Below are positions 1-64,000 of a stretch of 64,000 bases of DNA, piece after piece. A model generated the notes under the pieces. That model was not told where the DNA came from. It was given only the letters and a program-made list of their open reading frames with translations, and ran no database searches. Both the position numbers and the translations under genes were made by a program. The stretch lies in assembly GCF_030540825.1 (NCBI RefSeq), contig NZ_JAUOEO010000001.1:4105001-4169000 (forward strand), written 5' to 3'. Each line of letters opens with the position of its first letter. Positions within the stretch are counted from its first letter, which is position 1. This stretch comes from Flavivirga spongiicola. Its GTDB lineage: Bacteria > Bacteroidota > Bacteroidia > Flavobacteriales > Flavobacteriaceae.

Positions 1-834
1 AAAGCTAGCCCAATTAATTGTGAAATGTTTATCATTAATCATTTGTTGAGATATGATGCCATTTTCTTCGTTAGAGTATCTCGATACTACAGGAGCTTTA
101 AAGTAATATTCCATTTTTTTGCGCACAACATCATAAAGACTCTCGGACGTAGCAATAATAGATTTAACATTACACTCTAATGGTAACGATTTTACTTTAT
201 CTAAATACTTGCATATCTTCTCAAAACCAGTAGGATATCCTATGAAGCCCTTAGGCTGATTATCATTTTTTATTTTGGAAATAAGTTTTTCTATTTTACT
301 ATCTGTTAAATCGGCTTCAACGTCAATTTGAATAATATTCATTAATTTTCTTAAGAGAAATGATTTTTTATATTTTTCAACCCATAGCCTAATAAAAAGA
401 AGTTGATCTCCAATTGTGAAACCAACAGAATTAGCAAAATAAATAACATCTGCTTTATTTCGTCTTTTCTTTCTTTTAGTTTGATAAATTTGAAAAGGAG
501 TACCTGTTGATCCACTACTACTAACTTTATGTAAACCCGTTGATGTCTTTGGGATTATATTTATTAAATCTAAATCTTGTTTTATAATCGATTTATCAAC
601 AATAGGAAAATCATCAAGAGTTTTATAATATTTGTATTGATTATAAAATTTAGAGGAATTAACAGCTGTATCTAATAATTCTTTTAATATAGGTGCGTTC
701 CTTTTTTGAAGTTGACTAAATGATTTAATTTTAAAACTTTGTTTAATATCATTTAAATCTTTTTTCAAATGACCACCTTCTAAACTGTCCAATATCCAGA
801 AGCTTTTAAGACGTATTTTATTAATTAAGCTCAT
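1..834 (-). CDS. CapK/PaaK-like adenylate-forming enzyme (3' end outside window)
   Basis: This gene reads leftward from an ATG at 834 and stays open for 278 codons to the window edge, so its C-terminus is missing. Residues 105-114 carry the Ser/Thr/Gly-rich ATP-binding loop SSSGSTGTPF of the ANL adenylating superfamily. Further on, ATSESL and SRYSNEENG match the core motifs of phenylacetate-CoA-ligase-like CapK proteins, which are common at the ends of capsule loci. Family knowledge says such enzymes activate a carboxylic acid with ATP; the substrate here cannot be read from sequence. It lies 43 bp downstream of the sugar-transferase gene in the same direction, so it is probably the last or a late gene of the leftward capsule operon. 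It may supply an activated acyl or amino-acid group for polymer decoration (inference). Confidence 0.8.
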   Translation of the reverse strand, partial: MSLINKIRLKSFWILDSLEGGHLKKDLNDIKQSFKIKSFSQLQKRNAPILKELLDTAVNSSKFYNQYKYYKTLDDFPIVDKSIIKQDLDLINIIPKTSTGLHKVSSSGSTGTPFQIYQTKRKKRRNKADVIYFANSVGFTIGDQLLFIRLWVEKYKKSFLLRKLMNIIQIDVEADLTDSKIEKLISKIKNDNQPKGFIGYPTGFEKICKYLDKVKSLPLECNVKSIIATSESLYDVVRKKMEYYFKAPVVSRYSNEENGIISQQMINDKHFTINWASF

Positions 835-877
835 TTTTTTTGGTCTAGTAATTCTAATCGCTTAAAGTTAATTATTT

Positions 878-1498
878 TTAAGCTTCTTTGGTATTGTTGC
901 TTCTTAATTCTTTTAAGTCTAGCATTTCTGGATCATATAAAGTATTGTCATAAACAAATACTTTACGAATTGTTTTAAAAAATATAGAGACATCATTAGA
1001 AAAAGATAATTTTTTGACATATTCTACATCTTTGGCTAGTTTATCATCCCAATTCAACAAATTTCTACCAGAAATTTGCGCCAAACCTGTTACTCCAGGC
1101 TTAACTGTATGTCTTATTTTCTCCTCAGTCGTATAATATGGGAGGTAGCGAACTCTTAACGGTCTGGGGCCAATTAAACTCATATCCCCCTTAATAATAT
1201 TAATTAATTGAGGAATTTCATCTAAAGATGTTTTTCTTATAAATGTGCCAAATTTAGTAACTCTGTCTGCATCAGGTAATAATATGCCATTTTCGTCCTT
1301 TTTATCGGTCATAGACTTGAATTTGATGATATTAAATATTTTTTCATCTTTACCTGGACGTCTTTGGTAAAAGAAAGGGTTTCCTTTATTAATAAATAAT
1401 AATATAAGGTAAACAATTATTCCAATTGGAGAGAGAACTATTAATCCAGTGAAAGCCAAAAAAAAGTCAATAATTCTTTTAAAAAAATTCTTGTACAT
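878..1498 (-). CDS. Small phosphoglycosyl transferase (bacterial sugar transferase, PglC-like)
   Basis: At 206 residues this is the minimal monotopic phosphoglycosyl transferase type (PglC, WcaJ C-terminal domain). It moves a phospho-sugar from a UDP-sugar to undecaprenyl phosphate and so starts repeat-unit synthesis on the inner membrane. A hydrophobic N-terminal re-entrant helix (residues 11-36) is followed by the basic QRRPG motif (46-49), the catalytic Asp-Glu pair in SLDEIPQ (93-94), IGPRPLR, and KPGVTGLAQISGRN. All family hallmarks are intact. A decayed copy of its first 46 codons lies at 2977-3116, upstream of the other ATP-grasp gene's relic partner. A TATTTTTG box sits at 1531-1538 on this strand. 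A second phosphoglycosyl transferase is encoded at 41763-42356, so which one starts the main polymer is unresolved. Confidence 0.92.
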   Translation of the reverse strand: MYKNFFKRIIDFFLAFTGLIVLSPIGIIVYLILLFINKGNPFFYQRRPGKDEKIFNIIKFKSMTDKKDENGILLPDADRVTKFGTFIRKTSLDEIPQLINIIKGDMSLIGPRPLRVRYLPYYTTEEKIRHTVKPGVTGLAQISGRNLLNWDDKLAKDVEYVKKLSFSNDVSIFFKTIRKVFVYDNTLYDPEMLDLKELRSNNTKEA

Positions 1499-1530
1499 TT
1501 TATCTTTAGTAGGTTATTGTTAAACAAACC

Positions 1531-1538
1531 CAAAAATA
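1531..1538 (-). promoter_or_regulatory. Candidate -7 box (TATTTTTG) for the sugar transferase
   Basis: On the minus strand this octamer matches the Bacteroidetes -7 consensus TAnnTTTG and lies about 33 nt before the ATG at 1498. No clear TTG was found at -33. In the decayed duplicate the final G of the box is A, so that copy would be weaker. Confidence 0.35.
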
Positions 1539-1559
1539 ATACTATCTGTGGCTTTTAAG

Positions 1560-1600
1560 TCATTATTACGTTCTTGTATGCTATTTTATCGATGAATGAT
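1560..1600 (-). repeat. 41-bp perfectly conserved repeat, copy 1
   Basis: These 41 bases recur without a mismatch at 3175-3215. The copy sits about 22 bp upstream of the candidate -7 box of the sugar-transferase gene. Similarity between the two intergenic regions stops abruptly beyond this element on the high-coordinate side. On the other side the two copies run on as a recognisable but mutated alignment into the sugar-transferase 5' end. It ends in TCATT and AATGA, a short inverted pair, and contains ATCGAT. It could be a regulator-binding site or an RNA leader element; function is unknown. Confidence 0.7.
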
Positions 1601-1742
1601 AAGGGGAGATATTTAAGATAATTTCAAGATATTGGTGTTTTATTTAAATATAGGGAAGTTTAAATGTTCTGCTACTTTTATATCAACAACGTAATTGGTT
1701 AACATTTAAGTTGTTATAGCTGATTTGGTTTTTCTAAAGGTT

Positions 1743-2780
1743 TTATGTTATATCTAGTATTTCTTTAAATAATGGATGTGTACAGTAGCCTCCATAACAA
1801 ACATCAGTAATGCTTAGGGTAGGTGTATTATTACCCTCAACGATAATTGGACCATTAAGAGTAATAGCAATGTCCCAACCAACTATTTTGTTAGGTAAAT
1901 GTTTTGCTGCTGTTTTAGCCAATTCACATGCTTCCATAAAAAAAGGTACTTTAAAATTTTCTAGCACGGCACCTGTATTTGGGTGTTTTGTAAATACTTT
2001 GGCTCCTTTATTGAAATCTTGCATTCCTATACCCTGAAGTACTCCAGTGGTCATGTTCACCGAAATATAAAATCCACCTGCGCTACCATTATCTATAACA
2101 CTATCTCCGATTCCAAAACGCATAACAACTGATAAGATATGAATGTTGTTTGCTAAATCTATATAAGTTTCTATTCTAAGCGTATTAACAGATTTTGAGT
2201 GAATTTTGTTTATTTCTAGATGTTGTTTAATTACTTCTTGATGAACAAAACTGTTAGCAAGTAAGAAGTCTGCATTGTTTTTTATTTGGTTTTTGAAAGT
2301 GTTTTTTTTTAAAAGTATCGCACCTTCTCCTCCTTCTAAATCCAAAAGTTTTAAGAAAAGGCTTTCTTGCTTGCTAGTTTCAAATATATTGTCAAAAAAA
2401 TCAATTAAATCTGATGTTTTCGTTATTGTGCTAATATCTTTATTGTAAACATAATTGTTTTTAAGATTATAGCTTACGAGCTCTGGAATAGGTAAATTAA
2501 AGTTTTTGAGATAAAAATTCATGCTTAATTTGTTACCTAAAATTGAGCTAATTTCTGAGAAGACTATGTTTTTTGATCGAATGACCTTTGTAAACTGTTT
2601 TAAACTTAAGTAATTAGTGTAATTCTTAATTTCTTTCCTATATAAAAACTTTCTGAAATAATCTGTAGGGAGTTCTTTTTTTACCCAAGCATAATGGATA
2701 ATCTCTTTTATCATTCTAAAAACCCCTTTTTTATTTGGGTCATTGATAAAATGTCTTAAATAAGTAATTTTCGAAATCAT
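1743..2780 (-). CDS. Sugar-transfer-associated ATP-grasp enzyme, copy 1
   Basis: The 345-residue product matches the sugar-transfer-associated ATP-grasp family, a relative of alpha-L-glutamate ligases found in polysaccharide loci. Visible family features are the RxFLYRKE segment near residue 45, the glycine-rich GGEGA loop near 150, IHSKSVNTLRIET near 192, and the C-terminal metal/ATP-binding GWDIAI...IIVEGN near 303-317. ATP-grasp enzymes join a carboxylate to an amine or similar nucleophile through an acyl phosphate, so attachment of an amino acid or acid to a sugar is plausible but unproven. A paralog at 3330-4370 is about half identical by eye. In the glycine loop this copy has LDLEGGEGA where the paralog has LDAQGGKGI, so the copies may differ in activity or substrate. 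The gene begins 16 bp after the relic glycosyltransferase end. Confidence 0.82.
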   Translation of the reverse strand: MISKITYLRHFINDPNKKGVFRMIKEIIHYAWVKKELPTDYFRKFLYRKEIKNYTNYLSLKQFTKVIRSKNIVFSEISSILGNKLSMNFYLKNFNLPIPELVSYNLKNNYVYNKDISTITKTSDLIDFFDNIFETSKQESLFLKLLDLEGGEGAILLKKNTFKNQIKNNADFLLANSFVHQEVIKQHLEINKIHSKSVNTLRIETYIDLANNIHILSVVMRFGIGDSVIDNGSAGGFYISVNMTTGVLQGIGMQDFNKGAKVFTKHPNTGAVLENFKVPFFMEACELAKTAAKHLPNKIVGWDIAITLNGPIIVEGNNTPTLSITDVCYGGYCTHPLFKEILDIT

Positions 2781-2796
2781 AATTATTATTTTTCAA

Positions 2797-2976
2797 TTAT
2801 AATTGATTATACTCTTCTAATATGGCTTTCCAAACACTTTTTTACTTACAATTTTTAAAAAATTCTCTCTGATTTTATTCTCGTTTCTTTTAATTTGTCA
2901 TTATTCGACAAAGTAAATTTCATGGTTTTGCATAATGAATCTACATGCTTTTTAGGAATTATCAAGCCATTGTATT
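2797..2976 (-). pseudogene. Relic 3' end of a GT4 glycosyltransferase gene
   Basis: Read leftward, this stretch encodes NGLIIPKKHVDSL and later VWKAILEEYNQL followed by a stop. These align with the last 58 residues of the intact glycosyltransferase at 4453-5613 (NGYIIPKKDTNSL and VWKAILSEYKEL). The two halves are in different frames and a TAA interrupts the first, so it cannot be translated as a unit. No glycosyltransferase sequence lies upstream of it; it abuts the sugar-transferase relic directly. This is what a partial tandem duplication with one endpoint inside the glycosyltransferase gene would leave. Confidence 0.85.
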
Positions 2977-3116
2977 ATCTGGTCATCTTTGATAAAAAAA
3001 TGAATTTTCTTTATTAATAAATATTAAGTAAACGCTCAAACCAATAGGGGCGAGCACTATTAATTCTGAGAATGTCAAAAAGAAGTCAATAATTCTTTTA
3101 AAAAATTCTCGTATGT
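2977..3116 (-). pseudogene. Relic 5' end of a sugar-transferase gene
   Basis: Read leftward, this encodes FFKRIIDFFLTFSELIVLAPIG and later NSFFYQR, aligning with residues 5-47 of the intact sugar transferase at 878-1498. The start ATG has become ACA (3114-3116), one T has been lost from the following T run, and the CGT codon of QRRPG has become a TGA stop (2983-2985). Similarity ends one or two codons later at the joint with the glycosyltransferase relic. It is the other half of the duplication joint. Confidence 0.85.
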
Positions 3117-3174
3117 TTTTATCTTTTGTAGGTACGTGATAAGACTAAAAATAATATTATTTGTGGTTTTTAAA

Positions 3175-3215
3175 TCATTATTACGTTCTTGTATGCTATT
3201 TTATCGATGAATGAT
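3175..3215 (-). repeat. 41-bp perfectly conserved repeat, copy 2
   Basis: Identical over 41 bases to 1560-1600. It lies upstream of the dead sugar-transferase relic, where it no longer appears to serve an intact gene, yet it carries no substitution while neighbouring sequence in both copies has many. Confidence 0.7.
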
Positions 3216-3329
3216 CGATTATAATGATTTATATTGAAATTTTTTCAGTATTTGTTTCAGTCACCTGAGAGTTAGTAATTTATAAATATTTTAATAATCT
3301 GTCTCTCGTTAAAATTAACATAGAATGGA

Positions 3330-4370
3330 CTATACCTCATTTAGCATTTCTTTAATCAAAGGATGTTTTAAATAACCGCCATATGCCACATCTGTCATAT
3401 CCATACCCGGAGTTTGATTACCTTCTATAATAACCGGTCCAGTAGGAGTAATGGCTACATCCCATCCAATAATTCTATTGGGTAAATATTGAGCTGCTTT
3501 TTTTGATAATTCGCAGGCTTCATTAAAAAATGGCACTTCAATTCCTTCAAGAATGATATTTGTATCGGGGTGTTTTTCATAAACTTGACTTCCTTGAGTA
3601 AAATCTTGTCGACCAACCCCTTGAATTAGACCAGTATCTAAATTCACAGAAACATAAAAGCCTCCTTTACTGGCATTATCAACAATATTGTTACCAACTC
3701 CAAAGCGTATAACAACAGATAAAACTTCCATGTTATTTTTATTATTCAAGCATGTTTCAATCCTTAATGTGTTAATCGATTTAGAATGTATTTTATTTAA
3801 AGAAGGATGTTGCTCAATGACTTCTTCATGCAAGAAACTTGTTTTAAGCAAGTTATTTAAATGTTTATTAATTTGCCCTTCCAGAGATTCTTTTTTAATT
3901 AAAAAAATACCTTTGCCACCTTGAGCATCTAAAGGTTTTAAAAAAAGCTCATTATATGGGCTTTTTTCAAAAACATTAGAGAAATAATCAATCAAATCAT
4001 TTTTATTGTTTATTGCATAGACATTATTATCAAAATAAAAATGGTTTTTCAAATTATAACTTACCAATTTTGGCATTGGTAAGTGTATACTTGAAAAATA
4101 AGAATGCATACTTAGCTTATTGTCTAGAATAGAACTAATTTCTGGAAAAACCATTTTTTTTGAAAAAATAAGCTTCTCGTATTGCCTATAACCTAAATAG
4201 GCTGTATAGTTTTTAACCTCTTTTCTATATAGAAATCTTCTAAAATAGTCCAGTGGTAATTCTTTTTTAACATACCAAAAATGAATTATTTCTATGAACA
4301 TTCTTCCCCAACCTTTTTTATTAGGGTCGCTAAAGAAAAATTTAAAATTACCAATTCTTTTAAGTGACAT
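3330..4370 (-). CDS. Sugar-transfer-associated ATP-grasp enzyme, copy 2
   Basis: The 346-residue product is a paralog of 1743-2780 with the same layout: DPNKKG near residue 15, RRFLYRKE near 44, a glycine loop LDAQGGKGI near 150, IHSKSINTLRIET near 192 and GWDVAI...VIIEGN near 303-317. The lysine in this loop (GGKG) is closer to the usual ATP-grasp phosphate loop than the GGEG of copy 1. It lies 82 bp downstream of the intact GT4 gene, so this copy keeps the original upstream neighbour, while copy 1 keeps the original downstream neighbour, the sugar transferase. It probably ligates an amino acid or other acid to a sugar or glycan intermediate (family-level inference). Confidence 0.83.
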   Translation of the reverse strand: MSLKRIGNFKFFFSDPNKKGWGRMFIEIIHFWYVKKELPLDYFRRFLYRKEVKNYTAYLGYRQYEKLIFSKKMVFPEISSILDNKLSMHSYFSSIHLPMPKLVSYNLKNHFYFDNNVYAINNKNDLIDYFSNVFEKSPYNELFLKPLDAQGGKGIFLIKKESLEGQINKHLNNLLKTSFLHEEVIEQHPSLNKIHSKSINTLRIETCLNNKNNMEVLSVVIRFGVGNNIVDNASKGGFYVSVNLDTGLIQGVGRQDFTQGSQVYEKHPDTNIILEGIEVPFFNEACELSKKAAQYLPNRIIGWDVAITPTGPVIIEGNQTPGMDMTDVAYGGYLKHPLIKEMLNEV

Positions 4371-4452
4371 ACTCTTTTGAATTAATATTATTAATTTAGA
4401 CGCTCATCATTATGATGGATAGTTTCTTTATAACTTAGAGTTTTTTATTCAT

Positions 4453-5613
4453 CTAGAGTTCTTTATACTCGCTCAGTATAGCTTTCCAAACATTTTTTTG
4501 CTCATAGTTTTCCAAGATAATCTTTCTCGATTTTTGCCCCATTTCTTTTAATCTGCCATTATTTGACAAAGTAGATTTCATTGACTCATATAGCGAGTTT
4601 GTATCCTTTTTGGGGATTATATAACCGTTTTCATTATGTTTGATTATTTCATTACATCCATTTATATCTGTAACAATACAGGCTAGCTCCATAGAGCTTG
4701 CTTGCATGACAACATTAGGAAATCCTTCTCTATAACTCGGGAATGCTAAAACGTTCGATATAGAAAAGTAAGGTCTTACATCATTGGTCCAACCAGTTTC
4801 AATTATATTAGTATTGGCTTCAATTAGTTTTGTTGTTTCTGAAAATAATGGGTCTAACTCCTTTTCGTAATTGCCAACTAAAATTAATTTTATATTATCA
4901 AAACTTTTGTTTAAATTATCAAAGGCCTCAACGAGTTCATTAATTCCCTTATCTTTAACTAGTCTGCCTACAAAAATAAACACAAAATCGTTTTCTTTTA
5001 TTTTTAAAGAATCTCTTAATGATTTTTTTTGTAATTGATTATAAAGTTTTGGGTCAAAATGATTTGTGTCAATACCATTAGAACTACCTTTTGCAATAAC
5101 CTCTATTTTTGATTTTTTAGCTAACTTTTCGTTTAACATAATTTCTCTTAGACCAAATGAATTTGGATATACTTTGGTAGCGCAGAAATAGGTTAGCTTG
5201 TCAACATAAACAAGTAATTTTTTTTTAAACCCTTTAGCTTCTACTAATGGTAATCCCGCAACTGTATGAAGTCTGTTAGGTACTTTTGCCAATTTCGCAG
5301 CAATCATTCCTACTGTTCCTGCCTTTGGGGTATGAGAATGAACGATATATGGTTTTTCTTTTTTTAATATTTTATACAATTTAGTAACGGCCATTAAATC
5401 TTTTATTGGAGTAATTTTTCTTGTCATCTCCAGATTAATTGTCCTAACACCTTCATTTTTCGCTAGTATTTCTAATTGATTTTTATTTCCCTTTGAAGAT
5501 ACTCCAACAACCTCAAAATATTGCGAAATATATTTTAACTGACCTTTTAGTAAGGTTGTTAATGACCCAGGAACAGTTGTTATTCTAAATATTTTTTTCT
5601 TATCCTTATTCAT
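4453..5613 (-). CDS. GT4-family glycosyltransferase (CapM/WbpT-like)
   Basis: A 386-residue GT-B fold glycosyltransferase. The N-terminal domain has the family stretch HSHTPKAG near residue 92. The C-terminal domain has FVGRLVKDKGI and REGFPNVVMQASSMELACIV followed by DINGCNEII. The usual second glutamate of the E-x7-E motif is a glutamine here, a form I also associate with capsule GT4 enzymes of Bacteroidetes, so it is not evidence of inactivity. It acts at the cytoplasmic face of the inner membrane, adding a sugar to the lipid-linked repeat. Its start overlaps the end of the upstream amidotransferase gene by 8 bp, indicating translational coupling. Its last 58 codons are duplicated as a relic at 2797-2976. 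Confidence 0.9.
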   Translation of the reverse strand: MNKDKKKIFRITTVPGSLTTLLKGQLKYISQYFEVVGVSSKGNKNQLEILAKNEGVRTINLEMTRKITPIKDLMAVTKLYKILKKEKPYIVHSHTPKAGTVGMIAAKLAKVPNRLHTVAGLPLVEAKGFKKKLLVYVDKLTYFCATKVYPNSFGLREIMLNEKLAKKSKIEVIAKGSSNGIDTNHFDPKLYNQLQKKSLRDSLKIKENDFVFIFVGRLVKDKGINELVEAFDNLNKSFDNIKLILVGNYEKELDPLFSETTKLIEANTNIIETGWTNDVRPYFSISNVLAFPSYREGFPNVVMQASSMELACIVTDINGCNEIIKHNENGYIIPKKDTNSLYESMKSTLSNNGRLKEMGQKSRKIILENYEQKNVWKAILSEYKEL

Positions 5614-7507
5614 TTATGTATGTATTGTAGTACCACTTTTGAAAACAGTAGAAAGACCAAACTTTGAATGTATTGTCCTTACTACCAGATAAATGGTTTT
5701 TTACAAGTTTAATGATACTGTCTGTATTAAAAATCCCTTGTTTTTCTAGACGTTTTCTTTCAATGAAACCTTCTAACTCATTTTTAAGAATCGTTTTTAG
5801 CCAATCACCTACGGGCACGCCAAATCCACTTTTAGATTTGTCTAAGAACTTTTCTGGAAATTGATCTTTAAATGCTTCTTTTAAAATATGTTTTTTATCC
5901 CAACCTTTTATAAGGTAGTTTTCAGGTAATGTATTTGTGTAATCCCATAATTTTTTATTTAAAAACGGTGCTCTACATTCCAGAGAATTTAGCATACTTG
6001 TACGGTCTACTTTAACCAACATATCTCCTTCTAAACTAATATGTCTATCTATTTCTCTAAAATCATTTAATGTTTTAGGTTTTTCTAATCCAAATAAGGT
6101 TTGATATTCTTGAAAAACATTTCCAATATGCCAGTTAGGCCTAATAATTTCCGAGACTTCATTACTAGTGTTTCCTAAAGAAATAATATCCCAATAAAAT
6201 GCTCCATTATAATCAACACTGTTTAGAATCCTTTTTAACTTGTATCTTTTTCCTCTATTGTCTCTATTGGTTTTTAGCAAAGATTTTGATGTTTTTAAGA
6301 AAACCTTATGGATAGCTTGGGGTATATACGAGGTATACATATTATTTATTTTACCCATATAATGTTTATTGTATCCACCAAAGACTTCATCGCCACCATC
6401 ACCGGTTAGAGCTACTTTTACACTTGTACTGGTTTTTTGTGAAACAAGGAAAGTTGGTAGGGCAGAGGAGTCAGCAAAAGGTTCATCAAAATTTAAAATG
6501 ATATCATGGATATTATGTTTTAAATCATTTTCATCTATAATAAACTCATTATGATTACTATTAATGAGTTTAGCAACTAATCTGGATTTGTCAGACTCAT
6601 CATATCCTGCATTTTTAAACCCTATTGAGAACGTATCAATTTTGGAATCTACGCCTTGTGATAAACAAAGAGAAACTACTGAAGAATCAACACCACCTGA
6701 TAGAAAGGTTCCTAATGGCACATCAGAAATAGACCGACTCATCACGCTATCGTAAACCAGGTTTTTTACGTCCTCAGTTGCTTTTCCAAAAGAAATATTT
6801 TTCTTCTCAGGCGTTTCTTCTGGGTTAATTTTATTTATGCTAATGTTAGCTTTTGCTATGTCATATTCAATATAATGATTGGCTTCTAATTTTTTAATAC
6901 CATCATAAATCGTATACGGTGCTGGTATATAAGTAAGCCTAAAATATAAATTCAAGCCCTTTTTACTAATCTCAGGCTTTTTATCTATTATTTTAATTAT
7001 CGATTTTAGCTCTGATGCCCAAATTAATTGATTACCATCTTTAAAATAATATAAGGGCTTTTCTCCAAAAAAGTCCCTGGTTATATATAACTTATTCTTG
7101 TTTTTATCATAGATACTAAAGGCAAACATACCATCTAGCTCTTTGAAAGACTCTACACCATGTTTTTCATACAGTTTTAAAATAACTTCAGTATCACTTG
7201 TTGTTGAGAAGCTAACGCCTTCTTCTATTAGCTTTGATTTTAATTCTCTGTAGTTATAGATTTCGCCATTAAAAACAATGACTATATTCTTATCACTGGA
7301 GAAAATAGGTTGCTTTCCAGAACTTAAATCAATAATAGACAATCTTCTCATTGCCATAGCGATAGAGTAGGAGTCGTTTGATTCGTTGAATACACCATCT
7401 TCATCGGGACCACGATGAAAGATTAAGTCATTCATTATATTCATATCAGCTTTTAGCTGTTCCTCACTTTCTCGATTAAATTTTATGTATCCGTTAATTC
7501 CACACAT
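5606..7507 (-). CDS. Asparagine-synthase-like glutamine amidotransferase, capsule copy 1
   Basis: The 633-residue protein begins MCGINGY, giving the Cys2 nucleophile of the class II glutaminase domain. FNGEIYNYREL (80-90), DTEV and RDFFGEKPLYY follow. The synthetase domain has the pyrophosphate loop SGGVDSS (270-276), TGDGGDEVFGGY and DRTSMLNSLECRAPFL. The length matches AsnB relatives. In polysaccharide loci such enzymes (WbpS, WbtH) are thought to amidate uronic acids to uronamides. The four nucleotide-sugar genes at 15939-20771 would supply such uronic acids. It may alternatively make free asparagine, but its placement between glycosyltransferases and the existence of a second copy at 25686-27491 argue for polymer modification. 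Confidence 0.88.
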   Translation of the reverse strand: MCGINGYIKFNRESEEQLKADMNIMNDLIFHRGPDEDGVFNESNDSYSIAMAMRRLSIIDLSSGKQPIFSSDKNIVIVFNGEIYNYRELKSKLIEEGVSFSTTSDTEVILKLYEKHGVESFKELDGMFAFSIYDKNKNKLYITRDFFGEKPLYYFKDGNQLIWASELKSIIKIIDKKPEISKKGLNLYFRLTYIPAPYTIYDGIKKLEANHYIEYDIAKANISINKINPEETPEKKNISFGKATEDVKNLVYDSVMSRSISDVPLGTFLSGGVDSSVVSLCLSQGVDSKIDTFSIGFKNAGYDESDKSRLVAKLINSNHNEFIIDENDLKHNIHDIILNFDEPFADSSALPTFLVSQKTSTSVKVALTGDGGDEVFGGYNKHYMGKINNMYTSYIPQAIHKVFLKTSKSLLKTNRDNRGKRYKLKRILNSVDYNGAFYWDIISLGNTSNEVSEIIRPNWHIGNVFQEYQTLFGLEKPKTLNDFREIDRHISLEGDMLVKVDRTSMLNSLECRAPFLNKKLWDYTNTLPENYLIKGWDKKHILKEAFKDQFPEKFLDKSKSGFGVPVGDWLKTILKNELEGFIERKRLEKQGIFNTDSIIKLVKNHLSGSKDNTFKVWSFYCFQKWYYNTYINE

Positions 7508-7526
7508 GAATAAACTCTTATTTCTT

Positions 7527-8672
7527 TTAATTAATTGAACTTATAATATCTATATATTCTTTCAATATTTTATTTTTTCTAAAATTTTCTGAACGTTTTA
7601 AAACATTAGTTTTACATGTGTTTAAAAAATCTTTATTAGAAATAAAATATTCAATTCCTTTAGCCATTAATTCAACGTTTTTTACAGGAACTAATATTCC
7701 GTAATCAGTTTTCATTGTATCATTTTTAACGCTTTCTAATTCCATGATTTCACTTGGCCCAGATTTACAATTTGTTGTTAAAATGGGTAAGCCGCAAGAC
7801 ATAGCTTCAAGTAATACATTAGGAAAGCCTTCATGATTTGAACCAAATACAAATAAGTCAGCTTTTTTTAAGTATTTATATGGATTAGGGTCAAAACCAA
7901 CTAAAATAACTTGTTGTTCTAATTTTAGTTTTTTGATTTTAAGTTCTAATTCCTCTTTCATGTTTCCAGCGCCAAGTATATATAATCTTAAGTTTGGATT
8001 ATTCAACTTACTCATTGCATCTATAAGTAAACTATGATTTTTTCCAACATCTAGGCGACCAATTGTTACTAGGTTAAATTTTGTATTGTCATAAAAGCCC
8101 TCTAAAGCTTCTATTTTATTTATTTTTTCTAAATCAATTGGGTTATGAATTACCTTCATTTTGTTGACAGGTACATTAAAATTATCTATTAAATCATGAG
8201 AATTCCCATAAGAATTCGATATTACGATATCGGACTTCTTATATAGTACACGAATCATTTTTTTATTAAAAAAGGATTGAAAATTTTTGTAGCTATATTG
8301 AAGACTAGGATATGCACGCTCATTAGTAATTATTTTAAATCTATGGCGTGTTAACTTGCTTGAAATAATATTTATAAAAGAGGGTCTCGTTAAAAAACTT
8401 ATACTATGACTTATTCTTAGAGTTCTTATTAATCTTGAATATTTATATGCCAAAAACGGAATCTTTAATGTTTTGATTATACCATTTTCGCCAAAACTAG
8501 ATTTTTCTAAATAGTGTATTTCAATTTCTTCAGGTATTTCGTATTTAATAGTTGGATTCATTAAAATTAAATGAACTTTAATTTTATTTTCAATACAATA
8601 TGCCAATAGATAAGATACGACTCTTTCTGCACCACCACCAGCTAACGAGTAAATTAAAATTCCAAGACTCAT
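7527..8672 (-). CDS. GT4-family glycosyltransferase
   Basis: A 381-residue GT-B enzyme. The N-terminal GGGAERVV near residue 12 is the glycine-rich acceptor-side loop. The C-terminal domain has TIGRLDVGKNHSLLIDA near 205, GFDPNPYKYL, and a canonical E-x7-E nucleotide-sugar motif in NHEGFPNVLLEAMSCGLPI. It sits in the middle of the leftward operon, 19 bp from the amidotransferase gene and 8 bp from the next glycosyltransferase gene. The donor sugar cannot be predicted from sequence alone. Confidence 0.9.
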   Translation of the reverse strand: MSLGILIYSLAGGGAERVVSYLLAYCIENKIKVHLILMNPTIKYEIPEEIEIHYLEKSSFGENGIIKTLKIPFLAYKYSRLIRTLRISHSISFLTRPSFINIISSKLTRHRFKIITNERAYPSLQYSYKNFQSFFNKKMIRVLYKKSDIVISNSYGNSHDLIDNFNVPVNKMKVIHNPIDLEKINKIEALEGFYDNTKFNLVTIGRLDVGKNHSLLIDAMSKLNNPNLRLYILGAGNMKEELELKIKKLKLEQQVILVGFDPNPYKYLKKADLFVFGSNHEGFPNVLLEAMSCGLPILTTNCKSGPSEIMELESVKNDTMKTDYGILVPVKNVELMAKGIEYFISNKDFLNTCKTNVLKRSENFRKNKILKEYIDIISSIN

Positions 8673-8680
8673 ATAAATTA

Positions 8681-9760
8681 TTATACTAATTCAAGAAATA
8701 ACTCTTCGTACTTATTAAGAATTATCTCTTTATTAAATTTTTTAAATACCGAATAGTTCACTTCTTTTGGGTCCCATTCAAGTTCTGTTGCAGCTTTAAT
8801 TATGTTTTGAATATATTCCTCTTGACTGTCCGCTACTAATCCGTTCACACCATCTTCCATAATTTCATTTAATCCACCAGGAGCGCGATAGGCTATTACA
8901 GGTGTTCCAATAGAGCAACTTTCTAGCAAGCAGTTTGGAAACCCCTCAACATATGCGCCTTGAAGGAAAAAATCACTTTCTGCTAGGTATCTAGGAACCT
9001 CATTTGTATATGGTATATGTATTATGTTTTTTTTAATCCCTAATTCTTCAATAAGGTTAAATAAGTTATCTTTTTCAGTACCATCACCAATAATAGTATA
9101 TTGATATGGGAAATTCAATTTAGAAATGGCTCTAATAATGCGTTCGTGCCCTTTTTGTTTTTTCAATCTAGCCACCGTTATAAACTTTACAACATCATTT
9201 TTTTCCTCATTAGGTGTTTTTAAAATAAAAGCATCTGTTATGGGATTATTTATAATGCGCATTTTATTTGGTGGTATATCCTGATTGGCCTTCATATCAT
9301 TATACATATCTTTAGATTGACATAAAATAATATCTAAAAATTTATAACCAATTTTTGTGAGCGGAATTTTACCTAATATACCTGTTCTTTTTTTATAAAA
9401 TTTTGCTTGTACACTTAAAACATTGGCTTCTCTTCCAATAAACTTGGTTTTAGGAAAGAAAATTGATAGCAATCCCATGACTGTATTTAGATGAGATATA
9501 GAACTGACTACAATATTAGGTCTATTTTTTAATAAGGCAAAGAAAAAACTAGGTGTAGCTGTAAGAACTCTAGGCCTATTAAAGTATTTTACATTAATTC
9601 CGTCAATATTGTAAACAGTGTTTTTTTCATAGCCAGCAGCCCATAGCGAAACATCAAAATGTGACTTAGATAGGTTTTGAGCTAAAAAGGTCATAACCCT
9701 CTCAGCACCACCAGCAGTGATCTCTGGAACTACAAATACTATTTTCTTCTTTTTATCCAT
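8681..9760 (-). CDS. GT4-family glycosyltransferase
   Basis: A 359-residue GT-B enzyme. It has the N-terminal loop TAGGAERVM near residue 15, VARLKKQKGHERIIRA near 198, and the C-terminal AYVEGFPNCLLESCSIGTPVIAYR, with an E-x7-E spacing. It is one of three GT4 enzymes plus one GT2 in this block, giving at least four transfers after the initiating sugar. It lies 23 bp downstream of the Wzy polymerase gene. Confidence 0.9.
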   Translation of the reverse strand: MDKKKKIVFVVPEITAGGAERVMTFLAQNLSKSHFDVSLWAAGYEKNTVYNIDGINVKYFNRPRVLTATPSFFFALLKNRPNIVVSSISHLNTVMGLLSIFFPKTKFIGREANVLSVQAKFYKKRTGILGKIPLTKIGYKFLDIILCQSKDMYNDMKANQDIPPNKMRIINNPITDAFILKTPNEEKNDVVKFITVARLKKQKGHERIIRAISKLNFPYQYTIIGDGTEKDNLFNLIEELGIKKNIIHIPYTNEVPRYLAESDFFLQGAYVEGFPNCLLESCSIGTPVIAYRAPGGLNEIMEDGVNGLVADSQEEYIQNIIKAATELEWDPKEVNYSVFKKFNKEIILNKYEELFLELV

Positions 9761-9783
9761 TTCATTTGTTTTAAATAGGACCT

Positions 9784-11010
9784 TTATTGTGCTATTGGTA
9801 ATTCATTTTGGTTATCAGTGAATTTTCGGTATATCTGACTGTCAAAAAGTGCTAAGCAGATAATTAGTGTTCTGGTATGCCAAATATTATGTGAAACAAA
9901 ACCTTCAAAAATCATGAGGACAACAAAAATCAAATAGTAAAATTGATCGTATTTAAGAGATAACTTCACACTATAACCAATATAATACAAGTATATTAAT
10001 AATGATAATAAACCAAAATTTATCCCCAAATACAGAAAGTAATTATGTGAATTTAAATTATTGAAGTTTTTGTCAGAGCTATACCCTGTACCTCTACCCA
10101 TTGGATGATCAAGAAAATCTATAAAGAACTCTACGAGTAGGACACCTCTACCACCACTAGTACCTCCTTCATCTATTTTAAGTTCACTTTTCCCTAAAAG
10201 CATATCCATTCGTTGTCCTGCAGCACCTCTGGAAAATTGAGGGAAGTTCTCTCGGATTACTTCGGAAAACGAAAGTAATGATATATAGATTATGGAAAAG
10301 AGAGCTATAATTTTAAAGAAACTTAAAAAAACTGTTTTGGGGTCTAGCTTTATTTTTGAACTCCAATTATTCATTGTACCAAAAATTAAAATTAGAACAA
10401 TGGATACCATCCCACTTCTAGATAGTGTTAGGAATACAGTTATCACCATTACTGCAATGGTAAAATATCTTAGTTTTTTGTTTTTATTTATTAATACTAA
10501 AAGCCCTAAAGCTAAGAATTTTATTCCAGAAGCTGCTCCATTAGGGTTCTCGGCAAAACCACCTTTCCTTACGTTTTGAGATAGTCTTAAATTATATTTT
10601 GGGAGGCCAATGAAAAAGTCATAAAGCATACTGCCTGCTAATACTGCTAAGCACAAAGAGACAACGATTATAACCGTCTTTTTGTCTTCTGCTCTAAAAT
10701 AATGAACAACAAAGGTATAAAGTAATAGAGTAAATGTGTTAAGAACAATTTTTTGTGTTATTATTTCAGAACTTGCCTGAGAAAATGCGGCATAGGTTAT
10801 TGAGAATATAAGTATGGACAGGAATAACTTGAAGCTATGAGACCTAAATAAATCAATAAAATCTTTTATTGAATACTTCAATAAAAATACGCCCATAAAT
10901 AAAGGTAAAAGAAACTCGGCAGGAGGAACAGGTATTATACCTATTCGATATAAGAATATATCTGAATAAGATGCAAATAAAATAATTAAGCCACCTAGAA
11001 CGTATTTCAT
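9784..11010 (-). CDS. O-antigen polymerase / ligase family protein (Wzy-like)
   Basis: A 408-residue polytopic membrane protein with about ten to twelve predicted helices. It contains the Wzy_C/WaaL-type signature: GGFAENPNGAA near residue 150 and, in the large periplasmic loop, GRGTGYSSD followed by LNSHNYFLYLGINFG near 320. This fits the polymerase that joins undecaprenyl-linked repeats on the periplasmic side. The adjacent Wzx gene supports a Wzx/Wzy-dependent pathway. A WaaL-type ligase role cannot be fully excluded by sequence alone, but the locus context favours polymerase. Confidence 0.85.
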   Translation of the reverse strand: MKYVLGGLIILFASYSDIFLYRIGIIPVPPAEFLLPLFMGVFLLKYSIKDFIDLFRSHSFKLFLSILIFSITYAAFSQASSEIITQKIVLNTFTLLLYTFVVHYFRAEDKKTVIIVVSLCLAVLAGSMLYDFFIGLPKYNLRLSQNVRKGGFAENPNGAASGIKFLALGLLVLINKNKKLRYFTIAVMVITVFLTLSRSGMVSIVLILIFGTMNNWSSKIKLDPKTVFLSFFKIIALFSIIYISLLSFSEVIRENFPQFSRGAAGQRMDMLLGKSELKIDEGGTSGGRGVLLVEFFIDFLDHPMGRGTGYSSDKNFNNLNSHNYFLYLGINFGLLSLLIYLYYIGYSVKLSLKYDQFYYLIFVVLMIFEGFVSHNIWHTRTLIICLALFDSQIYRKFTDNQNELPIAQ

Positions 11011-11023
11011 ACCTACTTGTTTT

Positions 11024-12565
11024 TTACTTTTTAAATTTACGTTTCATAAAATTGGTTAATCTATAAACTAAATTCTTAAACCCTCGACTTAAAGATATTA
11101 AAATTGAAAAGTAAATGATTGTAAATATTGTTCCTAATTTTAAAACTTTTAATGCTAGGACAAATAAATTAGAACTTTCTTCTATACCTAATATCTTATA
11201 TATATAATAAAAAATGGTTCCAGCTAGTGCTACATATAGAAGGTGCCATGTAAATCCTATCCAATATTTTTTAACATCAATTCCAAAACCTTTTTTAAAC
11301 AAATAATATGGTCTCCAAATTAAAACAATAATTATCTGACTCAATATAGTACCAATAAATACACCAATAACACCAAGTCTTAATATAAATACGATGGAGA
11401 ATAGTAAATTTAATCCGCTTTGAGCTAAAGGAGCCCATATGTCGGCATATAATCCATACGCTTGTTTAAAACTATCCACTGGTTGTCTAACCTGCAATAT
11501 GAAAAATATTAAAACAAGTGCCGATAAAATGTAGTGTGACATAACATATTTTTTCCCTAGCCATAACGTAATCAAATCATCAAAACCAAAAAAAAGCATT
11601 ATGGAAGCACAGCCAGCAAGAAAAAAACGTAAGGCCATCATTTCCCAAAAAACCTTGGTCATGTTTTTAATATCGTTTTCGGCCACTAAGTTACCAACGC
11701 TGGCATTTGTTCCTTTAAATACTTGACCTACCAGAGTATTAATATTATTCATTACTAATTGATAATTACCAACAAATGCCACTGTTGCTGGGTTAATTAG
11801 GGCAAATATTAAAATGTTATCAGTACCGTTGGAAACAAACCCTCCAATCTTATGAAAACTTAATTGCTTTATTTTTTTTAGCAATTCTTTATTACGTTCT
11901 CTGATCTCTTTGGTTGTTTTAAATTTAAAAATTAACCAAGGGTAAGTTTTTCTTATTTTTTTTCGCAATGCATATATATAAATAAACGGTATTGCCAATT
12001 CAAGGGAAATCCAAAGTAGAATATTTTCAAAATAAATTAGAGTCACGCATTGCAATATAAGTCGTAAAACAAATGATGATTGGTAAATGGAGATACTCAT
12101 ATAGCCTTTTTGGTCGGCTTCCATCAGGAATACGTGATATGCAAAAAAGTAACCAAGCAAATTACTTGTTAATAGAGCTATGAACAAGAATATTATAATT
12201 CCAACATTAATTGTTGTATTTTCAAATATGTATGGAAAAAAAAATATTAATAGTAATGCTGCACTAAAAACAAATAACCCTATCCTTTTATAAAGGTATC
12301 CTAGGTACCCAATAATCTCATTTATTTTTTCCCGATTATTCTCATAAATGGGTTTATAAAGTGAGAAACCAACGGCTGCACCTATACCTAGTTCAGACAG
12401 GTTTAAAAACATTAAAATACTTTTTAGGGTTCCAACAATTCCGATAAAATCATCCCCAAGTTTGTCTAAAAAGATATTTCGAGAATAGAATTGGATTATA
12501 ATGTAGACTATATGAAAAACAACAGCAATCCAAGCGTTTTTTATTGTTAGTGCTAGTCTAGACAT
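11024..12565 (-). CDS. Wzx-like flippase (MOP superfamily polysaccharide transporter)
   Basis: A 513-residue protein with roughly fourteen hydrophobic segments and a positively charged C-terminal tail ending KRKFKK. The start (NAWIAVVFHIVYIIIQFYSRNIFLDKLG) and the central GFVSNGTDNILI near residue 240 fit Wzx-type polysaccharide transporters of the MATE/MOP superfamily. It would flip the completed lipid-linked repeat unit across the inner membrane for the Wzy protein encoded just downstream (13 bp gap). Confidence 0.88.
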   Translation of the reverse strand: MSRLALTIKNAWIAVVFHIVYIIIQFYSRNIFLDKLGDDFIGIVGTLKSILMFLNLSELGIGAAVGFSLYKPIYENNREKINEIIGYLGYLYKRIGLFVFSAALLLIFFFPYIFENTTINVGIIIFLFIALLTSNLLGYFFAYHVFLMEADQKGYMSISIYQSSFVLRLILQCVTLIYFENILLWISLELAIPFIYIYALRKKIRKTYPWLIFKFKTTKEIRERNKELLKKIKQLSFHKIGGFVSNGTDNILIFALINPATVAFVGNYQLVMNNINTLVGQVFKGTNASVGNLVAENDIKNMTKVFWEMMALRFFLAGCASIMLFFGFDDLITLWLGKKYVMSHYILSALVLIFFILQVRQPVDSFKQAYGLYADIWAPLAQSGLNLLFSIVFILRLGVIGVFIGTILSQIIIVLIWRPYYLFKKGFGIDVKKYWIGFTWHLLYVALAGTIFYYIYKILGIEESSNLFVLALKVLKLGTIFTIIYFSILISLSRGFKNLVYRLTNFMKRKFKK

Positions 12566-12584
12566 TTGAATTGCTATTAAATAT

Positions 12585-13523
12585 TTATTTAGATTTTACT
12601 AACTGATAACTTGATGAAATCAATTCCATCACTTTAGTGGGCATAAATAACACTAAAAAAGTACGTAGTCTAATCTCAGAAAAATTACTAGACTTTCTAA
12701 TGTCTCTTTTTAATTTTTTTCTAAATTTCCTTTCTTTATCAAAAACCACATTTCTGCTTAATAGAAAATAATGATCAGTATAGTAACCAACTATATAATT
12801 ATCCATTACCTTTTTTAACTTTTCACTTTTTGGAATGTTAGCTTTCATATATTCCGTAGCTCTTATAGCTATATCCCTTTTCATTTCAGAGTATTTGCTT
12901 CGAATAATACCAATACTTTCTCTGTTATAGATATAAAAAGGACTATTCAAGTAACCAATAGATGACACTTTATTTATTACATCAATTGTAAAGAAAACAT
13001 CTTGATGAATAATTTTAGGGATAAATCTCATTTCTTCTACAACATGCCTTCTGTAAATTCGCTTCCAAACTTGAAAAGCATTTGCTTTTATTATTCTTTC
13101 GGTAGCAGTAATGGGATCTTCAATTGTAAAACTATTATCGAAGACTTTTGTGTTTGATTCTGCATTTCTTTCTATTTCAACGACTTCAAGATTATTATCT
13201 AGCATTAGTTGAAGCATTTTTTCTAGCATTATGGCTTCTATATAATCGTCGCTATCAATAAATGATATAATATCACCACTAGCATTTTCTAGTCCGGTAT
13301 TTCTTGCTATACTGGAACCTCCATTCTCTTGGTCTATATGAATTATTCTAGAATCTTTTTTAGAGAGAGACTCACAAAGGGACTTACTATTATCTGAAGA
13401 ACCATCATTAACCAATATAATCTCCAAGTTTTTGTAAGTTTGATTACAAATACTATTCACGCAACGCTCCAAATACTTTTCTGCATTGTATACTGGTACT
13501 ATAACCGAAATTAAATTAGTCAT
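12585..13523 (-). CDS. GT2-family glycosyltransferase
   Basis: A 312-residue GT-A enzyme. It begins with SVIVPVYNAEKYLERCVNSI (residues 6-25), then VNDGSSDNS, NGGSSIARNTGLENASG and the metal-binding SFIDSDDYI near 87-94. These are the classic family 2 motifs. The C-terminal 100 residues are basic and end in a hydrophobic stretch that may rest on the membrane. It follows the SGNH-type gene and precedes Wzx in the operon. Confidence 0.92.
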   Translation of the reverse strand: MTNLISVIVPVYNAEKYLERCVNSICNQTYKNLEIILVNDGSSDNSKSLCESLSKKDSRIIHIDQENGGSSIARNTGLENASGDIISFIDSDDYIEAIMLEKMLQLMLDNNLEVVEIERNAESNTKVFDNSFTIEDPITATERIIKANAFQVWKRIYRRHVVEEMRFIPKIIHQDVFFTIDVINKVSSIGYLNSPFYIYNRESIGIIRSKYSEMKRDIAIRATEYMKANIPKSEKLKKVMDNYIVGYYTDHYFLLSRNVVFDKERKFRKKLKRDIRKSSNFSEIRLRTFLVLFMPTKVMELISSSYQLVKSK

Positions 13524-13551
13524 TGCTTAATATTTAATAGGTTAATGTTTT

Positions 13552-14454
13552 CTAGTTTGTTAATTTTACATTAGTATTCTCAAATATAATTTCCGATAAT
13601 TTTTCGACCCCTTTTAGGTTTAAATGATCTTCATCATGAAAATATTCTGGAACGGTAATTCTTGTTGAATAATCAAAATGTTTATGAAGGTTTAAGCTTT
13701 GTATAAAACTATCAACTTTTAAACTTTCTTCTTCTTTACATTGATTTATATAATGTTGGCTTACTGGAAATCTAACACCAAAAACTTTTATATTATGAGT
13801 CTTACAAAGACTTATAATTTTTTTATAGGTTTCTAGGTAATCATTATTAGTCATTATTGAGTTATGATCTAATTTCCCTGTGTTTATAGCTATTTCTTTT
13901 CTTTCTGAGTCTGTTAGTTTACTCCAATCTTTATCTTTGTTTTTATCAACGTTATCAGGTTTGAAGTACGTATAAACCCTGTTTAAGGCAAACCTTAAAA
14001 AACTATCATTAAATAACGGTATTCTTTCTGAAATTAAATCTAATTTTGACTTTTTATATACTTCTAATTCGTCATCTACTTGTGAAATATACTTATTTAA
14101 AAAGGTACTATTTGATGATAGTGTATTATTGAAAATCTGAGGTTCGGTAGCTATAAAAATATATTTTAGATTTTTATTATACTCAAGCATGTTTAATACC
14201 TTAATATACATTTCGTTTATACCATCTCCTCCAAATGCAAGGTTACCAATATTATCTGATAAATCAAGTAATTTAATCGTTTCGACGTGAGAGTCCCCTA
14301 GGAATATTACCTCCGATTGATTGTTTATAACCGTTTCAATTCTTTTCACGTATTTTCGTTCTTGTTTATAGAAATCGCTAGTTTGATAAAAAACCACATT
14401 TATCAATAAAAAGACAATTATATATGGAACTGATTTTATTATAATTTTTTTCAT
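13552..14454 (-). CDS. SGNH-like membrane-anchored protein, partner of MBOAT (copy 1)
   Basis: The 300-residue product has one N-terminal membrane anchor (about residues 5-24) and a periplasmic domain. FLGDSHVETI near 51 supplies a block-I-like GDS serine, and HDEDHLNLKG near 280 supplies the Asp-x-x-His of block V. This is the arrangement of SGNH hydrolases and of AlgX/AlgJ-type acetyltransferases, although overall similarity to a named family is weak. It is transcribed 11 bp after the MBOAT gene at 14466. By analogy with AlgI-AlgJ and DltB-DltD, the pair would pass acyl groups across the membrane to the polymer (inference). Confidence 0.68.
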   Translation of the reverse strand: MKKIIIKSVPYIIVFLLINVVFYQTSDFYKQERKYVKRIETVINNQSEVIFLGDSHVETIKLLDLSDNIGNLAFGGDGINEMYIKVLNMLEYNKNLKYIFIATEPQIFNNTLSSNSTFLNKYISQVDDELEVYKKSKLDLISERIPLFNDSFLRFALNRVYTYFKPDNVDKNKDKDWSKLTDSERKEIAINTGKLDHNSIMTNNDYLETYKKIISLCKTHNIKVFGVRFPVSQHYINQCKEEESLKVDSFIQSLNLHKHFDYSTRITVPEYFHDEDHLNLKGVEKLSEIIFENTNVKLTN

Positions 14455-14465
14455 CGAAGCTAACT

Positions 14466-15914
14466 TTAGAATTGGAAATAAATAAAATCTATAGGACCGT
14501 TTGTGGCTCTAAAAAATAGTATTAACAATAATAGAGAACAATATATTAATGTTCTATAAGGAGCTTTGAAATGTCCCACTTGGAATGAGTAATTGGCATC
14601 TCTATTAGAAATTTCGAAAATAAGTAAATACACTAAGCTAATAACAATAACAAATGGCATTACTGAAGACCCCATGCCTTTAAAGTGGCTTGTAGGATTA
14701 GCAAGTATACTACTAGATAACATTTCGGAGATATAATTTACAGCATGATTAAAAGATTTTGCTCTAAAGAATATCCAAGCGAAAGTAACTGCAATAAATG
14801 TAATTATTATATTGAAAGTTTTTACCAAGTTTGATGGCAAAATCTTTACAGTTTTCATTTGCTTACTGTAGAATGTCTGAATAAAATAAAACAATGAGTG
14901 TAATGCTCCCCATATAACAAAGGTCCAATTAGCTCCGTGCCAAAAACCACTCACTGTAAAGGTGATTATAATGTTTACAGATCTCCTAAAACTAGAATCT
15001 ACTTGACTTCCTCCCAAAGGAATATATACATAATCTCTAAACCATGTAGAAAGGGATATATGCCAGCGTCTCCAGAAGTCTTGAATATTTTCTGCCAGAT
15101 AAGGTGACTTAAAGTTTTGCATTAAATCTATTCCCATCATTCTAGATATACCAATGGCAATATCAGAATACCCAGAAAAATCACCATAAATCTGAAAAGC
15201 GAATAAAATAACACCTATAACTAAAACACTTCCAGGGTAACTATCTGAGTTTTCAAAAATTTGGTTTGCATAAAAAGCACAATTATCTGCAATTACTATT
15301 TTCTTGAAAAGCCCCCATAAAACTTGCTTGGCACCTTCTTTAAATTCATATACATCAAATTTTCTCTTTTTCCCAAACTGAGGCAGTAAATGAGATGCTC
15401 TTTCTATAGGTCCAGCAACCAGTTGAGGGAAGAAGGACACAAAAGTCATAAACTCTAGCAAGTTTTTATTAGCTTTCATTTTATCCCTATAGATATCTAT
15501 TGTATAGCTCATTGTTTGGAAAGTATAAAAACTTATACCTACAGGTAAAACTATATTCAATAAAAATGGGTTGGTTTCAAACCCAAATACAGAAATAAAA
15601 TCCGAAAAAGATTCTGCGAAAAAATTATAATATTTAAAGAATCCAAGTATACCTAAATTGATTAACAAGCTTAAAATAAGAAATTTTTTTCGTTGTTTCT
15701 TATTATTACTTTTATCAATTAAACTTCCAATAATATAGTCGCTTATAGAACTAATTATTATTAATGAAAGAAACCTCCAATCCCACCAGCCATAGAAAAC
15801 ATAACTGGAAATTAATAAGAGTGCATTTTGAAATTTTAAATTATTGTATGACTTGTAATATGCAAAAAATACAATAACGAAGAAAATTACAAACTCTAAT
15901 GAATTGAAAAGCAT
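14466..15914 (-). CDS. MBOAT O-acyltransferase (AlgI/DltB-like), copy 1
   Basis: A 482-residue polytopic protein with the AlgI signature regions: YVFYGWWDWRF near residue 40, LPVGISFYTFQTMSYTIDIYR near 125, QLVAGPIERA near 165, FRDYVYIPLGG near 290 and the conserved histidine motif GFWHGANW near 325. AlgI-type MBOAT proteins receive acyl groups in the cytoplasm and pass them through the membrane for polysaccharide O-acylation. The SGNH-like gene follows at once. A paralog with the same partner arrangement is at 21028-22428 on the other strand. Confidence 0.92.
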   Translation of the reverse strand: MLFNSLEFVIFFVIVFFAYYKSYNNLKFQNALLLISSYVFYGWWDWRFLSLIIISSISDYIIGSLIDKSNNKKQRKKFLILSLLINLGILGFFKYYNFFAESFSDFISVFGFETNPFLLNIVLPVGISFYTFQTMSYTIDIYRDKMKANKNLLEFMTFVSFFPQLVAGPIERASHLLPQFGKKRKFDVYEFKEGAKQVLWGLFKKIVIADNCAFYANQIFENSDSYPGSVLVIGVILFAFQIYGDFSGYSDIAIGISRMMGIDLMQNFKSPYLAENIQDFWRRWHISLSTWFRDYVYIPLGGSQVDSSFRRSVNIIITFTVSGFWHGANWTFVIWGALHSLFYFIQTFYSKQMKTVKILPSNLVKTFNIIITFIAVTFAWIFFRAKSFNHAVNYISEMLSSSILANPTSHFKGMGSSVMPFVIVISLVYLLIFEISNRDANYSFQVGHFKAPYRTLIYCSLLLLILFFRATNGPIDFIYFQF

Positions 15915-15938
15915 ATGTTATTTTTGATTAGTTAAATA

Positions 15939-17219
15939 TTACAGCCTTCCGTTAACTTTTTCTTTAATAATTCCTTTAACATCATATACCAAGCCGTTTT
16001 CGCTTAACAGACTGTTAAAATTCATATTAAGAAATTCCGAATGGGCAACACCTAAAATGACAGTTTCAAACGGACCTTTTGGTAGAGTATTAGTAGCTTC
16101 TAAATTATACTCGTGTAGAACTTCTTCCGAATTTACCCAAGGGTCATAAATAGTAATATCTAGCCCATATTCTTTTAAATGCTTAATAACGTCAACGATC
16201 TTAGTATTTCTAACATCAGGACAATTTTCCTTAAAAGTTATACCAAGCATAAGTATTTTGGCTCCATTTACTTTGATATCGTTTTTAAGCATCATTTTTA
16301 CTACTTCGCTTGCTACGTATTGCCCCATGCTATCATTTACACGTCTACCTGCCAAAATAATTTCTGGATGATATCCAACCTCTTGAGCTTTTTGAGCTAA
16401 ATAGTAGGGGTCTACACCAATACAATGTCCTCCAACTAGCCCCGGTTTAAAAGGTAGGAAATTCCATTTTGTACCTGCAGCTTCTAAAACAGAATGCGTG
16501 TCAATATCCATTAAATTGAATATTTTAGCTAACTCATTTACAAACGCAATATTGATATCACGTTGAGAATTTTCTATAACTTTTGCCGCTTCAGCAACTT
16601 TTATAGTAGGAGCAAGGTGAGTACCCGCAGTAATAACATCAGCGTATAAGTTATTAACTTTTATACCAATCTCTGGAGTTGATCCAGCTGTTACTTTTAA
16701 TATCTTATCTACAGTATGTTCTTTATCTCCAGGATTAATACGTTCAGGTGAATATCCTGCGAAGAAATCAGCGTTGAATTTAAGGCCGCTTATTTTTTCT
16801 AAAATAGGAACACACTCATCTTCAGTTACACCAGGGTATACAGTTGATTCATAAATCACTATATCTCCCTTTTTAAGAACTTTTGCAACTGTTTCACTAG
16901 ATTTATACAAAGGTGTTAAATCTGGTCTGTTATTTTTATCGATGGGTGTAGGAACCGTTACAATATAATAGTTGCAATTTTTTATGTCATCAATATTTGA
17001 CGAGCAATATAAACCGTCTCTAGAATCAGCACTATCTTTTAGTACTCCTTTTAAAACATCATCTTCAATTTCTAAAGTCGCGTCTTTTCCTTGCTGTAAT
17101 TCAGAAATTCGCTTTTCATTAATATCAAAACCAACAACTGAATATTTTGTTGCGAATAATCGAGCTAATGGTAGGCCTACATACCCTAATCCTATAATTG
17201 CTATTTTTTCTTTATTCAT
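15939..17219 (-). CDS. UDP-N-acetylhexosamine 6-dehydrogenase (WbpA/TviB/WecC family)
   Basis: This 426-residue NAD-dependent nucleotide-sugar dehydrogenase begins with the Rossmann motif IGLGYVGLPLA (residues 9-19). It carries TVPTPIDKNNRPDLTPL near 95, ESTVYPGVTED near 126 and the catalytic-cysteine motif GLVGGHCIGVDPYYLA near 258. The TVPTPI and VYPGVTE forms are those of WbpA/TviB-type enzymes acting on UDP-GlcNAc or UDP-GalNAc, rather than of UDP-glucose dehydrogenases. With the WbpP-like epimerase at 18610-19605 it would give UDP-GalNAcA, as in the Vi-antigen TviB/TviC pair. UDP-ManNAc as substrate (WecC) cannot be excluded, but no 2-epimerase was seen. Confidence 0.87.
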   Translation of the reverse strand: MNKEKIAIIGLGYVGLPLARLFATKYSVVGFDINEKRISELQQGKDATLEIEDDVLKGVLKDSADSRDGLYCSSNIDDIKNCNYYIVTVPTPIDKNNRPDLTPLYKSSETVAKVLKKGDIVIYESTVYPGVTEDECVPILEKISGLKFNADFFAGYSPERINPGDKEHTVDKILKVTAGSTPEIGIKVNNLYADVITAGTHLAPTIKVAEAAKVIENSQRDINIAFVNELAKIFNLMDIDTHSVLEAAGTKWNFLPFKPGLVGGHCIGVDPYYLAQKAQEVGYHPEIILAGRRVNDSMGQYVASEVVKMMLKNDIKVNGAKILMLGITFKENCPDVRNTKIVDVIKHLKEYGLDITIYDPWVNSEEVLHEYNLEATNTLPKGPFETVILGVAHSEFLNMNFNSLLSENGLVYDVKGIIKEKVNGRL

Positions 17220-17225
17220 AATATT

Positions 17226-18605
17226 TTATTTACCAATTGAAGAATATTCAAAACCTATTTTCTCCATTTCTGACTTGTCTAATATATTTCTACCATCGAA
17301 TATAAACGCAGGCTTTTTCATTTCTGTGTATATTCTTTTCCAATCATAAGTTTTAAACTCATCCCATTCTGTCATAATAGCTACAGCATGCGCATCTTTT
17401 AAGGCTTCGTAAGGGGTTTCCGTAGCTTTGACTAGTTTGCTGTTTTCTTCTTCAGACCTTGTATTTAAATAGTTTAAATCAGACTGCATTTTTTCATTAG
17501 AGACTTTAGGGTCGTAAACAACAACATTAGCTTGTTCGTTTAATAAATGATCGGCAACATAAATCGCTGCAGATTCTCTCGTATCATTAGTGTCCTTTTT
17601 AAAAGCCCAGCCTAAAAAACCAATTTTCTTTCCAGAAACTGTATTGTAAAGAGTGCTTATTAAATGATCTGAAAAACGTCTTTTTTGGTGGTCATTTAAA
17701 ATAATTACTTGCTCCCAATAATCGGCAACAGCTTGTAAGTTATAGCTTCTTGCGATATAAACAAGGTTCAAAATATCTTTTTGAAAGCAAGAACCTCCAA
17801 AACCAACAGATGCTTTAAGGAATTTGGGACCAATTCTAGAATCCATACCTATTGCTTTAGCTACTTCATTAACATCAGCCTCGGTTTGTTCACATAGTTC
17901 AGATATTGCATTAATTGAAGATATACGTTGCGCTAAAAAGGCATTAGCTGTTAGCTTCGATAACTCTGATGACCAAACATTTGTTCTTAATATTTTGTCT
18001 TGAGAAACCCAACTACCATAAATATTCGCTAAACTTTCAATAGCATCTTCGGACGCTCCGCCGATTAATACCCTGTCTGGGTTTAATAAATCTTGAATAG
18101 CAGTTCCTTCAGCTAAAAATTCTGGGTTTGATAAAATTTCAAAATTAACATCACTACCGGTATTGTCTAATATACTTTTAATGGCTTGTGCTGTTCTTAC
18201 AGGTAAGGTTGATTTTTCAACCACAATTTTATCTGTTGTAGCAACCTTGGCTATATTTCTAGCACAAAGTTCTACATATTTTAAATCAGCAGCCATCCCC
18301 TTACCTTTACCATAAGTTTTGGTAGGTGTGTTTACCGATATAAAAATCATTTGAGATTCATCAATAGCTTTGTCAATCTCAGTAGAAAAGAACAGGTTTT
18401 TTCCTCTAGTCTCTTTTACTATTTCTGCTAAACCCGGTTCATAGATAGGTAGCTTAGATAGATCATTATCGTTCCATGCTGCAATTCGATCTGCATTAAT
18501 ATCAACAATAGTTACTTTAATATCTGGGTTTTTCTTGGCAATTACAGCCATTGTAGGCCCCCCAACATATCCTGCGCCAATGCAGCAGATTTTTGTAATT
18601 TTCAT
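17226..18605 (-). CDS. ugd: UDP-glucose 6-dehydrogenase
   Basis: The 459-residue protein oxidises UDP-glucose twice to UDP-glucuronate. It starts with [20 protein letters not shown] (residues 8-27) and has LPIYEPGL near 52, [17 protein letters not shown] near 92, STLPVRTA near 132, [10 protein letters not shown] near 160 and the catalytic-cysteine motif [10 protein letters not shown] near 268. This longer form resembles the eukaryotic-type UGDH rather than the short bacterial Ugd. It lies 6 bp from the neighbouring dehydrogenase gene and 4 bp from the epimerase gene, so the cassette is tightly coupled. Its product feeds the 4-epimerase at 19749-20771. Confidence 0.93.
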
Positions 18606-18609
18606 CTTA

Positions 18610-19605
18610 TTATAAATGTTTCCAATACCAATTAACAGCTTCTTTTATGCCGTCATTAATATTATATTTAGGATTGTAGTTTAATAATTGTTTTGCTTTA
18701 TCAACGGAAGCTAATGAATGAGGGATATCACCAACTCTATTTTCACGATGTTTTATTTCGATATTTTTAATAGAATCATCAAATGTAGATAGATGTTCTT
18801 TTAATAACATAGTTAATTCCAGCAGCGTCGTCCTGTCTCCATATGCTACATTATAAACGGTGTTTAATGCATCTTCATTATTTGTTGTAATGGCAAGCAA
18901 ATTCATTTGAACAACATTATCTATATAGGTAAAATCTCTTGAATAGCTTCCATCACCATTAATAACAGGCGATTCATGATTGATCAGTTGTTTTACGAAA
19001 AGTGGAATTACAGCGGCATAAGCTCCATTAGGATCTTGTCTTCTCCCAAAAACATTAAAATAACGTAAACCAATAGTATCTAATCCATACGATTTTTGAA
19101 AGATATCTGCATATAATTCATTAACATATTTTGTAATAGCGTAAGGAGATAGTGGTTTGCCTATGATATCTTCAACCTTAGGTAGTGCTTCATGATCCCC
19201 ATAAGTAGAAGAGCTAGCAGCATATACAAACCTTTTAACTTCTGCATCTCTTGATGCTACAAGCATATTTAGGAAACCAGAAACATTTACATCATTTGAG
19301 GTAATAGGATCGTTTATAGATCTTGGAACGGAGCCTAAAGCAGCCTGATGCAATACATAGTCAATATTGTTACATGCTTCTTTACAATCATTTAAGTTTC
19401 TAATATCACCTTCAATCAATTCGAAACTTGGATGACTCATAAAAGGTTCAACATTCTTTCTTTTGCCTGTTGCAAAATTATCTAAACAAACAACAGATGC
19501 ACCATTGTTTAGTAGAGTTTCGCAAAGGTTAGATCCTATAAATCCTGCACCACCAGTAACAAGTACTTTACTATTTTTTATTTTATCTTGTAATTGATTA
19601 ATCAT
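18610..19605 (-). CDS. UDP-N-acetylglucosamine 4-epimerase (WbpP/TviC-like)
   Basis: A 331-residue extended short-chain dehydrogenase. The NAD motif is [10 protein letters not shown] (residues 19-28), the catalytic Ser lies in AASSSTYGD near 131, and Tyr-x-x-x-Lys is in SPYAITKY near 152. The N-terminal extension, the [15 protein letters not shown] segment and the [14 protein letters not shown] loop match the WbpP group, which prefers N-acetylated substrates (UDP-GlcNAc to UDP-GalNAc). It is the presumed partner of the dehydrogenase at 15939-17219 for UDP-GalNAcA. Confidence 0.87.
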
Positions 19606-19748
19606 GTTAGATCAGGGTTTTTAATTAAATTGCAGCAAATATGAAAAAAAAATTTTAAAGACAAATTAATATTATATTAAGTAGTACATTTTAACGATAA
19701 ACGCCATGGGTTTTGTTGAAATACATTAATATTCCGATGAAGGGAGTC

Positions 19749-20771
19749 TTATTTATAGTAGGATTTAAACCAATCGACAAAAGACTTAACTCCATCTTTT
19801 ATTGATGTATTTGGACTATAGTTATAATCTTTGATTAGCTCATCAACATTAGCCCAGGTACGTTCTACATCTCCTGGCTGTATAGGTAGCATATCCTTTT
19901 TTGCTTCTTTCTCTAAATTCAATTCAATTTCTTTAATAAAATCCAAGAGTTTTACCGAGTTATTATTACCTATATTATATACCTTATATAATTTATTGTT
20001 TTTAATTCGTTGTTTTGTAGGAGCTTCTATTATTCTTGTAACACCTTCAACAATATCATCTATATAAGTAAAGTCGCGTTCCATTTTCCCATAATTGAAT
20101 ACTTTTATAGGTTTATTGTTAACTATAGCGTCAGTAAATAAAAACATCGCCATATCAGGTCTTCCCCAAGGACCATAAACTGTAAAGAAGCGAAGCCCTG
20201 TTGTTGGTATTTTGAATAAGTGACTATATGTGTGAGCCATCAATTCATTACTCTTTTTTGTGGCTGCATATAAACTGATAGGGTTGTCTACATTATCATC
20301 TGTGGAAAAAGGAACTTTTTTGTTTAAGCCATAAACACTTGAACTACTTGCATAAACTAGATGCTTTATGTTATAGTTTCTGCAACATTCAAGAAGGTTT
20401 AAAAAACCTACTAAATTTGAATCAACGTAAGATTCTGGGTTTTCTAAACTATATCTAACACCTGCTTGCGCAGCTAGGTTACATACTACATCAAATTGTT
20501 CTTCTTTAAATAGTTTAGGTAGCTCTTCTCTATCTTCTAAGTTCATTCTAACAAAAGAAAAACTGTTAAGCTTTTTACTTGAACATAAATTATTAAAAGT
20601 ATTAGCCTCATTTTTAGCAATGCCTAGCTCTTTAAGCCTATTATATTTTAAACTAATATCATAGTAGTCATTTATATTATCAAGGCCTACAACTGAATGC
20701 CCACTATTTATTAGAGCCTTAGAGGTATAAAACCCAATAAATCCAGCAGCTCCTGTTACTAGTATTTTCAT
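19749..20771 (-). CDS. UDP-glucuronate 4-epimerase (CapI/GAE-like)
   Basis: A 340-residue extended short-chain dehydrogenase with GAAGFIGFYTS (residues 7-17), NINDYYDISLKYNRL (38-52) typical of UDP-GlcA 4-epimerases, catalytic Ser in ASSSSVYG near 142, Tyr-x-x-x-Lys in SLYAATKKS near 165, and GDVERTWAN near 303. It would convert UDP-GlcA from the ugd product to UDP-GalA. It is the first gene of the leftward block and has a 143-bp gap before the next gene. The 256-bp gap upstream is shared with the divergent MBOAT gene; no clear -33/-7 pair was found there. Confidence 0.88.
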   Translation of the reverse strand: MKILVTGAAGFIGFYTSKALINSGHSVVGLDNINDYYDISLKYNRLKELGIAKNEANTFNNLCSSKKLNSFSFVRMNLEDREELPKLFKEEQFDVVCNLAAQAGVRYSLENPESYVDSNLVGFLNLLECCRNYNIKHLVYASSSSVYGLNKKVPFSTDDNVDNPISLYAATKKSNELMAHTYSHLFKIPTTGLRFFTVYGPWGRPDMAMFLFTDAIVNNKPIKVFNYGKMERDFTYIDDIVEGVTRIIEAPTKQRIKNNKLYKVYNIGNNNSVKLLDFIKEIELNLEKEAKKDMLPIQPGDVERTWANVDELIKDYNYSPNTSIKDGVKSFVDWFKSYYK

Positions 20772-21027
20772 CTTAAATTATTTTCTTTTTAATGATTATA
20801 AATAATAAAGCAAAGATGTAAAATAGTATTGATATTAAACTAAAAAGCTGTTGAAACTTATATTTTTAACGATGACATTGATTGAAATAATAAAGTCTTA
20901 ATTTAGTTAATAATGCTGTTTATTGGTAAAATACCTTAATACATCGAAAATTAATGCTTATTTTTTAACATCTCTAGGATATATATTTATATTCGCTTCC
21001 AATTAATTACAAACTATTAGTTAATAT

Positions 21028-22428
21028 ATGATTTTTAATTCAGTTGCTTTTTTAATTTTTTTTCTAATAGTTTTTATTTCATATTGGTTAATTCCCAAAA
21101 GACTTTTTAGATGGCAAAATATATTATTGCTTATAGCTAGCTATGTTTTTTATGGCTGGTGGGATTGGAGGTTCTTATCACTCATTGCATTTTCTACAAT
21201 TTTAGACTACTATATTGGAATACGAATTGATTCGTCAATATCAAAAAAAAAATTGTTTTTGATAATCAGCTTAATATCAAATTTAGGACTTTTATGCGTA
21301 TTTAAATATTTTAACTTTTTTATTGAATCTTGGGTTAATCTTTGGTCTCTTTTTGGATATGAAATGTCAATGGGAACTCTAAATATTATTCTTCCTGTTG
21401 GGATTTCTTTCTATACGTTTCAAACTATGTCTTATTCAATAGATATTTATAGAGGAGAACTTAAACCAACTAAAAATTTTATTGCATTTGCTACTTTTGT
21501 TAGTTTTTTTCCACAACTTGTAGCTGGGCCTATTGAAAGAGCTTCAAATTTACTTCCTCAATTAGAACGGGAAAGGCAATTAAATTTAAACCGGTTTAAA
21601 GAAGGTTTACTTCAAATTTTTATTGGTTTTTTTAGAAAAGTTGTTGTAGCAGATGCTATAGGAGCAACAATTGATGGAATTTATAATGCTCCCGATATTC
21701 ATAATGCATCCAGTATTGTTATGGCTGTCGTATTATATTCTTTTCAGATTTATTTTGATTTTAGTGGTTATTCCGATATAGCTATAGGTACGGCTAAAAT
21801 TTTAGGTTTTGATTTTAAAAGAAATTTTAACCTTCCGTATTTTTCTGTATCTATTACCGAGTTTTGGAGGAGATGGCATATTTCATTATCCAGCTGGTTA
21901 AGGGACTATTTATACATACCTCTGGGAGGAAATAAAAAAGGAGTTAAAATTCAATACAGGAACTTGTTTATAACTATGTTATTAGGTGGATTATGGCATG
22001 GTAGCTCTTGGAATTTTGTTGTTTGGGGAGCAATTCATGGTTTATTTTTAAGTATAGAAAAAAAGTTTGGGTTAATACCTAAAAAGTATACAATGTCGAA
22101 AAATTTAGTTATTTTTTGCCTTGTCAGTTTGGTTTGGATTTTTTTTAGAGCTTTAAGTTTTGATGACTCCACTCTTATTTTTTCCAAGCTTTTAAGTGGC
22201 CCATATTTAATGCCTTATGTAGGTAATTCGGCTAGATTTATAGGGCTTTTTTACGGTTTGATTTTGGCACTAATTTTTGATGTTTATATATTTAAAAAAG
22301 ATTTGAGCATAGAAAATTTAGGATCTAAGTTAAGTACATTAAGTTTTATAATTATTTCAAATTTTATTTTAATTAATATTGTTTTGTTCTTTTCTAGCTC
22401 TAGTAACTTTATATATTTTCAATTTTAA
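21028..22428 (+). CDS. MBOAT O-acyltransferase (AlgI/DltB-like), copy 2
   Basis: A 466-residue polytopic AlgI-type protein, clearly paralogous to 14466-15914: YVFYGWWDWRFLSLI near 38, LPVGISFYTFQTMSYSIDIYR near 122, QLVAGPIERASNLLPQ near 162, LRDYLYIPLGGNKKG near 291 and GGLWHGSSW near 320 with the catalytic histidine. It heads a rightward group divergent from the uronic-acid cassette. The stop codon is followed directly by the ATG of the SGNH-like gene, so the two are translationally coupled. It may add a different acyl group, or modify a different residue, from copy 1 (inference). Confidence 0.92.
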   Translation: MIFNSVAFLIFFLIVFISYWLIPKRLFRWQNILLLIASYVFYGWWDWRFLSLIAFSTILDYYIGIRIDSSISKKKLFLIISLISNLGLLCVFKYFNFFIESWVNLWSLFGYEMSMGTLNIILPVGISFYTFQTMSYSIDIYRGELKPTKNFIAFATFVSFFPQLVAGPIERASNLLPQLERERQLNLNRFKEGLLQIFIGFFRKVVVADAIGATIDGIYNAPDIHNASSIVMAVVLYSFQIYFDFSGYSDIAIGTAKILGFDFKRNFNLPYFSVSITEFWRRWHISLSSWLRDYLYIPLGGNKKGVKIQYRNLFITMLLGGLWHGSSWNFVVWGAIHGLFLSIEKKFGLIPKKYTMSKNLVIFCLVSLVWIFFRALSFDDSTLIFSKLLSGPYLMPYVGNSARFIGLFYGLILALIFDVYIFKKDLSIENLGSKLSTLSFIIISNFILINIVLFFSSSSNFIYFQF

Positions 22429-23346
22429 ATGAAAAAAATAATAAAATTAATATTAATATTAGCCATAGTTTTCTTTATAACAGATAGAGTGGTTTATTTG
22501 GCTATAAAAACATTCGACAAGAAAGTTTTTACTGGGCAGAGTGTAGGTAAGGTTAATCAGTTTTTATTATTAAAAGATTCTGTTGATTTATTGGTTTTTG
22601 GTAGTTCTAGAGCAAATCATCATTTAGATAACAGGCTGTTAGATAGCTCATCATATAATATGGGAGTAGATGGAACTAAAATTGGTTATAGCGCAGCCTT
22701 AATAGCTACTTTAAATAAAAAAAGACAAAATATATTTATTCATATAGACCCTGACATGTTATTTGATTCAGAATACAAGGGTGATGATATATCAATTCTA
22801 TTAAATTTAATAAAAAGAAATAAAAAAATCGATGAATTTATTTTTGACTTTTTACCTCAAGAAAATTATTTGTCTAAGATATTCAATTGCTATGCTTATA
22901 ACGGTAAAGTTTTGGGCATAGCAAGAAATTATATTGCTCCAACATACGATTTTAATAATTATAATGGGTATGATCCACTATACCCAAGTAAAGAACAAGC
23001 CAAAATTTTTAAAGAACTTAAGGAAAAAGACAGTCTGCATGGTTTTCATAATGACTCATTTAATTCTTCTCCAAATCAACTTACAAATGAATTAATTAAT
23101 CGGATTATTATAAAATGTGAAGAAAATAATTCGAGGTTAGTATTTTTTACTTCTCCAACTCTAATTAAGCATAAGAATAAAGTCAAGTTTAATATTCGTG
23201 AATATTTTAGAGGTAAAGAGGTGAAATATTATGATTTTTCAGACATCCTTGATAATGAAAATATAGGGAATTGGAAAGATTTTACTCATTTATCAGAAAA
23301 AGGTGCCAGAATTTTTTCTAATCAATTTAAAGATGCATTTTATTAG
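22429..23346 (+). CDS. SGNH-like membrane-anchored protein, partner of MBOAT (copy 2)
   Basis: The 305-residue product has an N-terminal membrane anchor (about residues 5-25) and a periplasmic domain. LLVFGSSRANHH near residue 55 gives a GxS block-I motif, NMGVDGTKIG resembles the following block, and WKDFTHLSEKGARIFS near 283 gives the Asp-x-x-His pair. Gene order with the MBOAT protein is the same as at 13552-15914, although the two SGNH-like proteins differ so much that they are hard to align outside the motifs. It begins on the base after the MBOAT stop codon. Confidence 0.65.
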   Translation: MKKIIKLILILAIVFFITDRVVYLAIKTFDKKVFTGQSVGKVNQFLLLKDSVDLLVFGSSRANHHLDNRLLDSSSYNMGVDGTKIGYSAALIATLNKKRQNIFIHIDPDMLFDSEYKGDDISILLNLIKRNKKIDEFIFDFLPQENYLSKIFNCYAYNGKVLGIARNYIAPTYDFNNYNGYDPLYPSKEQAKIFKELKEKDSLHGFHNDSFNSSPNQLTNELINRIIIKCEENNSRLVFFTSPTLIKHKNKVKFNIREYFRGKEVKYYDFSDILDNENIGNWKDFTHLSEKGARIFSNQFKDAFY

Positions 23347-23476
23347 TTTTTTTGTTTATTTATAACTGCTAAAGCTCCCCCTTCATTAAACATAACTTAA
23401 AACTTTTGTTAAATTTTAAGTTTATTATTGACTTTTTTACTAGTAGTTTACTTTCCTTATTTTAACAAGATTCCAT

Positions 23477-23542
23477 AAAGTTATTAACAATTACAAGGTT
23501 CTTAATAAGAAAGTTATTAACAATGATAATATTCTTAATGAG
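23477..23542 (+). repeat. Two tandem 33-bp repeats
   Basis: Two head-to-tail 33-bp units start at 23477 and 23510. Both begin AAAGTTATTAACAAT and end TTCTTAAT followed by AAG or GAG. They lie in the 426-bp gap before the pectate-lyase-like gene. The gap holds no coding sequence that I can support. It also contains a 16-bp palindrome at 23623-23638 and a pair of related ATCTTA-rich segments at about 23635-23690. A role as tandem binding sites for a regulator is possible. Confidence 0.6.
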
Positions 23543-23622
23543 TTTCTGCTATTTTTGTTTTTCGTTTTGAAATCCATAAATGATTTTGAATCGTATATAA
23601 TTGGAGTACTAACCAAAAAAAC

Positions 23623-23638
23623 ATTTTATCGATAAAAT
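23623..23638. promoter_or_regulatory. 16-bp perfect palindrome, operator candidate
   Basis: ATTTTATCGATAAAAT is a perfect 16-bp palindrome 135 bp before the pectate-lyase-like start codon. It is the clearest dyad in this intergenic region. ATTTTATCGAT also occurs inside the 41-bp repeats at 1560 and 3175 and at about 47957, but without the second half. Binding by a dimeric regulator is inference. Confidence 0.4.
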
Positions 23639-23772
23639 CTTACACTTAAACAGATTTAATCAAATTACAAACGTATTTTGTCGAAAATCTTATACGTTTT
23701 GACGATTTTTTTGAGTTATTTATGTCAACATTGAATCAATTACTAACGAGTACCCCAATTAACAAATAGATT

Positions 23773-25632
23773 ATGGAATTTTTTTTAAAACCTACAGCAA
23801 AAGCATGTTTAACGATGTTTATTATCTCTCTACTAATGCTTTTTTCAACTTTATCCTGTAACAATGAAGAAATTTTTGCGAGTGAAGCAATTATCCCTGA
23901 AGATGAAGAAGTAAACACTCCTGAAGATGAAGATGATTCTCAAATTACTCTTGTGAATGATGAATTTACTACAATTGAAGATACATCTACTCCCATTGCT
24001 CTCTTTACTAACGATGTAATAAGTTTTGATAATGTTATTTTTACGTATGTTGAACCTGATAATGGTTCTCTAGATGTAGATAACAATCAAACCCCTGATA
24101 ATCCTATTGATGATATAATAAGTTATATACCCAATACTGGGTTTGAGGGTACTGATACCTTTGAGTATACAATATGCGATACAGAAACTCAACAAACATG
24201 CGATACGGCAACAGTAACTATAACTGTGACTCCTAAACAATCAATAGATGATGATTTTGCTGGAGAATTAAAAGCTTTCCCCTCTGCATATGGAGCAGGA
24301 GCTTATTCAACAGGGGGACGAGGCGGTAATGTATATCATGTTACAAATTTAAACGATTCTGGGCCTGGTTCTTTTAGTTGGGCAGTAAATCAGCCTAGAC
24401 CAGCTACTGTGGTTTTTGATGTTTCAGGAATAATTAAGCTACAAACTTGGTTAACTATCAGCGGGAGTGATTTAACTATTGCAGGACAAACTGCCCCAGA
24501 GGGAGGAATAACGCTTACCTACGAACCTTCTGTGAGACTTAGAATGGCAGCATCTGATAACATTGTAATAAGATATTTACGATTCCGCCCTTATCATTCT
24601 GGTAATGATGCGTTTGAAATATTTAGTGATAACAATGAAGCCACAAATATTGTACTAGATCATATATCAGGTTCTTATGGTGGTGATGAAACTATGAGTA
24701 TAAGAGGAAGAGACACGCATAACATTACTTTTCAAAGACTTTTAATAGCCGAAAGTAAAACGGGGTCTTTATTTGGAGACTCTGATAGTAATAGTCCTAA
24801 TAATAGCTATGATAATTCTATACATAACTGTTTATACTTTAATGTATCTCATAGAACACCAAACGCTGCAAGTTCTGGTCGAATAGATATTATAAACAAT
24901 ATATCTCATGATTGGCATTATAGAATGACTTATTTACAACATGGTACACGAACTAACCATATTAATAATTACGGATCGGCAGGAGCAAGAAAAAGTTTAT
25001 ATACATCCAACCGTACAAATCCGGGACATCAAGTTAATGCTGCAAATAGTGCACATGGTCACCAAATTTACACCGCAGGAAATATAATTGATAAAGGTTT
25101 TTTTACAGATCCTAATGCTGATAACAGGGTTCTTTGGGCTGAATATAATGGTGGCTTTCAAAACGTAGGTTTGTTACCTAATTCACAATTCACTTCTGTA
25201 CAACACCCATTATTAGGCGCTCCTCTTCCAATAAAATCTGCCAGAGATGCATATAACGATATTATCAAAAACGTTGGAGCAAATGCTTTCCTAAACGCAG
25301 ATGGAAGTGTCGGTTATTATACCGATACACAAGACACATTTTACCTCAATATTATGAATCAAGGAGAAGGGGCATTTCATCCTTATGAAATGTATGATCA
25401 AGTAAGAAGTTGGACTTCAGAATCTATGTATCTTAATTTCATAGCTGGAATTAACTCTAACCCAATAAATACTAGACCTACAGGTTATGATACTGATGGA
25501 GATGGCATGCCTAATGTTTGGGAAACAATGTATGGAACAAACCCAGATGTACCAGACAATAATGATGATAAAGACGGAGACGGTTACACTAACCTAGAAG
25601 AATTTTTAAATTCTGTTGATAAGAATCAATAA
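23773..25632 (+). CDS. Pectate-lyase-like lipoprotein (PL1-type beta-helix) with Ig/cadherin-like and Ca-binding tail domains
   Basis: The 619-residue protein begins with a lipoprotein signal (hydrophobic stretch ending LFSTLSC, Cys near 29) and an acidic linker. Residues about 62-155 resemble the cadherin/VCBS-like repeat, with the usual NDEF start and TDTFEYTICD. Residues 170-560 are a beta-helix of the pectate lyase 1 type: GGRGGNVYHVTNLNDSG, VVFDVSG, IAGQTAPEGG, NIVIRYLRFRP and VLDHISGSYGGDE. The tail has thrombospondin-3-like calcium motifs (DTDGDGMPNVWE, DKDGDGYTNLEEF). It is predicted to be surface or outer-membrane bound and to cleave uronic-acid polymers. It lies in a locus able to make UDP-GalA, so it may trim the cell's own polymer. 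No T9SS C-terminal sorting domain was seen. Confidence 0.85.
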   Translation: MEFFLKPTAKACLTMFIISLLMLFSTLSCNNEEIFASEAIIPEDEEVNTPEDEDDSQITLVNDEFTTIEDTSTPIALFTNDVISFDNVIFTYVEPDNGSLDVDNNQTPDNPIDDIISYIPNTGFEGTDTFEYTICDTETQQTCDTATVTITVTPKQSIDDDFAGELKAFPSAYGAGAYSTGGRGGNVYHVTNLNDSGPGSFSWAVNQPRPATVVFDVSGIIKLQTWLTISGSDLTIAGQTAPEGGITLTYEPSVRLRMAASDNIVIRYLRFRPYHSGNDAFEIFSDNNEATNIVLDHISGSYGGDETMSIRGRDTHNITFQRLLIAESKTGSLFGDSDSNSPNNSYDNSIHNCLYFNVSHRTPNAASSGRIDIINNISHDWHYRMTYLQHGTRTNHINNYGSAGARKSLYTSNRTNPGHQVNAANSAHGHQIYTAGNIIDKGFFTDPNADNRVLWAEYNGGFQNVGLLPNSQFTSVQHPLLGAPLPIKSARDAYNDIIKNVGANAFLNADGSVGYYTDTQDTFYLNIMNQGEGAFHPYEMYDQVRSWTSESMYLNFIAGINSNPINTRPTGYDTDGDGMPNVWETMYGTNPDVPDNNDDKDGDGYTNLEEFLNSVDKNQ

Positions 25633-25661
25633 AACTTCAAACATAATATTTAAGATTATAT

Positions 25662-25702
25662 AATTCGGGTTTGGGTAATTAATTATTATCTAAACCCGAA
25701 TT
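25662..25702. terminator. Bidirectional hairpin terminator
   Basis: AATTCGGGTTT (25662-25672) pairs perfectly with AAACCCGAATT (25692-25702) across a 19-nt loop. It lies between the convergent lyase and amidotransferase genes, and the right arm overlaps the last codons of the amidotransferase gene (stop at 25686-25688). A long U run is lacking, so efficiency is uncertain. Confidence 0.6.
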
Positions 25703-27491
25703 CTTTATACCACTTGCTTAAAACATATAGTTTCCATATATTTTCGGTATGGTCATGTACATTGTTCATATGTTCATTCAGTATTTTCTTAAATTTTGAA
25801 ATATTCAAATTTGGGACAGAGTTTAAAAAATCATCATTTAAGGCTGAAAGAAATTCTTCTCTTAATTCGTTTCTCATCCAGTTGCCAATAGGTACCGAAA
25901 ACCCTTTTTTTGGTTGTGTAAATACTTCCTCTGGAATATACTCTTTTAATATATCTCTTAATAACTTTTTTTGCCTTCCTGATTCATAGCGATAGGACAT
26001 AGGAAGAGATCTCGCAAATTCTATAACTCTATAATCCAGAAAAGGACTTCTAACTTCAACAGAATAGGCCATACTTGCTCTATCTACTTTTACATTGCTA
26101 TCATTTTCCAGCCAAAGCTTTATATTTAAATCAGCTGCTTTTTGTAAAAAATTATCAGACCATTTTTTGTAGCCTTGATAATATTTCATGTAGTCTTGTT
26201 TTTGTTCTTTTAACAAAAAGCCTTTTCTAGAGAAAATATTCTCAATAAAGTCATTTTTTGTCTTTGTTTTTAGGGCATTTCTAACCCTATGAGAATTTTG
26301 ACCAATTAATTTTAAAAAAAATGGTTTACCTAAAAACTTTCTTATTGGGTATGGTATATTTATTATATTCTTATTTTTTACTAAGGAATGAAAATGAGTG
26401 TACCCCATAAAACTTTCATCACCTCCATCTCCTGATAAAGCTACCGTTACATGCTCTCTAGTTACTTGATTTAGCAATAAAGAGGGGAGAGCAGAACTAT
26501 CCGCAAAAGGTTCGTCGTAAACTTCAGTTAGTTTAGGGATGAGTTTTAAAATATCATCAGAACTACATATTGTTGTTTTGTGGTTAGAATCGATGATTTT
26601 AGCAAATTGTTCAGCAATTTTACTTTCATCAAATTTAGGATCTTCAAATCCAATAGAAAATGTATTTATTTGAGTTTTTGAGACTTTAGCGGCAATGCTA
26701 GATACTAATGCTGAGTCTATACCTCCGGATAAAAAGGATCCAATCGGCACATCAGACTGAAGCCTTATTTTTACTGCATCAATTAGTAAATCATGAAGTT
26801 CTTTTTTTGCTTCTTCATAAGAAATATTTTTAATTTTTACATCATTTAAATTCCAATATTCTTTAATTGTAAATTCTTTAGAATTTAAATCTATTTTCAT
26901 GAAATTCCCTGGAGGAAGTTTATAAACATCTTCAATAACAGTATATGGGCTAGGAATAAACTTGCAATCTAAGAACATTGAGATAGATTCTTTGTCAACT
27001 GTTTTGTTTTTCAGCAAAGGTCTTATCTGACTGCAAATTTCAAATTCACCATTCTTCCAGAAATAATAAAATGGTTTTACTCCTAATCGATCTCTAGCTG
27101 AAAAAACCTCATTATTTGCTACATCATAAATACAAAAAGCAAACATGCCATTTAGTCTTTGTAAAACATCTTCTCCCCATTCATTATAACCAATTAAAAG
27201 AACTTCAGTATCACTTTCTGTTTTAAAAGAATAGCCTTTATCCAGTAATTCTTTTTTTATATCCTTATAGTTGTAAATTTCTCCATTAAAAACGATATGC
27301 AAATTTTCATATACCATTGGTTGGTGAGAACGAGCATCTAAATCTAAAATAGAAAGTCTAAGATGTCCAAGCGAAAGATTGTTGATTTTTTTTATACCAG
27401 TATAATCAGGTCCTCTAAAAGAAATTGATTCTAACTTTTCTTTTATTAGATCTTTTTCATAAGGAATATTAGTTAAGTATATACCACACAT
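25686..27491 (-). CDS. Asparagine-synthase-like glutamine amidotransferase, capsule copy 2
   Basis: The 601-residue protein starts MCGIYLT with Cys2 as glutaminase nucleophile. It has FNGEIYNYKDI (69-79), DRLGVKPFYYF (134-144), the synthetase loop SGGIDSA (255-261), SGDGGDESFMGY and DRASMAYSVEVRSPFLD. It is only moderately similar to the other amidotransferase at 5606-7507 and has GVKP where that one has GEKP. It is the last gene of a leftward operon with a UbiA-type prenyltransferase, a polytopic protein and a HAD phosphatase, 105 bp from the HAD gene. Amidation of a uronic acid is the likely role; free asparagine synthesis is the alternative. Confidence 0.86.
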   Translation of the reverse strand: MCGIYLTNIPYEKDLIKEKLESISFRGPDYTGIKKINNLSLGHLRLSILDLDARSHQPMVYENLHIVFNGEIYNYKDIKKELLDKGYSFKTESDTEVLLIGYNEWGEDVLQRLNGMFAFCIYDVANNEVFSARDRLGVKPFYYFWKNGEFEICSQIRPLLKNKTVDKESISMFLDCKFIPSPYTVIEDVYKLPPGNFMKIDLNSKEFTIKEYWNLNDVKIKNISYEEAKKELHDLLIDAVKIRLQSDVPIGSFLSGGIDSALVSSIAAKVSKTQINTFSIGFEDPKFDESKIAEQFAKIIDSNHKTTICSSDDILKLIPKLTEVYDEPFADSSALPSLLLNQVTREHVTVALSGDGGDESFMGYTHFHSLVKNKNIINIPYPIRKFLGKPFFLKLIGQNSHRVRNALKTKTKNDFIENIFSRKGFLLKEQKQDYMKYYQGYKKWSDNFLQKAADLNIKLWLENDSNVKVDRASMAYSVEVRSPFLDYRVIEFARSLPMSYRYESGRQKKLLRDILKEYIPEEVFTQPKKGFSVPIGNWMRNELREEFLSALNDDFLNSVPNLNISKFKKILNEHMNNVHDHTENIWKLYVLSKWYKEFGFR

Positions 27492-27596
27492 GCTTGTTTT
27501 TTTTGTAAAGCACGCTTATATTTTTTATAAATACAATATAAATATTAGAAAATCTATAAAAAGGTTAAAAGTTAAGATGTCATGCTTTATACTACC

Positions 27597-28238
27597 TTAT
27601 AAATGTTCATTTTTCCAGTATTTATCTACATTATCAGAATCCAGCTTCATCAAATATGATTGGTTGGTTAATTCTAAAAAATGCTTATCAGAAGAACTAT
27701 CACCGTAGCCATAACTAAAGGCATAATTTTTGTTCTTCAAATATTCGGTAAGGAATGTTCTTTTTTCAATTCCAAAGCAGTTATTGCCTTTGATTTTACC
27801 AGTAAAACAGTCATCTATTGTTTCGAATTGTGTAGATTTTAGCTCATAATTATTAGATGCACACCATTGTTTTAGCCAAATGTCTGATGATGCAGTTAAT
27901 ATTATAATATCATGTTCTTGCTCTTGATGCCATTTTAATACGTTTAATGCAGATTTATAACAAAGAGCAGGTAAGATTGTTTCTGAAAATTCGACTCCTT
28001 TTTTTTTAAGCTCAGAAGCTTTATATCCTTTGAAAAAAAAAGAAAAAAAGCATTCTTTCAACCTATTATTATTGTAAAGCTTTAGATAAAATAAAATAAT
28101 AAATGGAGATAAAACTACTATCCCTAGATAAAAAAACAAAGTTCCTTTACAAAACTTTATAAACTCAAGATAAGTGTCTTTAGATGTTATGGTCCCATCT
28201 AAATCAAAAACTGCAATAGTATTTATATTTTTAATCAT
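27597..28238 (-). CDS. HAD-IB family phosphatase (candidate polyprenyl-phosphoribose-5-phosphate phosphatase)
   Basis: The 213-residue HAD hydrolase has motif I FDLDGTITSKDT (nucleophile Asp12, Asp14), motif II in LTASSD near 123, a motif III Lys in GIEKRTF near 167 and motif IV YGDSSSD near 185. A hydrophobic segment at about residues 33-55 suggests membrane contact, as in PgpC/CicA-like members. It is encoded with a DPPR-synthase-like UbiA protein. In mycobacteria the DPPR synthase gene is also accompanied by a phosphatase gene, the product of which removes the 5-phosphate from decaprenyl-phosphoribose-phosphate. I infer the same role here; PgpC-like phosphatidylglycerophosphate phosphatase activity is the alternative. 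Confidence 0.78.
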   Translation of the reverse strand: MIKNINTIAVFDLDGTITSKDTYLEFIKFCKGTLFFYLGIVVLSPFIILFYLKLYNNNRLKECFFSFFFKGYKASELKKKGVEFSETILPALCYKSALNVLKWHQEQEHDIIILTASSDIWLKQWCASNNYELKSTQFETIDDCFTGKIKGNNCFGIEKRTFLTEYLKNKNYAFSYGYGDSSSDKHFLELTNQSYLMKLDSDNVDKYWKNEHL

Positions 28239-28267
28239 TTTTGATGTGTAAAAATTAATTCGCTTAC

Positions 28268-29431
28268 TTATATTATTGCAAGTAGTTTTTTTATCGCAAA
28301 GTAAAACATGCCATCCAGGCTAAATCCAAATTTGAAATGATAAATTCTCCATGTGAAAAAAAACGGAATCAATAATATTAAAAATACAAGTTCTTTCTTT
28401 TTTAGAAAAAATTTAAATGAACTATTTCCTCCATTAGTTAAAAGCGGTAATTTGGCTGCTAAAATAACTAGTAATAAAATAAAATGAATTTGAAGCCATC
28501 TTCCCCAGTCGCAAACCAAAACAAAAAGAGGCAATGAATATACTAAAGAAAACAAGAAACCTTTGATTAGTATTTTGAAGTTTTCTCTAGATTCGGTCTT
28601 TAAATAATATGAAAAATGAAGTAGTCCAAGTATTAAAGAAACTAGATATAAAGAATAGCTAACAGGGGCACTTTTATATCTGTCTAGACTAGATAGAAGT
28701 GTGTTAGTGAAATCAAAAATATTAATTTTATCACTATTAAAATCCACGCCTCGTTGTGAGAGTATTACCAACGACTCTCCTTCATTAATTAGACCTCCGG
28801 CAAAAAAGATTAAGAATGTGGGTAATAATACGCTAAGAAAAAGAAAAACATATTGTTTGACCTTAGTTTCTTTGTTAAAAAGATAAAGCGCAATTAAAAA
28901 ATATGGCATGTAAAAAATAAAAATCTCATGCAAAAAAGTAGCTGTACAAAGTAGTATATAAACAGAGTATTCTTTTATGCCTTTAAACTCCTTTCTGTCA
29001 TTCAAATAAATAAAATAAGCGAAAATCACAAATAAGATAATCTCTTTTCTACCAATAATATTAACATCATTAAAATAAAAGATAAAGGTAAGAGGAGATA
29101 GTATGAGGGTGAAAAACAGTAGTGAAATGGTTTTTTTATAAATAATTCTACCTAACAAAATAAAAAATGCAAAATACAAAATCATCTGACCGGAATAGAC
29201 TAATGTTTTCAATTTTAACCCAGTAATATCCTGAAGAATAAAGAATAAACTTCCAGAAAGACCACGCCTTTTAAATCCTCCATCATGGTAATTTACGAGC
29301 CAATCTCCTAATATAAAACCATGACTCCCATCTACATGCTTAAACAAATAAATCCCAATCCAAATAAATAATATAGAGAAAAAGAAATAAAACAGTGTTT
29401 TTAAATTGACTAAATACTTTAAAATACTCAT
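28268..29431 (-). CDS. Polytopic membrane protein of unknown function (possible GT-C transferase or polymerase)
   Basis: The 387-residue protein has about ten hydrophobic segments. Near residue 43 a hydrophilic stretch, DWLVNYHDGGFKRRGLSG, lies just after the first helix. A charged motif of that kind at the start of the first periplasmic loop is reminiscent of GT-C transferases and some Wzy polymerases. I do not recognise a named family with confidence. It is sandwiched between the UbiA-type gene (24 bp) and the HAD gene (29 bp) in one operon. A membrane glycosyltransferase or polymerase that uses a lipid-linked pentose would fit the context (inference). Confidence 0.6.
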   Translation of the reverse strand: MSILKYLVNLKTLFYFFFSILFIWIGIYLFKHVDGSHGFILGDWLVNYHDGGFKRRGLSGSLFFILQDITGLKLKTLVYSGQMILYFAFFILLGRIIYKKTISLLFFTLILSPLTFIFYFNDVNIIGRKEIILFVIFAYFIYLNDRKEFKGIKEYSVYILLCTATFLHEIFIFYMPYFLIALYLFNKETKVKQYVFLFLSVLLPTFLIFFAGGLINEGESLVILSQRGVDFNSDKINIFDFTNTLLSSLDRYKSAPVSYSLYLVSLILGLLHFSYYLKTESRENFKILIKGFLFSLVYSLPLFVLVCDWGRWLQIHFILLLVILAAKLPLLTNGGNSSFKFFLKKKELVFLILLIPFFFTWRIYHFKFGFSLDGMFYFAIKKLLAII

Positions 29432-29455
29432 CAGTTCAGTTATTTTTATATAATT

Positions 29456-30328
29456 CTAGAAATAGATAAAATAAGTAAATAGTAAAATCCAACACAGTAA
29501 TACTAATTGTAAAAAGATGTCTTTACTTAAAATTTTTATAGGAGATCCGGATTTGTTTTCCACAACAGATATTTGTAAATATCTCATGATACCAATAAAA
29601 ACAAAAAGAGAAGTGGTGTATAATTTATCCGTTCCTAAACGCTCAATAACTTCTGTCGAAATGGAGTACATTATATAAGCAATTAATGTTATTGAAAAAC
29701 AAATGCCTTTTGCAATATCAATAAAAGCAATAGAGTAGCCACTTTGTGATTTTCTTAAGATAGTATTATCATTTTTGATAGTTAAATCGTCTCTTCTCTT
29801 GGCAAAAGCAATTGACATACTTAATAGGAAAACAATTATAGTCATCCATTGGCTAACTATAACACCTATAGCAAATCCTCCGGCCAGTATACGAAGCAAA
29901 AAACCTAAGCTAACACATGTAACATCTATTATAGCAATATTTTTTAATTTAAACGAATACAAAATATTTAAGATAAAATAACTAACGACGAACCATATAG
30001 AATCTTCTAATAAGAATAAAAAATAACTTAATACTATGAAAAAAACACCAGCGATAAAAAAAGCTTGTTTTTTTGTAAAAAAACCGCTAGCAATTGGACG
30101 TAGAGATTTAACAGGGTGTAATCTATCCTTATCTACATCTATAGAATCATTAATAATATAGATTATTGAGCTTGCAAAACAAAATGCAAAGAAAAGAATA
30201 ACCAATTTATAAATACTGTTATCATCAAATATTTCAATAAACTGCCCTGAAAAAAACACAGGTAAAAAAACAGCAATATTCTTTACCCAATGATGTATTC
30301 TTATTAGTTTAAGTGTTTGAAGAATCAT
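29456..30328 (-). CDS. UbiA-superfamily prenyltransferase, decaprenyl-phosphate phosphoribosyltransferase-like
   Basis: The 290-residue membrane protein has eight to nine helices. The first Asp-rich site is N60-D-S-I-D-V-D-K-D-R-L-H-P with SLRPIASG after it. The second region is LYSFKLKNIAIIDV near 125 followed by FLLRILAGG and AFAKRRDDL. This pattern of NDxxDxxxDxxHPxKxxRPIA and KRRDDL is that of DPPR synthase (the Rv3806c group), which transfers phosphoribose from PRPP to polyprenyl phosphate. It differs from the menaquinone and heme UbiA enzymes. It heads a four-gene leftward operon. No DprE1/DprE2-like epimerase was seen in the window, so the donor may stay as ribose rather than arabinose. 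Confidence 0.84.
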   Translation of the reverse strand: MILQTLKLIRIHHWVKNIAVFLPVFFSGQFIEIFDDNSIYKLVILFFAFCFASSIIYIINDSIDVDKDRLHPVKSLRPIASGFFTKKQAFFIAGVFFIVLSYFLFLLEDSIWFVVSYFILNILYSFKLKNIAIIDVTCVSLGFLLRILAGGFAIGVIVSQWMTIIVFLLSMSIAFAKRRDDLTIKNDNTILRKSQSGYSIAFIDIAKGICFSITLIAYIMYSISTEVIERLGTDKLYTTSLFVFIGIMRYLQISVVENKSGSPIKILSKDIFLQLVLLCWILLFTYFIYF

Positions 30329-30929
30329 TTTATAACGAATTTAATGTTAAACCTAAATTATTATCCAAATAAAACACATCGTTTATTATTAATTGCAAAA
30401 AAATGCTAAACTCACATATATAATCGATAAAGAGGTTCCACTTCTTTTAGAAGGTTTATGAATTAATTAATATCAGTTTAGCTTCAGATTCTTATTTTGA
30501 CAATCGATAATCTACAAAGTTTAACTATGAATTAAAATAGATGTGTATTTAACCGATTTTAATTACTCTTTTAGCGAATTAACCTAAATCTAATCTTGTT
30601 GCTTTAAAACAATTACTAAATTTACACCGTAAAACACAAATTGAATTGATTAATAGCATATTGATTTAATTGTATTAAAAGATAAAATAAAAATATTTTC
30701 AAAATCTCTCAATTACTTAATCTATAATAAAGGAAATACAAATAGATTAATAATTAATATTTTAAAAATCATTTAATACTAATTTTAATTTAAGCTAATA
30801 ATGGGGAATTAATTTTGTTTTATGAGCAAAGAGGGGAATCATTCAGAAAAAATAATTGTATTTAATAATATGACCATAAAAAGTTGTACAGGTGTTTTAT
30901 GCAATAAACTGAAATTATAAAACTTTTAG
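30329..30929. other. 601-bp AT-rich divergent intergenic region
   Basis: This gap separates the leftward UbiA-type operon from the rightward aminotransferase-Wzc operon and should hold both promoters. I found no exact TAnnTTTG box with a well-placed TTG on either strand, no strong dyad, and no coding sequence that I can support. A 32-codon ATG frame (30822-30920) ends 9 bp before the aminotransferase start and could be a leader peptide or chance. Confidence 0.5.
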
Positions 30930-32066
30930 ATGTTGACCAAAACTAAAATATATTTATCATCACCTCACATGGGAGGTTCAGAACAAAAATTTGTTGCTGA
31001 TGCTTTTGATACTAATTGGATTGCTCCATTAGGACCTCATGTTGATGGTTTTGAAAATGATTTAACAAATTACTTAGGGGGTAACAAACACATTGCGGCA
31101 TTAAGTTCAGGAACTGCTGCTATACATATTGCTTTGCAATTATTGGATATCTCCAAAGGGGACGAAGTCTTATGTCAGAGTTTTACATTTTCAGCTTCTG
31201 CTAACCCAGTAATTTACCAGGGAGCAACTCCTGTATTTATTGATAGTGAATCTGATACTTGGAATATGTCTCCAGAATTACTAGAAATAGCAATAAAAGA
31301 CAGAATTGAGAATTACAAAAAGCCTAAGGCCATAATCGCAGTACATTTATATGGTATGCCATATAAAGCTAATGAGATAAATGCCATTGCTAAGAAATAT
31401 GAAATCCCTGTAATTGAAGATAGTGCTGAAGCTTTAGGAAGCACATACTTTGGTCAAGCTTGTGGAACGCTTTCTGATATTGGTATTTTATCATTTAACG
31501 GAAATAAAATAATAACGACATCTGGTGGAGGTGCTTTAATTGCAAATACTGAAAGCTTGAAAAAGAAAACTGTTTTTCTATCTACTCAGGCTAGAGATAA
31601 TGCACCCCATTATGAACATTCGTCTATAGGTTTTAATTATAGGATGAGTAATGTTTTAGCCGGAATTGGAAGAGGACAAATGGAAGTGCTTGATGATAGG
31701 GTGGATGCCAGAAGAAGAAATTTCGAATATTATAAAAAGAATATATCAAAGAATAATAACATTTCTTTTTTGGAAGAGCCTGAAAACCTCTTTTCAAATA
31801 GATGGATCACTTGTGTTGAAACGAGTTCATTTGAACAAAGAGAAAGCATAAGATTAGAATTATTAAAAGATGACATAGAATCTAGACCTCTATGGAAACC
31901 TATGCACATGCAGCCTGTTTTTAAAGATTGCTTACATTTTACGGATGGAACGTCGGAAAAACTTTTTGAAAAAGGTCTTTGCCTGCCTAGTGGATCAAAC
32001 CTAAGTGAAAATGACTTAGAAAGAATTGTTAGTATAATTAATAAAAACCCAGTTCATGATAAATAA
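30930..32066 (+). CDS. DegT/DnrJ/EryC1/StrS aminotransferase (PglE/WecE-type)
   Basis: A 378-residue PLP-dependent sugar aminotransferase. It has LSSPHMGGSEQKFV near residue 9, ALSSGTAAIHIAL near 59, EDSAEALGSTYFG near 162 and the PLP-lysine motif SFNGNKIITTSGGG near 188. The aspartate before SAEAL is the usual cofactor partner. It overlaps the next gene, a PglF-like 4,6-dehydratase, by 11 bp. Such a pair would turn UDP-GlcNAc into UDP-4-amino-4,6-dideoxy-GlcNAc, the bacillosamine route. The matching PglD-type acetyltransferase was not seen in the window. Confidence 0.9.
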   Translation: MLTKTKIYLSSPHMGGSEQKFVADAFDTNWIAPLGPHVDGFENDLTNYLGGNKHIAALSSGTAAIHIALQLLDISKGDEVLCQSFTFSASANPVIYQGATPVFIDSESDTWNMSPELLEIAIKDRIENYKKPKAIIAVHLYGMPYKANEINAIAKKYEIPVIEDSAEALGSTYFGQACGTLSDIGILSFNGNKIITTSGGGALIANTESLKKKTVFLSTQARDNAPHYEHSSIGFNYRMSNVLAGIGRGQMEVLDDRVDARRRNFEYYKKNISKNNNISFLEEPENLFSNRWITCVETSSFEQRESIRLELLKDDIESRPLWKPMHMQPVFKDCLHFTDGTSEKLFEKGLCLPSGSNLSENDLERIVSIINKNPVHDK

Positions 32067-34014
32067 TTACTTCGCTTATTACTCTCAAAAATATGCTTCT
32101 AAGTGGTTAGTACTTGGTATTGACTTAGTGTCAATTCTTGCTACTTTCTTTATGGCTTATTTTATAAGGTTTAATTTTACGCTTGGCTTTGATTTAACTC
32201 AATTTTTAGTTCAGCTTCCATTTATTTTAGCTTTAGCTGCTATAAGCTTTTTAGTTGTAGGATCGTTCAAAAGTGTTATAAGACATACTGGATTTACAGA
32301 TGTAGTAAATGTATTCAAATCAATAGTGTTAATGTCTTTTACATGTGTTGCTGTTGTTTTGTTCAATAGGTTTGCTGATGTATTACCAGGGTTTACCATT
32401 CCTCTTTCAATAATAGTTATGCACGCATTATTAAGTTTTGTAGTGCTTAGTGCAAGCAGACTACTTTTTAAAATGACTTATAAGCATTTAAAATGTAAAT
32501 TATTATTAACAAAAAGAGTGCTTATTTACGGTATAGAAGACTCAGCAATAGCAACTTATAATGCCTTATTGAATAACGCAAGAACAAGTTTTAATATTAT
32601 CGCTTTTGTTGATGATGATGTTAAGAAAAAAGGAAGATCTATTAATGGCGTACCCATTTTGTCTTACAATCGTTTGAATGGAAATTATGTTGATTCAAAT
32701 AATATTGACGAAATAATTGTAGCTGATCAAAATGCGGATAACGGTAAATTAATGAAACTTGTTGATGGCTTGGTAGATTCTGATGTTAAAGTTACTAAGG
32801 TACCACCAATTGAGCAATGGATTAATGGAGAATTAAATACTAAACAGATAAAGCAAGTACAGATTGAAGATTTACTTGGGCGTCCTCCAATTAAAATTGA
32901 TAATCCTAATTTATTGAATGAGTTTAGAGGGGAAACAGTATTAGTAACTGGAGCAGCAGGTTCTATAGGTAGTGAACTGGTTAAACAGCTTTCTAATTTT
33001 GATGTAAAGCAATTGGTTTTAGTTGATCAGGCAGAATCAGCATTGTACGATGTCCAACAGGATTTAAAACGCGATGGGAAGCATAATTACACAGCCATTG
33101 TTGCAGATATAAGAGATGGATTAAGAATTGATTCTATTTTCCAAACGCACAAACCTACAATGGTATTTCATGCTGCAGCATATAAGCATGTTCCGTTAAT
33201 GGAAAAATCTCCTTATGAAGCCATAAAAATAAATGTTAACGGTACAAAACTATTAGCAGATACGTCTTCTCGTTATAATGTGAAAAAGTTTGTTTTTGTT
33301 TCTACAGATAAAGCGGTTAATCCAACTAGTGTTATGGGAGCGACTAAGAGAATGGCCGAAATGTATATTAGCTGTCTCCAAAAAGAAAGTAAAACGAAAT
33401 TTATCACGACACGTTTTGGAAATGTTTTAGGTTCTAACGGTTCTGTAATTCCATTGTTTAAAAAACAAATAGAAAATGGAAGCCCGTTAACCTTAACACA
33501 TAAGGATATTACAAGATATTTCATGACCATACCAGAAGCATCTCAACTCGTACTTGAAGCAGGGACCATGGGTAAAGGTGGGGAAATTTTTATATTTGAT
33601 ATGGGAGAATCGGTGAAAATTTACGATCTTGCTAAGAATATGATTAAATTATCAGGTCTAAGATACCCAGAAGACATTGATATAAAAATTACTGGACTTC
33701 GCTCTGGCGAGAAATTATATGAAGAATTGTTGGCAAATGGAGAGAACACCTTGTCAACCTATCATAAAAAGATATTAATAAGTAAAACGAGAGAATTAGA
33801 TTATGCCAGAGTAAAATCTGAAATAGAAGAGCTTTGTATTACAAATCGTTTCCAAAACAATAATATTGTTATGAAAATGAAAAGTTTGATTCCTGAATAT
33901 AAATCGAACAATTCAGAATACGAAAAGTTCGATAAAAGAGTTAATCTTTATAAAAAAGCAAAAGGAATTAATGAGAATAAACAGGATTCAAATATTTTTA
34001 AATCTGTAAAATAA
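32056..34014 (+). CDS. Membrane-bound UDP-GlcNAc 4,6-dehydratase-like protein (PglF/CapD/WbpM family)
   Basis: The 652-residue protein has four N-terminal membrane helices (about residues 15-140), a CoA-binding-like Rossmann domain (about 150-270), and a catalytic short-chain dehydrogenase domain with TGAAGSIGSEL near 298. In place of the usual catalytic Tyr-x-x-x-Lys it has M-G-A-T-K near 426, preceded by STDKAVNPTSV. This Met substitution is normal for inverting and non-inverting 4,6-dehydratases of the FlaA1/PglF group. It acts on UDP-GlcNAc at the inner membrane. It overlaps the aminotransferase gene by 11 bp and is followed after 27 bp by wza. Confidence 0.91.
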   Translation: MINNYFAYYSQKYASKWLVLGIDLVSILATFFMAYFIRFNFTLGFDLTQFLVQLPFILALAAISFLVVGSFKSVIRHTGFTDVVNVFKSIVLMSFTCVAVVLFNRFADVLPGFTIPLSIIVMHALLSFVVLSASRLLFKMTYKHLKCKLLLTKRVLIYGIEDSAIATYNALLNNARTSFNIIAFVDDDVKKKGRSINGVPILSYNRLNGNYVDSNNIDEIIVADQNADNGKLMKLVDGLVDSDVKVTKVPPIEQWINGELNTKQIKQVQIEDLLGRPPIKIDNPNLLNEFRGETVLVTGAAGSIGSELVKQLSNFDVKQLVLVDQAESALYDVQQDLKRDGKHNYTAIVADIRDGLRIDSIFQTHKPTMVFHAAAYKHVPLMEKSPYEAIKINVNGTKLLADTSSRYNVKKFVFVSTDKAVNPTSVMGATKRMAEMYISCLQKESKTKFITTRFGNVLGSNGSVIPLFKKQIENGSPLTLTHKDITRYFMTIPEASQLVLEAGTMGKGGEIFIFDMGESVKIYDLAKNMIKLSGLRYPEDIDIKITGLRSGEKLYEELLANGENTLSTYHKKILISKTRELDYARVKSEIEELCITNRFQNNNIVMKMKSLIPEYKSNNSEYEKFDKRVNLYKKAKGINENKQDSNIFKSVK

Positions 34015-34041
34015 TTAATAAAATAAGCTCCAAACATAAAT

Positions 34042-34812
34042 ATGATTTTAAGTTTAAGCAGAAAGAAAATTGGCATAATATACATATTAGTTGCAACGTT
34101 TTTAGTATCATGTGGTTCTAGTGAAAAAGTCGTATACTTTCAGAATGCTAAGGATTTTGAAACTATTGTAGATACTGATACTTTTACTCCAAAATTCAAG
34201 ATAAATGACATTGTAAGCATTTATGTTTCTACATTTAATCTAGATGCCGTTAGACCTTTTAATTTACTAAAAGGTGGTGCTGAAACACGAAATTCAGAGC
34301 CTGTTGATTATTTAGTTGATATAGATGGTAATATAGATTACCCTGTTTTAGGTAAAATCAAACTGTTAGGTTTAACAGTTGAAGAAGCTAAAAACTTGAT
34401 TAAAGAAAAACTTTCTGAAGGTTACCTTAAAGACCCAATAGTAAACATCCGAATTTTAAATTTTAGGATTTCTGTTTTAGGTCAAGTGAATAGACCTGGT
34501 AGATACGATATTTCTGGCGAACGAATCTCTCTTCTAGAAGCCATTGCCATGGCAGGTGATTTGGCTATTAAGGGAAAAAGAAAAAATGTGTTGGTTATTA
34601 GAGATTTTAATGGCACTAAAACATATACTAGAATTGATTTAACAAATAAAGAACTATTTAACTCTCCTGTATACTATCTAACACAAAATGATATCGTATA
34701 TGTAGAGCCAAATAAATCTGCCATAAGTACTGCTTTTTTAGATTCTCGGTCTAGTATAGCAATTTCTATCGCCTCAATATTAATTACTTCTGCCATAGTA
34801 CTATTAAGATAA
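34042..34812 (+). CDS. wza: Wza-type polysaccharide export outer-membrane lipoprotein
   Basis: The 256-residue protein has a signal peptide ending LVSCGSSEK, with the lipid-modified Cys near residue 24. Its poly_export domain starts at about 45 with FKINDIVSIYV. Two SLBB-like regions follow: DIDGNIDYPVLGKIKLLGLTVEEA near 96 and SVLGQVNRPGRYDI near 142. A hydrophobic C-terminal helix (about 232-252) would span a membrane, as in Wza proteins of Bacteroidetes. It would form the export channel with the Wzc protein encoded 6 bp downstream. Confidence 0.91.
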   Translation: MILSLSRKKIGIIYILVATFLVSCGSSEKVVYFQNAKDFETIVDTDTFTPKFKINDIVSIYVSTFNLDAVRPFNLLKGGAETRNSEPVDYLVDIDGNIDYPVLGKIKLLGLTVEEAKNLIKEKLSEGYLKDPIVNIRILNFRISVLGQVNRPGRYDISGERISLLEAIAMAGDLAIKGKRKNVLVIRDFNGTKTYTRIDLTNKELFNSPVYYLTQNDIVYVEPNKSAISTAFLDSRSSIAISIASILITSAIVLLR

Positions 34813-34818
34813 TTATTT

Positions 34819-37218
34819 ATGGAAACTCTATCTAATAAAAGTAGTAATACTAAAAAACCTCAAGATGAGCTTGATATAAAAAAAATGCTTTCCATTTACT
34901 TAAAGCAATGGAAGTGGTTTGTTTTAAGCTGCATGATATTTATTGGATTAGGTTTTTTCTATTTGAGATATACGACTCCTAAGTATAATGCATATGCAAA
35001 AATAATGTTGATGGAAAATGATGGCATAACTAATCCAGCTGATGCATTACTTAAAGATTTGGGAGAGATTTCCAATACAGATAAAATAGCAATAGAAGAC
35101 GAAATAGAAGTGTTTAAGTCTAGAAAATTAATGACGGGTGTTGTTAAAAAGCTAAATTTAAATAAACAGTTTTACCTTAAAGGAAGATTACATGATACAC
35201 AGCTTTTTCCTAATGAAAAGGCTCCCGTTAAAATAAATTTTCTTGCTTCAGATTCTATTATTTACAAATCAAATTTTACTTTTAGTTTACGAATTACTTC
35301 TGAAACTACATTTGATTTTATTTACAAACCGCGATCTCAAAAAGAAGAGATTTCGAAAAAAATGTTTTTTGGAAAAAATGTACCTACACCGGTAGGTGAT
35401 ATCATAGTAACACCTAATGTTGAGAAAATTTCAAATTTAGCAAATCAGGTTGTTTATGTTCAACTTAAATCTTTGGATAGAGTTGCAGAAAGTTTCAAAA
35501 GTTCAATACGAATATCACAAGCAGCAGACCTTTCTAAAGTTCTTAACCTATCTTTAAAGGATCCTTCTGTACCAAAAGCTAAAGCCGTTATAAATACTTT
35601 AATAGAAGAATATAATAGGGTTTCAATTGAGGATAAAAGCAATAAATCTAACAATACAGCAGAATTTATTAATAAAAGAATAAATTTAATTGCAACCGAC
35701 TTATCAGAAGTAGATGATGAAATAGAACAATTTAAAACAGGTAACAAATTAACAGACATAACTTCTGAGGCAGATTTATATTTAAATTCTAATGCTCAGA
35801 CAGAACGAAATTTGGCAGCAAGTAGAACACAGTATAGTATGATTAACTATATGAAGAATCAAATTAGTGATGATTCTTTTGAACGCATACCGTCTAATGT
35901 TGGTTTAAAAGATGGTTCAATAAACTTAATTGCAAAAAAGTATAACGACCTATTAGATGAACGAGATAAATTACTTAAAAGTTCTAGTGAAAAAAATCCA
36001 ATTATTGTAAATTTAGATCAACAGCTGGGGAATTTAAAGAATAACTTAAGACAAAGTTTGAACAGTACATCCAAAGCAATAAGTATTCAAATTAGTAGTC
36101 TTGAAAATCGTTCAGCTAAGATAAACTCAAAAATTTATGCAGTTCCGGGGCAAGTAAGAAAATCAAGAGATATTCAACGAGAACAAGGGATTAAAGAATC
36201 CTTATACTTATATCTTCTTCAAAAACGTGAAGAGGCAACAATATCGATGATTTCTACATCTCCTAATGCCAAGGTTATAGACGAAGCTCATTCCAATTAT
36301 ACTCAGGTCTCTCCTAAAAAAACGATGACTTACTTAGCATCTATGATGATTGGTTTACTTATCCCTTTTGGGGTTATTTATATCAGAGATTTGTTAGATA
36401 ACAAAATTCATAATAAAGAAGATTTAGAAAAAGAGATTAGAAACATAACAGTTTTAGGTGAGATTCCAAATGCAAAGGGTAATGATAAAAATTTAATAGA
36501 GCGTAATGATAGATCGATTTTATCTGAATCATTTAGAATTATAAGAACAAATTTTGATTATGTAAAAAGAGGTAGAGAAGTAGATAATTATGAAAATGTA
36601 ATTTTTGTAACATCAACTATCAATGGGGAAGGAAAATCCTTTTTTAGCCTAAATATGGCACTTACATTAGCTAATACAGGCAAAAGAGTTTTACTTCTTG
36701 GAGCAGATATCAGAAACCCTCAAATTTATTCTGCAATTAAAAATAAAAAGGGAAAAGATCATTCAAAGGTTGGGCTTACAGAATTCATAGTTGACAAATC
36801 TATAATAGTAGGGGAAACTATTAATACCTACGACATTAATGGAATCAATATTGATATTTTACTTTCTGGAAAAGTACCTCCTAATCCGGCAGAGCTCTTA
36901 ATGAGTGATAGAATAAAAGATTTATTTGATTCTGTATCCGATCAATATGATTATGTTATTGTTGATACAGCACCTTCTATGCTTGTTACAGATACATTAT
37001 TGATGAGTCAATATGCCGGACACACTATTTATTTAACAAGAGCAGATTATACCGAAAAGCGTATCCTGAATTTTGCTAAAGAACTGCATGCTGAAAAGAA
37101 GCTTAATGGTATGATGTTAGTTGTAAATGATGTAAAGCAATCTAACTTTGGGTATGGTGCAAAATATGGTTATTATGGAGCACCTCAAAAGAAAGGTTTT
37201 TTTAGAAGAAAAGCTTAG
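34819..37218 (+). CDS. wzc: Wzc-type tyrosine autokinase / polysaccharide co-polymerase
   Basis: The 799-residue protein has a Wzz domain with a first membrane helix near residue 35, a long periplasmic coiled-coil region with a GNVR-like segment (about 200-480), and a second helix near 505. The cytoplasmic BY-kinase domain has Walker A INGEGKSFFS near 600, Walker A-prime VLLLGADIRNP near 628, and Walker B YVIVDTAPSM near 710. The C-terminal tail has clustered tyrosines (YGAKYGYYGAP) for autophosphorylation. It controls chain length and export together with the Wza protein. The convergent phosphatase gene at 37333-38079 would reverse the phosphorylation. Confidence 0.93.
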   Translation: METLSNKSSNTKKPQDELDIKKMLSIYLKQWKWFVLSCMIFIGLGFFYLRYTTPKYNAYAKIMLMENDGITNPADALLKDLGEISNTDKIAIEDEIEVFKSRKLMTGVVKKLNLNKQFYLKGRLHDTQLFPNEKAPVKINFLASDSIIYKSNFTFSLRITSETTFDFIYKPRSQKEEISKKMFFGKNVPTPVGDIIVTPNVEKISNLANQVVYVQLKSLDRVAESFKSSIRISQAADLSKVLNLSLKDPSVPKAKAVINTLIEEYNRVSIEDKSNKSNNTAEFINKRINLIATDLSEVDDEIEQFKTGNKLTDITSEADLYLNSNAQTERNLAASRTQYSMINYMKNQISDDSFERIPSNVGLKDGSINLIAKKYNDLLDERDKLLKSSSEKNPIIVNLDQQLGNLKNNLRQSLNSTSKAISIQISSLENRSAKINSKIYAVPGQVRKSRDIQREQGIKESLYLYLLQKREEATISMISTSPNAKVIDEAHSNYTQVSPKKTMTYLASMMIGLLIPFGVIYIRDLLDNKIHNKEDLEKEIRNITVLGEIPNAKGNDKNLIERNDRSILSESFRIIRTNFDYVKRGREVDNYENVIFVTSTINGEGKSFFSLNMALTLANTGKRVLLLGADIRNPQIYSAIKNKKGKDHSKVGLTEFIVDKSIIVGETINTYDINGINIDILLSGKVPPNPAELLMSDRIKDLFDSVSDQYDYVIVDTAPSMLVTDTLLMSQYAGHTIYLTRADYTEKRILNFAKELHAEKKLNGMMLVVNDVKQSNFGYGAKYGYYGAPQKKGFFRRKA

Positions 37219-37247
37219 ATTAAAGTGAATTTTGGATAAGAAAATTC

Positions 37248-37307
37248 ATGTCAGTTTGAAAAGCTTCTCGATACAAAATTCTTCCATAATTTCGCTCGAA
37301 GTGACAT
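37248..37307. repeat. Degenerate REP-like palindrome
   Basis: ATGTCA (37248-37253) and TGACAT (37302-37307) bound a segment with CTTCTCGAT and TTTCGCTCGAAG. Read on the minus strand it resembles the GTCATTTCGAGCGAAG-type palindromes scattered through flavobacterial genomes. It sits between the convergent wzc and phosphatase genes, where it may also act as a terminator. An 8-bp stem TGAATTTT/AAAATTCA (37226-37248) precedes it. Confidence 0.5.
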
Positions 37308-37332
37308 CTAGAACGCTTAAACAAGATTCACG

Positions 37333-38079
37333 TTAAATTACTGAAAAGGTTCGATTCGTGTTTTTAATTATTTCATTGAGGTTTTCACTTGTTTTTTTAT
37401 TCACTATCAGATTAGATATCTTATCTATGTGTTTTTCATTATGAATATCTGTGCCAACAAAATCAATTAATTGTTCTTCCATTAAATAACTAGCCGTTTT
37501 TTCAACTTTTTTTCCATAATGATCACTTAGAGAAAGCATGTTAAGTTGAAAAAAACACCCCAGCTGTTTAAGTCTTTTATAATAAGCTAGATTGTTATGA
37601 TAAAAAGAATAACGTTCTGGGTGTGCTAAAACGGGTAAATATCCCTTAGTTTTAATTTTAAAAATGATACTTTCTAAATTTAAAGGTGCTTGTAAATATG
37701 ACATCTCAACAAGTACGAAGTCTTTTTTTAAAGTAAATAAATCCCTGTTTTCCAATAAACTTTCAAAATGATTATCGAGCATATATTCGGCAGCAGGGTT
37801 TAATGTAATGCTTTTAAGTTGTTTTGAATCTAAAGCACCCAATAAATTGTGATAAGCATTTCCAATAGTTTCATCTGTGTTGGGATAAAAGCCCTGCATA
37901 ATATGAGGTGTAGGTATAAACTGCTTTATCCCTAATCCTTTCATCTTTTTTATTAAAGACAAAGAATCTTTGATATTCTTTGCTCCATCATCAATACCAG
38001 GAAGGATGTGGTTATGAATATCTACAAAATCTTCTAATAAATCTTTTAAGAATAGTTTTTTAGAAAAAAAATGAAGCAT
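37333..38079 (-). CDS. CpsB/CapC/YwqE-type tyrosine-protein phosphatase (PHP fold)
   Basis: A 248-residue metal-dependent phosphatase of the PHP superfamily. Metal ligands are visible in DIHNHILPGIDDGAK (about residues 20-34), HPERYSFY near 155 and GTDIHNEKH near 213. Enzymes of this group dephosphorylate the tyrosine cluster of BY-kinases, which fits its place convergent with and next to wzc. A TAAATTTG box at 38091-38098 lies close upstream. Confidence 0.9.
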   Translation of the reverse strand: MLHFFSKKLFLKDLLEDFVDIHNHILPGIDDGAKNIKDSLSLIKKMKGLGIKQFIPTPHIMQGFYPNTDETIGNAYHNLLGALDSKQLKSITLNPAAEYMLDNHFESLLENRDLFTLKKDFVLVEMSYLQAPLNLESIIFKIKTKGYLPVLAHPERYSFYHNNLAYYKRLKQLGCFFQLNMLSLSDHYGKKVEKTASYLMEEQLIDFVGTDIHNEKHIDKISNLIVNKKTSENLNEIIKNTNRTFSVI

Positions 38080-38090
38080 TTTTTGGGTTA

Positions 38091-38098
38091 CAAATTTA
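38091..38098 (-). promoter_or_regulatory. Candidate -7 box (TAAATTTG) for the tyrosine phosphatase
   Basis: On the minus strand this matches TAnnTTTG exactly, 12 nt upstream of the ATG at 38079, implying a very short leader. No TTG was found at -33. Confidence 0.4.
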
Positions 38099-38181
38099 TA
38101 TTAGTCCACGCTTATTGCGCGGCAGGAAAATTTAACTTTAAAAAGTGCAAAGCAATGTTTTCAAAATTGGTAGTTGAACTA

Positions 38182-39249
38182 TTAGTTGTCATAAAAATGA
38201 AAAGCATCTACTATTACTTTGTCGTCAACTAAGCAATCTATTTTGGGATTGCCTATCGATTCTAAAAGGACAAAATTAATATTACCATGATTATTCTTTT
38301 TGTCATATTTAAGCAATTCGATGATGGCAGGATATTCATCTTCATTAATTTTAACTTTGCCATAATAATCAATGAATAAGTTTTTAATATCTAGAGTTGT
38401 TTGTTTAGGGAAATTTGCTAATTCCGTAGAAATATAGCATGCTAAAATCATTCCGACTATAATGGCCTCTCCATGTAGCAATGTATTTTTATTAGGATTG
38501 CTTAAAAAATAAGACTCTATAGCATGACCAAGCGTATGGCCAAAATTTAAAGTTTTTCGCAAATTATCTTCAAATGGATCTATTTCAATAACATTCTTTT
38601 TTATTAATACAGATTCATAAATTAAAACGTCCAGATCGTCCAAAGTCAATTTTGACAAGTCTTTGAATTTATTCCAGTAAGTCTCATCACTAATTAGCCC
38701 GTGCTTTAACATTTCGGCTAAACCCGAACGCATTTGGTTTTGTGGTAAAGTATTCAGGTACTTTGAGTCTATTAGCACCAAATCAGAGTTGCTAATAACA
38801 CCTATTTGATTTTTTAAATGCCCTAGATCGACTCCTGTTTTTCCACCAACCGATGCATCAACCATAGATAATAGGGTAGTAGGGACATTGATATAAGCGA
38901 TACCTCTTTTAAAAGTGCAGGCAACAAAGCCTCCTAAATCTGTAATGACACCACCTCCAATATTTATAAGTAAGCTTTTTCTATCTGCATCTAAATCAGA
39001 AAGTGTATTCCAAATGCCAACACAAGTATTTATTGTTTTATTAATTTCCCCAGATTCAATTTCGATAATTTCAACAACGATATCTGTTTCCAGCTTTTCT
39101 AAAAAATATGGCAAACAATGTTGATGCGTATTCTCATCAACTAAAATAAAAATCTTAGAAAAATTCCTGTCCTTAATATGATTGTTTAAAGGTTCATAAC
39201 AGGCGTTATTAAAATGAATTGTGCATTCATTTGTGGTAATTGAATCCAT
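38182..39249 (-). CDS. aroB: 3-dehydroquinate synthase
   Basis: The 355-residue protein carries out the second shikimate-pathway step, converting DAHP to 3-dehydroquinate with NAD and a divalent metal. It has GGGVITDLGGFVA near residue 96, the TTLLSMVDASVGGKTGVD stretch near 126, and FGHTLGHAIES near 236 with metal-binding histidines. The length is normal. It is a housekeeping gene divergent from proline dehydrogenase, sharing a 131-bp intergenic region (to the likely start at 39381) with two palindromes. Confidence 0.95.
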   Translation of the reverse strand: MDSITTNECTIHFNNACYEPLNNHIKDRNFSKIFILVDENTHQHCLPYFLEKLETDIVVEIIEIESGEINKTINTCVGIWNTLSDLDADRKSLLINIGGGVITDLGGFVACTFKRGIAYINVPTTLLSMVDASVGGKTGVDLGHLKNQIGVISNSDLVLIDSKYLNTLPQNQMRSGLAEMLKHGLISDETYWNKFKDLSKLTLDDLDVLIYESVLIKKNVIEIDPFEDNLRKTLNFGHTLGHAIESYFLSNPNKNTLLHGEAIIVGMILACYISTELANFPKQTTLDIKNLFIDYYGKVKINEDEYPAIIELLKYDKKNNHGNINFVLLESIGNPKIDCLVDDKVIVDAFHFYDN

Positions 39250-39289
39250 GAAATAATTGTTGTCATTAAAAGTTGGTGAAATTAAGGAG

Positions 39290-39326
39290 ATTTTATATAA
39301 AATGATAGTATTTTATATAAAATGAT
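39290..39326. promoter_or_regulatory. Twin 17-bp repeat with palindromic core, operator candidate
   Basis: ATTTTATATAAAATGAT occurs at 39290-39306 and again at 39310-39326. Each copy contains the perfect 14-bp palindrome ATTTTATATAAAAT. The 20-bp period is close to two helical turns, so two dimers would bind on the same face. It lies between divergent aroB and proline dehydrogenase. Confidence 0.5.
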
Positions 39327-39358
39327 CTTAATCATACAAAATGAAATATGGATATAAT

Positions 39359-39366
39359 TATATTTG
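39359..39366 (+). promoter_or_regulatory. Candidate -7 box (TATATTTG) for proline dehydrogenase
   Basis: This matches TAnnTTTG and lies 14 nt before the ATG at 39381. It falls inside the reading frame extending upstream to 39348, which supports 39381 as the true start. Confidence 0.45.
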
Positions 39367-39380
39367 CACAAATTTTTTAT

Positions 39381-40553
39381 ATGAATACTGATCGAATATT
39401 TGACAACACAGAAATAGCATTCTCATTAAAGAATGATTCTGAATTAGAGCGCGCTTATTTTTTATTCAAAATGATATCTATCCAACCCTTAGTCAGGATA
39501 GGTACAGCCGCTACAAACTTTGCTCTTAAAGCTAATTTGCCTATTGAAGGTTTAATTCGCTCCACAGTGTTCGATCATTTTTGTGGTGGTGTTAATGAAA
39601 AGGATTGTTTATCTGTAATAGATAGCATGTTTTTAAAAGGAGTAAGTTCAGTTTTAGATTATTCTGTAGAAGGAAAAGAGAGTGAAAAGGAATTTGATTC
39701 CGCTATGAATACAGTACTCAAAATTATTGATTTTGCTAAAAATATTGAAGCTATCCCTATTGCTGTTTTTAAGCCAACAGGGTTTGGTCGATTAAAATTA
39801 TATGAAAAAGTTGGTAGTGGAGAAGCATTAACTCAAAATGAGCAGAAAGAATGGGCTAATGTTGTAAATAGGTTTGATATGGTTTGCAAAAAAGCCAAAG
39901 AAAATGATATTGCTGTTTTAATTGATGCAGAAGAAAGCTGGATGCAAGATGCTGCGGATGATTTAGTAACAAAAATGATGCAAAAGTATAATACAGAAAA
40001 ACCTATAGTATATAATACTTTGCAGATGTACAGACATGATCGATTGGCTTTTTTAAAGAGCGAACATCAAAAAGCAAAAGAAGGCAATTATTTTCTTGGC
40101 TATAAATTGGTTCGCGGCGCTTATATGGAAAAAGAAAATGAGAGAGCTAAAGAAAAAGAATATACGTCTCCTATCTGTATAAGCAAAGAGGCTACCGACG
40201 ATAATTTTGACAATGCGTTACTATATATGATTGACCATTTAGATTGCATGTCTATATTTTCAGGAACCCATAATGAGAATAGTTCATATTTGTTAATGGA
40301 ATTAATGGCAAGTAAAAACTTAAAAAATAATGATAAGCGCATATGGTTTGGTCAATTATATGGTATGAGTGATCATATTAGCTTTAATTTGGCAGATAAA
40401 GGTTATAACGTCGCCAAGTATATACCATTCGGACCTGTAAAAGATGTGATGCCTTATTTAATTAGAAGAGCGGAAGAAAACACTTCTGTAGCAGGACAAA
40501 CCGGAAGGGAATTATCGCTTATAACCAAGGAAAAGAAACGACGGAAAATATAA
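39381..40553 (+). CDS. Proline dehydrogenase (monofunctional)
   Basis: The FAD-dependent enzyme oxidises proline to pyrroline-5-carboxylate. The frame is open from 39348, but I choose the ATG at 39381 (MNTDRIFDN, 390 residues). That choice places a TATATTTG promoter box just upstream and gives a start like that of flavobacterial relatives (IFDNTEIAFSLK). The barrel shows VLIDAEESW near residue 200, TLQMYRHDRL, YKLVRGAYMEKE near 245, SGTHNENSS, and YIPFGPVKDVMPYLIRRAEEN near the C-terminus, which carries the conserved arginines that bind proline. There is no P5C dehydrogenase domain, as usual for this group. Confidence 0.92.
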   Translation: MNTDRIFDNTEIAFSLKNDSELERAYFLFKMISIQPLVRIGTAATNFALKANLPIEGLIRSTVFDHFCGGVNEKDCLSVIDSMFLKGVSSVLDYSVEGKESEKEFDSAMNTVLKIIDFAKNIEAIPIAVFKPTGFGRLKLYEKVGSGEALTQNEQKEWANVVNRFDMVCKKAKENDIAVLIDAEESWMQDAADDLVTKMMQKYNTEKPIVYNTLQMYRHDRLAFLKSEHQKAKEGNYFLGYKLVRGAYMEKENERAKEKEYTSPICISKEATDDNFDNALLYMIDHLDCMSIFSGTHNENSSYLLMELMASKNLKNNDKRIWFGQLYGMSDHISFNLADKGYNVAKYIPFGPVKDVMPYLIRRAEENTSVAGQTGRELSLITKEKKRRKI

Positions 40554-40571
40554 TAAAACTATTATCGTTTT

Positions 40572-41642
40572 TTAAACATATTTTTCTAAAATAGATTTGA
40601 TATCTGAACTTGACATGTTTGGTGTGATGTTTGCTAATTTAGTAAAATCAATTTTCTGAGTTTCAAAATTATTTTTTGAGTTGACCAATAGAATATTTTT
40701 ATTATCGGTTGGCACTAATATTTCATTTTTTGAAATGATATGCTCATGAAGTTTTTCTCCTGGGCGTAATTCTGTGATTTTTACTTCAATTTTTTCACCA
40801 ATATTGTTATATAGTGACACGAGTCTTTCAGCTAAATCAATTATCTTAATTGGTTCACCCATATTAAAAGTAAAAATATTGTTTTCTTTATTATTGAAAG
40901 TAGCAATCTCCAATATTAAGGCGCATGCTTTATTTTTGCTTATGAAATATCGAGAAATAATACTATTGGTAACCGTGAGTGGCATACCTGATTTAATTTG
41001 CTTCTTAAAAAGTGGTAAAACTGACCCATTAGAGCCTAAGATATTTCCAAATCGAGTTATGATAAATTGTGTCTCTGATTTAGTCAAGAAATAATTTAGG
41101 TAATTTTCTGCTATACGCTTAGACATCCCCATAACACTTTTAGGATTTACAGCTTTATCTGTAGAAATAAAGATGAATTTTTTTACTTTATATTCTATTG
41201 ATAAATCAGCCAGTAACTTCGTTCCAAAAATGTTAAGCTTAATCGCTTCATGTGGGTTTGCTTCCATTAATGGCACATGTTTGTAAGCAGCAGTATGAAA
41301 AACAAATGTAGGTTTGTAGGTTTCAAAAAGGTGTTTTAGAGATTGCTCTTCTGTAATATTTAGAAGTAAAAAAACAATCTTACTGGTATCTTCAAACTCT
41401 ATATCTTTTATAAGGTCATAAAGAGGAGACTCAGCAATATCGATAAGGACGAGCTTTTTATAATTACATGTTAACAATTGTTTTGAAAGTTCACTACCTA
41501 TAGAACCAGCTGCTCCTGTGATTAAAATGATTTCATCAGAGAAATCAAAATTACTTAATGGTTTTTGCGATGCTTTTTTAGTAGGAAACAACCCAGAATC
41601 AATCAATAATTGATCTATATGATTAGTTTTAGATGTATTCAT
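40572..41642 (-). CDS. Soluble 4,6-dehydratase-like protein of the CapD/FlaA1 group
   Basis: A 356-residue protein corresponding only to the catalytic half of the 652-residue protein at 32056-34014. It has TGAAGSIGSELSKQL near residue 41, HTAAYKHVPLMEANPHEAI near 118, FISTDKAVNPKSVMG near 152 and the Met-for-Tyr catalytic motif (M-G-M-S-K). There are no membrane helices. FlaA1-type enzymes turn UDP-GlcNAc into a 4-keto-6-deoxy sugar. It stands upstream of, and leftward of, nothing obviously related except the phosphoglycosyl transferase gene at 41763-42356, transcribed in the same direction 120 bp upstream, so these two may form a small initiating module. Confidence 0.85.
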   Translation of the reverse strand: MNTSKTNHIDQLLIDSGLFPTKKASQKPLSNFDFSDEIILITGAAGSIGSELSKQLLTCNYKKLVLIDIAESPLYDLIKDIEFEDTSKIVFLLLNITEEQSLKHLFETYKPTFVFHTAAYKHVPLMEANPHEAIKLNIFGTKLLADLSIEYKVKKFIFISTDKAVNPKSVMGMSKRIAENYLNYFLTKSETQFIITRFGNILGSNGSVLPLFKKQIKSGMPLTVTNSIISRYFISKNKACALILEIATFNNKENNIFTFNMGEPIKIIDLAERLVSLYNNIGEKIEVKITELRPGEKLHEHIISKNEILVPTDNKNILLVNSKNNFETQKIDFTKLANITPNMSSSDIKSILEKYV

Positions 41643-41762
41643 TTTAGGGTTTAGCTTCGCTTAACATATGTTTTACGAAGTGAGTTTCATTTGCAAAATA
41701 AGAATAATAATGTTTTATGCCAAATACTGTGAAATAGTGCCAATACTTAAACTCACATTAAG

Positions 41763-42356
41763 CTATTTGGTAATAACTTTAATTATGGTAATACCTATAA
41801 GTTTTAAATCAAAAAAGAAATTTTGTCTTCTAATATATTCCTTATTGTATTTTAATTTGTCTGGAATAATGGTATTAACGAAAAAATCTTCTGGATTTTT
41901 AGCCGCTTTCAAAAGCTCTACTTCATTCCTGTACTTTAAAGATGCTAGACCTGTAATACCTGGTCTAACAGCGAAAATTTTCATATCACTTTCACTATAA
42001 AAATTCACATAATATCTTAATTCTGGCCTTGGACCTACAAAACTCATGTCTCCTTTTAGAATATTAATAAGTTGTGGAAACTCATCAATTTTATAACGTC
42101 TTAAAAAATAACCCACTTTAGTTATTCTAGAATCATTATTTCCTAAGGTAAGGAGTCCCTTCCCTTGAGATTGTACACGCATAGTACGAAACTTGAAAAT
42201 GTTGAAGTCTATATTGTTTTTGCCAACACGTCCCTGAACAAAAAGAACAGGTCCTTTTGAATCTAATTTAATTAAAACAGCAATTAATATTAAAAATGGA
42301 GATAGAATAAATAACCCCATTATAGAAAAAACAACATCGAAACTACGTTTAAGCAT
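41763..42356 (-). CDS. Small phosphoglycosyl transferase (bacterial sugar transferase), second copy
   Basis: A 197-residue monotopic phosphoglycosyl transferase with a hydrophobic N-terminal hairpin (about residues 10-32), QGRVGKNNIDFNIFKFRTMR (40-59), the catalytic Asp-Glu pair in YKIDEFPQLIN near 92, VGPRPELRYYV near 111 and RPGITGLASLKYR near 130. It is distinct from the copy at 878-1498 (QGRVG versus QRRPG) and so may use a different UDP-sugar. It lies 6 bp downstream of a small unknown gene and upstream of the soluble dehydratase gene. Confidence 0.91.
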   Translation of the reverse strand: MLKRSFDVVFSIMGLFILSPFLILIAVLIKLDSKGPVLFVQGRVGKNNIDFNIFKFRTMRVQSQGKGLLTLGNNDSRITKVGYFLRRYKIDEFPQLINILKGDMSFVGPRPELRYYVNFYSESDMKIFAVRPGITGLASLKYRNEVELLKAAKNPEDFFVNTIIPDKLKYNKEYIRRQNFFFDLKLIGITIIKVITK

Positions 42357-42362
42357 TATGGT

Positions 42363-42734
42363 TTATTCTATTTTTAAAGTAGTTATAGTCGCAATACTAT
42401 CACAATTTTCAACAGTTAAAATAATATCTTTCTTTTCAAATTCACCTTCAATATTGTACATACCGCATGGCTTTTGTCTTGCATTACTTTTAGAAAAATC
42501 AATACTTCCTTTTTTCAAAATATAATTTATAGCTACAGAATCTAAATTATAATCCTCTAAATGAGATTGAATATGATTGCTATAAACTATTTTTTTCAGC
42601 CTAATATTCTTTAAAACTCTAGCATCTGGACCATAGCTGCATGATGTTTTTTTTCCATTTAAAAAGAAAGCTAAAATTATTAATCCGATAGAAAAACCAC
42701 CAAGATAATAACCAACGCGCTGTATAAGTTTCAT
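42363..42734 (-). CDS. Small single-pass membrane protein, DUF4258-like
   Basis: The 123-residue product has an N-terminal membrane helix (about residues 7-26) and a small extracytoplasmic domain with SNHIQSHLEDYNLDSVAINYIL near 52 and a C-terminal beta-rich segment. The His-x-x-x-H pattern followed by a short helix resembles DUF4258, but this is a judgement by eye. It lies between alanine dehydrogenase (38 bp upstream) and the sugar transferase (6 bp downstream), and its function is unknown. Confidence 0.65.
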   Translation of the reverse strand: MKLIQRVGYYLGGFSIGLIILAFFLNGKKTSCSYGPDARVLKNIRLKKIVYSNHIQSHLEDYNLDSVAINYILKKGSIDFSKSNARQKPCGMYNIEGEFEKKDIILTVENCDSIATITTLKIE

Positions 42735-42772
42735 TTAATGTGTTTAGTGAAATAAATCAGAATTGCAATCAA

Positions 42773-43978
42773 TCAAAAAATAAGCAAATTAACATCGCTA
42801 AAATCCAAATCGAACCAATCACCTACAGATTTACTAGTTAAAATTCCGTGGTAAAAATACAATCCATTTTTCAAACCCTTATCAAATCTTAAAGAATTTT
42901 CTATACCGCCTTCTTCTGCTATTTTTAATAAATAAGGTGTAAAAAAATTACTTATGGAAACAGAGGCAGTACGCGAGTATCTGGCTAGAATATTAGGAAC
43001 ACAATAATGTATCACATTATGCTTAATAAATATTGGGTTTTTATGTGTAGTCACTTCGCTGGTTTCAATACAACCTCCCATATCGATACTTACATCTATT
43101 ATGATGGCTCCTTTTTTCATAGATCGCACCATATCCTCAGAAACGATTACAGGAGCTCTATTTGTTCCTCGCACCGCTCCAATAACAACATCACAGCGTT
43201 TTAGAGCTTTTGTTAAATTTTTTGGAGTAATTGTAGATGTAAAAAATGGCCTGCCTAGATTTGTTTGTATACGTCTTAATTTTGTAATAGAATTGTCAAA
43301 GACCTTTACATTTGCACCCAACCCCATCGAGCTTCTAGCTGCAAATTCCCCAACGGTACCAGCTCCTAGTATGACAACCTCTACAGGAGGTACGCCGCTA
43401 ATGTTTCCAAACATTAACCCATTACCATTACCGTCTTTAGTATCAGATAATAACTCTGAAGCTATTAAGACAGAAGCCGTTCCTGCAATTTCACTTAATG
43501 ATCTTACAGCAGGGTATGCACCATCGGCATCACGAATAAACTCAAAAGCTAATGCTGTGATGCGTTTTGAGGCTAATGCCTCAAAATATTTTTTAGATTG
43601 GGTTTTTATCTGAAGCGCAGATATTAATATGGTTTGCGGATTAATAAGTTTAATTTGTTCTATACTTGGAGGTTCCACTTTAAGAACCATAGGACAAGCA
43701 TATACTTTAGCCGTATCTTTTGTAATTTCAGCACCAGCTTCACTATAATCCTTATCACTAAAACTGGCACCATTTCCTGCTCCAGATTCAAGCAATACCT
43801 TATGCCCGTTACTTACTAAAGCAAATACTGCATCCGGTGTTAAACATACCCTTTTTTCTTGAAAAGCAGTCTCTTTAGGTATACCTATAAACAGTTCTCC
43901 CTTGCGTTTTAGTAGTTCAAGAGTTTCTTCTTGAGGTAAAAGTTGTTCCTTAGTAAAAGGCGAGAGTGGTTTCGACAT
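42773..43978 (-). CDS. ald: Alanine dehydrogenase
   Basis: The 401-residue protein interconverts alanine and pyruvate with NAD. It has GIPKETAFQEKRVCLTP near residue 34, LESGAGNGASFSDKDY near 60, KVEPPS near 98, and the Rossmann motif VVILGAGTVGEFAA near 208. RSMKKGAIIIDVSID and the PNILARYSRTASVSISN stretch follow. It is about 30 residues longer than the classic bacterial Ald because of an N-terminal extension, as in other Bacteroidetes members. Saccharopine-dehydrogenase-like or transhydrogenase alpha relatives are less likely. Confidence 0.9.
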   Translation of the reverse strand: MSKPLSPFTKEQLLPQEETLELLKRKGELFIGIPKETAFQEKRVCLTPDAVFALVSNGHKVLLESGAGNGASFSDKDYSEAGAEITKDTAKVYACPMVLKVEPPSIEQIKLINPQTILISALQIKTQSKKYFEALASKRITALAFEFIRDADGAYPAVRSLSEIAGTASVLIASELLSDTKDGNGNGLMFGNISGVPPVEVVILGAGTVGEFAARSSMGLGANVKVFDNSITKLRRIQTNLGRPFFTSTITPKNLTKALKRCDVVIGAVRGTNRAPVIVSEDMVRSMKKGAIIIDVSIDMGGCIETSEVTTHKNPIFIKHNVIHYCVPNILARYSRTASVSISNFFTPYLLKIAEEGGIENSLRFDKGLKNGLYFYHGILTSKSVGDWFDLDFSDVNLLIF

Positions 43979-44158
43979 GGTTAGTTTAATTAATAAAAAA
44001 TCAAATTACAAATAAATTTTCTATTGTTAACACAAACTGAAAATAATTATTTTAGTTTTTTAAAAGCTAACAAGATTAATATTTTAATTTCAATTCTTGT
44101 AAGAAAATAATTATTATTTTTATAACTCCTCAATAAAATGTTTTAAATTAATTATTTA

Positions 44159-44166
44159 TAAGTTTG
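44159..44166 (+). promoter_or_regulatory. Candidate -7 box (TAAGTTTG) for the TonB-dependent receptor
   Basis: An exact TAnnTTTG match 17 nt before the ATG at 44184. No clear -33 TTG is present. A 14-bp palindrome AAAATAATTATTTT lies upstream at 44040-44053. Confidence 0.4.
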
Positions 44167-44183
44167 CATTATCAAATACATCC

Positions 44184-46616
44184 ATGATTAAAAATCTATT
44201 TTATCACTTTATTCTGTTGCTTTCTCTCTCATCTTTTTCTCAAGAATATAGGTTAAATGGCTATGTTAAAGATGACAATAATAATCCAATAGCGCATTCT
44301 AATATATTAATTACTAGTTTAGGAGGTTCAAAAATTGCAAATGGTACTTCTACAGATGAAAAAGGTTATTTTATAATCGAAAATCTAAAAGCCGGGGATT
44401 ATATATTAAAAATTAGATTCCTTGGGTTTAAAACATATTCTACAAGAGTCGAACTCGATAGAAACATTCATTTTGATACTATAATACTTGAAGAAAATTT
44501 AGAAACGCTTGATGGAATAACGGTGGTCGCAAAGAGACCTACAGTTAATCGCATGGTAGATCGCTTGGTTTTTAATGTAGAAAACTCTACGTTATCGAAT
44601 GATAATGTTTTAGATGTTTTAAAGCATACACCTGGTGTTTTGGTTCATGATGGTACTATAACTGTAAAACAATCAACACCCACGGTATATATAAATGACA
44701 GAAGGGTGCATTTGTCTTCAAGCGAGGTTCAGCAACTTTTAGAAGGCACCTCTGCCACTAATGTAAAATCGATTGAAGTCATAACAAATCCTCCTGCAAA
44801 GTATGAAGCAGAAGGTGGTGCCGTGCTTAACATTGTAACCAATAGAAATATTATAGCAGGCTATAACGGAAGTGTTTTTGGGAATTATAGACAAGGCTCA
44901 GAATTTCCAAAATATTCATTTGGAACGAGTCACTTTTTTAAAGCAAAAAAACTCAACACCTATATAAACTATAGTATAAGCCCTAGAAAGGATTTTCAGC
45001 ATAATAACGAATTTATAAACTTTTTAAATGACAACAATCAAAATACATCAAGTTGGGAAACAGATTATAAAAGAACACGCGAAACTTCAAACCAAAATAT
45101 AAATGCCAATATAGATTATGATATAAATGATCGTAATAGTCTTGGTTTTTCAACAAGCATGTTAATCACTCCAAGAGACCATACAAACACTTTTGTTAAT
45201 TCTCTAACCGAAGTTTTTAACGCAAATAAAACTTTAGATTCTACATTTAATACTTTAAACCGTAAGGTGGATGAAACCTTCAATCTGGCTTTCACACTTG
45301 ATTATGTGCATAAATTTAAAAAGGAAGGGGAGAAGCTCTCTATAAGTACGCATCATACAAATTATGATTTTTCGAGTTTCCAAAATGTAGATACAGACTA
45401 TCGTTTTCCTGATAATATACTCATACGAAGTAATCGATTTCAAACATTTTCAAGTCAGGTTATAAAATTATATACAGGTCAGCTAGATTATGAATTGCCA
45501 ATAAATGGTTCAGCACAATTTGAAGCAGGAGGCAAGGTTTCTAATATTAATTCTGAAAGTATCTTAAATCAGTTTATTTTTGAAAATGATATAAAAATAG
45601 AGGATTTACAAAATTCTGATACTTTTTTATATGATGAAATTAATTATGCAGCCTATATAAGTTATTCCAAAGATTGGGAGCGTTGGAGTTTTAAATCTGG
45701 ACTAAGAGTTGAACATACGGATATAAAAGGGAATTCATTATCTACTAGTCAAAATAGTAATAATGATTATTTAAAGTTGTTTCCATCTCTTCATTTACTG
45801 CATAAGTTAAACGATAATAATGAACTGTATTTTAACTATAATAAACGCATACATAGGCCGAGATATAATGAATTAAACCCGTTTAAGTATTTTTTAAATG
45901 ATAATGTATATATAACTGGAGACCCAAATTTAAAGCCTCAAATTGATGATACATTTACTTTAGGATACACTTTAAAAAAGGATTATGCTTTTGAGCTCTA
46001 TTATCGCTATGAAACTGATCCAACAATTCGAATCATATTTCAAGACAATGACAATAATAAGTTAACATATGTAGATACTAATATAAATCGTAGTATTTCA
46101 TATGGCTTAGATTTTACAACATATAAAAAGTTAGCTAATAACTGGAATTTATATGTGTTATCATCTCTTTTTTATTATGAAGAAGAATTTTTTGCGTTAA
46201 AAAGCAGTAACGCCCTATTAGTAAATAACAGATGGTCAATCTTTGGGCAAATAATCAATTACTATAGTTTTTTAAAAGATCATAGTTTAACAGCAGATAT
46301 TTCCTATTTATATATATCACCTATAGTTAATGGGCCAACAGATGCAAGTGCACGATCGGGAATTGATATAAGTATAAAAAAAACATTTTGGAATAAAAAA
46401 GCAACACTTAGTATTGGAGCTACAGATATATTTAATACTCAAAACTTTAAAACAATTACTCAATACCTAAATCAAGATGTGTTTTTAAAATCGAGAAGAG
46501 AAAACAGATTACTTACTTTTGGGTTTAATTATAAGTTTGGAAACTTTAGATTGCGTACAAATAAAAAAGAAATAGATCTAAATGAGCGAGAGCGATTTAA
46601 AGAAAATACAAATTAA
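44184..46616 (+). CDS. TonB-dependent outer-membrane receptor with carboxypeptidase-regulatory-like domain
   Basis: The 810-residue protein has a signal peptide (residues 1-19, ending SSFSQ) and a carboxypeptidase-D regulatory-like beta-sandwich (about 22-105). Its plug domain has DVLKHTPGVLVHDGTITV near 148 and EVITNPPAKYEAEGGAVLNIVTNR near 193. A beta-barrel of the outer-membrane beta-barrel family 3 type runs to the C-terminus, with NKRIHRPRYNELNPF near 555. It lacks a SusD partner, so it is probably not a polysaccharide-utilisation pair. Substrate (siderophore, metal or peptide) is unknown. Confidence 0.88.
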   Translation: MIKNLFYHFILLLSLSSFSQEYRLNGYVKDDNNNPIAHSNILITSLGGSKIANGTSTDEKGYFIIENLKAGDYILKIRFLGFKTYSTRVELDRNIHFDTIILEENLETLDGITVVAKRPTVNRMVDRLVFNVENSTLSNDNVLDVLKHTPGVLVHDGTITVKQSTPTVYINDRRVHLSSSEVQQLLEGTSATNVKSIEVITNPPAKYEAEGGAVLNIVTNRNIIAGYNGSVFGNYRQGSEFPKYSFGTSHFFKAKKLNTYINYSISPRKDFQHNNEFINFLNDNNQNTSSWETDYKRTRETSNQNINANIDYDINDRNSLGFSTSMLITPRDHTNTFVNSLTEVFNANKTLDSTFNTLNRKVDETFNLAFTLDYVHKFKKEGEKLSISTHHTNYDFSSFQNVDTDYRFPDNILIRSNRFQTFSSQVIKLYTGQLDYELPINGSAQFEAGGKVSNINSESILNQFIFENDIKIEDLQNSDTFLYDEINYAAYISYSKDWERWSFKSGLRVEHTDIKGNSLSTSQNSNNDYLKLFPSLHLLHKLNDNNELYFNYNKRIHRPRYNELNPFKYFLNDNVYITGDPNLKPQIDDTFTLGYTLKKDYAFELYYRYETDPTIRIIFQDNDNNKLTYVDTNINRSISYGLDFTTYKKLANNWNLYVLSSLFYYEEEFFALKSSNALLVNNRWSIFGQIINYYSFLKDHSLTADISYLYISPIVNGPTDASARSGIDISIKKTFWNKKATLSIGATDIFNTQNFKTITQYLNQDVFLKSRRENRLLTFGFNYKFGNFRLRTNKKEIDLNERERFKENTN

Positions 46617-46622
46617 TTGATT

Positions 46623-46648
46623 TTTGATTAAAATTGGCAGTAATCAAA
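46623..46648. terminator. Weak hairpin between convergent genes
   Basis: TTTGATTA (46623-46630) and TAATCAAA (46641-46648) form an 8-bp stem with a 10-nt loop, lying between the receptor gene and the leftward membrane-protein gene. There is no GC-rich stem or strong U run, so the call is tentative. Confidence 0.35.
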
Positions 46649-46663
46649 CGAAAGTGTGTTAAG

Positions 46664-47212
46664 CTAAAAATAATTCTTAACCTTACCCCAAAAGTTTTTA
46701 GGAGACATTTTAAATTCATCTTCAAGTTCTTGCATTGATTTATTGACTTCAGATAAGCTATTAAATATTCTTGCCCTAATCAAATAAATGGTAGGTATTA
46801 CAATTGCCATGACTGGTATTAAATACATTATGTGATTAGAATCTAAGTATTCAATATCATCATTAAAAGTCATAATTATTTGATAAAAATACATAGCAAT
46901 TGGCACTAGTAATGCATGATACCACCAATGACGACATGTAAAAAACCATAGAAATATTAATAATAAAGGAACTAATTTATTGGTAAGCGTCCATGCTACA
47001 GTTCGAACGCTTTCATAATGTGTACTCTCATAGTTAAATAAAAAAGTGTTCCAAATTTTTATATCTGGAACACTTTGGTATAAATCGAACAAATAAGGTG
47101 TAATAGCTACCAAAGTAGCTATTACACTCCCAAGGATTAGATCCTTTTTATTAATATTATTATTTTGGGAGTCTGATTTTACTCTTTTCAATTTTTGCTG
47201 TTTGTTGTCCAT
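46664..47212 (-). CDS. Small polytopic membrane protein of unknown function
   Basis: The reading frame is open from 47275, but I choose the ATG at 47212 (MDNKQQKLKRV, 182 residues). The region upstream of it is occupied by the exported peptide frame at 47160-47297, with which it overlaps by 53 bp. The protein has a basic N-terminus, four to five hydrophobic segments (about 30-50, 75-95, 100-115, 135-150) and an amphipathic C-terminal helix rich in Glu and Lys. I do not recognise a family. The overlap with the small peptide suggests translational coupling. Confidence 0.6.
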   Translation of the reverse strand: MDNKQQKLKRVKSDSQNNNINKKDLILGSVIATLVAITPYLFDLYQSVPDIKIWNTFLFNYESTHYESVRTVAWTLTNKLVPLLLIFLWFFTCRHWWYHALLVPIAMYFYQIIMTFNDDIEYLDSNHIMYLIPVMAIVIPTIYLIRARIFNSLSEVNKSMQELEDEFKMSPKNFWGKVKNYF

Positions 47213-47297
47213 TTTGGTTGTAAGCATCAGCAGCTTGAGCCATAAACAACATTCCTCCGAAAATTGCGATTGCAATTACATACTTTTTAGTTTTCAT
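47160..47297 (-). CDS. 45-residue exported peptide with signal sequence
   Basis: A leftward ATG frame of 45 codons. The product starts MKTKKYVIAIAI, followed by FGGMLFMAQA and a short tail ADAYNQNGQQTAKIEKSK ending RLPK. That is a complete signal peptide (basic n-region, hydrophobic core, AQA or ADA-type cleavage site) with a mature part of only about 20 charged residues. Similar tiny secreted proteins beginning MKTKK occur in flavobacteria, but I cannot name this one. It overlaps the following membrane-protein start by 53 bp in another frame. Chance is unlikely given the well-formed signal peptide. Confidence 0.62.
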   Translation of the reverse strand: MKTKKYVIAIAIFGGMLFMAQAADAYNQNGQQTAKIEKSKIRLPK

Positions 47298-47343
47298 TTT
47301 TAAAGGGATTTATTAATTAATATATCCAAATGTAACTAAAGGC

Positions 47344-47435
47344 AATTTTGAAGTTTTTCTTGAAATGTTAAAAAAATGTTAAAAAAAGAGTTTTTTTAAA
47401 TTTCCAATGTGGTTTTCCCGTAAAACTTCAAAATT
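47344..47435. repeat. 14-bp inverted repeat with 64-nt loop
   Basis: AATTTTGAAGTTTT (47344-47357) and AAAACTTCAAAATT (47422-47435) are perfect complements. They lie in the 187-bp gap between tsaE and the downstream leftward peptide gene. They could form a long-range hairpin in the leader of the peptide transcript. Weak evidence only. Confidence 0.4.
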
Positions 47436-47484
47436 CGGAGTGTTTTTTATGTTATTTATTTGTATAAGCTAGTAATTATGTTAG

Positions 47485-47898
47485 TTATATGTCTTTTAAA
47501 TTTAGTCTTAAAATCCTATTATTAGTACTTAATTCTAAATCAACTCTATCGAAATGATCCGTTAAAATGGGTTCAATCTTTTCTGGCCATTCGATCAGTT
47601 TCCAATGCTCCGAGTCTATATAATCTTCAATTCCAAAATTATAAGCCTCTTCTAAATCATTTATCCTATATAAATCAAAATGATATACTTTATCATTATT
47701 TAATTGATACTCATTTACAATAGAAAATGTTGGACTACTTACTTCGTCATCACTACCTAAAACTTTTACTATGTTTTTTATTAATGTTGTTTTACCAACA
47801 CCCATATCGCCATAAAACAATAAGGTTTTAGTTTTTACATTTTTAATGAGCTGTTTTGCAATATTTTCAACATCATTTAATCCAAAGCTAATCTCCAA
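47485..47898 (-). CDS. tsaE: tRNA threonylcarbamoyladenosine biosynthesis ATPase TsaE
   Basis: The 137-residue P-loop protein has Walker A GDMGVGKTTLIKN near residue 30, the switch region SSPTFSIVNEY near 58, VYHFDLYRI near 73 and KLIEWPEKI near 99. This is the compact TsaE/YjeE family, which powers t6A formation on tRNAs together with TsaB and TsaD. It lies 193 bp downstream of porX in the same direction, an arrangement I recall from other Flavobacteriaceae. Confidence 0.94.
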   Translation of the reverse strand: MEISFGLNDVENIAKQLIKNVKTKTLLFYGDMGVGKTTLIKNIVKVLGSDDEVSSPTFSIVNEYQLNNDKVYHFDLYRINDLEEAYNFGIEDYIDSEHWKLIEWPEKIEPILTDHFDRVDLELSTNNRILRLNLKDI

Positions 47899-48091
47899 TT
47901 TTATTAAATTTTATACGCAAGTATAACCATAAAAAATCAAAAAAACAACAAAAAAATGTATTTTATCGATGTTTTTTGCTTTACATAGAGTTTTTATTTT
48001 TAATTGATCTATATAAAGGTTATTTAATTTCCTTCCGATAGTAGATTTAGTTTTATAAATTCAGACACTGTTTTAATAATAACGGTTATAT

Positions 48092-49645
48092 TTATTTTGG
48101 GTCAAAAACTACGAAAGGGATAATCATTTCTTCAAGAGAAACACCACCATGCTGATAGGTGTTTCTAAAGTAACTTACATAATGATTATAGTTATTTGGA
48201 TATGCAAAAAACAAGTCGCTTTTTGCAAAAATATAAGAGCTACTCATCTTTATTGACGGTAAGTGAGCTTCTTTTGGGTTTTTAAAAACCAATACATCCT
48301 TATCATCGTAAGTTAAGCTCCTTCCGGTTTTATAACGAAGATTTAAACTTGTGTCTCTATCACCAATTACTTTTGATGGATTTTTAACATTAATAGTACC
48401 GTGATCTGTTGTTAAAATGAGTTTAAACCCTAGTTGTTGGGCCTGCTGTATCATTTCTAAAAGGGGTGAGTTTTTAAACCAGCTTAAAGCTAAAGACCTG
48501 TATGCCTTATCGTTTGAAGCCAATTCTTTAACAACTTCCATTTCTGTTTTGGAATGTGATAGCATATCAACAAAATTATAGACAACAACTGTTAAGTCGT
48601 TAGACTTAAGTGATTTGAAATTATCAGCTAATTTCTTACCGTTTTTCAGATTTGTGATTTTATGATAATCATAATTTAAATGAGTTAATCCTAATCGTTT
48701 CATCTGGGTATCTAAAAAGGCCGCTTCATGCAAATTTTTACCACCGTCATCGGTATCGTTTTTCCAATATTCTGGAAATAACTTTTCCATCTCACTAGGC
48801 ATTAACCCAGAAAAAATAGCATTACGAGCATATTGAGTGGCCGTTGGTAAAATACTGAAAAAAGCCTCTTCTTTGATTTTTTTATAATAGTTGTTAATTA
48901 TAGGTTCAAAAACTTTCCATTGGTCATAACGTAAATTATCAATAACAATTAAAACCGTTGGTTGATCTTCACTAATCTCAGGAGCAATTTTTTCTTTAAA
49001 AAGCATGTGGGACATTATGGGGGATTCTGAGTTCGGTTTAAACCAATTGGCATAGTTCTTCTCTATAAATTTACCGAACTGAATATTTGCTTCATTTTTT
49101 TGAGACTCTAAAATCTCGAACATCCCTGCATCTTCAATATCTTCAAGTTGAATTTCCCAATAAATAAGTTTTTGATACAAATGGACCCATTCTTCATAAG
49201 AATTAACCATAGATAAATCCATAGCGATTTTCCGAAATTCCTGCTGATAGTTTGAAGTTGTTTTTTCAGATACTAATCGAGAATGATCCAAATTCTTCTT
49301 TAAGCTTAATAATATTTGATTTGGATTTACAGGCTTAATGAGATAATCCGCTATTTTGTTACCAATAGCTTCTTCCATAATATATTCTTCCTCACTTTTG
49401 GTGATCATAACAACAGGGAGGTTGTCTTTCTTTTCCTTTATTTCATTTAAAGTTTCAAGACCAGTAAGCCCAGGCATATTTTCATCTAAAAATACGATAT
49501 CAAAATTTTTATCATCTATGACATCAATAGCTTCACTGCCACTCATGCATGTTGTAACGCTATAATTACGTTGTTCCAGAAATAGAATATGAGGTTTTAG
49601 TAGATCAATTTCATCATCTACCCAAAGTATTTGTATTGTATTCAT
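48092..49645 (-). CDS. porX: PorX-type response regulator with PglZ phosphatase-like domain
   Basis: The 517-residue protein has an N-terminal receiver domain with acidic pair Asp10-Asp11, phosphoacceptor Asp54 in FLDENMPG, and conserved Lys in YLIKPVNP near 104. A helical linker (about 125-200) and a PglZ domain follow, the latter carrying VIDNLRYDQW near 233, ILPTATQYARNA and TTDHGTINV near 412. This architecture is that of PorX, which with the PorY sensor and SigP controls type IX secretion and gliding genes. The PglZ core belongs to the alkaline-phosphatase superfamily. No T9SS structural gene is in the window. Confidence 0.95.
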   Translation of the reverse strand: MNTIQILWVDDEIDLLKPHILFLEQRNYSVTTCMSGSEAIDVIDDKNFDIVFLDENMPGLTGLETLNEIKEKKDNLPVVMITKSEEEYIMEEAIGNKIADYLIKPVNPNQILLSLKKNLDHSRLVSEKTTSNYQQEFRKIAMDLSMVNSYEEWVHLYQKLIYWEIQLEDIEDAGMFEILESQKNEANIQFGKFIEKNYANWFKPNSESPIMSHMLFKEKIAPEISEDQPTVLIVIDNLRYDQWKVFEPIINNYYKKIKEEAFFSILPTATQYARNAIFSGLMPSEMEKLFPEYWKNDTDDGGKNLHEAAFLDTQMKRLGLTHLNYDYHKITNLKNGKKLADNFKSLKSNDLTVVVYNFVDMLSHSKTEMEVVKELASNDKAYRSLALSWFKNSPLLEMIQQAQQLGFKLILTTDHGTINVKNPSKVIGDRDTSLNLRYKTGRSLTYDDKDVLVFKNPKEAHLPSIKMSSSYIFAKSDLFFAYPNNYNHYVSYFRNTYQHGGVSLEEMIIPFVVFDPK

Positions 49646-49700
49646 TTAAATGTTTTTAATAATCATTTATTGGTAATTGTCTTTTATCTAGATTTCTTTA

Positions 49701-49836
49701 AATACGTAACAAAAATTAATATAAGCTCTTAAATGTCGGGTCGAGCACAGTCGAGACTTTCTTTTTTAAGACTCTATAATAAAGGGACCTCTCGACTGTG
49801 CTCGAGGAGGCACTGTTTTAATTTTTGTTATGTATT
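49701..49836. repeat. Nested inverted-repeat element, 136 bp
   Basis: The outer arms are 49701-49719 and 49818-49836, 19 bp with one mismatch (AATACGTAACAAAAATTAA on the left). Inside them is a 16-bp perfect inverted repeat, TCGAGCACAGTCGAGA at 49741-49756 with its complement at 49790-49805. The inner core is the CTCGACTGTGCTCGA type common in flavobacterial REP elements. It lies between divergent porX and the HD-domain gene, so it is not a simple terminator. No coding capacity. Confidence 0.8.
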
Positions 49837-49857
49837 AAATAATAGTCTGTATATAAT

Positions 49858-49865
49858 TATATTTG
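49858..49865 (+). promoter_or_regulatory. Candidate -7 box (TATATTTG) for the HD-domain gene
   Basis: An exact TAnnTTTG match 28 nt before the TTG start codon at 49894. No TTG at the right distance for -33 was found. Confidence 0.4.
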
Positions 49866-49893
49866 TGTCTATTAAACATTAACTTTTTCAAGT

Positions 49894-51114
49894 TTGAACA
49901 AACTTAAAATATTAAACGACCCAATTTACGGATTTATTACTATTCCAAATTCGCTTATTTTCGATTTAATTCAGCATAAATATTTTCAACGGTTACGTAG
50001 AATTACTCAAATGGGTATGTCATATTTGGTTTATCCCGGGGCACACCATACTAGATTTCATCATGCTATAGGCTGTGTGCATTTAATGCAACAAGCGGTC
50101 AATGTACTTCGTTTTAAAGGAGTTGCGATTTCTGAAGAGGAAGAAAAAGGACTGTACGCTGCTATTTTGTTGCACGATATAGGTCACGGCCCTTTCTCTC
50201 ATGCTATGGAACATAGTATCGTTAATAATGTATCGCACGAAGACATTTCTTTGCTTTTTATGGAGCTATTAAATAAAGAATTTAACGGAAGTTTAACGCT
50301 TGCTATTCAAATTTTCAAAGGAGAATATCATCGAAAATTTATGTGTCAGCTTATTTCCGGACAATTGGATATGGATCGGGCCGATTATTTAAAGAGGGAT
50401 AGTTTTTATACCGGAGTTGCAGAAGGCAATATAAATAGTGAACGATTAATCACGATGCTTCATGTTGTTAATGATGAATTAGTAATTGAAGAAAAGGGAA
50501 TTTATAGTGTTGAGAAATTTTTGGTGGCTAGACGTCTCATGTACTGGCAAGTTTACTTGCATAAAACGGGATTGGTTGCAGAACAATTATTGATTCGAGT
50601 TTTAAAGCGCGCTAAGGAGCTACATCATATTGGGGTTCAATTAGAAGCCAGCAAAGCTTTATTATTCTTTTTAGAGAATAAAATAGCAATTGATAATTTC
50701 GACAACGATACGCTAGATATATTTTCCCAGTTAGATGATTATGACATTATTTCGGCTATGAAACACTGGCAACATCATGATGACTTTGTACTTAGTAAGT
50801 TGAGTAAAATGATAATAAACAGAGACTTATTAAAAATTAAATTGAAAAGTAAAGTCATTAAAAAGCAAAATCTAGAAAAACATATTCAAGATTTAATTAC
50901 TACATATAGAATAAGTGAAAAAGAAGCAACATATTTTGTGTTTACTGGAGAAATCTCAAATCAGGCCTACCAACTGAAACACCAAGGTATAAATATTTTA
51001 CATAAATCGGGGAAAATTGAGGACATCGTTAAAGCTTCAGATCAACTTAATCTAAAGGCCTTATCAAAACCCGTAACTAAATATTATATCTGCTACCCTA
51101 AAGAAGTACTATAG
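49894..51114 (+). CDS. HD-domain phosphohydrolase (dGTPase/SAMHD-like group)
   Basis: The 406-residue protein starts at a TTG codon (MNKLKILNDPIYGFI), chosen because relatives start with this NDPIYGFI segment almost at residue 1 and no ATG precedes it in frame. HD-domain metal ligands are H58 or nearby in HHTRFHHAIGCVHL, the HD pair in LLHDIGHGPFSHAMEH near 92, and D in GQLDMDRADYLKRDS near 162. It resembles the family that hydrolyses dNTPs or related nucleotides, but the exact substrate is not known for this flavobacterial subgroup. The upstream region holds the nested inverted-repeat element. Confidence 0.88.
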   Translation: MNKLKILNDPIYGFITIPNSLIFDLIQHKYFQRLRRITQMGMSYLVYPGAHHTRFHHAIGCVHLMQQAVNVLRFKGVAISEEEEKGLYAAILLHDIGHGPFSHAMEHSIVNNVSHEDISLLFMELLNKEFNGSLTLAIQIFKGEYHRKFMCQLISGQLDMDRADYLKRDSFYTGVAEGNINSERLITMLHVVNDELVIEEKGIYSVEKFLVARRLMYWQVYLHKTGLVAEQLLIRVLKRAKELHHIGVQLEASKALLFFLENKIAIDNFDNDTLDIFSQLDDYDIISAMKHWQHHDDFVLSKLSKMIINRDLLKIKLKSKVIKKQNLEKHIQDLITTYRISEKEATYFVFTGEISNQAYQLKHQGINILHKSGKIEDIVKASDQLNLKALSKPVTKYYICYPKEVL

Positions 51115-51216
51115 TTAATTTTTACAAATTAAAAAAAATATAACTATATAAAATGTGACATGTGTCTTTAGAAAACAATAAGCATCGGCACATGAAAAAC
51201 TTTAGTACATTTTTCC

Positions 51217-51224
51217 TATTTTTG
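51217..51224 (+). promoter_or_regulatory. Candidate -7 box (TATTTTTG) for the lipid A operon
   Basis: An exact TAnnTTTG match 34 nt before the GTG start codon of lpxD, followed by GC as is common at Bacteroidetes promoters. It would drive lpxD, lpxC-fabZ, lpxA and possibly efp. Confidence 0.45.
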
Positions 51225-51258
51225 CGTCAATCAAACAAAAAACTACAAACTTTTCAGT

Positions 51259-52281
51259 GTGAAATTTACAGCACAACAAATAGCAGGAATATTAGAAGGT
51301 GATATTGTTGGTGATCCAAATGTAGAAGTTTCAAAATTATCTAAAATTGAAGAAGGAACCCAGGGTTCCTTAACGTTTCTATCCAATCCAAAATACACCC
51401 AATATATATATTCTACAAAAGCGTCAGTGGCCATAGTTAATAAAAGCTTTGTCCCTGAAACCGAAATAGACACGACATTAATCAAAGTTGAAGATGCGTA
51501 TGCCGCCTTTACTAAATTACTTGAGTATTATAATATTGCAAAACTTAACAAAGTAGGCATTGAACAACCTTCGTCTATATCAGAATCTGCAAAATTTGGC
51601 GATAATATTTATTTAGGAGCGTTTTCATATTTAGGGGATAATGTTAAAATAGGGGATAATGTTAAAATATTTCCAAATGTTTATATAGGTGATAATGTTA
51701 CTATTGGCGAAAACTCCATTGTTTTTTCTGGAGCCAAAATTTATTCAGATACTATTATAGGGACCTCTTGTGTTATAAATTCTGGAGCAATCATTGGAGC
51801 TGATGGCTTTGGTTTTGCACCAAATTCAGATGGTAGTTACAAGAAAATACCTCAAATAGGAAATGTTATTTTAGAAAATCATGTTGATGTGGGAGCTGGA
51901 ACTACTATAGATAGAGCGACTATGGGTTCTACCATAATAAGGAATGGGGTTAAATTGGATAATCAAATTCAAATTGCTCATAACGTAGAAATAGGCAAGC
52001 ATACTGTAATAGCAGCACAATCTGGTGTTGCCGGTTCGACTAAAATTGGTGAGTACTGCCAAATTGGAGGGCAAGTAGGTATTGCTGGTCATATTACTAT
52101 TGGTAACAACGTGAAAATCCAAGCACAATCGGGTATAGCTAGAAATGTTAAAGATAATGAAATCCTTCAGGGTTCACCTGCACTAGCATTGAGTGATTAT
52201 AACAAATCCTATGTGCATTTTAAAAACTTACCTAAGATTGTAAAAAATATTAATGAATTAGAAAAAAATAAATGGGAATAG
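51259..52281 (+). CDS. lpxD: UDP-3-O-acylglucosamine N-acyltransferase
   Basis: A 340-residue enzyme of lipid A synthesis that adds an N-linked hydroxyacyl chain from ACP to UDP-3-O-acyl-glucosamine. The start is GTG at 51259 ([18 protein letters not shown]). An N-terminal uridine-binding domain (1-100) is followed by left-handed parallel beta-helix hexapeptide repeats. The catalytic-base region is [13 protein letters not shown] near 235, and a second conserved His is in [12 protein letters not shown] near 275. It overlaps the lpxC-fabZ gene by 10 bp. A paralog without the second His is at 55172-56116. Confidence 0.95.
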
Positions 52282-53678
52282 TTAATACTGAAATAAAGCA
52301 AAAAACTATTAAAGATGAAATTTCTTTAACTGGTGTCGGTTTGCATACAGGAAAAGATGTTACTTTAACTTTCAAACCAGCTATTGCCAATTCTGGATTA
52401 GCATTTAAACGTGTTGATTTAGAAGGCACACCTGTAATTGAAGCTGATGCAAATTATGTCACCAATACACAGCGAGGTACCTGTTTAGAGAAAAATGGTG
52501 TAGCAATTCAAACTTCAGAGCATGTGCTTGCTGCATTGGTTGGGTTAGATGTTGATAATGCTATCATCGAATTGAATGCCTCGGAACCGCCTATTATGGA
52601 TGGTTCTTCCAAATTTTTTGTAGATGCTATTGAAAAAGCTGGTATTGTAGAACTTGATGCTTTTAGAGAAGAGTTTGTCATTACAGATATTGTTTCTTAT
52701 ACAGACGAAGAATCTGGTAGCGAAATTTTAGTAATGCCTTCTAAAGAATACCAAATAACCGCCATGGTAGATTTTGGTACTAAAGTTTTGGGTACTCAAA
52801 ACGCTACTTTAAATAAAATTTCAGATTTCAAAAAGGATATTTCAAACTCACGTACATTTAGTTTTTTACATGAAATTGAAATGTTGTTGGAGCATGGGTT
52901 AATTAAAGGAGGGGATTTAAATAATGCCATTGTTTATGTAGACAAAGCATTATCTCCAGAAACTATGGAAAAGCTTAGAGTAGCCTTTAAAAAAGATTCC
53001 ATAGCTGTAAAACCAAATGGTATTTTAGATAATTTGACGCTACACCATCCAAATGAAGCAGCAAGACATAAGTTGCTGGATGTTTTAGGAGATTTGGCAC
53101 TTATAGGAACAAGAATTCGTGGTAAAGTCATAGCAAATAAACCTGGACACTTTGTAAACACACAGTTTGCTAAAAAATTAGCTAAAATAATAAAAAACGA
53201 ACGTCGCAATAATGTACCTAATATAGATTTGAATCAACCGCCTCTAATGGATGTTAATCAAATTATGAGCATGCTTCCTCACAGGCAACCATTTCTATTA
53301 ATAGATAAAGTTTTTGAGCTTACAGATAATCATGTTACAGCTATAAAAAATGTAACAATGAACGAACCATTTTTTGCTGGTCATTTTCCTGGAGCACCTG
53401 TAATGCCAGGCGTTTTAATTGTAGAAGCCATGGCACAAACGGGAGGTATTTTAGTGCTTAATACCGTTCCGGATCCAGAAAATTATTTGACCTTCTTTAT
53501 GAAAATGGATAAAGTTAAGTTTAAACAAAAAGTAATGCCCGGAGATACGTTAATATTTAAATGTTCGTTAATAACTCCTATTCGCCGTGGCATTTGCCAC
53601 ATGCAAGGCTATGCATATGCCAATGGTAAACTTTGTGCAGAAGCAGAACTAATGGCTCAAATCTCTAAAGTAAAATAA
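52272..53678 (+). CDS. lpxC-fabZ: Bifunctional LpxC-FabZ fusion (deacetylase / hydroxyacyl-ACP dehydratase)
   Basis: The 468-residue fusion is typical of Bacteroidetes. Residues 1-310 are LpxC, the zinc deacetylase that commits UDP-3-O-acyl-GlcNAc to lipid A, with [17 protein letters not shown] near 79, EPPIMDGSS near 105 and the zinc-binding [17 protein letters not shown] near 257. Residues 325-468 are FabZ, with [14 protein letters not shown] near 333 and the catalytic [16 protein letters not shown] near 369 followed by EAMAQTGG. FabZ elongates the hydroxyacyl-ACP pool from which the lipid A chains are drawn. The start lies inside the end of lpxD. Confidence 0.96.
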
Positions 53679-53680
53679 AT

Positions 53681-54466
53681 ATGAACCAACCACTAGCATA
53701 CGTTCACCCAGGTGCCAAGATTGCTAAAAATGTCGTAATAGAACCTTTCACAACTATTAATAATAATGTAAAAATAGGAGAGGGGACTTGGATAGGTAGT
53801 AACGTAACCATTATGGAAGGTGCCCGAATTGGTAAAAATTGCAATATTTTTCCAGGTTCAGTTATTTCAGCTGTTCCTCAGGACTTAAAATATAATGACG
53901 AAGATACCATTGTAGAAATAGGAGATAATGTTACCATAAGGGAATGTGTCACTATTAACAGAGGTACAGCAGATAGAATGAAAACCGTTATCGGTGATAA
54001 TTGCTTAATAATGGCTTACTGTCATATTGCTCACGACTGTATTGTTGGGAATAATTGTATTTTCTCTAATAATAGTACACTGGCAGGACATATAACAATA
54101 GGTGACTATGTTGTTTTAGCAGGAATGACGGCAGTGCATCAATTTGTATCTGTAGGTAACCATGCTTTTGTTACCGGTGGATCTTTGGTTAGAAAAGATG
54201 TGCCTCCTTATGTAAAAGCAGCACGTGAACCTTTGTCATATGTTGGAATAAATTCTGTCGGACTAAGAAGACGTGGATTTACAACAGAGAAAATACGAGA
54301 GATTCAAAATATTTTCAGAATACTCTATCAAAAGAATTATAATAATACTCAAGCCTCAGAAATTATTGAGGCAGAAATGGAGGCGACAACAGAGCGTGAT
54401 GAAATTCTTCAATTTATAAAAAATTCGCATCGAGGTATCATGAAAGGGTATTTCAAATCAAATTAA
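53681..54466 (+). CDS. lpxA: UDP-N-acetylglucosamine O-acyltransferase
   Basis: The 261-residue hexapeptide-repeat enzyme carries out the first lipid A step, adding a 3-hydroxyacyl chain to UDP-GlcNAc. It begins PLAYVHPGAKIAKNV and has the catalytic-His region MAYCHIAHDCIVGNNC near 110, TLAGHITIGDYVVLAGMTAVHQF near 130 and the C-terminal SVGLRRRGFTTEKI helical domain. It follows lpxC-fabZ after 2 bp and is part of the same operon. Confidence 0.96.
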   Translation: MNQPLAYVHPGAKIAKNVVIEPFTTINNNVKIGEGTWIGSNVTIMEGARIGKNCNIFPGSVISAVPQDLKYNDEDTIVEIGDNVTIRECVTINRGTADRMKTVIGDNCLIMAYCHIAHDCIVGNNCIFSNNSTLAGHITIGDYVVLAGMTAVHQFVSVGNHAFVTGGSLVRKDVPPYVKAAREPLSYVGINSVGLRRRGFTTEKIREIQNIFRILYQKNYNNTQASEIIEAEMEATTERDEILQFIKNSHRGIMKGYFKSN

Positions 54467-54496
54467 TTAAACTAACGATTATACAAAAGAGAATTT

Positions 54497-55063
54497 ATGG
54501 CAACTACAAGTGATATTAGAAATGGATTATGTATAAAATATAATAATGATATTTATAAAATAATAGAATTTTTACATGTAAAACCTGGTAAAGGCCCCGC
54601 ATTTGTTAGGACAAAAATGAAAAGTGTTACTAGTGGTAAAGTTTTGGATAATACCTTTTCTGCCGGGCACAAATTAGAAGATGTACGTGTAGAAACCCAT
54701 AAATTCCAGTTTTTATATAATGATGGTGAATTTTACCATTTTATGAACACAGAAGATTACGCGCAAATTCAATTAGTGGAATCTGCTCTAGATAATCCAA
54801 GTTTAATGAAAGAAGGTGAAGTTGTAACAGTTATTATTAATTCTGAAGATAATATGCCACTTTCTGTTGAAATGCCGGCAAGTGTTATATTAGAAGTCAC
54901 TGCAACCGAACCAGGAGTAAAAGGAAATACTGCTACCAATGCAACAAAGCCTGCAACTGTTGAAACAGGAGCAACCGTAAATGTACCTTTATTTATTAAT
55001 GAAGGGGACAAGATAAAAGTTGAAACTGAAAAAGGGACTTATAAAGAACGTGTTAAGGAATAA
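54497..55063 (+). CDS. efp: Translation elongation factor P
   Basis: The 188-residue protein has the three-domain EF-P fold with the modified-lysine loop VKPGKGPAFVRTK near residue 30, DVRVETHKFQFLYND near 62 and the C-terminal GDKIKVETEKGTYKERV. It relieves ribosome stalling at polyproline. Its position between lpxA and the second lpxD-like gene is conserved in many Flavobacteriaceae as far as I recall. Confidence 0.96.
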   Translation: MATTSDIRNGLCIKYNNDIYKIIEFLHVKPGKGPAFVRTKMKSVTSGKVLDNTFSAGHKLEDVRVETHKFQFLYNDGEFYHFMNTEDYAQIQLVESALDNPSLMKEGEVVTVIINSEDNMPLSVEMPASVILEVTATEPGVKGNTATNATKPATVETGATVNVPLFINEGDKIKVETEKGTYKERVKE

Positions 55064-55066
55064 TAA

Positions 55067-55168
55067 ATCAGTCCACAGTTACCAGTATCCAGTAAGCAGT
55101 ACTTACTCATATACTGAAGACTGTATATACTGTATACTGAATACTGAATACTGAATACTGAATACTGA
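55067..55168 (+). repeat. Heptamer microsatellite (ATACTGA)5 and degenerate flank
   Basis: Five perfect copies of ATACTGA run from 55134 to 55168, ending 3 bp before the ATG at 55172. The preceding 65 bp (55067-55133) are rich in related CAGTA/ACTG blocks that look like eroded units. The array replaces any normal spacer or ribosome-binding region of the downstream gene. Confidence 0.85.
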
Positions 55169-55171
55169 ATT

Positions 55172-56116
55172 ATGAAATTTTGGCAACCACATACCTTAAA
55201 AGACATTGCAGAATTAATTGATTGCACTTTTGTTGGTGATGCTAATTTCCCTGTTCTCGGAATGAATGAAATTCATGTCGTGGAACCTGGAGATATCGTT
55301 TTTGTCGATCATCCTAAATATTATGACAAAGCACTTGATTCTGCAGCGACCATTATACTTATTAATAAAGAAGTAGCTTGCCCTTCTGGAAAAGCATTAT
55401 TAATTAGTGATGATCCTTTTAGAGACTTTAATAGGCTTACAAATCATTTCAAGCCTTTTAAAGCATCTAACACTGCTATATCAAATTCTGCAACAATTGG
55501 AAAAAATACAGTAATCCAACCAAATTGTTTTATCGGTAATAATGTTGTTATAGGTGACCATTGCATAATACACGGTAACGTAAGTATTTATGATGATACT
55601 ATAATAGGGAACAATGTTATAATACATTCTGGAACTATTTTAGGATCAAGCGCCTTTTATTATAAAAACAGACCTGAAGGATTCGATCAACTAAAGTCTG
55701 GAGGGCGCGTGGTAATTGAAGATGATGTAGATCTTGGAGCGGCCTGTACTATTGACAAGGGGGTAACAGGAGATACAACGATTAAAGCAGGTACTAAAAT
55801 TGATAATCAAGTGCAGGTAGGGCATGATACCGTCATAGGAAAAAAATGTCTAATTGCCTCCCAAGTAGGGATTGCAGGTTGTGTTATCATTGAAGATGAA
55901 GTTACTATTTGGGGACAGGTAGGGATTACTAGCGCTATTACCATTGGAAAAAAAGCTGTAATATCGGCAAAAGCAGGAGTTAGCAAATCATTAGAAGGCG
56001 GTAAAAGTTATTTCGGAATTCCAGCTGATGATTTTCGCTCAAAATATAAAGAAATAGCAGCCATAAGAAAGATTCCTGAAATACTTGAAAAATTAAAGGA
56101 ACAGAATATAAAATAG
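55172..56116 (+). CDS. LpxD-like acyltransferase paralog
   Basis: The 314-residue protein has the LpxD layout: an N-terminal uridine-binding-like domain beginning FWQPHTLKDIAELIDC, then hexapeptide repeats and a C-terminal helix. The first catalytic His is kept in NQVQVGHDTVIG near 212, but the segment equivalent to GQVGIAGH in lpxD reads GQVGITSA, so the second conserved His is missing. It may add another acyl group or act on another nucleotide sugar. The start codon lies right against the ATACTGA repeats. It is followed by sucD after 137 bp. Confidence 0.86.
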   Translation: MKFWQPHTLKDIAELIDCTFVGDANFPVLGMNEIHVVEPGDIVFVDHPKYYDKALDSAATIILINKEVACPSGKALLISDDPFRDFNRLTNHFKPFKASNTAISNSATIGKNTVIQPNCFIGNNVVIGDHCIIHGNVSIYDDTIIGNNVIIHSGTILGSSAFYYKNRPEGFDQLKSGGRVVIEDDVDLGAACTIDKGVTGDTTIKAGTKIDNQVQVGHDTVIGKKCLIASQVGIAGCVIIEDEVTIWGQVGITSAITIGKKAVISAKAGVSKSLEGGKSYFGIPADDFRSKYKEIAAIRKIPEILEKLKEQNIK

Positions 56117-56210
56117 AGCTTGGTTTTTATTAGAACTCATTTGAAAAAGCCTTAAGCAAGTTCTTAAAATAAAAAGTACGTTTTTACTTTAAAATTTTAA
56201 TACAAAAAAT

Positions 56211-56218
56211 TACATTTG
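56211..56218 (+). promoter_or_regulatory. Candidate -7 box (TACATTTG) for sucD
   Basis: An exact TAnnTTTG match 35 nt before the sucD ATG at 56254, in a 137-bp gap after the lpxD paralog. It suggests independent transcription of sucD. Confidence 0.45.
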
Positions 56219-56253
56219 CTCAATTAAATTAATTAAAAGACAAATAACCACCT

Positions 56254-57126
56254 ATGAGTGTTTTAGTAAATAAAAATTCAAAAATTATAGTTCAAGGATT
56301 TACAGGTAGTGAAGGTACATTTCACGCTAGTCAAATGATTGAATACGGAACGAATGTCGTTGGCGGTGTTACACCAGGAAAAGGTGGGCAAACACATTTA
56401 GATAAGCCGGTTTTTAATACCGTTTTAGATGCAGTTAACGAAGTAGGGGCAGATACCACTATTATTTTTGTGCCGCCTGCTTTTGCTGCCGACGCTATTA
56501 TGGAGGCCGCAGATGCTGGTATAAAAGTTATTATTACAATAACAGAAGGTATTCCGGTTGCAGATATGATTACGGCATCCAACTACATTAAAAATAAGGA
56601 GTGTCGCTTAATTGGCCCCAACTGTCCAGGAGTTATTACTCCGGAAGAAGCCAAAGTTGGTATTATGCCAGGTTTTGTTTTCAAAAAAGGTAAAGTAGGT
56701 ATTGTTTCTAAATCAGGAACACTTACATATGAAGCTGCTGATCAAGTAGTGAAACAAGGATTGGGAATTACTACAGCCATTGGTATTGGTGGAGACCCAA
56801 TTATTGGAACGACGACAAAAGAAGCTGTTGAATTATTAATTAACGATCCGGAGACTGAAGCAGTTGTCATGATTGGAGAAATAGGAGGGCAATTAGAAGC
56901 AGATGCTGCTAATTGGTATAAAGCTAGTGGAAGCAAAAAACCGGTTGTTGGTTTTATAGCTGGAGAGACGGCTCCTGCTGGACGTACTATGGGGCATGCT
57001 GGTGCTATTGTAGGAGGAAGTGATGATACAGCTCAAGCTAAGAAGAAAATAATGAGAGCTTGTGGTATTCATGTGGTTGATTCTCCTGCCGAAATAGGAA
57101 AGAAAATAGCTGAAGTATTAGGGTAA
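56254..57126 (+). CDS. sucD: Succinyl-CoA synthetase alpha subunit
   Basis: The 290-residue TCA-cycle subunit binds CoA and carries the phosphohistidine. It has [14 protein letters not shown] near residue 15, GGVTPGKGG near 37, [21 protein letters not shown] near 123, [10 protein letters not shown] near 153, and the active His in [13 protein letters not shown] near 244. The beta subunit gene is not in the window, as is usual for flavobacteria. A strong terminator follows. Confidence 0.96.
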
Positions 57127-57150
57127 ACTTAATAGCTCATTAAAATAAGT

Positions 57151-57183
57151 AATCCGTTAACTAAAAAGTTAACGGATTTTTTT
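57151..57183 (+). terminator. Rho-independent terminator of sucD
   Basis: AATCCGTTAACT (57151-57162) and AGTTAACGGATT (57167-57178) form a 12-bp perfect stem with an AAAA loop, followed by five further T residues. Confidence 0.9.
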
Positions 57184-57261
57184 ATGCAATAAATTTAAAA
57201 TATAGGGTAACAAAAATAGCACTGCTTTTATATACTAGTATAAAACTAAAAAACAGGAATT

Positions 57262-57843
57262 ATGAAAGCACAAAAAATAATATTAGGACTAACAATCATA
57301 GCATTATCTCTTTTTAATTGCTCTAAAAATGATGATGAAATAGAAATTGTAGAAGTAGAAGCAATACCACAATATCCAATGAAATCGTTGATAGAAAGTG
57401 GACACATGCAGGTAAACTATCAAAAAGTAGATGGTCCTAGTATCTTTGAAATTGGCTATAAATTTAAATCATTTAAAGATGGAAAGATCACGGCACTAGG
57501 TATTAGAGTACCAAACAATGATATATATCGAGTAACCCTATGGAATGTAGAAACAGAAACCATTTTAGCAACTACAATGGTTACTTCAAGTTCAGGGCTT
57601 CTCTCTTTCGAAGCTATAGAACCTATAACTATAAGTTCTGGAACAGCTTACTTTGTTTCAGTTAATACTAATGATTATTACCAGTTTACTAATGCTGGAA
57701 ATGATTTATTTCCTGTAGAAATGGGAGACATATTAATTTCTGGTTATGGGTCGAACTATGGCACCAGCCAAACATTGCCAGATACGTTCTCGGAAACATC
57801 TTATCTAGGAATGGTAGATATTAAATTTGTGCCCAATAATTAA
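57262..57843 (+). CDS. Lipoprotein with DUF4082-like beta-sandwich
   Basis: The 193-residue protein has a lipoprotein signal (residues 1-20, ending SLFNCSKNDDE, a typical flavobacterial form). A single beta-rich domain follows, with FEIGYKFKSFKDGKITALGIRV near 67 and VTLWNVETETILATT near 92. The pattern resembles DUF4082, a domain of surface proteins that binds no known ligand. It is probably attached to the outer membrane. It faces the other lipoprotein gene at 58043-58735 across a nested inverted-repeat element. Confidence 0.72.
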   Translation: MKAQKIILGLTIIALSLFNCSKNDDEIEIVEVEAIPQYPMKSLIESGHMQVNYQKVDGPSIFEIGYKFKSFKDGKITALGIRVPNNDIYRVTLWNVETETILATTMVTSSSGLLSFEAIEPITISSGTAYFVSVNTNDYYQFTNAGNDLFPVEMGDILISGYGSNYGTSQTLPDTFSETSYLGMVDIKFVPNN

Positions 57844-57871
57844 CGCTTGCATAATAAAAGAAGTATACTGA

Positions 57872-58009
57872 AAAAGAGGGTGTCTAAAAGGTCTTTATAA
57901 TTTGATTTGTCAGGTTGAGCCTGTCGAAACCGATATTGATTATCTGTAAGTTAAATATATTTCGACAGGCTCAATATGACATCGAACTTACTTTTAGACA
58001 CTCTCTTTT
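57872..58009. repeat. Nested inverted-repeat element, 138 bp
   Basis: The outer arms are 57872-57890 and 57991-58009, 19 bp with one mismatch (AAAGAGGGTGTCTAAAAG on the left). Inside is a 21-bp inverted repeat with two mismatches at 57909-57929 and 57960-57980. Its core TTGAGCCTGTCGAAA is the frequent flavobacterial REP type. It lies between convergent lipoprotein genes and may act as a bidirectional terminator. The layout and size match the element at 49701-49836 although the arms differ in sequence. Confidence 0.8.
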
Positions 58010-58042
58010 AATTTATGTCAAAAAATCATATTTTATATTTGC

Positions 58043-58735
58043 TTAAGGAGCTCTAGTATATTCAATAGAAGTACCAAACCCATCAATATTCAATATGATA
58101 GTTTCTCCTTGCTCTGCAAGATTCGAAACATCAAAAGAAGTTGTAACAGATATAGAAGTTGGTTTAGTTAGGCTTTCTTTAAGATTGAATTTTATACGTC
58201 TTTGTGCAGGACTGCTTTCTAGAACCTCACCAGAATCTACCAATTTTACATCTTCAATTCTATCTTGAGTAGAAAGTATACTAAACGTTATCTCCAAACA
58301 ATTGCCATTAGTTTTTGCAGATGTAATTGGTGAGGGTTTAAGTTCTTTATAGAGTTTAGGGCTGATTATAGTACCTTTTTCGCAATTTCTGTCAGTGAAT
58401 AATATCTTTTCATTGATCGCTTCAGTATCAAAATCAGGACAAGTATTTATTCCTGCTATACCTCCAAATTCACAAACTTTATGCTTTTCACAATCATAAA
58501 CAGTTGTAAAGCTATCTGCACAGTTTAAGCAGTTATTTATTGAAAAAACTGTTTGCTGATTATAATCATATTGTATAATTTCTAAACCATTAGTATTAGG
58601 ATGATTTACTAATTCTTTTAGCCATTCTATATTTTCAAGCGGATCTACTGAGCATATTTTAGAAGGATTACCATCATCAGTTTCATTACATCCTAAAAAT
58701 GAAATTAATAGTAAAAAAAGAAACGTATATTTCAT
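58043..58735 (-). CDS. Cysteine-rich lipoprotein of unknown function
   Basis: The 230-residue product has a lipoprotein signal ending SFLGCNETDDG (Cys near 16). The first half of the mature protein is Cys-rich (NCLNCADSF, VYDCEKHKVCEFGGIAGINTC) and resembles a small DUF6970-like flavobacterial domain. The second half looks like a beta-sandwich with FSILSTQDRIEDVKLV. Function is unknown; it is probably on the outer membrane or cell surface. Confidence 0.68.
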   Translation of the reverse strand: MKYTFLFLLLISFLGCNETDDGNPSKICSVDPLENIEWLKELVNHPNTNGLEIIQYDYNQQTVFSINNCLNCADSFTTVYDCEKHKVCEFGGIAGINTCPDFDTEAINEKILFTDRNCEKGTIISPKLYKELKPSPITSAKTNGNCLEITFSILSTQDRIEDVKLVDSGEVLESSPAQRRIKFNLKESLTKPTSISVTTSFDVSNLAEQGETIILNIDGFGTSIEYTRAP

Positions 58736-58876
58736 AATGCTTGAGTTTAATATTCGCTGTTAAATTCAATTATTAGATGCTTTCAATAAATAAAGGTTGC
58801 GTAAAAAGTAATCTTTTATTTATTACATATAATGTGATTTTATAGCATTTTTTATATGATACAACATTGTATTTCC

Positions 58877-58884
58877 TATATTTG
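58877..58884 (+). promoter_or_regulatory. Candidate -7 box (TATATTTG) for fabG
   Basis: An exact TAnnTTTG match 84 nt before the fabG ATG, implying a leader of about 78 nt. No good -33 TTG was found. Confidence 0.35.
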
Positions 58885-58968
58885 AATATCTAATTTATTA
58901 ATGAACTTCAAGAATGAAATACACAATATATATTATTGTGTTTTTTATGTCAAATTAAAAATATCTAA

Positions 58969-59715
58969 ATGAAATTATTACAAGGAAAAACAGCCATAGT
59001 TACAGGTGCTAGTCGTGGAATTGGTAAAGGAATTGCAAAAGTTTTTGCAGAACAAGGTGCGAATGTAGCATTTACATACAGTTCTTCTGTAGAAGCTGCA
59101 AACGCATTAGAAGCAGAATTGAATGTGTTGGGTATAAAAGCTAAAGGATATCAAAGTAATGCTGCCAGTTTTGATGATGCTCAAAAATTAGCTGATGAAG
59201 TTGTTTCTGAATTTGGAAGTATTGATATTTTGGTGAATAATGCCGGTATAACAAAAGATAATTTGTTAATGCGTATTAGTGAAGAAGACTTTGATTCTGT
59301 TATAGAAGTAAACTTAAAGTCAGTTTTCAATATGACAAAAGCAGTACAACGTACTATGCTAAAACAGCGTAAAGGTTCCATTATAAATATGAGTTCGGTA
59401 GTTGGTGTTAAAGGAAATGCCGGACAAACCAATTACGCAGCCTCTAAAGCCGGAATTATTGGGTTTTCTAAATCGGTAGCTTTAGAATTAGGCTCCAGAA
59501 ACATAAGGAGTAATGTTGTTGCTCCCGGCTTTATAGAAACAGAAATGACCGCAAAACTTGATGAAGAGATTGTGAAAGGGTGGCGTGCTGGAATCCCTTT
59601 AAAAAGAGGTGGTACACCAGAAGACATCGCAAATGTTTGTGTGTTTTTAGCTAGTGACATGAGTGCCTATATAACTGGGCAAACGCTTAATGTTGATGGA
59701 GGTATGCTAACATAA
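58969..59715 (+). CDS. fabG: 3-oxoacyl-ACP reductase
   Basis: The 248-residue short-chain dehydrogenase carries out the NADPH-dependent reduction step of fatty-acid elongation. It has TGASRGIGKGIA near residue 12, LVNNAGITKDNLLMRI near 87, catalytic Ser in NMSSVVGVKGNAGQ near 138, Tyr-x-x-x-Lys in NYAASKAG near 151, and the C-terminal GQTLNVDGGM. The NAGITRDNLLMRM-type signature is that of true FabG. Confidence 0.95.
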   Translation: MKLLQGKTAIVTGASRGIGKGIAKVFAEQGANVAFTYSSSVEAANALEAELNVLGIKAKGYQSNAASFDDAQKLADEVVSEFGSIDILVNNAGITKDNLLMRISEEDFDSVIEVNLKSVFNMTKAVQRTMLKQRKGSIINMSSVVGVKGNAGQTNYAASKAGIIGFSKSVALELGSRNIRSNVVAPGFIETEMTAKLDEEIVKGWRAGIPLKRGGTPEDIANVCVFLASDMSAYITGQTLNVDGGMLT

Positions 59716-59719
59716 TACT

Positions 59720-60280
59720 ATGAAAAAGAGCATCTTATTACTATTTTTTTTTATTTGTAATGTATCGGCTTTAATTGCTCAAAATAAAGAATGGGTAAAA
59801 GTTAAGGATACAGTTAATGCGTATATTATTGAGTTTCCAACAAAACCTCAAAAAGGATCTCAAGATGTTCCTACAGCAAAAGGAACTGTAAAAATGCACA
59901 CATATACTTCGCAAACAGAAAATGATAAAAATAAGATTTACATGACATCGTTTACAAAGTATCCGAAATCTTTTTTTGAAAACGGATTAAATACTTTTGA
60001 ATCACAAAATAGAGTTTTAAATGGTAGTATTGAAGGTGCTGTTACCAATACAAAGGGACGTTTGGTAAGTGATAAAAAAATTACTTTTAATGGGTATCAT
60101 GGTAGGGATGTTAAAATAGAAGTAAAAAGTTTAGATCTAACTTACATGATTGAAATGAGAACGGTTTTGGCTGGGTATAATTTGTATTTAACTCAAATTA
60201 TTTACGAGAAAATGAACAAAGGTCATGAAGAAGCCAAGCACTTTTTTGAATCTTTTGAGTTAATAAATGTCAAGCAGTAA
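59720..60280 (+). CDS. Secreted protein of unknown function
   Basis: The 186-residue product has a signal peptide (residues 1-20, ending SALIAQ). The mature part starts KEWVKVKDTVNAYIIEFPTKPQ, a pattern of small periplasmic proteins with a PsbP/MOG1-like fold, but I do not assign a family. It lies 4 bp after fabG, and its stop codon touches the TTG start of the next gene, so all three may be cotranscribed. Confidence 0.7.
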   Translation: MKKSILLLFFFICNVSALIAQNKEWVKVKDTVNAYIIEFPTKPQKGSQDVPTAKGTVKMHTYTSQTENDKNKIYMTSFTKYPKSFFENGLNTFESQNRVLNGSIEGAVTNTKGRLVSDKKITFNGYHGRDVKIEVKSLDLTYMIEMRTVLAGYNLYLTQIIYEKMNKGHEEAKHFFESFELINVKQ

Positions 60281-62314
60281 TTGGACACCCAAACACTCTT
60301 ATATATAATCCTTTCTGGAATTGTTGCACTACTATTAGCGCTTTTTCAGTATATGCATAAAAAGAAAGGCATGTCTAAATTGAACATGCTTTTTTCTTTT
60401 TTAAGATTCCTGAGCATTTTTTCTATTTTTTTATTGCTTATAAATCCGAAATTTGAACAGCTTAGTTTTTCTATTGAAAAACCAAATTTGGTTGTTGCTG
60501 TAGATAACTCAAGTTCTATAAAACACCTCAATCAAGATACTCAAGTCATTAATTTAGTTGAAAGATTATCTAATGATGACAATTTAAATGATAAATTCAA
60601 TATAGACCTATATACATTTGGTGAATCGTTTAAAGCTTCAGATTCTACTGATTTTTCAGAGAATCAGACGAATATCAACAATGCTTTTAAGCAATTATCT
60701 CAAATATATAGACAAACCACAGCACCTACCTTGATAATTTCAGACGGTAATCAAACCTACGGTAATGATTATCAGTTTACCACATCGACATACAAACAAA
60801 ACATTTATCCTGTAATATTAGGAGATACAGTAACATATACCGATTTAAAAATTCAACAATTAAATGTAAACAAGTATGCCTATTTAAAAAACAGATTTCC
60901 TGTTGAAACCATTCTAGTTTATAATGGAAATAACACGATAAACTCTCGCTTTCTAGTAACAAGAGGCCATACAACTGTTTATTCTGAATCGATTCGCTTT
61001 TCAAAAGAGAACAACTCAAAAGTTATTAACTTTACATTACCAGCAAATGGTGTAGGTGTAAGTAGCTATAAAGCGACCATTGTTCCTATTGATAATGAAA
61101 AAAATAAGATTAACAATTCTAAAAACTTTGCGGTAGAAGTCATTGACCAAAAAACAAAAATTGCTATTGTTAGCGATTTTTTGCACCCGGATTTAGGTGC
61201 TTTAAAAAAGAGTATTGAAAGTAATGAACAGCGCTCGGTTGAATTTTTAAATCCAAAAAATATACTAAACCAAATAAATGATTTCCAGCTAATTATAATC
61301 AATCAACCAAACTACAAGTTTAAACAGTTGTTTGAGGTCTTAGAAAAAGAAAACAAGAATCATTTTACCGTTGTTGGGATTAAAACTGATTTAAATTTCT
61401 TAAATAGCATCAAGCCTAATTTTTTAAGCGAAATAACAAATCAAACCGAAACTTATCAAGCCGAATTAAACACCAATTATACACCGTTTATAGTTGATGA
61501 TATCGACTTTGAATCATTCCCACCTTTAAACTCAAATTACGGATTGGTATCTTTCACTATACCGTACGAACCCATTTTAAATAAAAGCATTAATGGCATT
61601 TCAACAAACGAGCCCTTATTAGTAACTTATGAAACTAATGGTAGGAGAGAAGGGGTGTTGTTCGGAGAAAATATTTGGCAATGGAGAGCACAAAGTTATA
61701 TTAATAACAAATCATTTAATCAATTTGATGATTTTATAGGAAAGCTTGTTCAGTATTTAGCTTCAAGCAAAAGAAAAGATCGATTGAATGTCGATTATGA
61801 GTCTTTCTATAATGGTAGTAGTAGCATTATAATTAAGGCGGAGTTTTTCGACAAAAATTATGTTTTTGATACACGAGAAACACTTAATATTTCCGTAACA
61901 GATAATATTACAAAAGAGAATAAAACATTCCCGCTTATTCTTAAAAATAATAATTTTCAAGTTGATTTAAGTAGTTTACCGCCTTCAGAATATAGTTTTA
62001 CCGTAAGAGCAATTAATGCTAATATAGCCAAATCCGGAAGCTTTCAGGTTTTAGAATATCATGTTGAACAACAATTTTTAAATGCCAATGTAACAAAGTT
62101 GCAACAGTTAGCTACTAACAGTGAAGGTAAGAGTTATTTTATTGATAATACAAAGGGTTTAGTGAACGATTTATTAAACGATAATCGTTACGTATCTATT
62201 CAAAAAAGCAATAAAAATATCATACCTTTGATAGATTGGAAATATCTACTCATCATAATTGCTTTAAGCTTAGGTTTAGAGTGGTTTATTAGAAAATATA
62301 ACGGATTAATTTAA
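60281..62314 (+). CDS. Membrane protein with BatA-like helices and vWA-like domain
   Basis: The 677-residue protein starts at TTG directly after the previous stop codon (MDTQTLLYIILSG). It has two N-terminal membrane helices (about residues 5-24 and 35-53) as in BatA/BatB and a Rossmann-like region with LVVAVDNSSSIKHL near 67, resembling a MIDAS Asp-x-Ser-x-Ser site. A long extracytoplasmic part follows, and the protein ends with a C-terminal helix (about 655-672). The domain order is that of the large flavobacterial vWA membrane proteins. Function is unknown. It precedes an SPFH protein gene by 12 bp. Confidence 0.75.
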   Translation: MDTQTLLYIILSGIVALLLALFQYMHKKKGMSKLNMLFSFLRFLSIFSIFLLLINPKFEQLSFSIEKPNLVVAVDNSSSIKHLNQDTQVINLVERLSNDDNLNDKFNIDLYTFGESFKASDSTDFSENQTNINNAFKQLSQIYRQTTAPTLIISDGNQTYGNDYQFTTSTYKQNIYPVILGDTVTYTDLKIQQLNVNKYAYLKNRFPVETILVYNGNNTINSRFLVTRGHTTVYSESIRFSKENNSKVINFTLPANGVGVSSYKATIVPIDNEKNKINNSKNFAVEVIDQKTKIAIVSDFLHPDLGALKKSIESNEQRSVEFLNPKNILNQINDFQLIIINQPNYKFKQLFEVLEKENKNHFTVVGIKTDLNFLNSIKPNFLSEITNQTETYQAELNTNYTPFIVDDIDFESFPPLNSNYGLVSFTIPYEPILNKSINGISTNEPLLVTYETNGRREGVLFGENIWQWRAQSYINNKSFNQFDDFIGKLVQYLASSKRKDRLNVDYESFYNGSSSIIIKAEFFDKNYVFDTRETLNISVTDNITKENKTFPLILKNNNFQVDLSSLPPSEYSFTVRAINANIAKSGSFQVLEYHVEQQFLNANVTKLQQLATNSEGKSYFIDNTKGLVNDLLNDNRYVSIQKSNKNIIPLIDWKYLLIIIALSLGLEWFIRKYNGLI

Positions 62315-62326
62315 ATTAAAATAATA

Positions 62327-63142
62327 ATGGAAAAATTACCTAAAGTGGCATTGCCAGTAATTGTTGTTGCAATTATACTTGTTATAGTATTAGCAAAATC
62401 AGCCGTAACCATTGGTTCTGGTGAAGCAGGAGTTCTTTATAAAACATTTGACAATGGTGTTGTTACAGACGCACCACCTTTAGGGGAAGGATTTCATATT
62501 GTAGCACCTTGGAATAAGGTTATTATTTATGAAGTGCGTCAACAAGAACTTTTTGAGAAAATGAAAGTACTTTCTTCAAATGGATTGGATATTATATTAG
62601 AAACCACAGCTTGGTACATGCCAAAATCAGTAGATTTAGGAAGATTGCATCAAGAAAAAGGCGAAAATTATCTTGATAGAATTATCAAGCCAGCGTTAAG
62701 ATCGGCAGCTAGAAGTGTGGTCGGTCGTTATACACCCGAGCAACTTTATTCTAGTAAGAGAGATATCATTCAAAGTGAAATTTTTGATGAAACTAAGAAA
62801 ATCCTTGACAATCAATACATTGTATTAAATGATGTCTTAGTTAGAGATGTCACTTTACCTGCAACAATTAAAGATGCCATTGAACGCAAATTAAAACAAG
62901 AACAAGAGTCTTTAGAATACGAATTTAGACTGGTTACTGCTGCAAAAGAAGCGGAAAAAGTAATTATTGAAGCACAGGGTAAGGCAGATGCTAACCGTAT
63001 TTTAAGTGCTTCTTTAACAGATAAAATTCTTCAAGACAAAGGTATTGAAGCTACTATTAAATTGTCAGAGTCACCTAATAGTAAAGTTATTGTTATAGGT
63101 TCTGGAGACAGTGGAATGCCAATTATTTTAGGAAACCAATAG
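62327..63142 (+). CDS. SPFH/prohibitin-family membrane protein
   Basis: The 271-residue protein has one N-terminal membrane helix (about residues 8-27) and an SPFH domain with IGSGEAGVLYKTFDNGVV near 32 and GEGFHIVAPWNKVIIYEVR near 53. A helical coiled-coil arm follows (about 190-240), with AAKEAEKVIIEAQGKADANRIL. This is the prohibitin-type scaffold that forms rings on the membrane and often works with FtsH protease. It is cotranscribed with the preceding vWA-like gene. Confidence 0.9.
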   Translation: MEKLPKVALPVIVVAIILVIVLAKSAVTIGSGEAGVLYKTFDNGVVTDAPPLGEGFHIVAPWNKVIIYEVRQQELFEKMKVLSSNGLDIILETTAWYMPKSVDLGRLHQEKGENYLDRIIKPALRSAARSVVGRYTPEQLYSSKRDIIQSEIFDETKKILDNQYIVLNDVLVRDVTLPATIKDAIERKLKQEQESLEYEFRLVTAAKEAEKVIIEAQGKADANRILSASLTDKILQDKGIEATIKLSESPNSKVIVIGSGDSGMPIILGNQ

Positions 63143-63156
63143 TAATAAGTTTCTAA

Positions 63157-63179
63157 AAAAAGTGTATGAAACACTTTTT
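63157..63179 (+). terminator. Hairpin whose loop holds the LytTR start codon
   Basis: AAAAAGTGT (63157-63165) pairs with ACACTTTTT (63171-63179) in a 9-bp stem with loop ATGAA. The right arm ends in five T residues, so it looks like a terminator for the SPFH gene, but the loop contains the ATG of the downstream regulator gene. Confidence 0.55.
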
Positions 63180-63990
63180 GTCGCAGCCATTTACACTCAT
63201 AGACAATACTAAGCAAAAGTTAATATTAATTGGCTTTTGCTTAGTATTTGGTATTATATTTATTAATATATTTCTTCCTTTCAATATTAATCTATGGGAA
63301 AAAGATTCAGGAATTCAACAGTTTTTCAGGCTATCTAGCTTTAGTTTTATTGCCGCCATTGTAATAGCTTGCTCCCAATTTTTAGTTAGGAAACTTTTAA
63401 AAATAAATTCATTTCTTTTGGGAGGTTTTCTCCTTTGGTTTTTTGGAGAAGTTATTATTATTTCACTCATATTACATCTAATATACGGTAACTTAACCTT
63501 TCCTTTTTGGCCAGAGTATTTACAATCATTTCGTTATACTTTTTTTGGCACATTAATTCCGTATTTTTCAAGTATACTAATTATATATATGTTACAGCAA
63601 AAAGAATTAAATGCTTCAGTTGTTTCTAGTAAAGGAACAGGTTTAATAGGTATTCCAGATGAAAATGGTGTTGTAAAGTTGTCTTTACTTCTTTCCAATA
63701 TATTATATATAGAATCTGCAGATAATTATATTGCTGTATATTATCTTGATGTTGACCAAATAAAGAGTATTTTAATTAGAAATACTCTAAAAAATATAGA
63801 GAACATTTTCACAAACAGTAGTCTTAAACGATGCCATCGATCATATATAGTTAATATAAATATGATTAAAATGGTTCAAAAAAAATCAAGTAAGCTGTAC
63901 TTACATATAAAAAACACAACAACTGTTATCCCCGTATCGCGTAATTACACCACAGCATTCGAATCAATTATTCCATCTGTCCCTAAATAG
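63166..63990 (+). CDS. Membrane-anchored LytTR-family transcription regulator
   Basis: The 274-residue protein has four membrane helices (about residues 19-38, 52-72, 82-102, 118-140) and a C-terminal LytTR DNA-binding domain (about 165-265). The latter shows ILYIESADNYIAVYY near 182, RNTLKNIE, SLKRCHRSYIVNINMI near 221 and VPVSRNY-like IPVSRNY near 250. There is no receiver domain, so it senses through the membrane part or acts alone. The chosen ATG sits in the loop of a hairpin; a TTG five codons on is the alternative. The gene ends 10 bp before the window edge. Confidence 0.88.
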   Translation: MKHFLSQPFTLIDNTKQKLILIGFCLVFGIIFINIFLPFNINLWEKDSGIQQFFRLSSFSFIAAIVIACSQFLVRKLLKINSFLLGGFLLWFFGEVIIISLILHLIYGNLTFPFWPEYLQSFRYTFFGTLIPYFSSILIIYMLQQKELNASVVSSKGTGLIGIPDENGVVKLSLLLSNILYIESADNYIAVYYLDVDQIKSILIRNTLKNIENIFTNSSLKRCHRSYIVNINMIKMVQKKSSKLYLHIKNTTTVIPVSRNYTTAFESIIPSVPK

Positions 63991-64000
63991 TATTATTCGC

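Follow-up and report, generated by a model that had tools for sequence, protein, structure and literature searches.

The locus described here is a sugar-coat (surface-polysaccharide) gene cluster of the marine bacterium Flavivirga spongiicola, and it lies in a window of 64,000 nucleotides (the whole stretch of DNA that was analysed). It carries an intact sugar transferase gene (ST), two intact ATP-grasp genes (ATP1 and ATP2) and an intact GT4 glycosyltransferase gene; between the two ATP-grasp genes lie remnants of a further ST 5' end and a further GT4 3' end, fused to each other. The features are as follows, in window coordinates.

878..1498, minus strand: intact ST, sugar transferase (206 aa, PF02397 Bac_transf)
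1499..1601, minus strand: leader of the intact ST, with a conserved element (1560-1600) and a promoter-like TATTTTTG
1602..1742: spacer from the ATP1 stop to the ST leader, resembling the ATP2 spacer nowhere
1743..2780, minus strand: ATP1, intact sugar-transfer associated ATP-grasp (345 aa, PF14397)
2786..2978, minus strand: GT4 3' relic, about codons 326-386, with indels and CAA to TAA
2975..2978: chimeric joint, 4-nt overlap of both alignments
2975..3116, minus strand: ST 5' relic, about codons 1-50, with ATG to ACA, CGT to TGA and indels
3117..3215, minus strand: relic copy of the ST leader, in which the promoter-like TATTTTTG reads TATTTTTA
3216..3329: spacer from the ATP2 stop to the relic leader, without likeness to 1601-1742
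3330..4370, minus strand: ATP2, intact sugar-transfer associated ATP-grasp (346 aa, PF14397)
4453..5613, minus strand: intact GT4 glycosyltransferase (386 aa, PF00534/PF13692)

Both ATP-grasp proteins belong to PF14397 (ATPgrasp_ST), passing the Pfam gathering score of 31.4 with 143.1 bits (ATP1) and 163.6 bits (ATP2); they retain 37 and 36 of the 38 conserved columns, respectively, and no family-level difference was seen. Judging from this membership, ATP1 and ATP2 are probably active enzymes, modifying a sugar or polymer by ATP-dependent ligation. A phrase search with the full family name gave no literature match on the biochemical role of PF14397, and no direct study of the ATP-grasp family or of Flavivirga polysaccharides was among the matches listed.

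The relics are tied to the intact genes by direct repeats spaced 1615-1658 nt apart, which pair 1350-1600 with 2975-3215 (ST 5' end and leader) and 2786-2971 with 4442-4629 (GT4 3' end). In local alignments, the region between the ATP-grasp genes scored 78 against GT4 and 140 against ST, while the maxima of 200 dinucleotide shuffles were 23 and 24; piece by piece, the scores were 76 for the ST 5' end, 66 for the leader and 74 for the GT4 3' end, each reached by none of 500 shuffles. The ST leader and 5' end run from 3215 down to 2975, and the GT4 3' end from 2978 down to 2786. GT4 sequence upstream of the joint showed no similarity to the ST side (158/500 shuffles reached the score), nor did ST sequence past the joint to the GT4 side (431/500). 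Since similarity ends on both sides beyond the joint, there is a single joint at 2975-2978, where the 4-nt overlap fits GT4 at 4/4 and ST at 3/4 positions. With truncated ST and GT4 ends next to intact copies, the arrangement has the tandem order A - B - (C5' fused to A3') - B' - C with one joint.

A sequence-only reading of this DNA had proposed this gene order, a chimeric joint near 2976 and a series of lesions. The repeats and alignments confirm the order, the one joint is of the tandem type, and the intergenic region is significantly similar to both gene ends in an order that fits a single joint. The lesions named (a lost start codon, a nonsense codon, a frameshift and a stop) were all found in the relics: the ST start is changed from ATG to ACA at 3114-3116, ST codon 47 from CGT to TGA and GT4 codon 372 from CAA to TAA, and there are several indels. 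The proposed relic extents were roughly right; the ST side continues through ca. 100 nt of non-coding leader to 3215, and the GT4 side reaches ca. 2786, 5 nt from the ATP1 start.

The relics look like fairly recent copies under unconstrained decay. Relic-specific changes were even over the three codon positions (14/105, 9/108 and 14/105; p = 0.46), whereas changes specific to the intact copies favoured third positions (8, 7 and 21; p = 0.001), the two patterns showing no significant mutual difference (p = 0.10). This test used 26 GT4 outgroups, among them that of locus L042; when the outgroups were restricted to those of at least 62% identity (9 GT4, 4 ST), relic-specific changes numbered 8, 6, 5 and 7, 4, 7. 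The evenness is the opposite of what divergence as functional genes would give, and a long flank divergence before the joint was thus dropped. Over the ca. 104 usable codons of these short relics, 35 third positions differed from the intact copies (0.34 in GT4, 0.30 in ST), with dS values of 1.08 and 0.74. These segments are not intrinsically slow, because the last 61 GT4 codons differed from those of four relatives at 0.49-0.64 of third positions, and ST codons 2-50 differed from those of Algibacter marinivivus at 0.51. In a tree of GT4 ends (24 rows; L042, whose GT4 is interrupted before the 3' end, was left out and 8 more rows were added), the GT4 relic grouped with the intact GT4 (97/79), a place that is not starred and whose bootstrap had yet to stabilise. 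The best ST tree separated the relic from the intact ST, while 62% of bootstraps joined them, and a tree forced to keep them together was not rejected (AU p = 0.458).

By comparison with the relics, the ATP-grasp pair appears to be older. ATP1 and ATP2 share 56% protein identity and differ at 0.53 of third positions (NG86 dS 2.9); the contrast of ca. 183/345 differing third positions with the 35/104 of the relics (Fisher p = 0.0005) indicates that the parts that a duplication would have copied are not of one age. The ATP-grasp tree is discordant as well. ATP2 pairs with P0002 as its sister (68%) and ATP1 falls with P0004 (65%); sisterhood of ATP1 and ATP2 was rejected (AU p = 0.0006), being recovered in 0/200 bootstraps on 35 rows and again in 0/200 on 70 rows. 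The two also stand apart in a drawn tree with 31 rows, from which sister relations were taken by eye, the group table comparing named pairs only mutually. As a control, the tandem ATP-grasp pair of Flavivirga rizhaonensis was recovered as sisters (100/100). A search for recent gene conversion linking ATP1 with ATP2 found no sign of it, the longest identical run being 11 nt, a length attained or exceeded in 1976 of 2000 codon shuffles. Counts of shared derived residues against relatives known from protein only were too few for ordering the splits.

The spacers from the ATP-grasp stop to the ST leader (1601-1742 and 3216-3329) are unrelated, 497/500 shuffles reaching their score. Simulated spacers aligned as badly as this in only 1-3 of 1000 cases at 30-35% divergence and in 27 of 1000 at 40%; spacers of the relics' age should therefore still align, and their lack of likeness counts against a simple tandem duplication. 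For the spacer before the ATP-grasp start, of which the relic copy offers 20 nt, 53/500 shuffles reached the score. The leaders, by comparison, are 65/69 nt identical over 3147-3215, 41 of them consecutive, so that the 41-nt element at 1560-1600 of the intact leader is unchanged in the relic. The -7 box consensus is TAnnTTTG (PMC9723704).

Contig scans for related loci returned none with a single-sequence query and 17 with an alignment-based query. Those retrieved include loci with a single ATP-grasp gene, none of them between these GT4 and ST alleles; the collinear locus of A. marinivivus has one ATP-grasp gene, of the ATP2 clade. Flaviramulus aquimarinus has homologues of GT4 (73%) and ST (85%). 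A further GT4, P0121, is 96% identical and lies on a contig of 20.6 kb.

Given the older third positions, the rejected sisterhood and the unrelated spacers, the ATP-grasp alleles most likely diverged before the joint formed, or one of them was replaced afterwards. The best reading is thus that two alleles of one surface-polysaccharide locus with unlike ATP-grasp genes were joined illegitimately, or that one copy was replaced after a duplication, rather than a simple self-duplication. The tandem duplication claimed earlier keeps its single joint, its order and its decaying ends, but not an ATP-grasp pair copied by the same event; the extra functional ATP-grasp gene likewise stands as an extra intact gene, while the tree argues against its being a copy of its neighbour.

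We consider it probable, with some reserve, that a single illegitimate joint of the microhomology type left this scar, most likely by linking two alleles of the same surface-polysaccharide locus. One allele (GT4 - ATP-grasp a - ST) would have been resident and the other (GT4 - ATP-grasp b - ST) incoming; at the time of joining, the two would have been closely similar in GT4 3' ends and ST leaders, with ATP-grasp blocks that were already old and different. With ST codon ca. 50 from one allele fused to GT4 codon ca. 326 from the other, the product would have retained a single intact GT4, a single intact ST and the two ATP-grasp genes, and the severed gene ends would then have decayed. What the data show directly are the joint, the relics' decay and the discordance in ages and in the ATP-grasp tree; the incoming origin of the partner is inferred, as is a single event in place of a duplication plus an ATP-grasp replacement. 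If gene conversion had acted between the relic flanks and the intact ones, they could appear younger than the joint.

The other form of the best reading, for which we see a lesser but real chance, is that GT4 3' - ATP-grasp - ST 5' was duplicated in place and that homologous recombination in the flanks then exchanged one ATP-grasp copy with its spacers for a divergent allele. This agrees with the behaviour of the relics, which is that of fairly recent copies undergoing decay in situ, and with homology ending near the edges of the ATP-grasp block on both sides (ca. 2786/4442 and 1600/3215), but it takes two events where one suffices, and the intermediate state was seen in no strain. It is rather unlikely that both ATP-grasp genes go back to a single tandem duplication and grew apart during the decay of the gene ends. 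The gene order and lone joint predicted by this model are present; against it stand the greater age of the ATP-grasp pair, its rejected sisterhood, the unrelated spacers and the single ATP2-clade gene in A. marinivivus, so that it requires an old event, loss or transfer of copies in several lineages and flanks rejuvenated by gene conversion.

Insertion of an ATP-grasp cassette at the ST leader element, by a mobile element or a site-specific recombinase, is very improbable. Homology of the intact, relic and A. marinivivus ST regions does begin within 2 nt of one leader base (at 1602 for A. marinivivus), but the joint lies inside coding sequence, away from the element, and no transposase or recombinase was named among 18 Pfam-scanned proteins (2 without any match). 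Moreover, the genome contains just two copies of a 32-nt stretch of the element (at most 3 mismatches), and in A. marinivivus, as more loosely in A. mikhailovii, the element sits ahead of ST, where a leader would be; a role as recombinase site was dropped on these two grounds. Chance similarity or an assembly artefact can practically be set aside, as no shuffle attained any of the three piecewise scores and the divergence of the coding relics from their intact counterparts (19-28%, plus indels) excludes a misassembled copy.

A more tentative extension of the two-allele joint is that the relic ST leader, its 41-nt element unchanged amid gene decay, may have been kept as a control region for ATP1, the single heteroallelic joint having united two rival capsule alleles into a two-ATP-grasp locus, possibly with a new polymer decoration, in one step.

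The kind of event is already known. Regions D and D' of the meningococcal cps locus carry an intact galE1 and a truncated galE2; for this capsule locus, illegitimate recombination with an incoming island was proposed to have produced, as here, an intact flank gene beside a truncated remnant, which clusters with another allele (PMC5349592). Unlike the Flavivirga locus, the meningococcal one is left with one gene end and an inverted repeat (PMC5349592); in F. spongiicola, the fusion is of two gene ends, head to tail, and the gain is a second ATP-grasp gene. For capsule remnants, nothing closer than this case was among the literature matches listed. F. rizhaonensis (G007, L024) also has two adjacent ATP-grasp genes of this group in a polysaccharide locus of like kind, downstream of a GT4 homologue, but that pair consists of true sisters, one copy has an internal TGA, and no GT4 or ST relic was detected at it.

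The locus illustrates how each part of a fused relic can be given its own age. The scar seems younger than its neighbouring genes, so what resembles a textbook tandem duplication is better explained by the combination of two old alleles. Should sister strains confirm this, it would mean that polysaccharide loci can gain a second modifying enzyme by one recombination step, and would caution that gene order alone is insufficient for calling paralogues.

The two intact ATP-grasp genes, ATP1 and ATP2, most likely differed already before the joint in the relic region between them was formed, as judged from the sequence. The genes concerned are arranged as follows.

5613-4453, minus strand: GT4, intact GT4-type glycosyltransferase (Pfam)
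4370-3330, minus strand: ATP2, sugar-transfer associated ATP-grasp (Pfam PF14397)
between ATP2 and ATP1, in minus-strand order: relic region
2780-1743, minus strand: ATP1, sugar-transfer associated ATP-grasp (Pfam PF14397)
1498-878, minus strand: ST, intact sugar transferase (Pfam PF02397)

Since Wzy_C, two UDP-sugar dehydrogenases, epimerases, an MBOAT acyltransferase and GT2 are among the genes upstream of this set, it was assigned to a surface-polysaccharide locus, for which 'capsule' seems a reasonable name. Two neighbouring genes at 15939-18605, of the UDP-glucose/GDP-mannose dehydrogenase family, belong to the same polysaccharide operon.

Ungapped repeats, gapped alignments with shuffles and piecewise tests identified 3215-2975 as a copy of the ST leader and 5' end, and 2978-2786 as a copy of the GT4 3' end. 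The two parts meet at 2975-2978, past which neither parent continues (scores matched by 158/500 and 431/500 shuffles). The sequence-only reading had proposed a duplication-type relic with a chimeric joint, which stands on these tests; its single-joint geometry is right, and the lesions it quoted were found in the relics. A scan outside open frames of at least 150 codons in 43 other loci, including some places fetched twice, yielded no further relic of ST or GT4 of a similar kind at E <= 1e-4. What it matched were pieces of ATP-grasp genes, in F. rizhaonensis (one locus, L024 and L038) and L083, and the end of a GT4 in L042. In this last locus (Aquimarina agarivorans, 7657-7935), the long open frame of a GT4 homologue leaves out the gene's last 93 codons, which are found directly upstream of an ATP-grasp gene; the cause is either a frameshift in the gene or an error of sequencing.

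Using 26 outgroup genes each for GT4 and ST, differences specific to the relics were found to be uniform over codon positions 1, 2 and 3 (14/105, 9/108 and 14/105; p = 0.46), and those specific to the intact copies showed a third-position excess (8, 7 and 21; p = 0.001), the two distributions not differing significantly (p = 0.10). By their sequence, the relics are decayed copies. A 24-row DNA tree, its bootstrap not fully settled, placed the GT4 relic with the intact gene at 97/79; an earlier 17-row tree did so at 93/81. The ST relic was not joined to intact ST in the best tree; the two were joined in 62% of bootstraps, and holding them together was not rejected (AU p = 0.458).

ATP1 and ATP2 share 56% identity across 342 residues, with third-position differences of 0.53 and an NG86 dS of 2.9; the relics and intact copies gave 0.34 and 0.30, with dS of 1.08 and 0.74. 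The ATP-grasp pair thus looks older than the relics (about 183/345 third-position differences, rounded from 0.53 x 345, versus 35/104; p = 0.0005). Because third positions between the window and A. marinivivus differ by 0.43-0.52 for GT4c, GT4b, AsnB and ST, the scar appears younger than that divergence and the ATP-grasp split as old or older. ATP2 was sister to P0002, a related protein, at 100/98, 100/97 and 99/96 in trees of 70, 35 and 31 rows. The corresponding values for ATP1 with P0004 were 96/88, 82/76 and 80/84, so the exact partner of ATP1 is only moderately supported. Forcing ATP1 and ATP2 together cost 56 log units (AU p = 0.0006, 35-row tree), and the trees argue strongly that ATP1 lies outside the ATP2 clade. 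No sign of recent conversion between the two genes was seen, and ATP2 and ATP1 kept 36/38 and 37/38, respectively, of the columns conserved in at least 95% of 118 other listed relatives.

The spacer from ATP2 to the relic leader had nothing in common with that from ATP1 to the ST leader (score 9, matched by 497/500 shuffles); simulated spacers at 30%, 35% and 40% divergence scored equally poorly in 1, 3 and 27 of 1000. On the GT4 side, the gap to ATP2 is 82 nt and the GT4 relic stops ca. 5 nt short of ATP1, leaving just 20 nt to compare, too few to be informative (score matched by 53/500 shuffles). Homology thus ends near the edges of the ATP-grasp blocks, the pattern that an allele difference, as opposed to a copied block, would give. 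The proposal that one tandem duplication of ca. 1.6 kb had made the extra ATP-grasp gene is thus not supported, since the pair looks older by third positions, sisterhood is rejected and the spacers are unrelated.

ATP-grasp alignment relatives occurred in 32/397 family genomes at E <= 1e-80. In 11/26 gene maps drawn, GT4 was followed by a single ATP-grasp, a PaaK-like gene and then ST, either directly or after other genes. Collinearity with A. marinivivus (L033) extends from 9985 down to 5616 (GT4c, GT4b and AsnB; ca. 73%) and from 1602, at the ST leader, down to the window's end (74%); between these two parts, A. marinivivus has a different GT, a single ATP-grasp and a PaaK-like gene. In A. 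mikhailovii (L113, 9148-12065), the ca. 2.9 kb from GT4 to ST holds no listed open frame above 109 codons, and no ATP-grasp or PaaK match with E < 0.1 was found there.

Two-ATP-grasp loci are recurrent. In another Flavivirga (G008; L025, 4660-8786), two neighbouring but very dissimilar ATP-grasps lie between GT4 and ST, the first 37% identical to ATP2 (over its second half only) and the second 45%; this locus is evidently not a recent copy. Adjacent pairs at L027 7416-9547 (G002) and L029 7544-9707 (G010), in another locus type, are not sisters, and both genomes pair the identical two ATP-grasp types. Adjacent copies in F. rizhaonensis (G007; L024, 7863-9890) are true sisters (100/100), one with an internal TGA; real tandem duplication therefore occurs in Flavivirga, and the tree method recognises it. 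The main rival account of the locus studied here is such a duplication followed by replacement of one copy.

The 41 nt at 1560-1600, upstream of ST, are identical at 3175-3215 in the relic leader. Such an unchanged run is unlikely at the 19-28% difference of the nearby coding relics (0.8^41 ~ 1e-4 before allowing for position). The element may serve the initiating sugar transferase as an operator. When up to 3 mismatches are allowed, a 32-nt part has two matches in the genome. A 30-nt pattern matched 1/397 family genomes, that of A. marinivivus, where the element is conserved upstream of ST; A. mikhailovii (G256) has a looser form of it, also upstream of ST. In the intact leader, the element is followed by TATTTTTG, fitting the flavobacterial -7 box TAnnTTTG (consensus from PMC9723704); the relic leader has TATTTTTA at the promoter-like site. 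The relic leader may still control ATP1, with recent conversion as the alternative.

The simplest account is a single joint between two alleles of the locus, which would have combined both ATP-grasp genes. Meningococcal galE1/galE2 (PMC5349592) provides a precedent.
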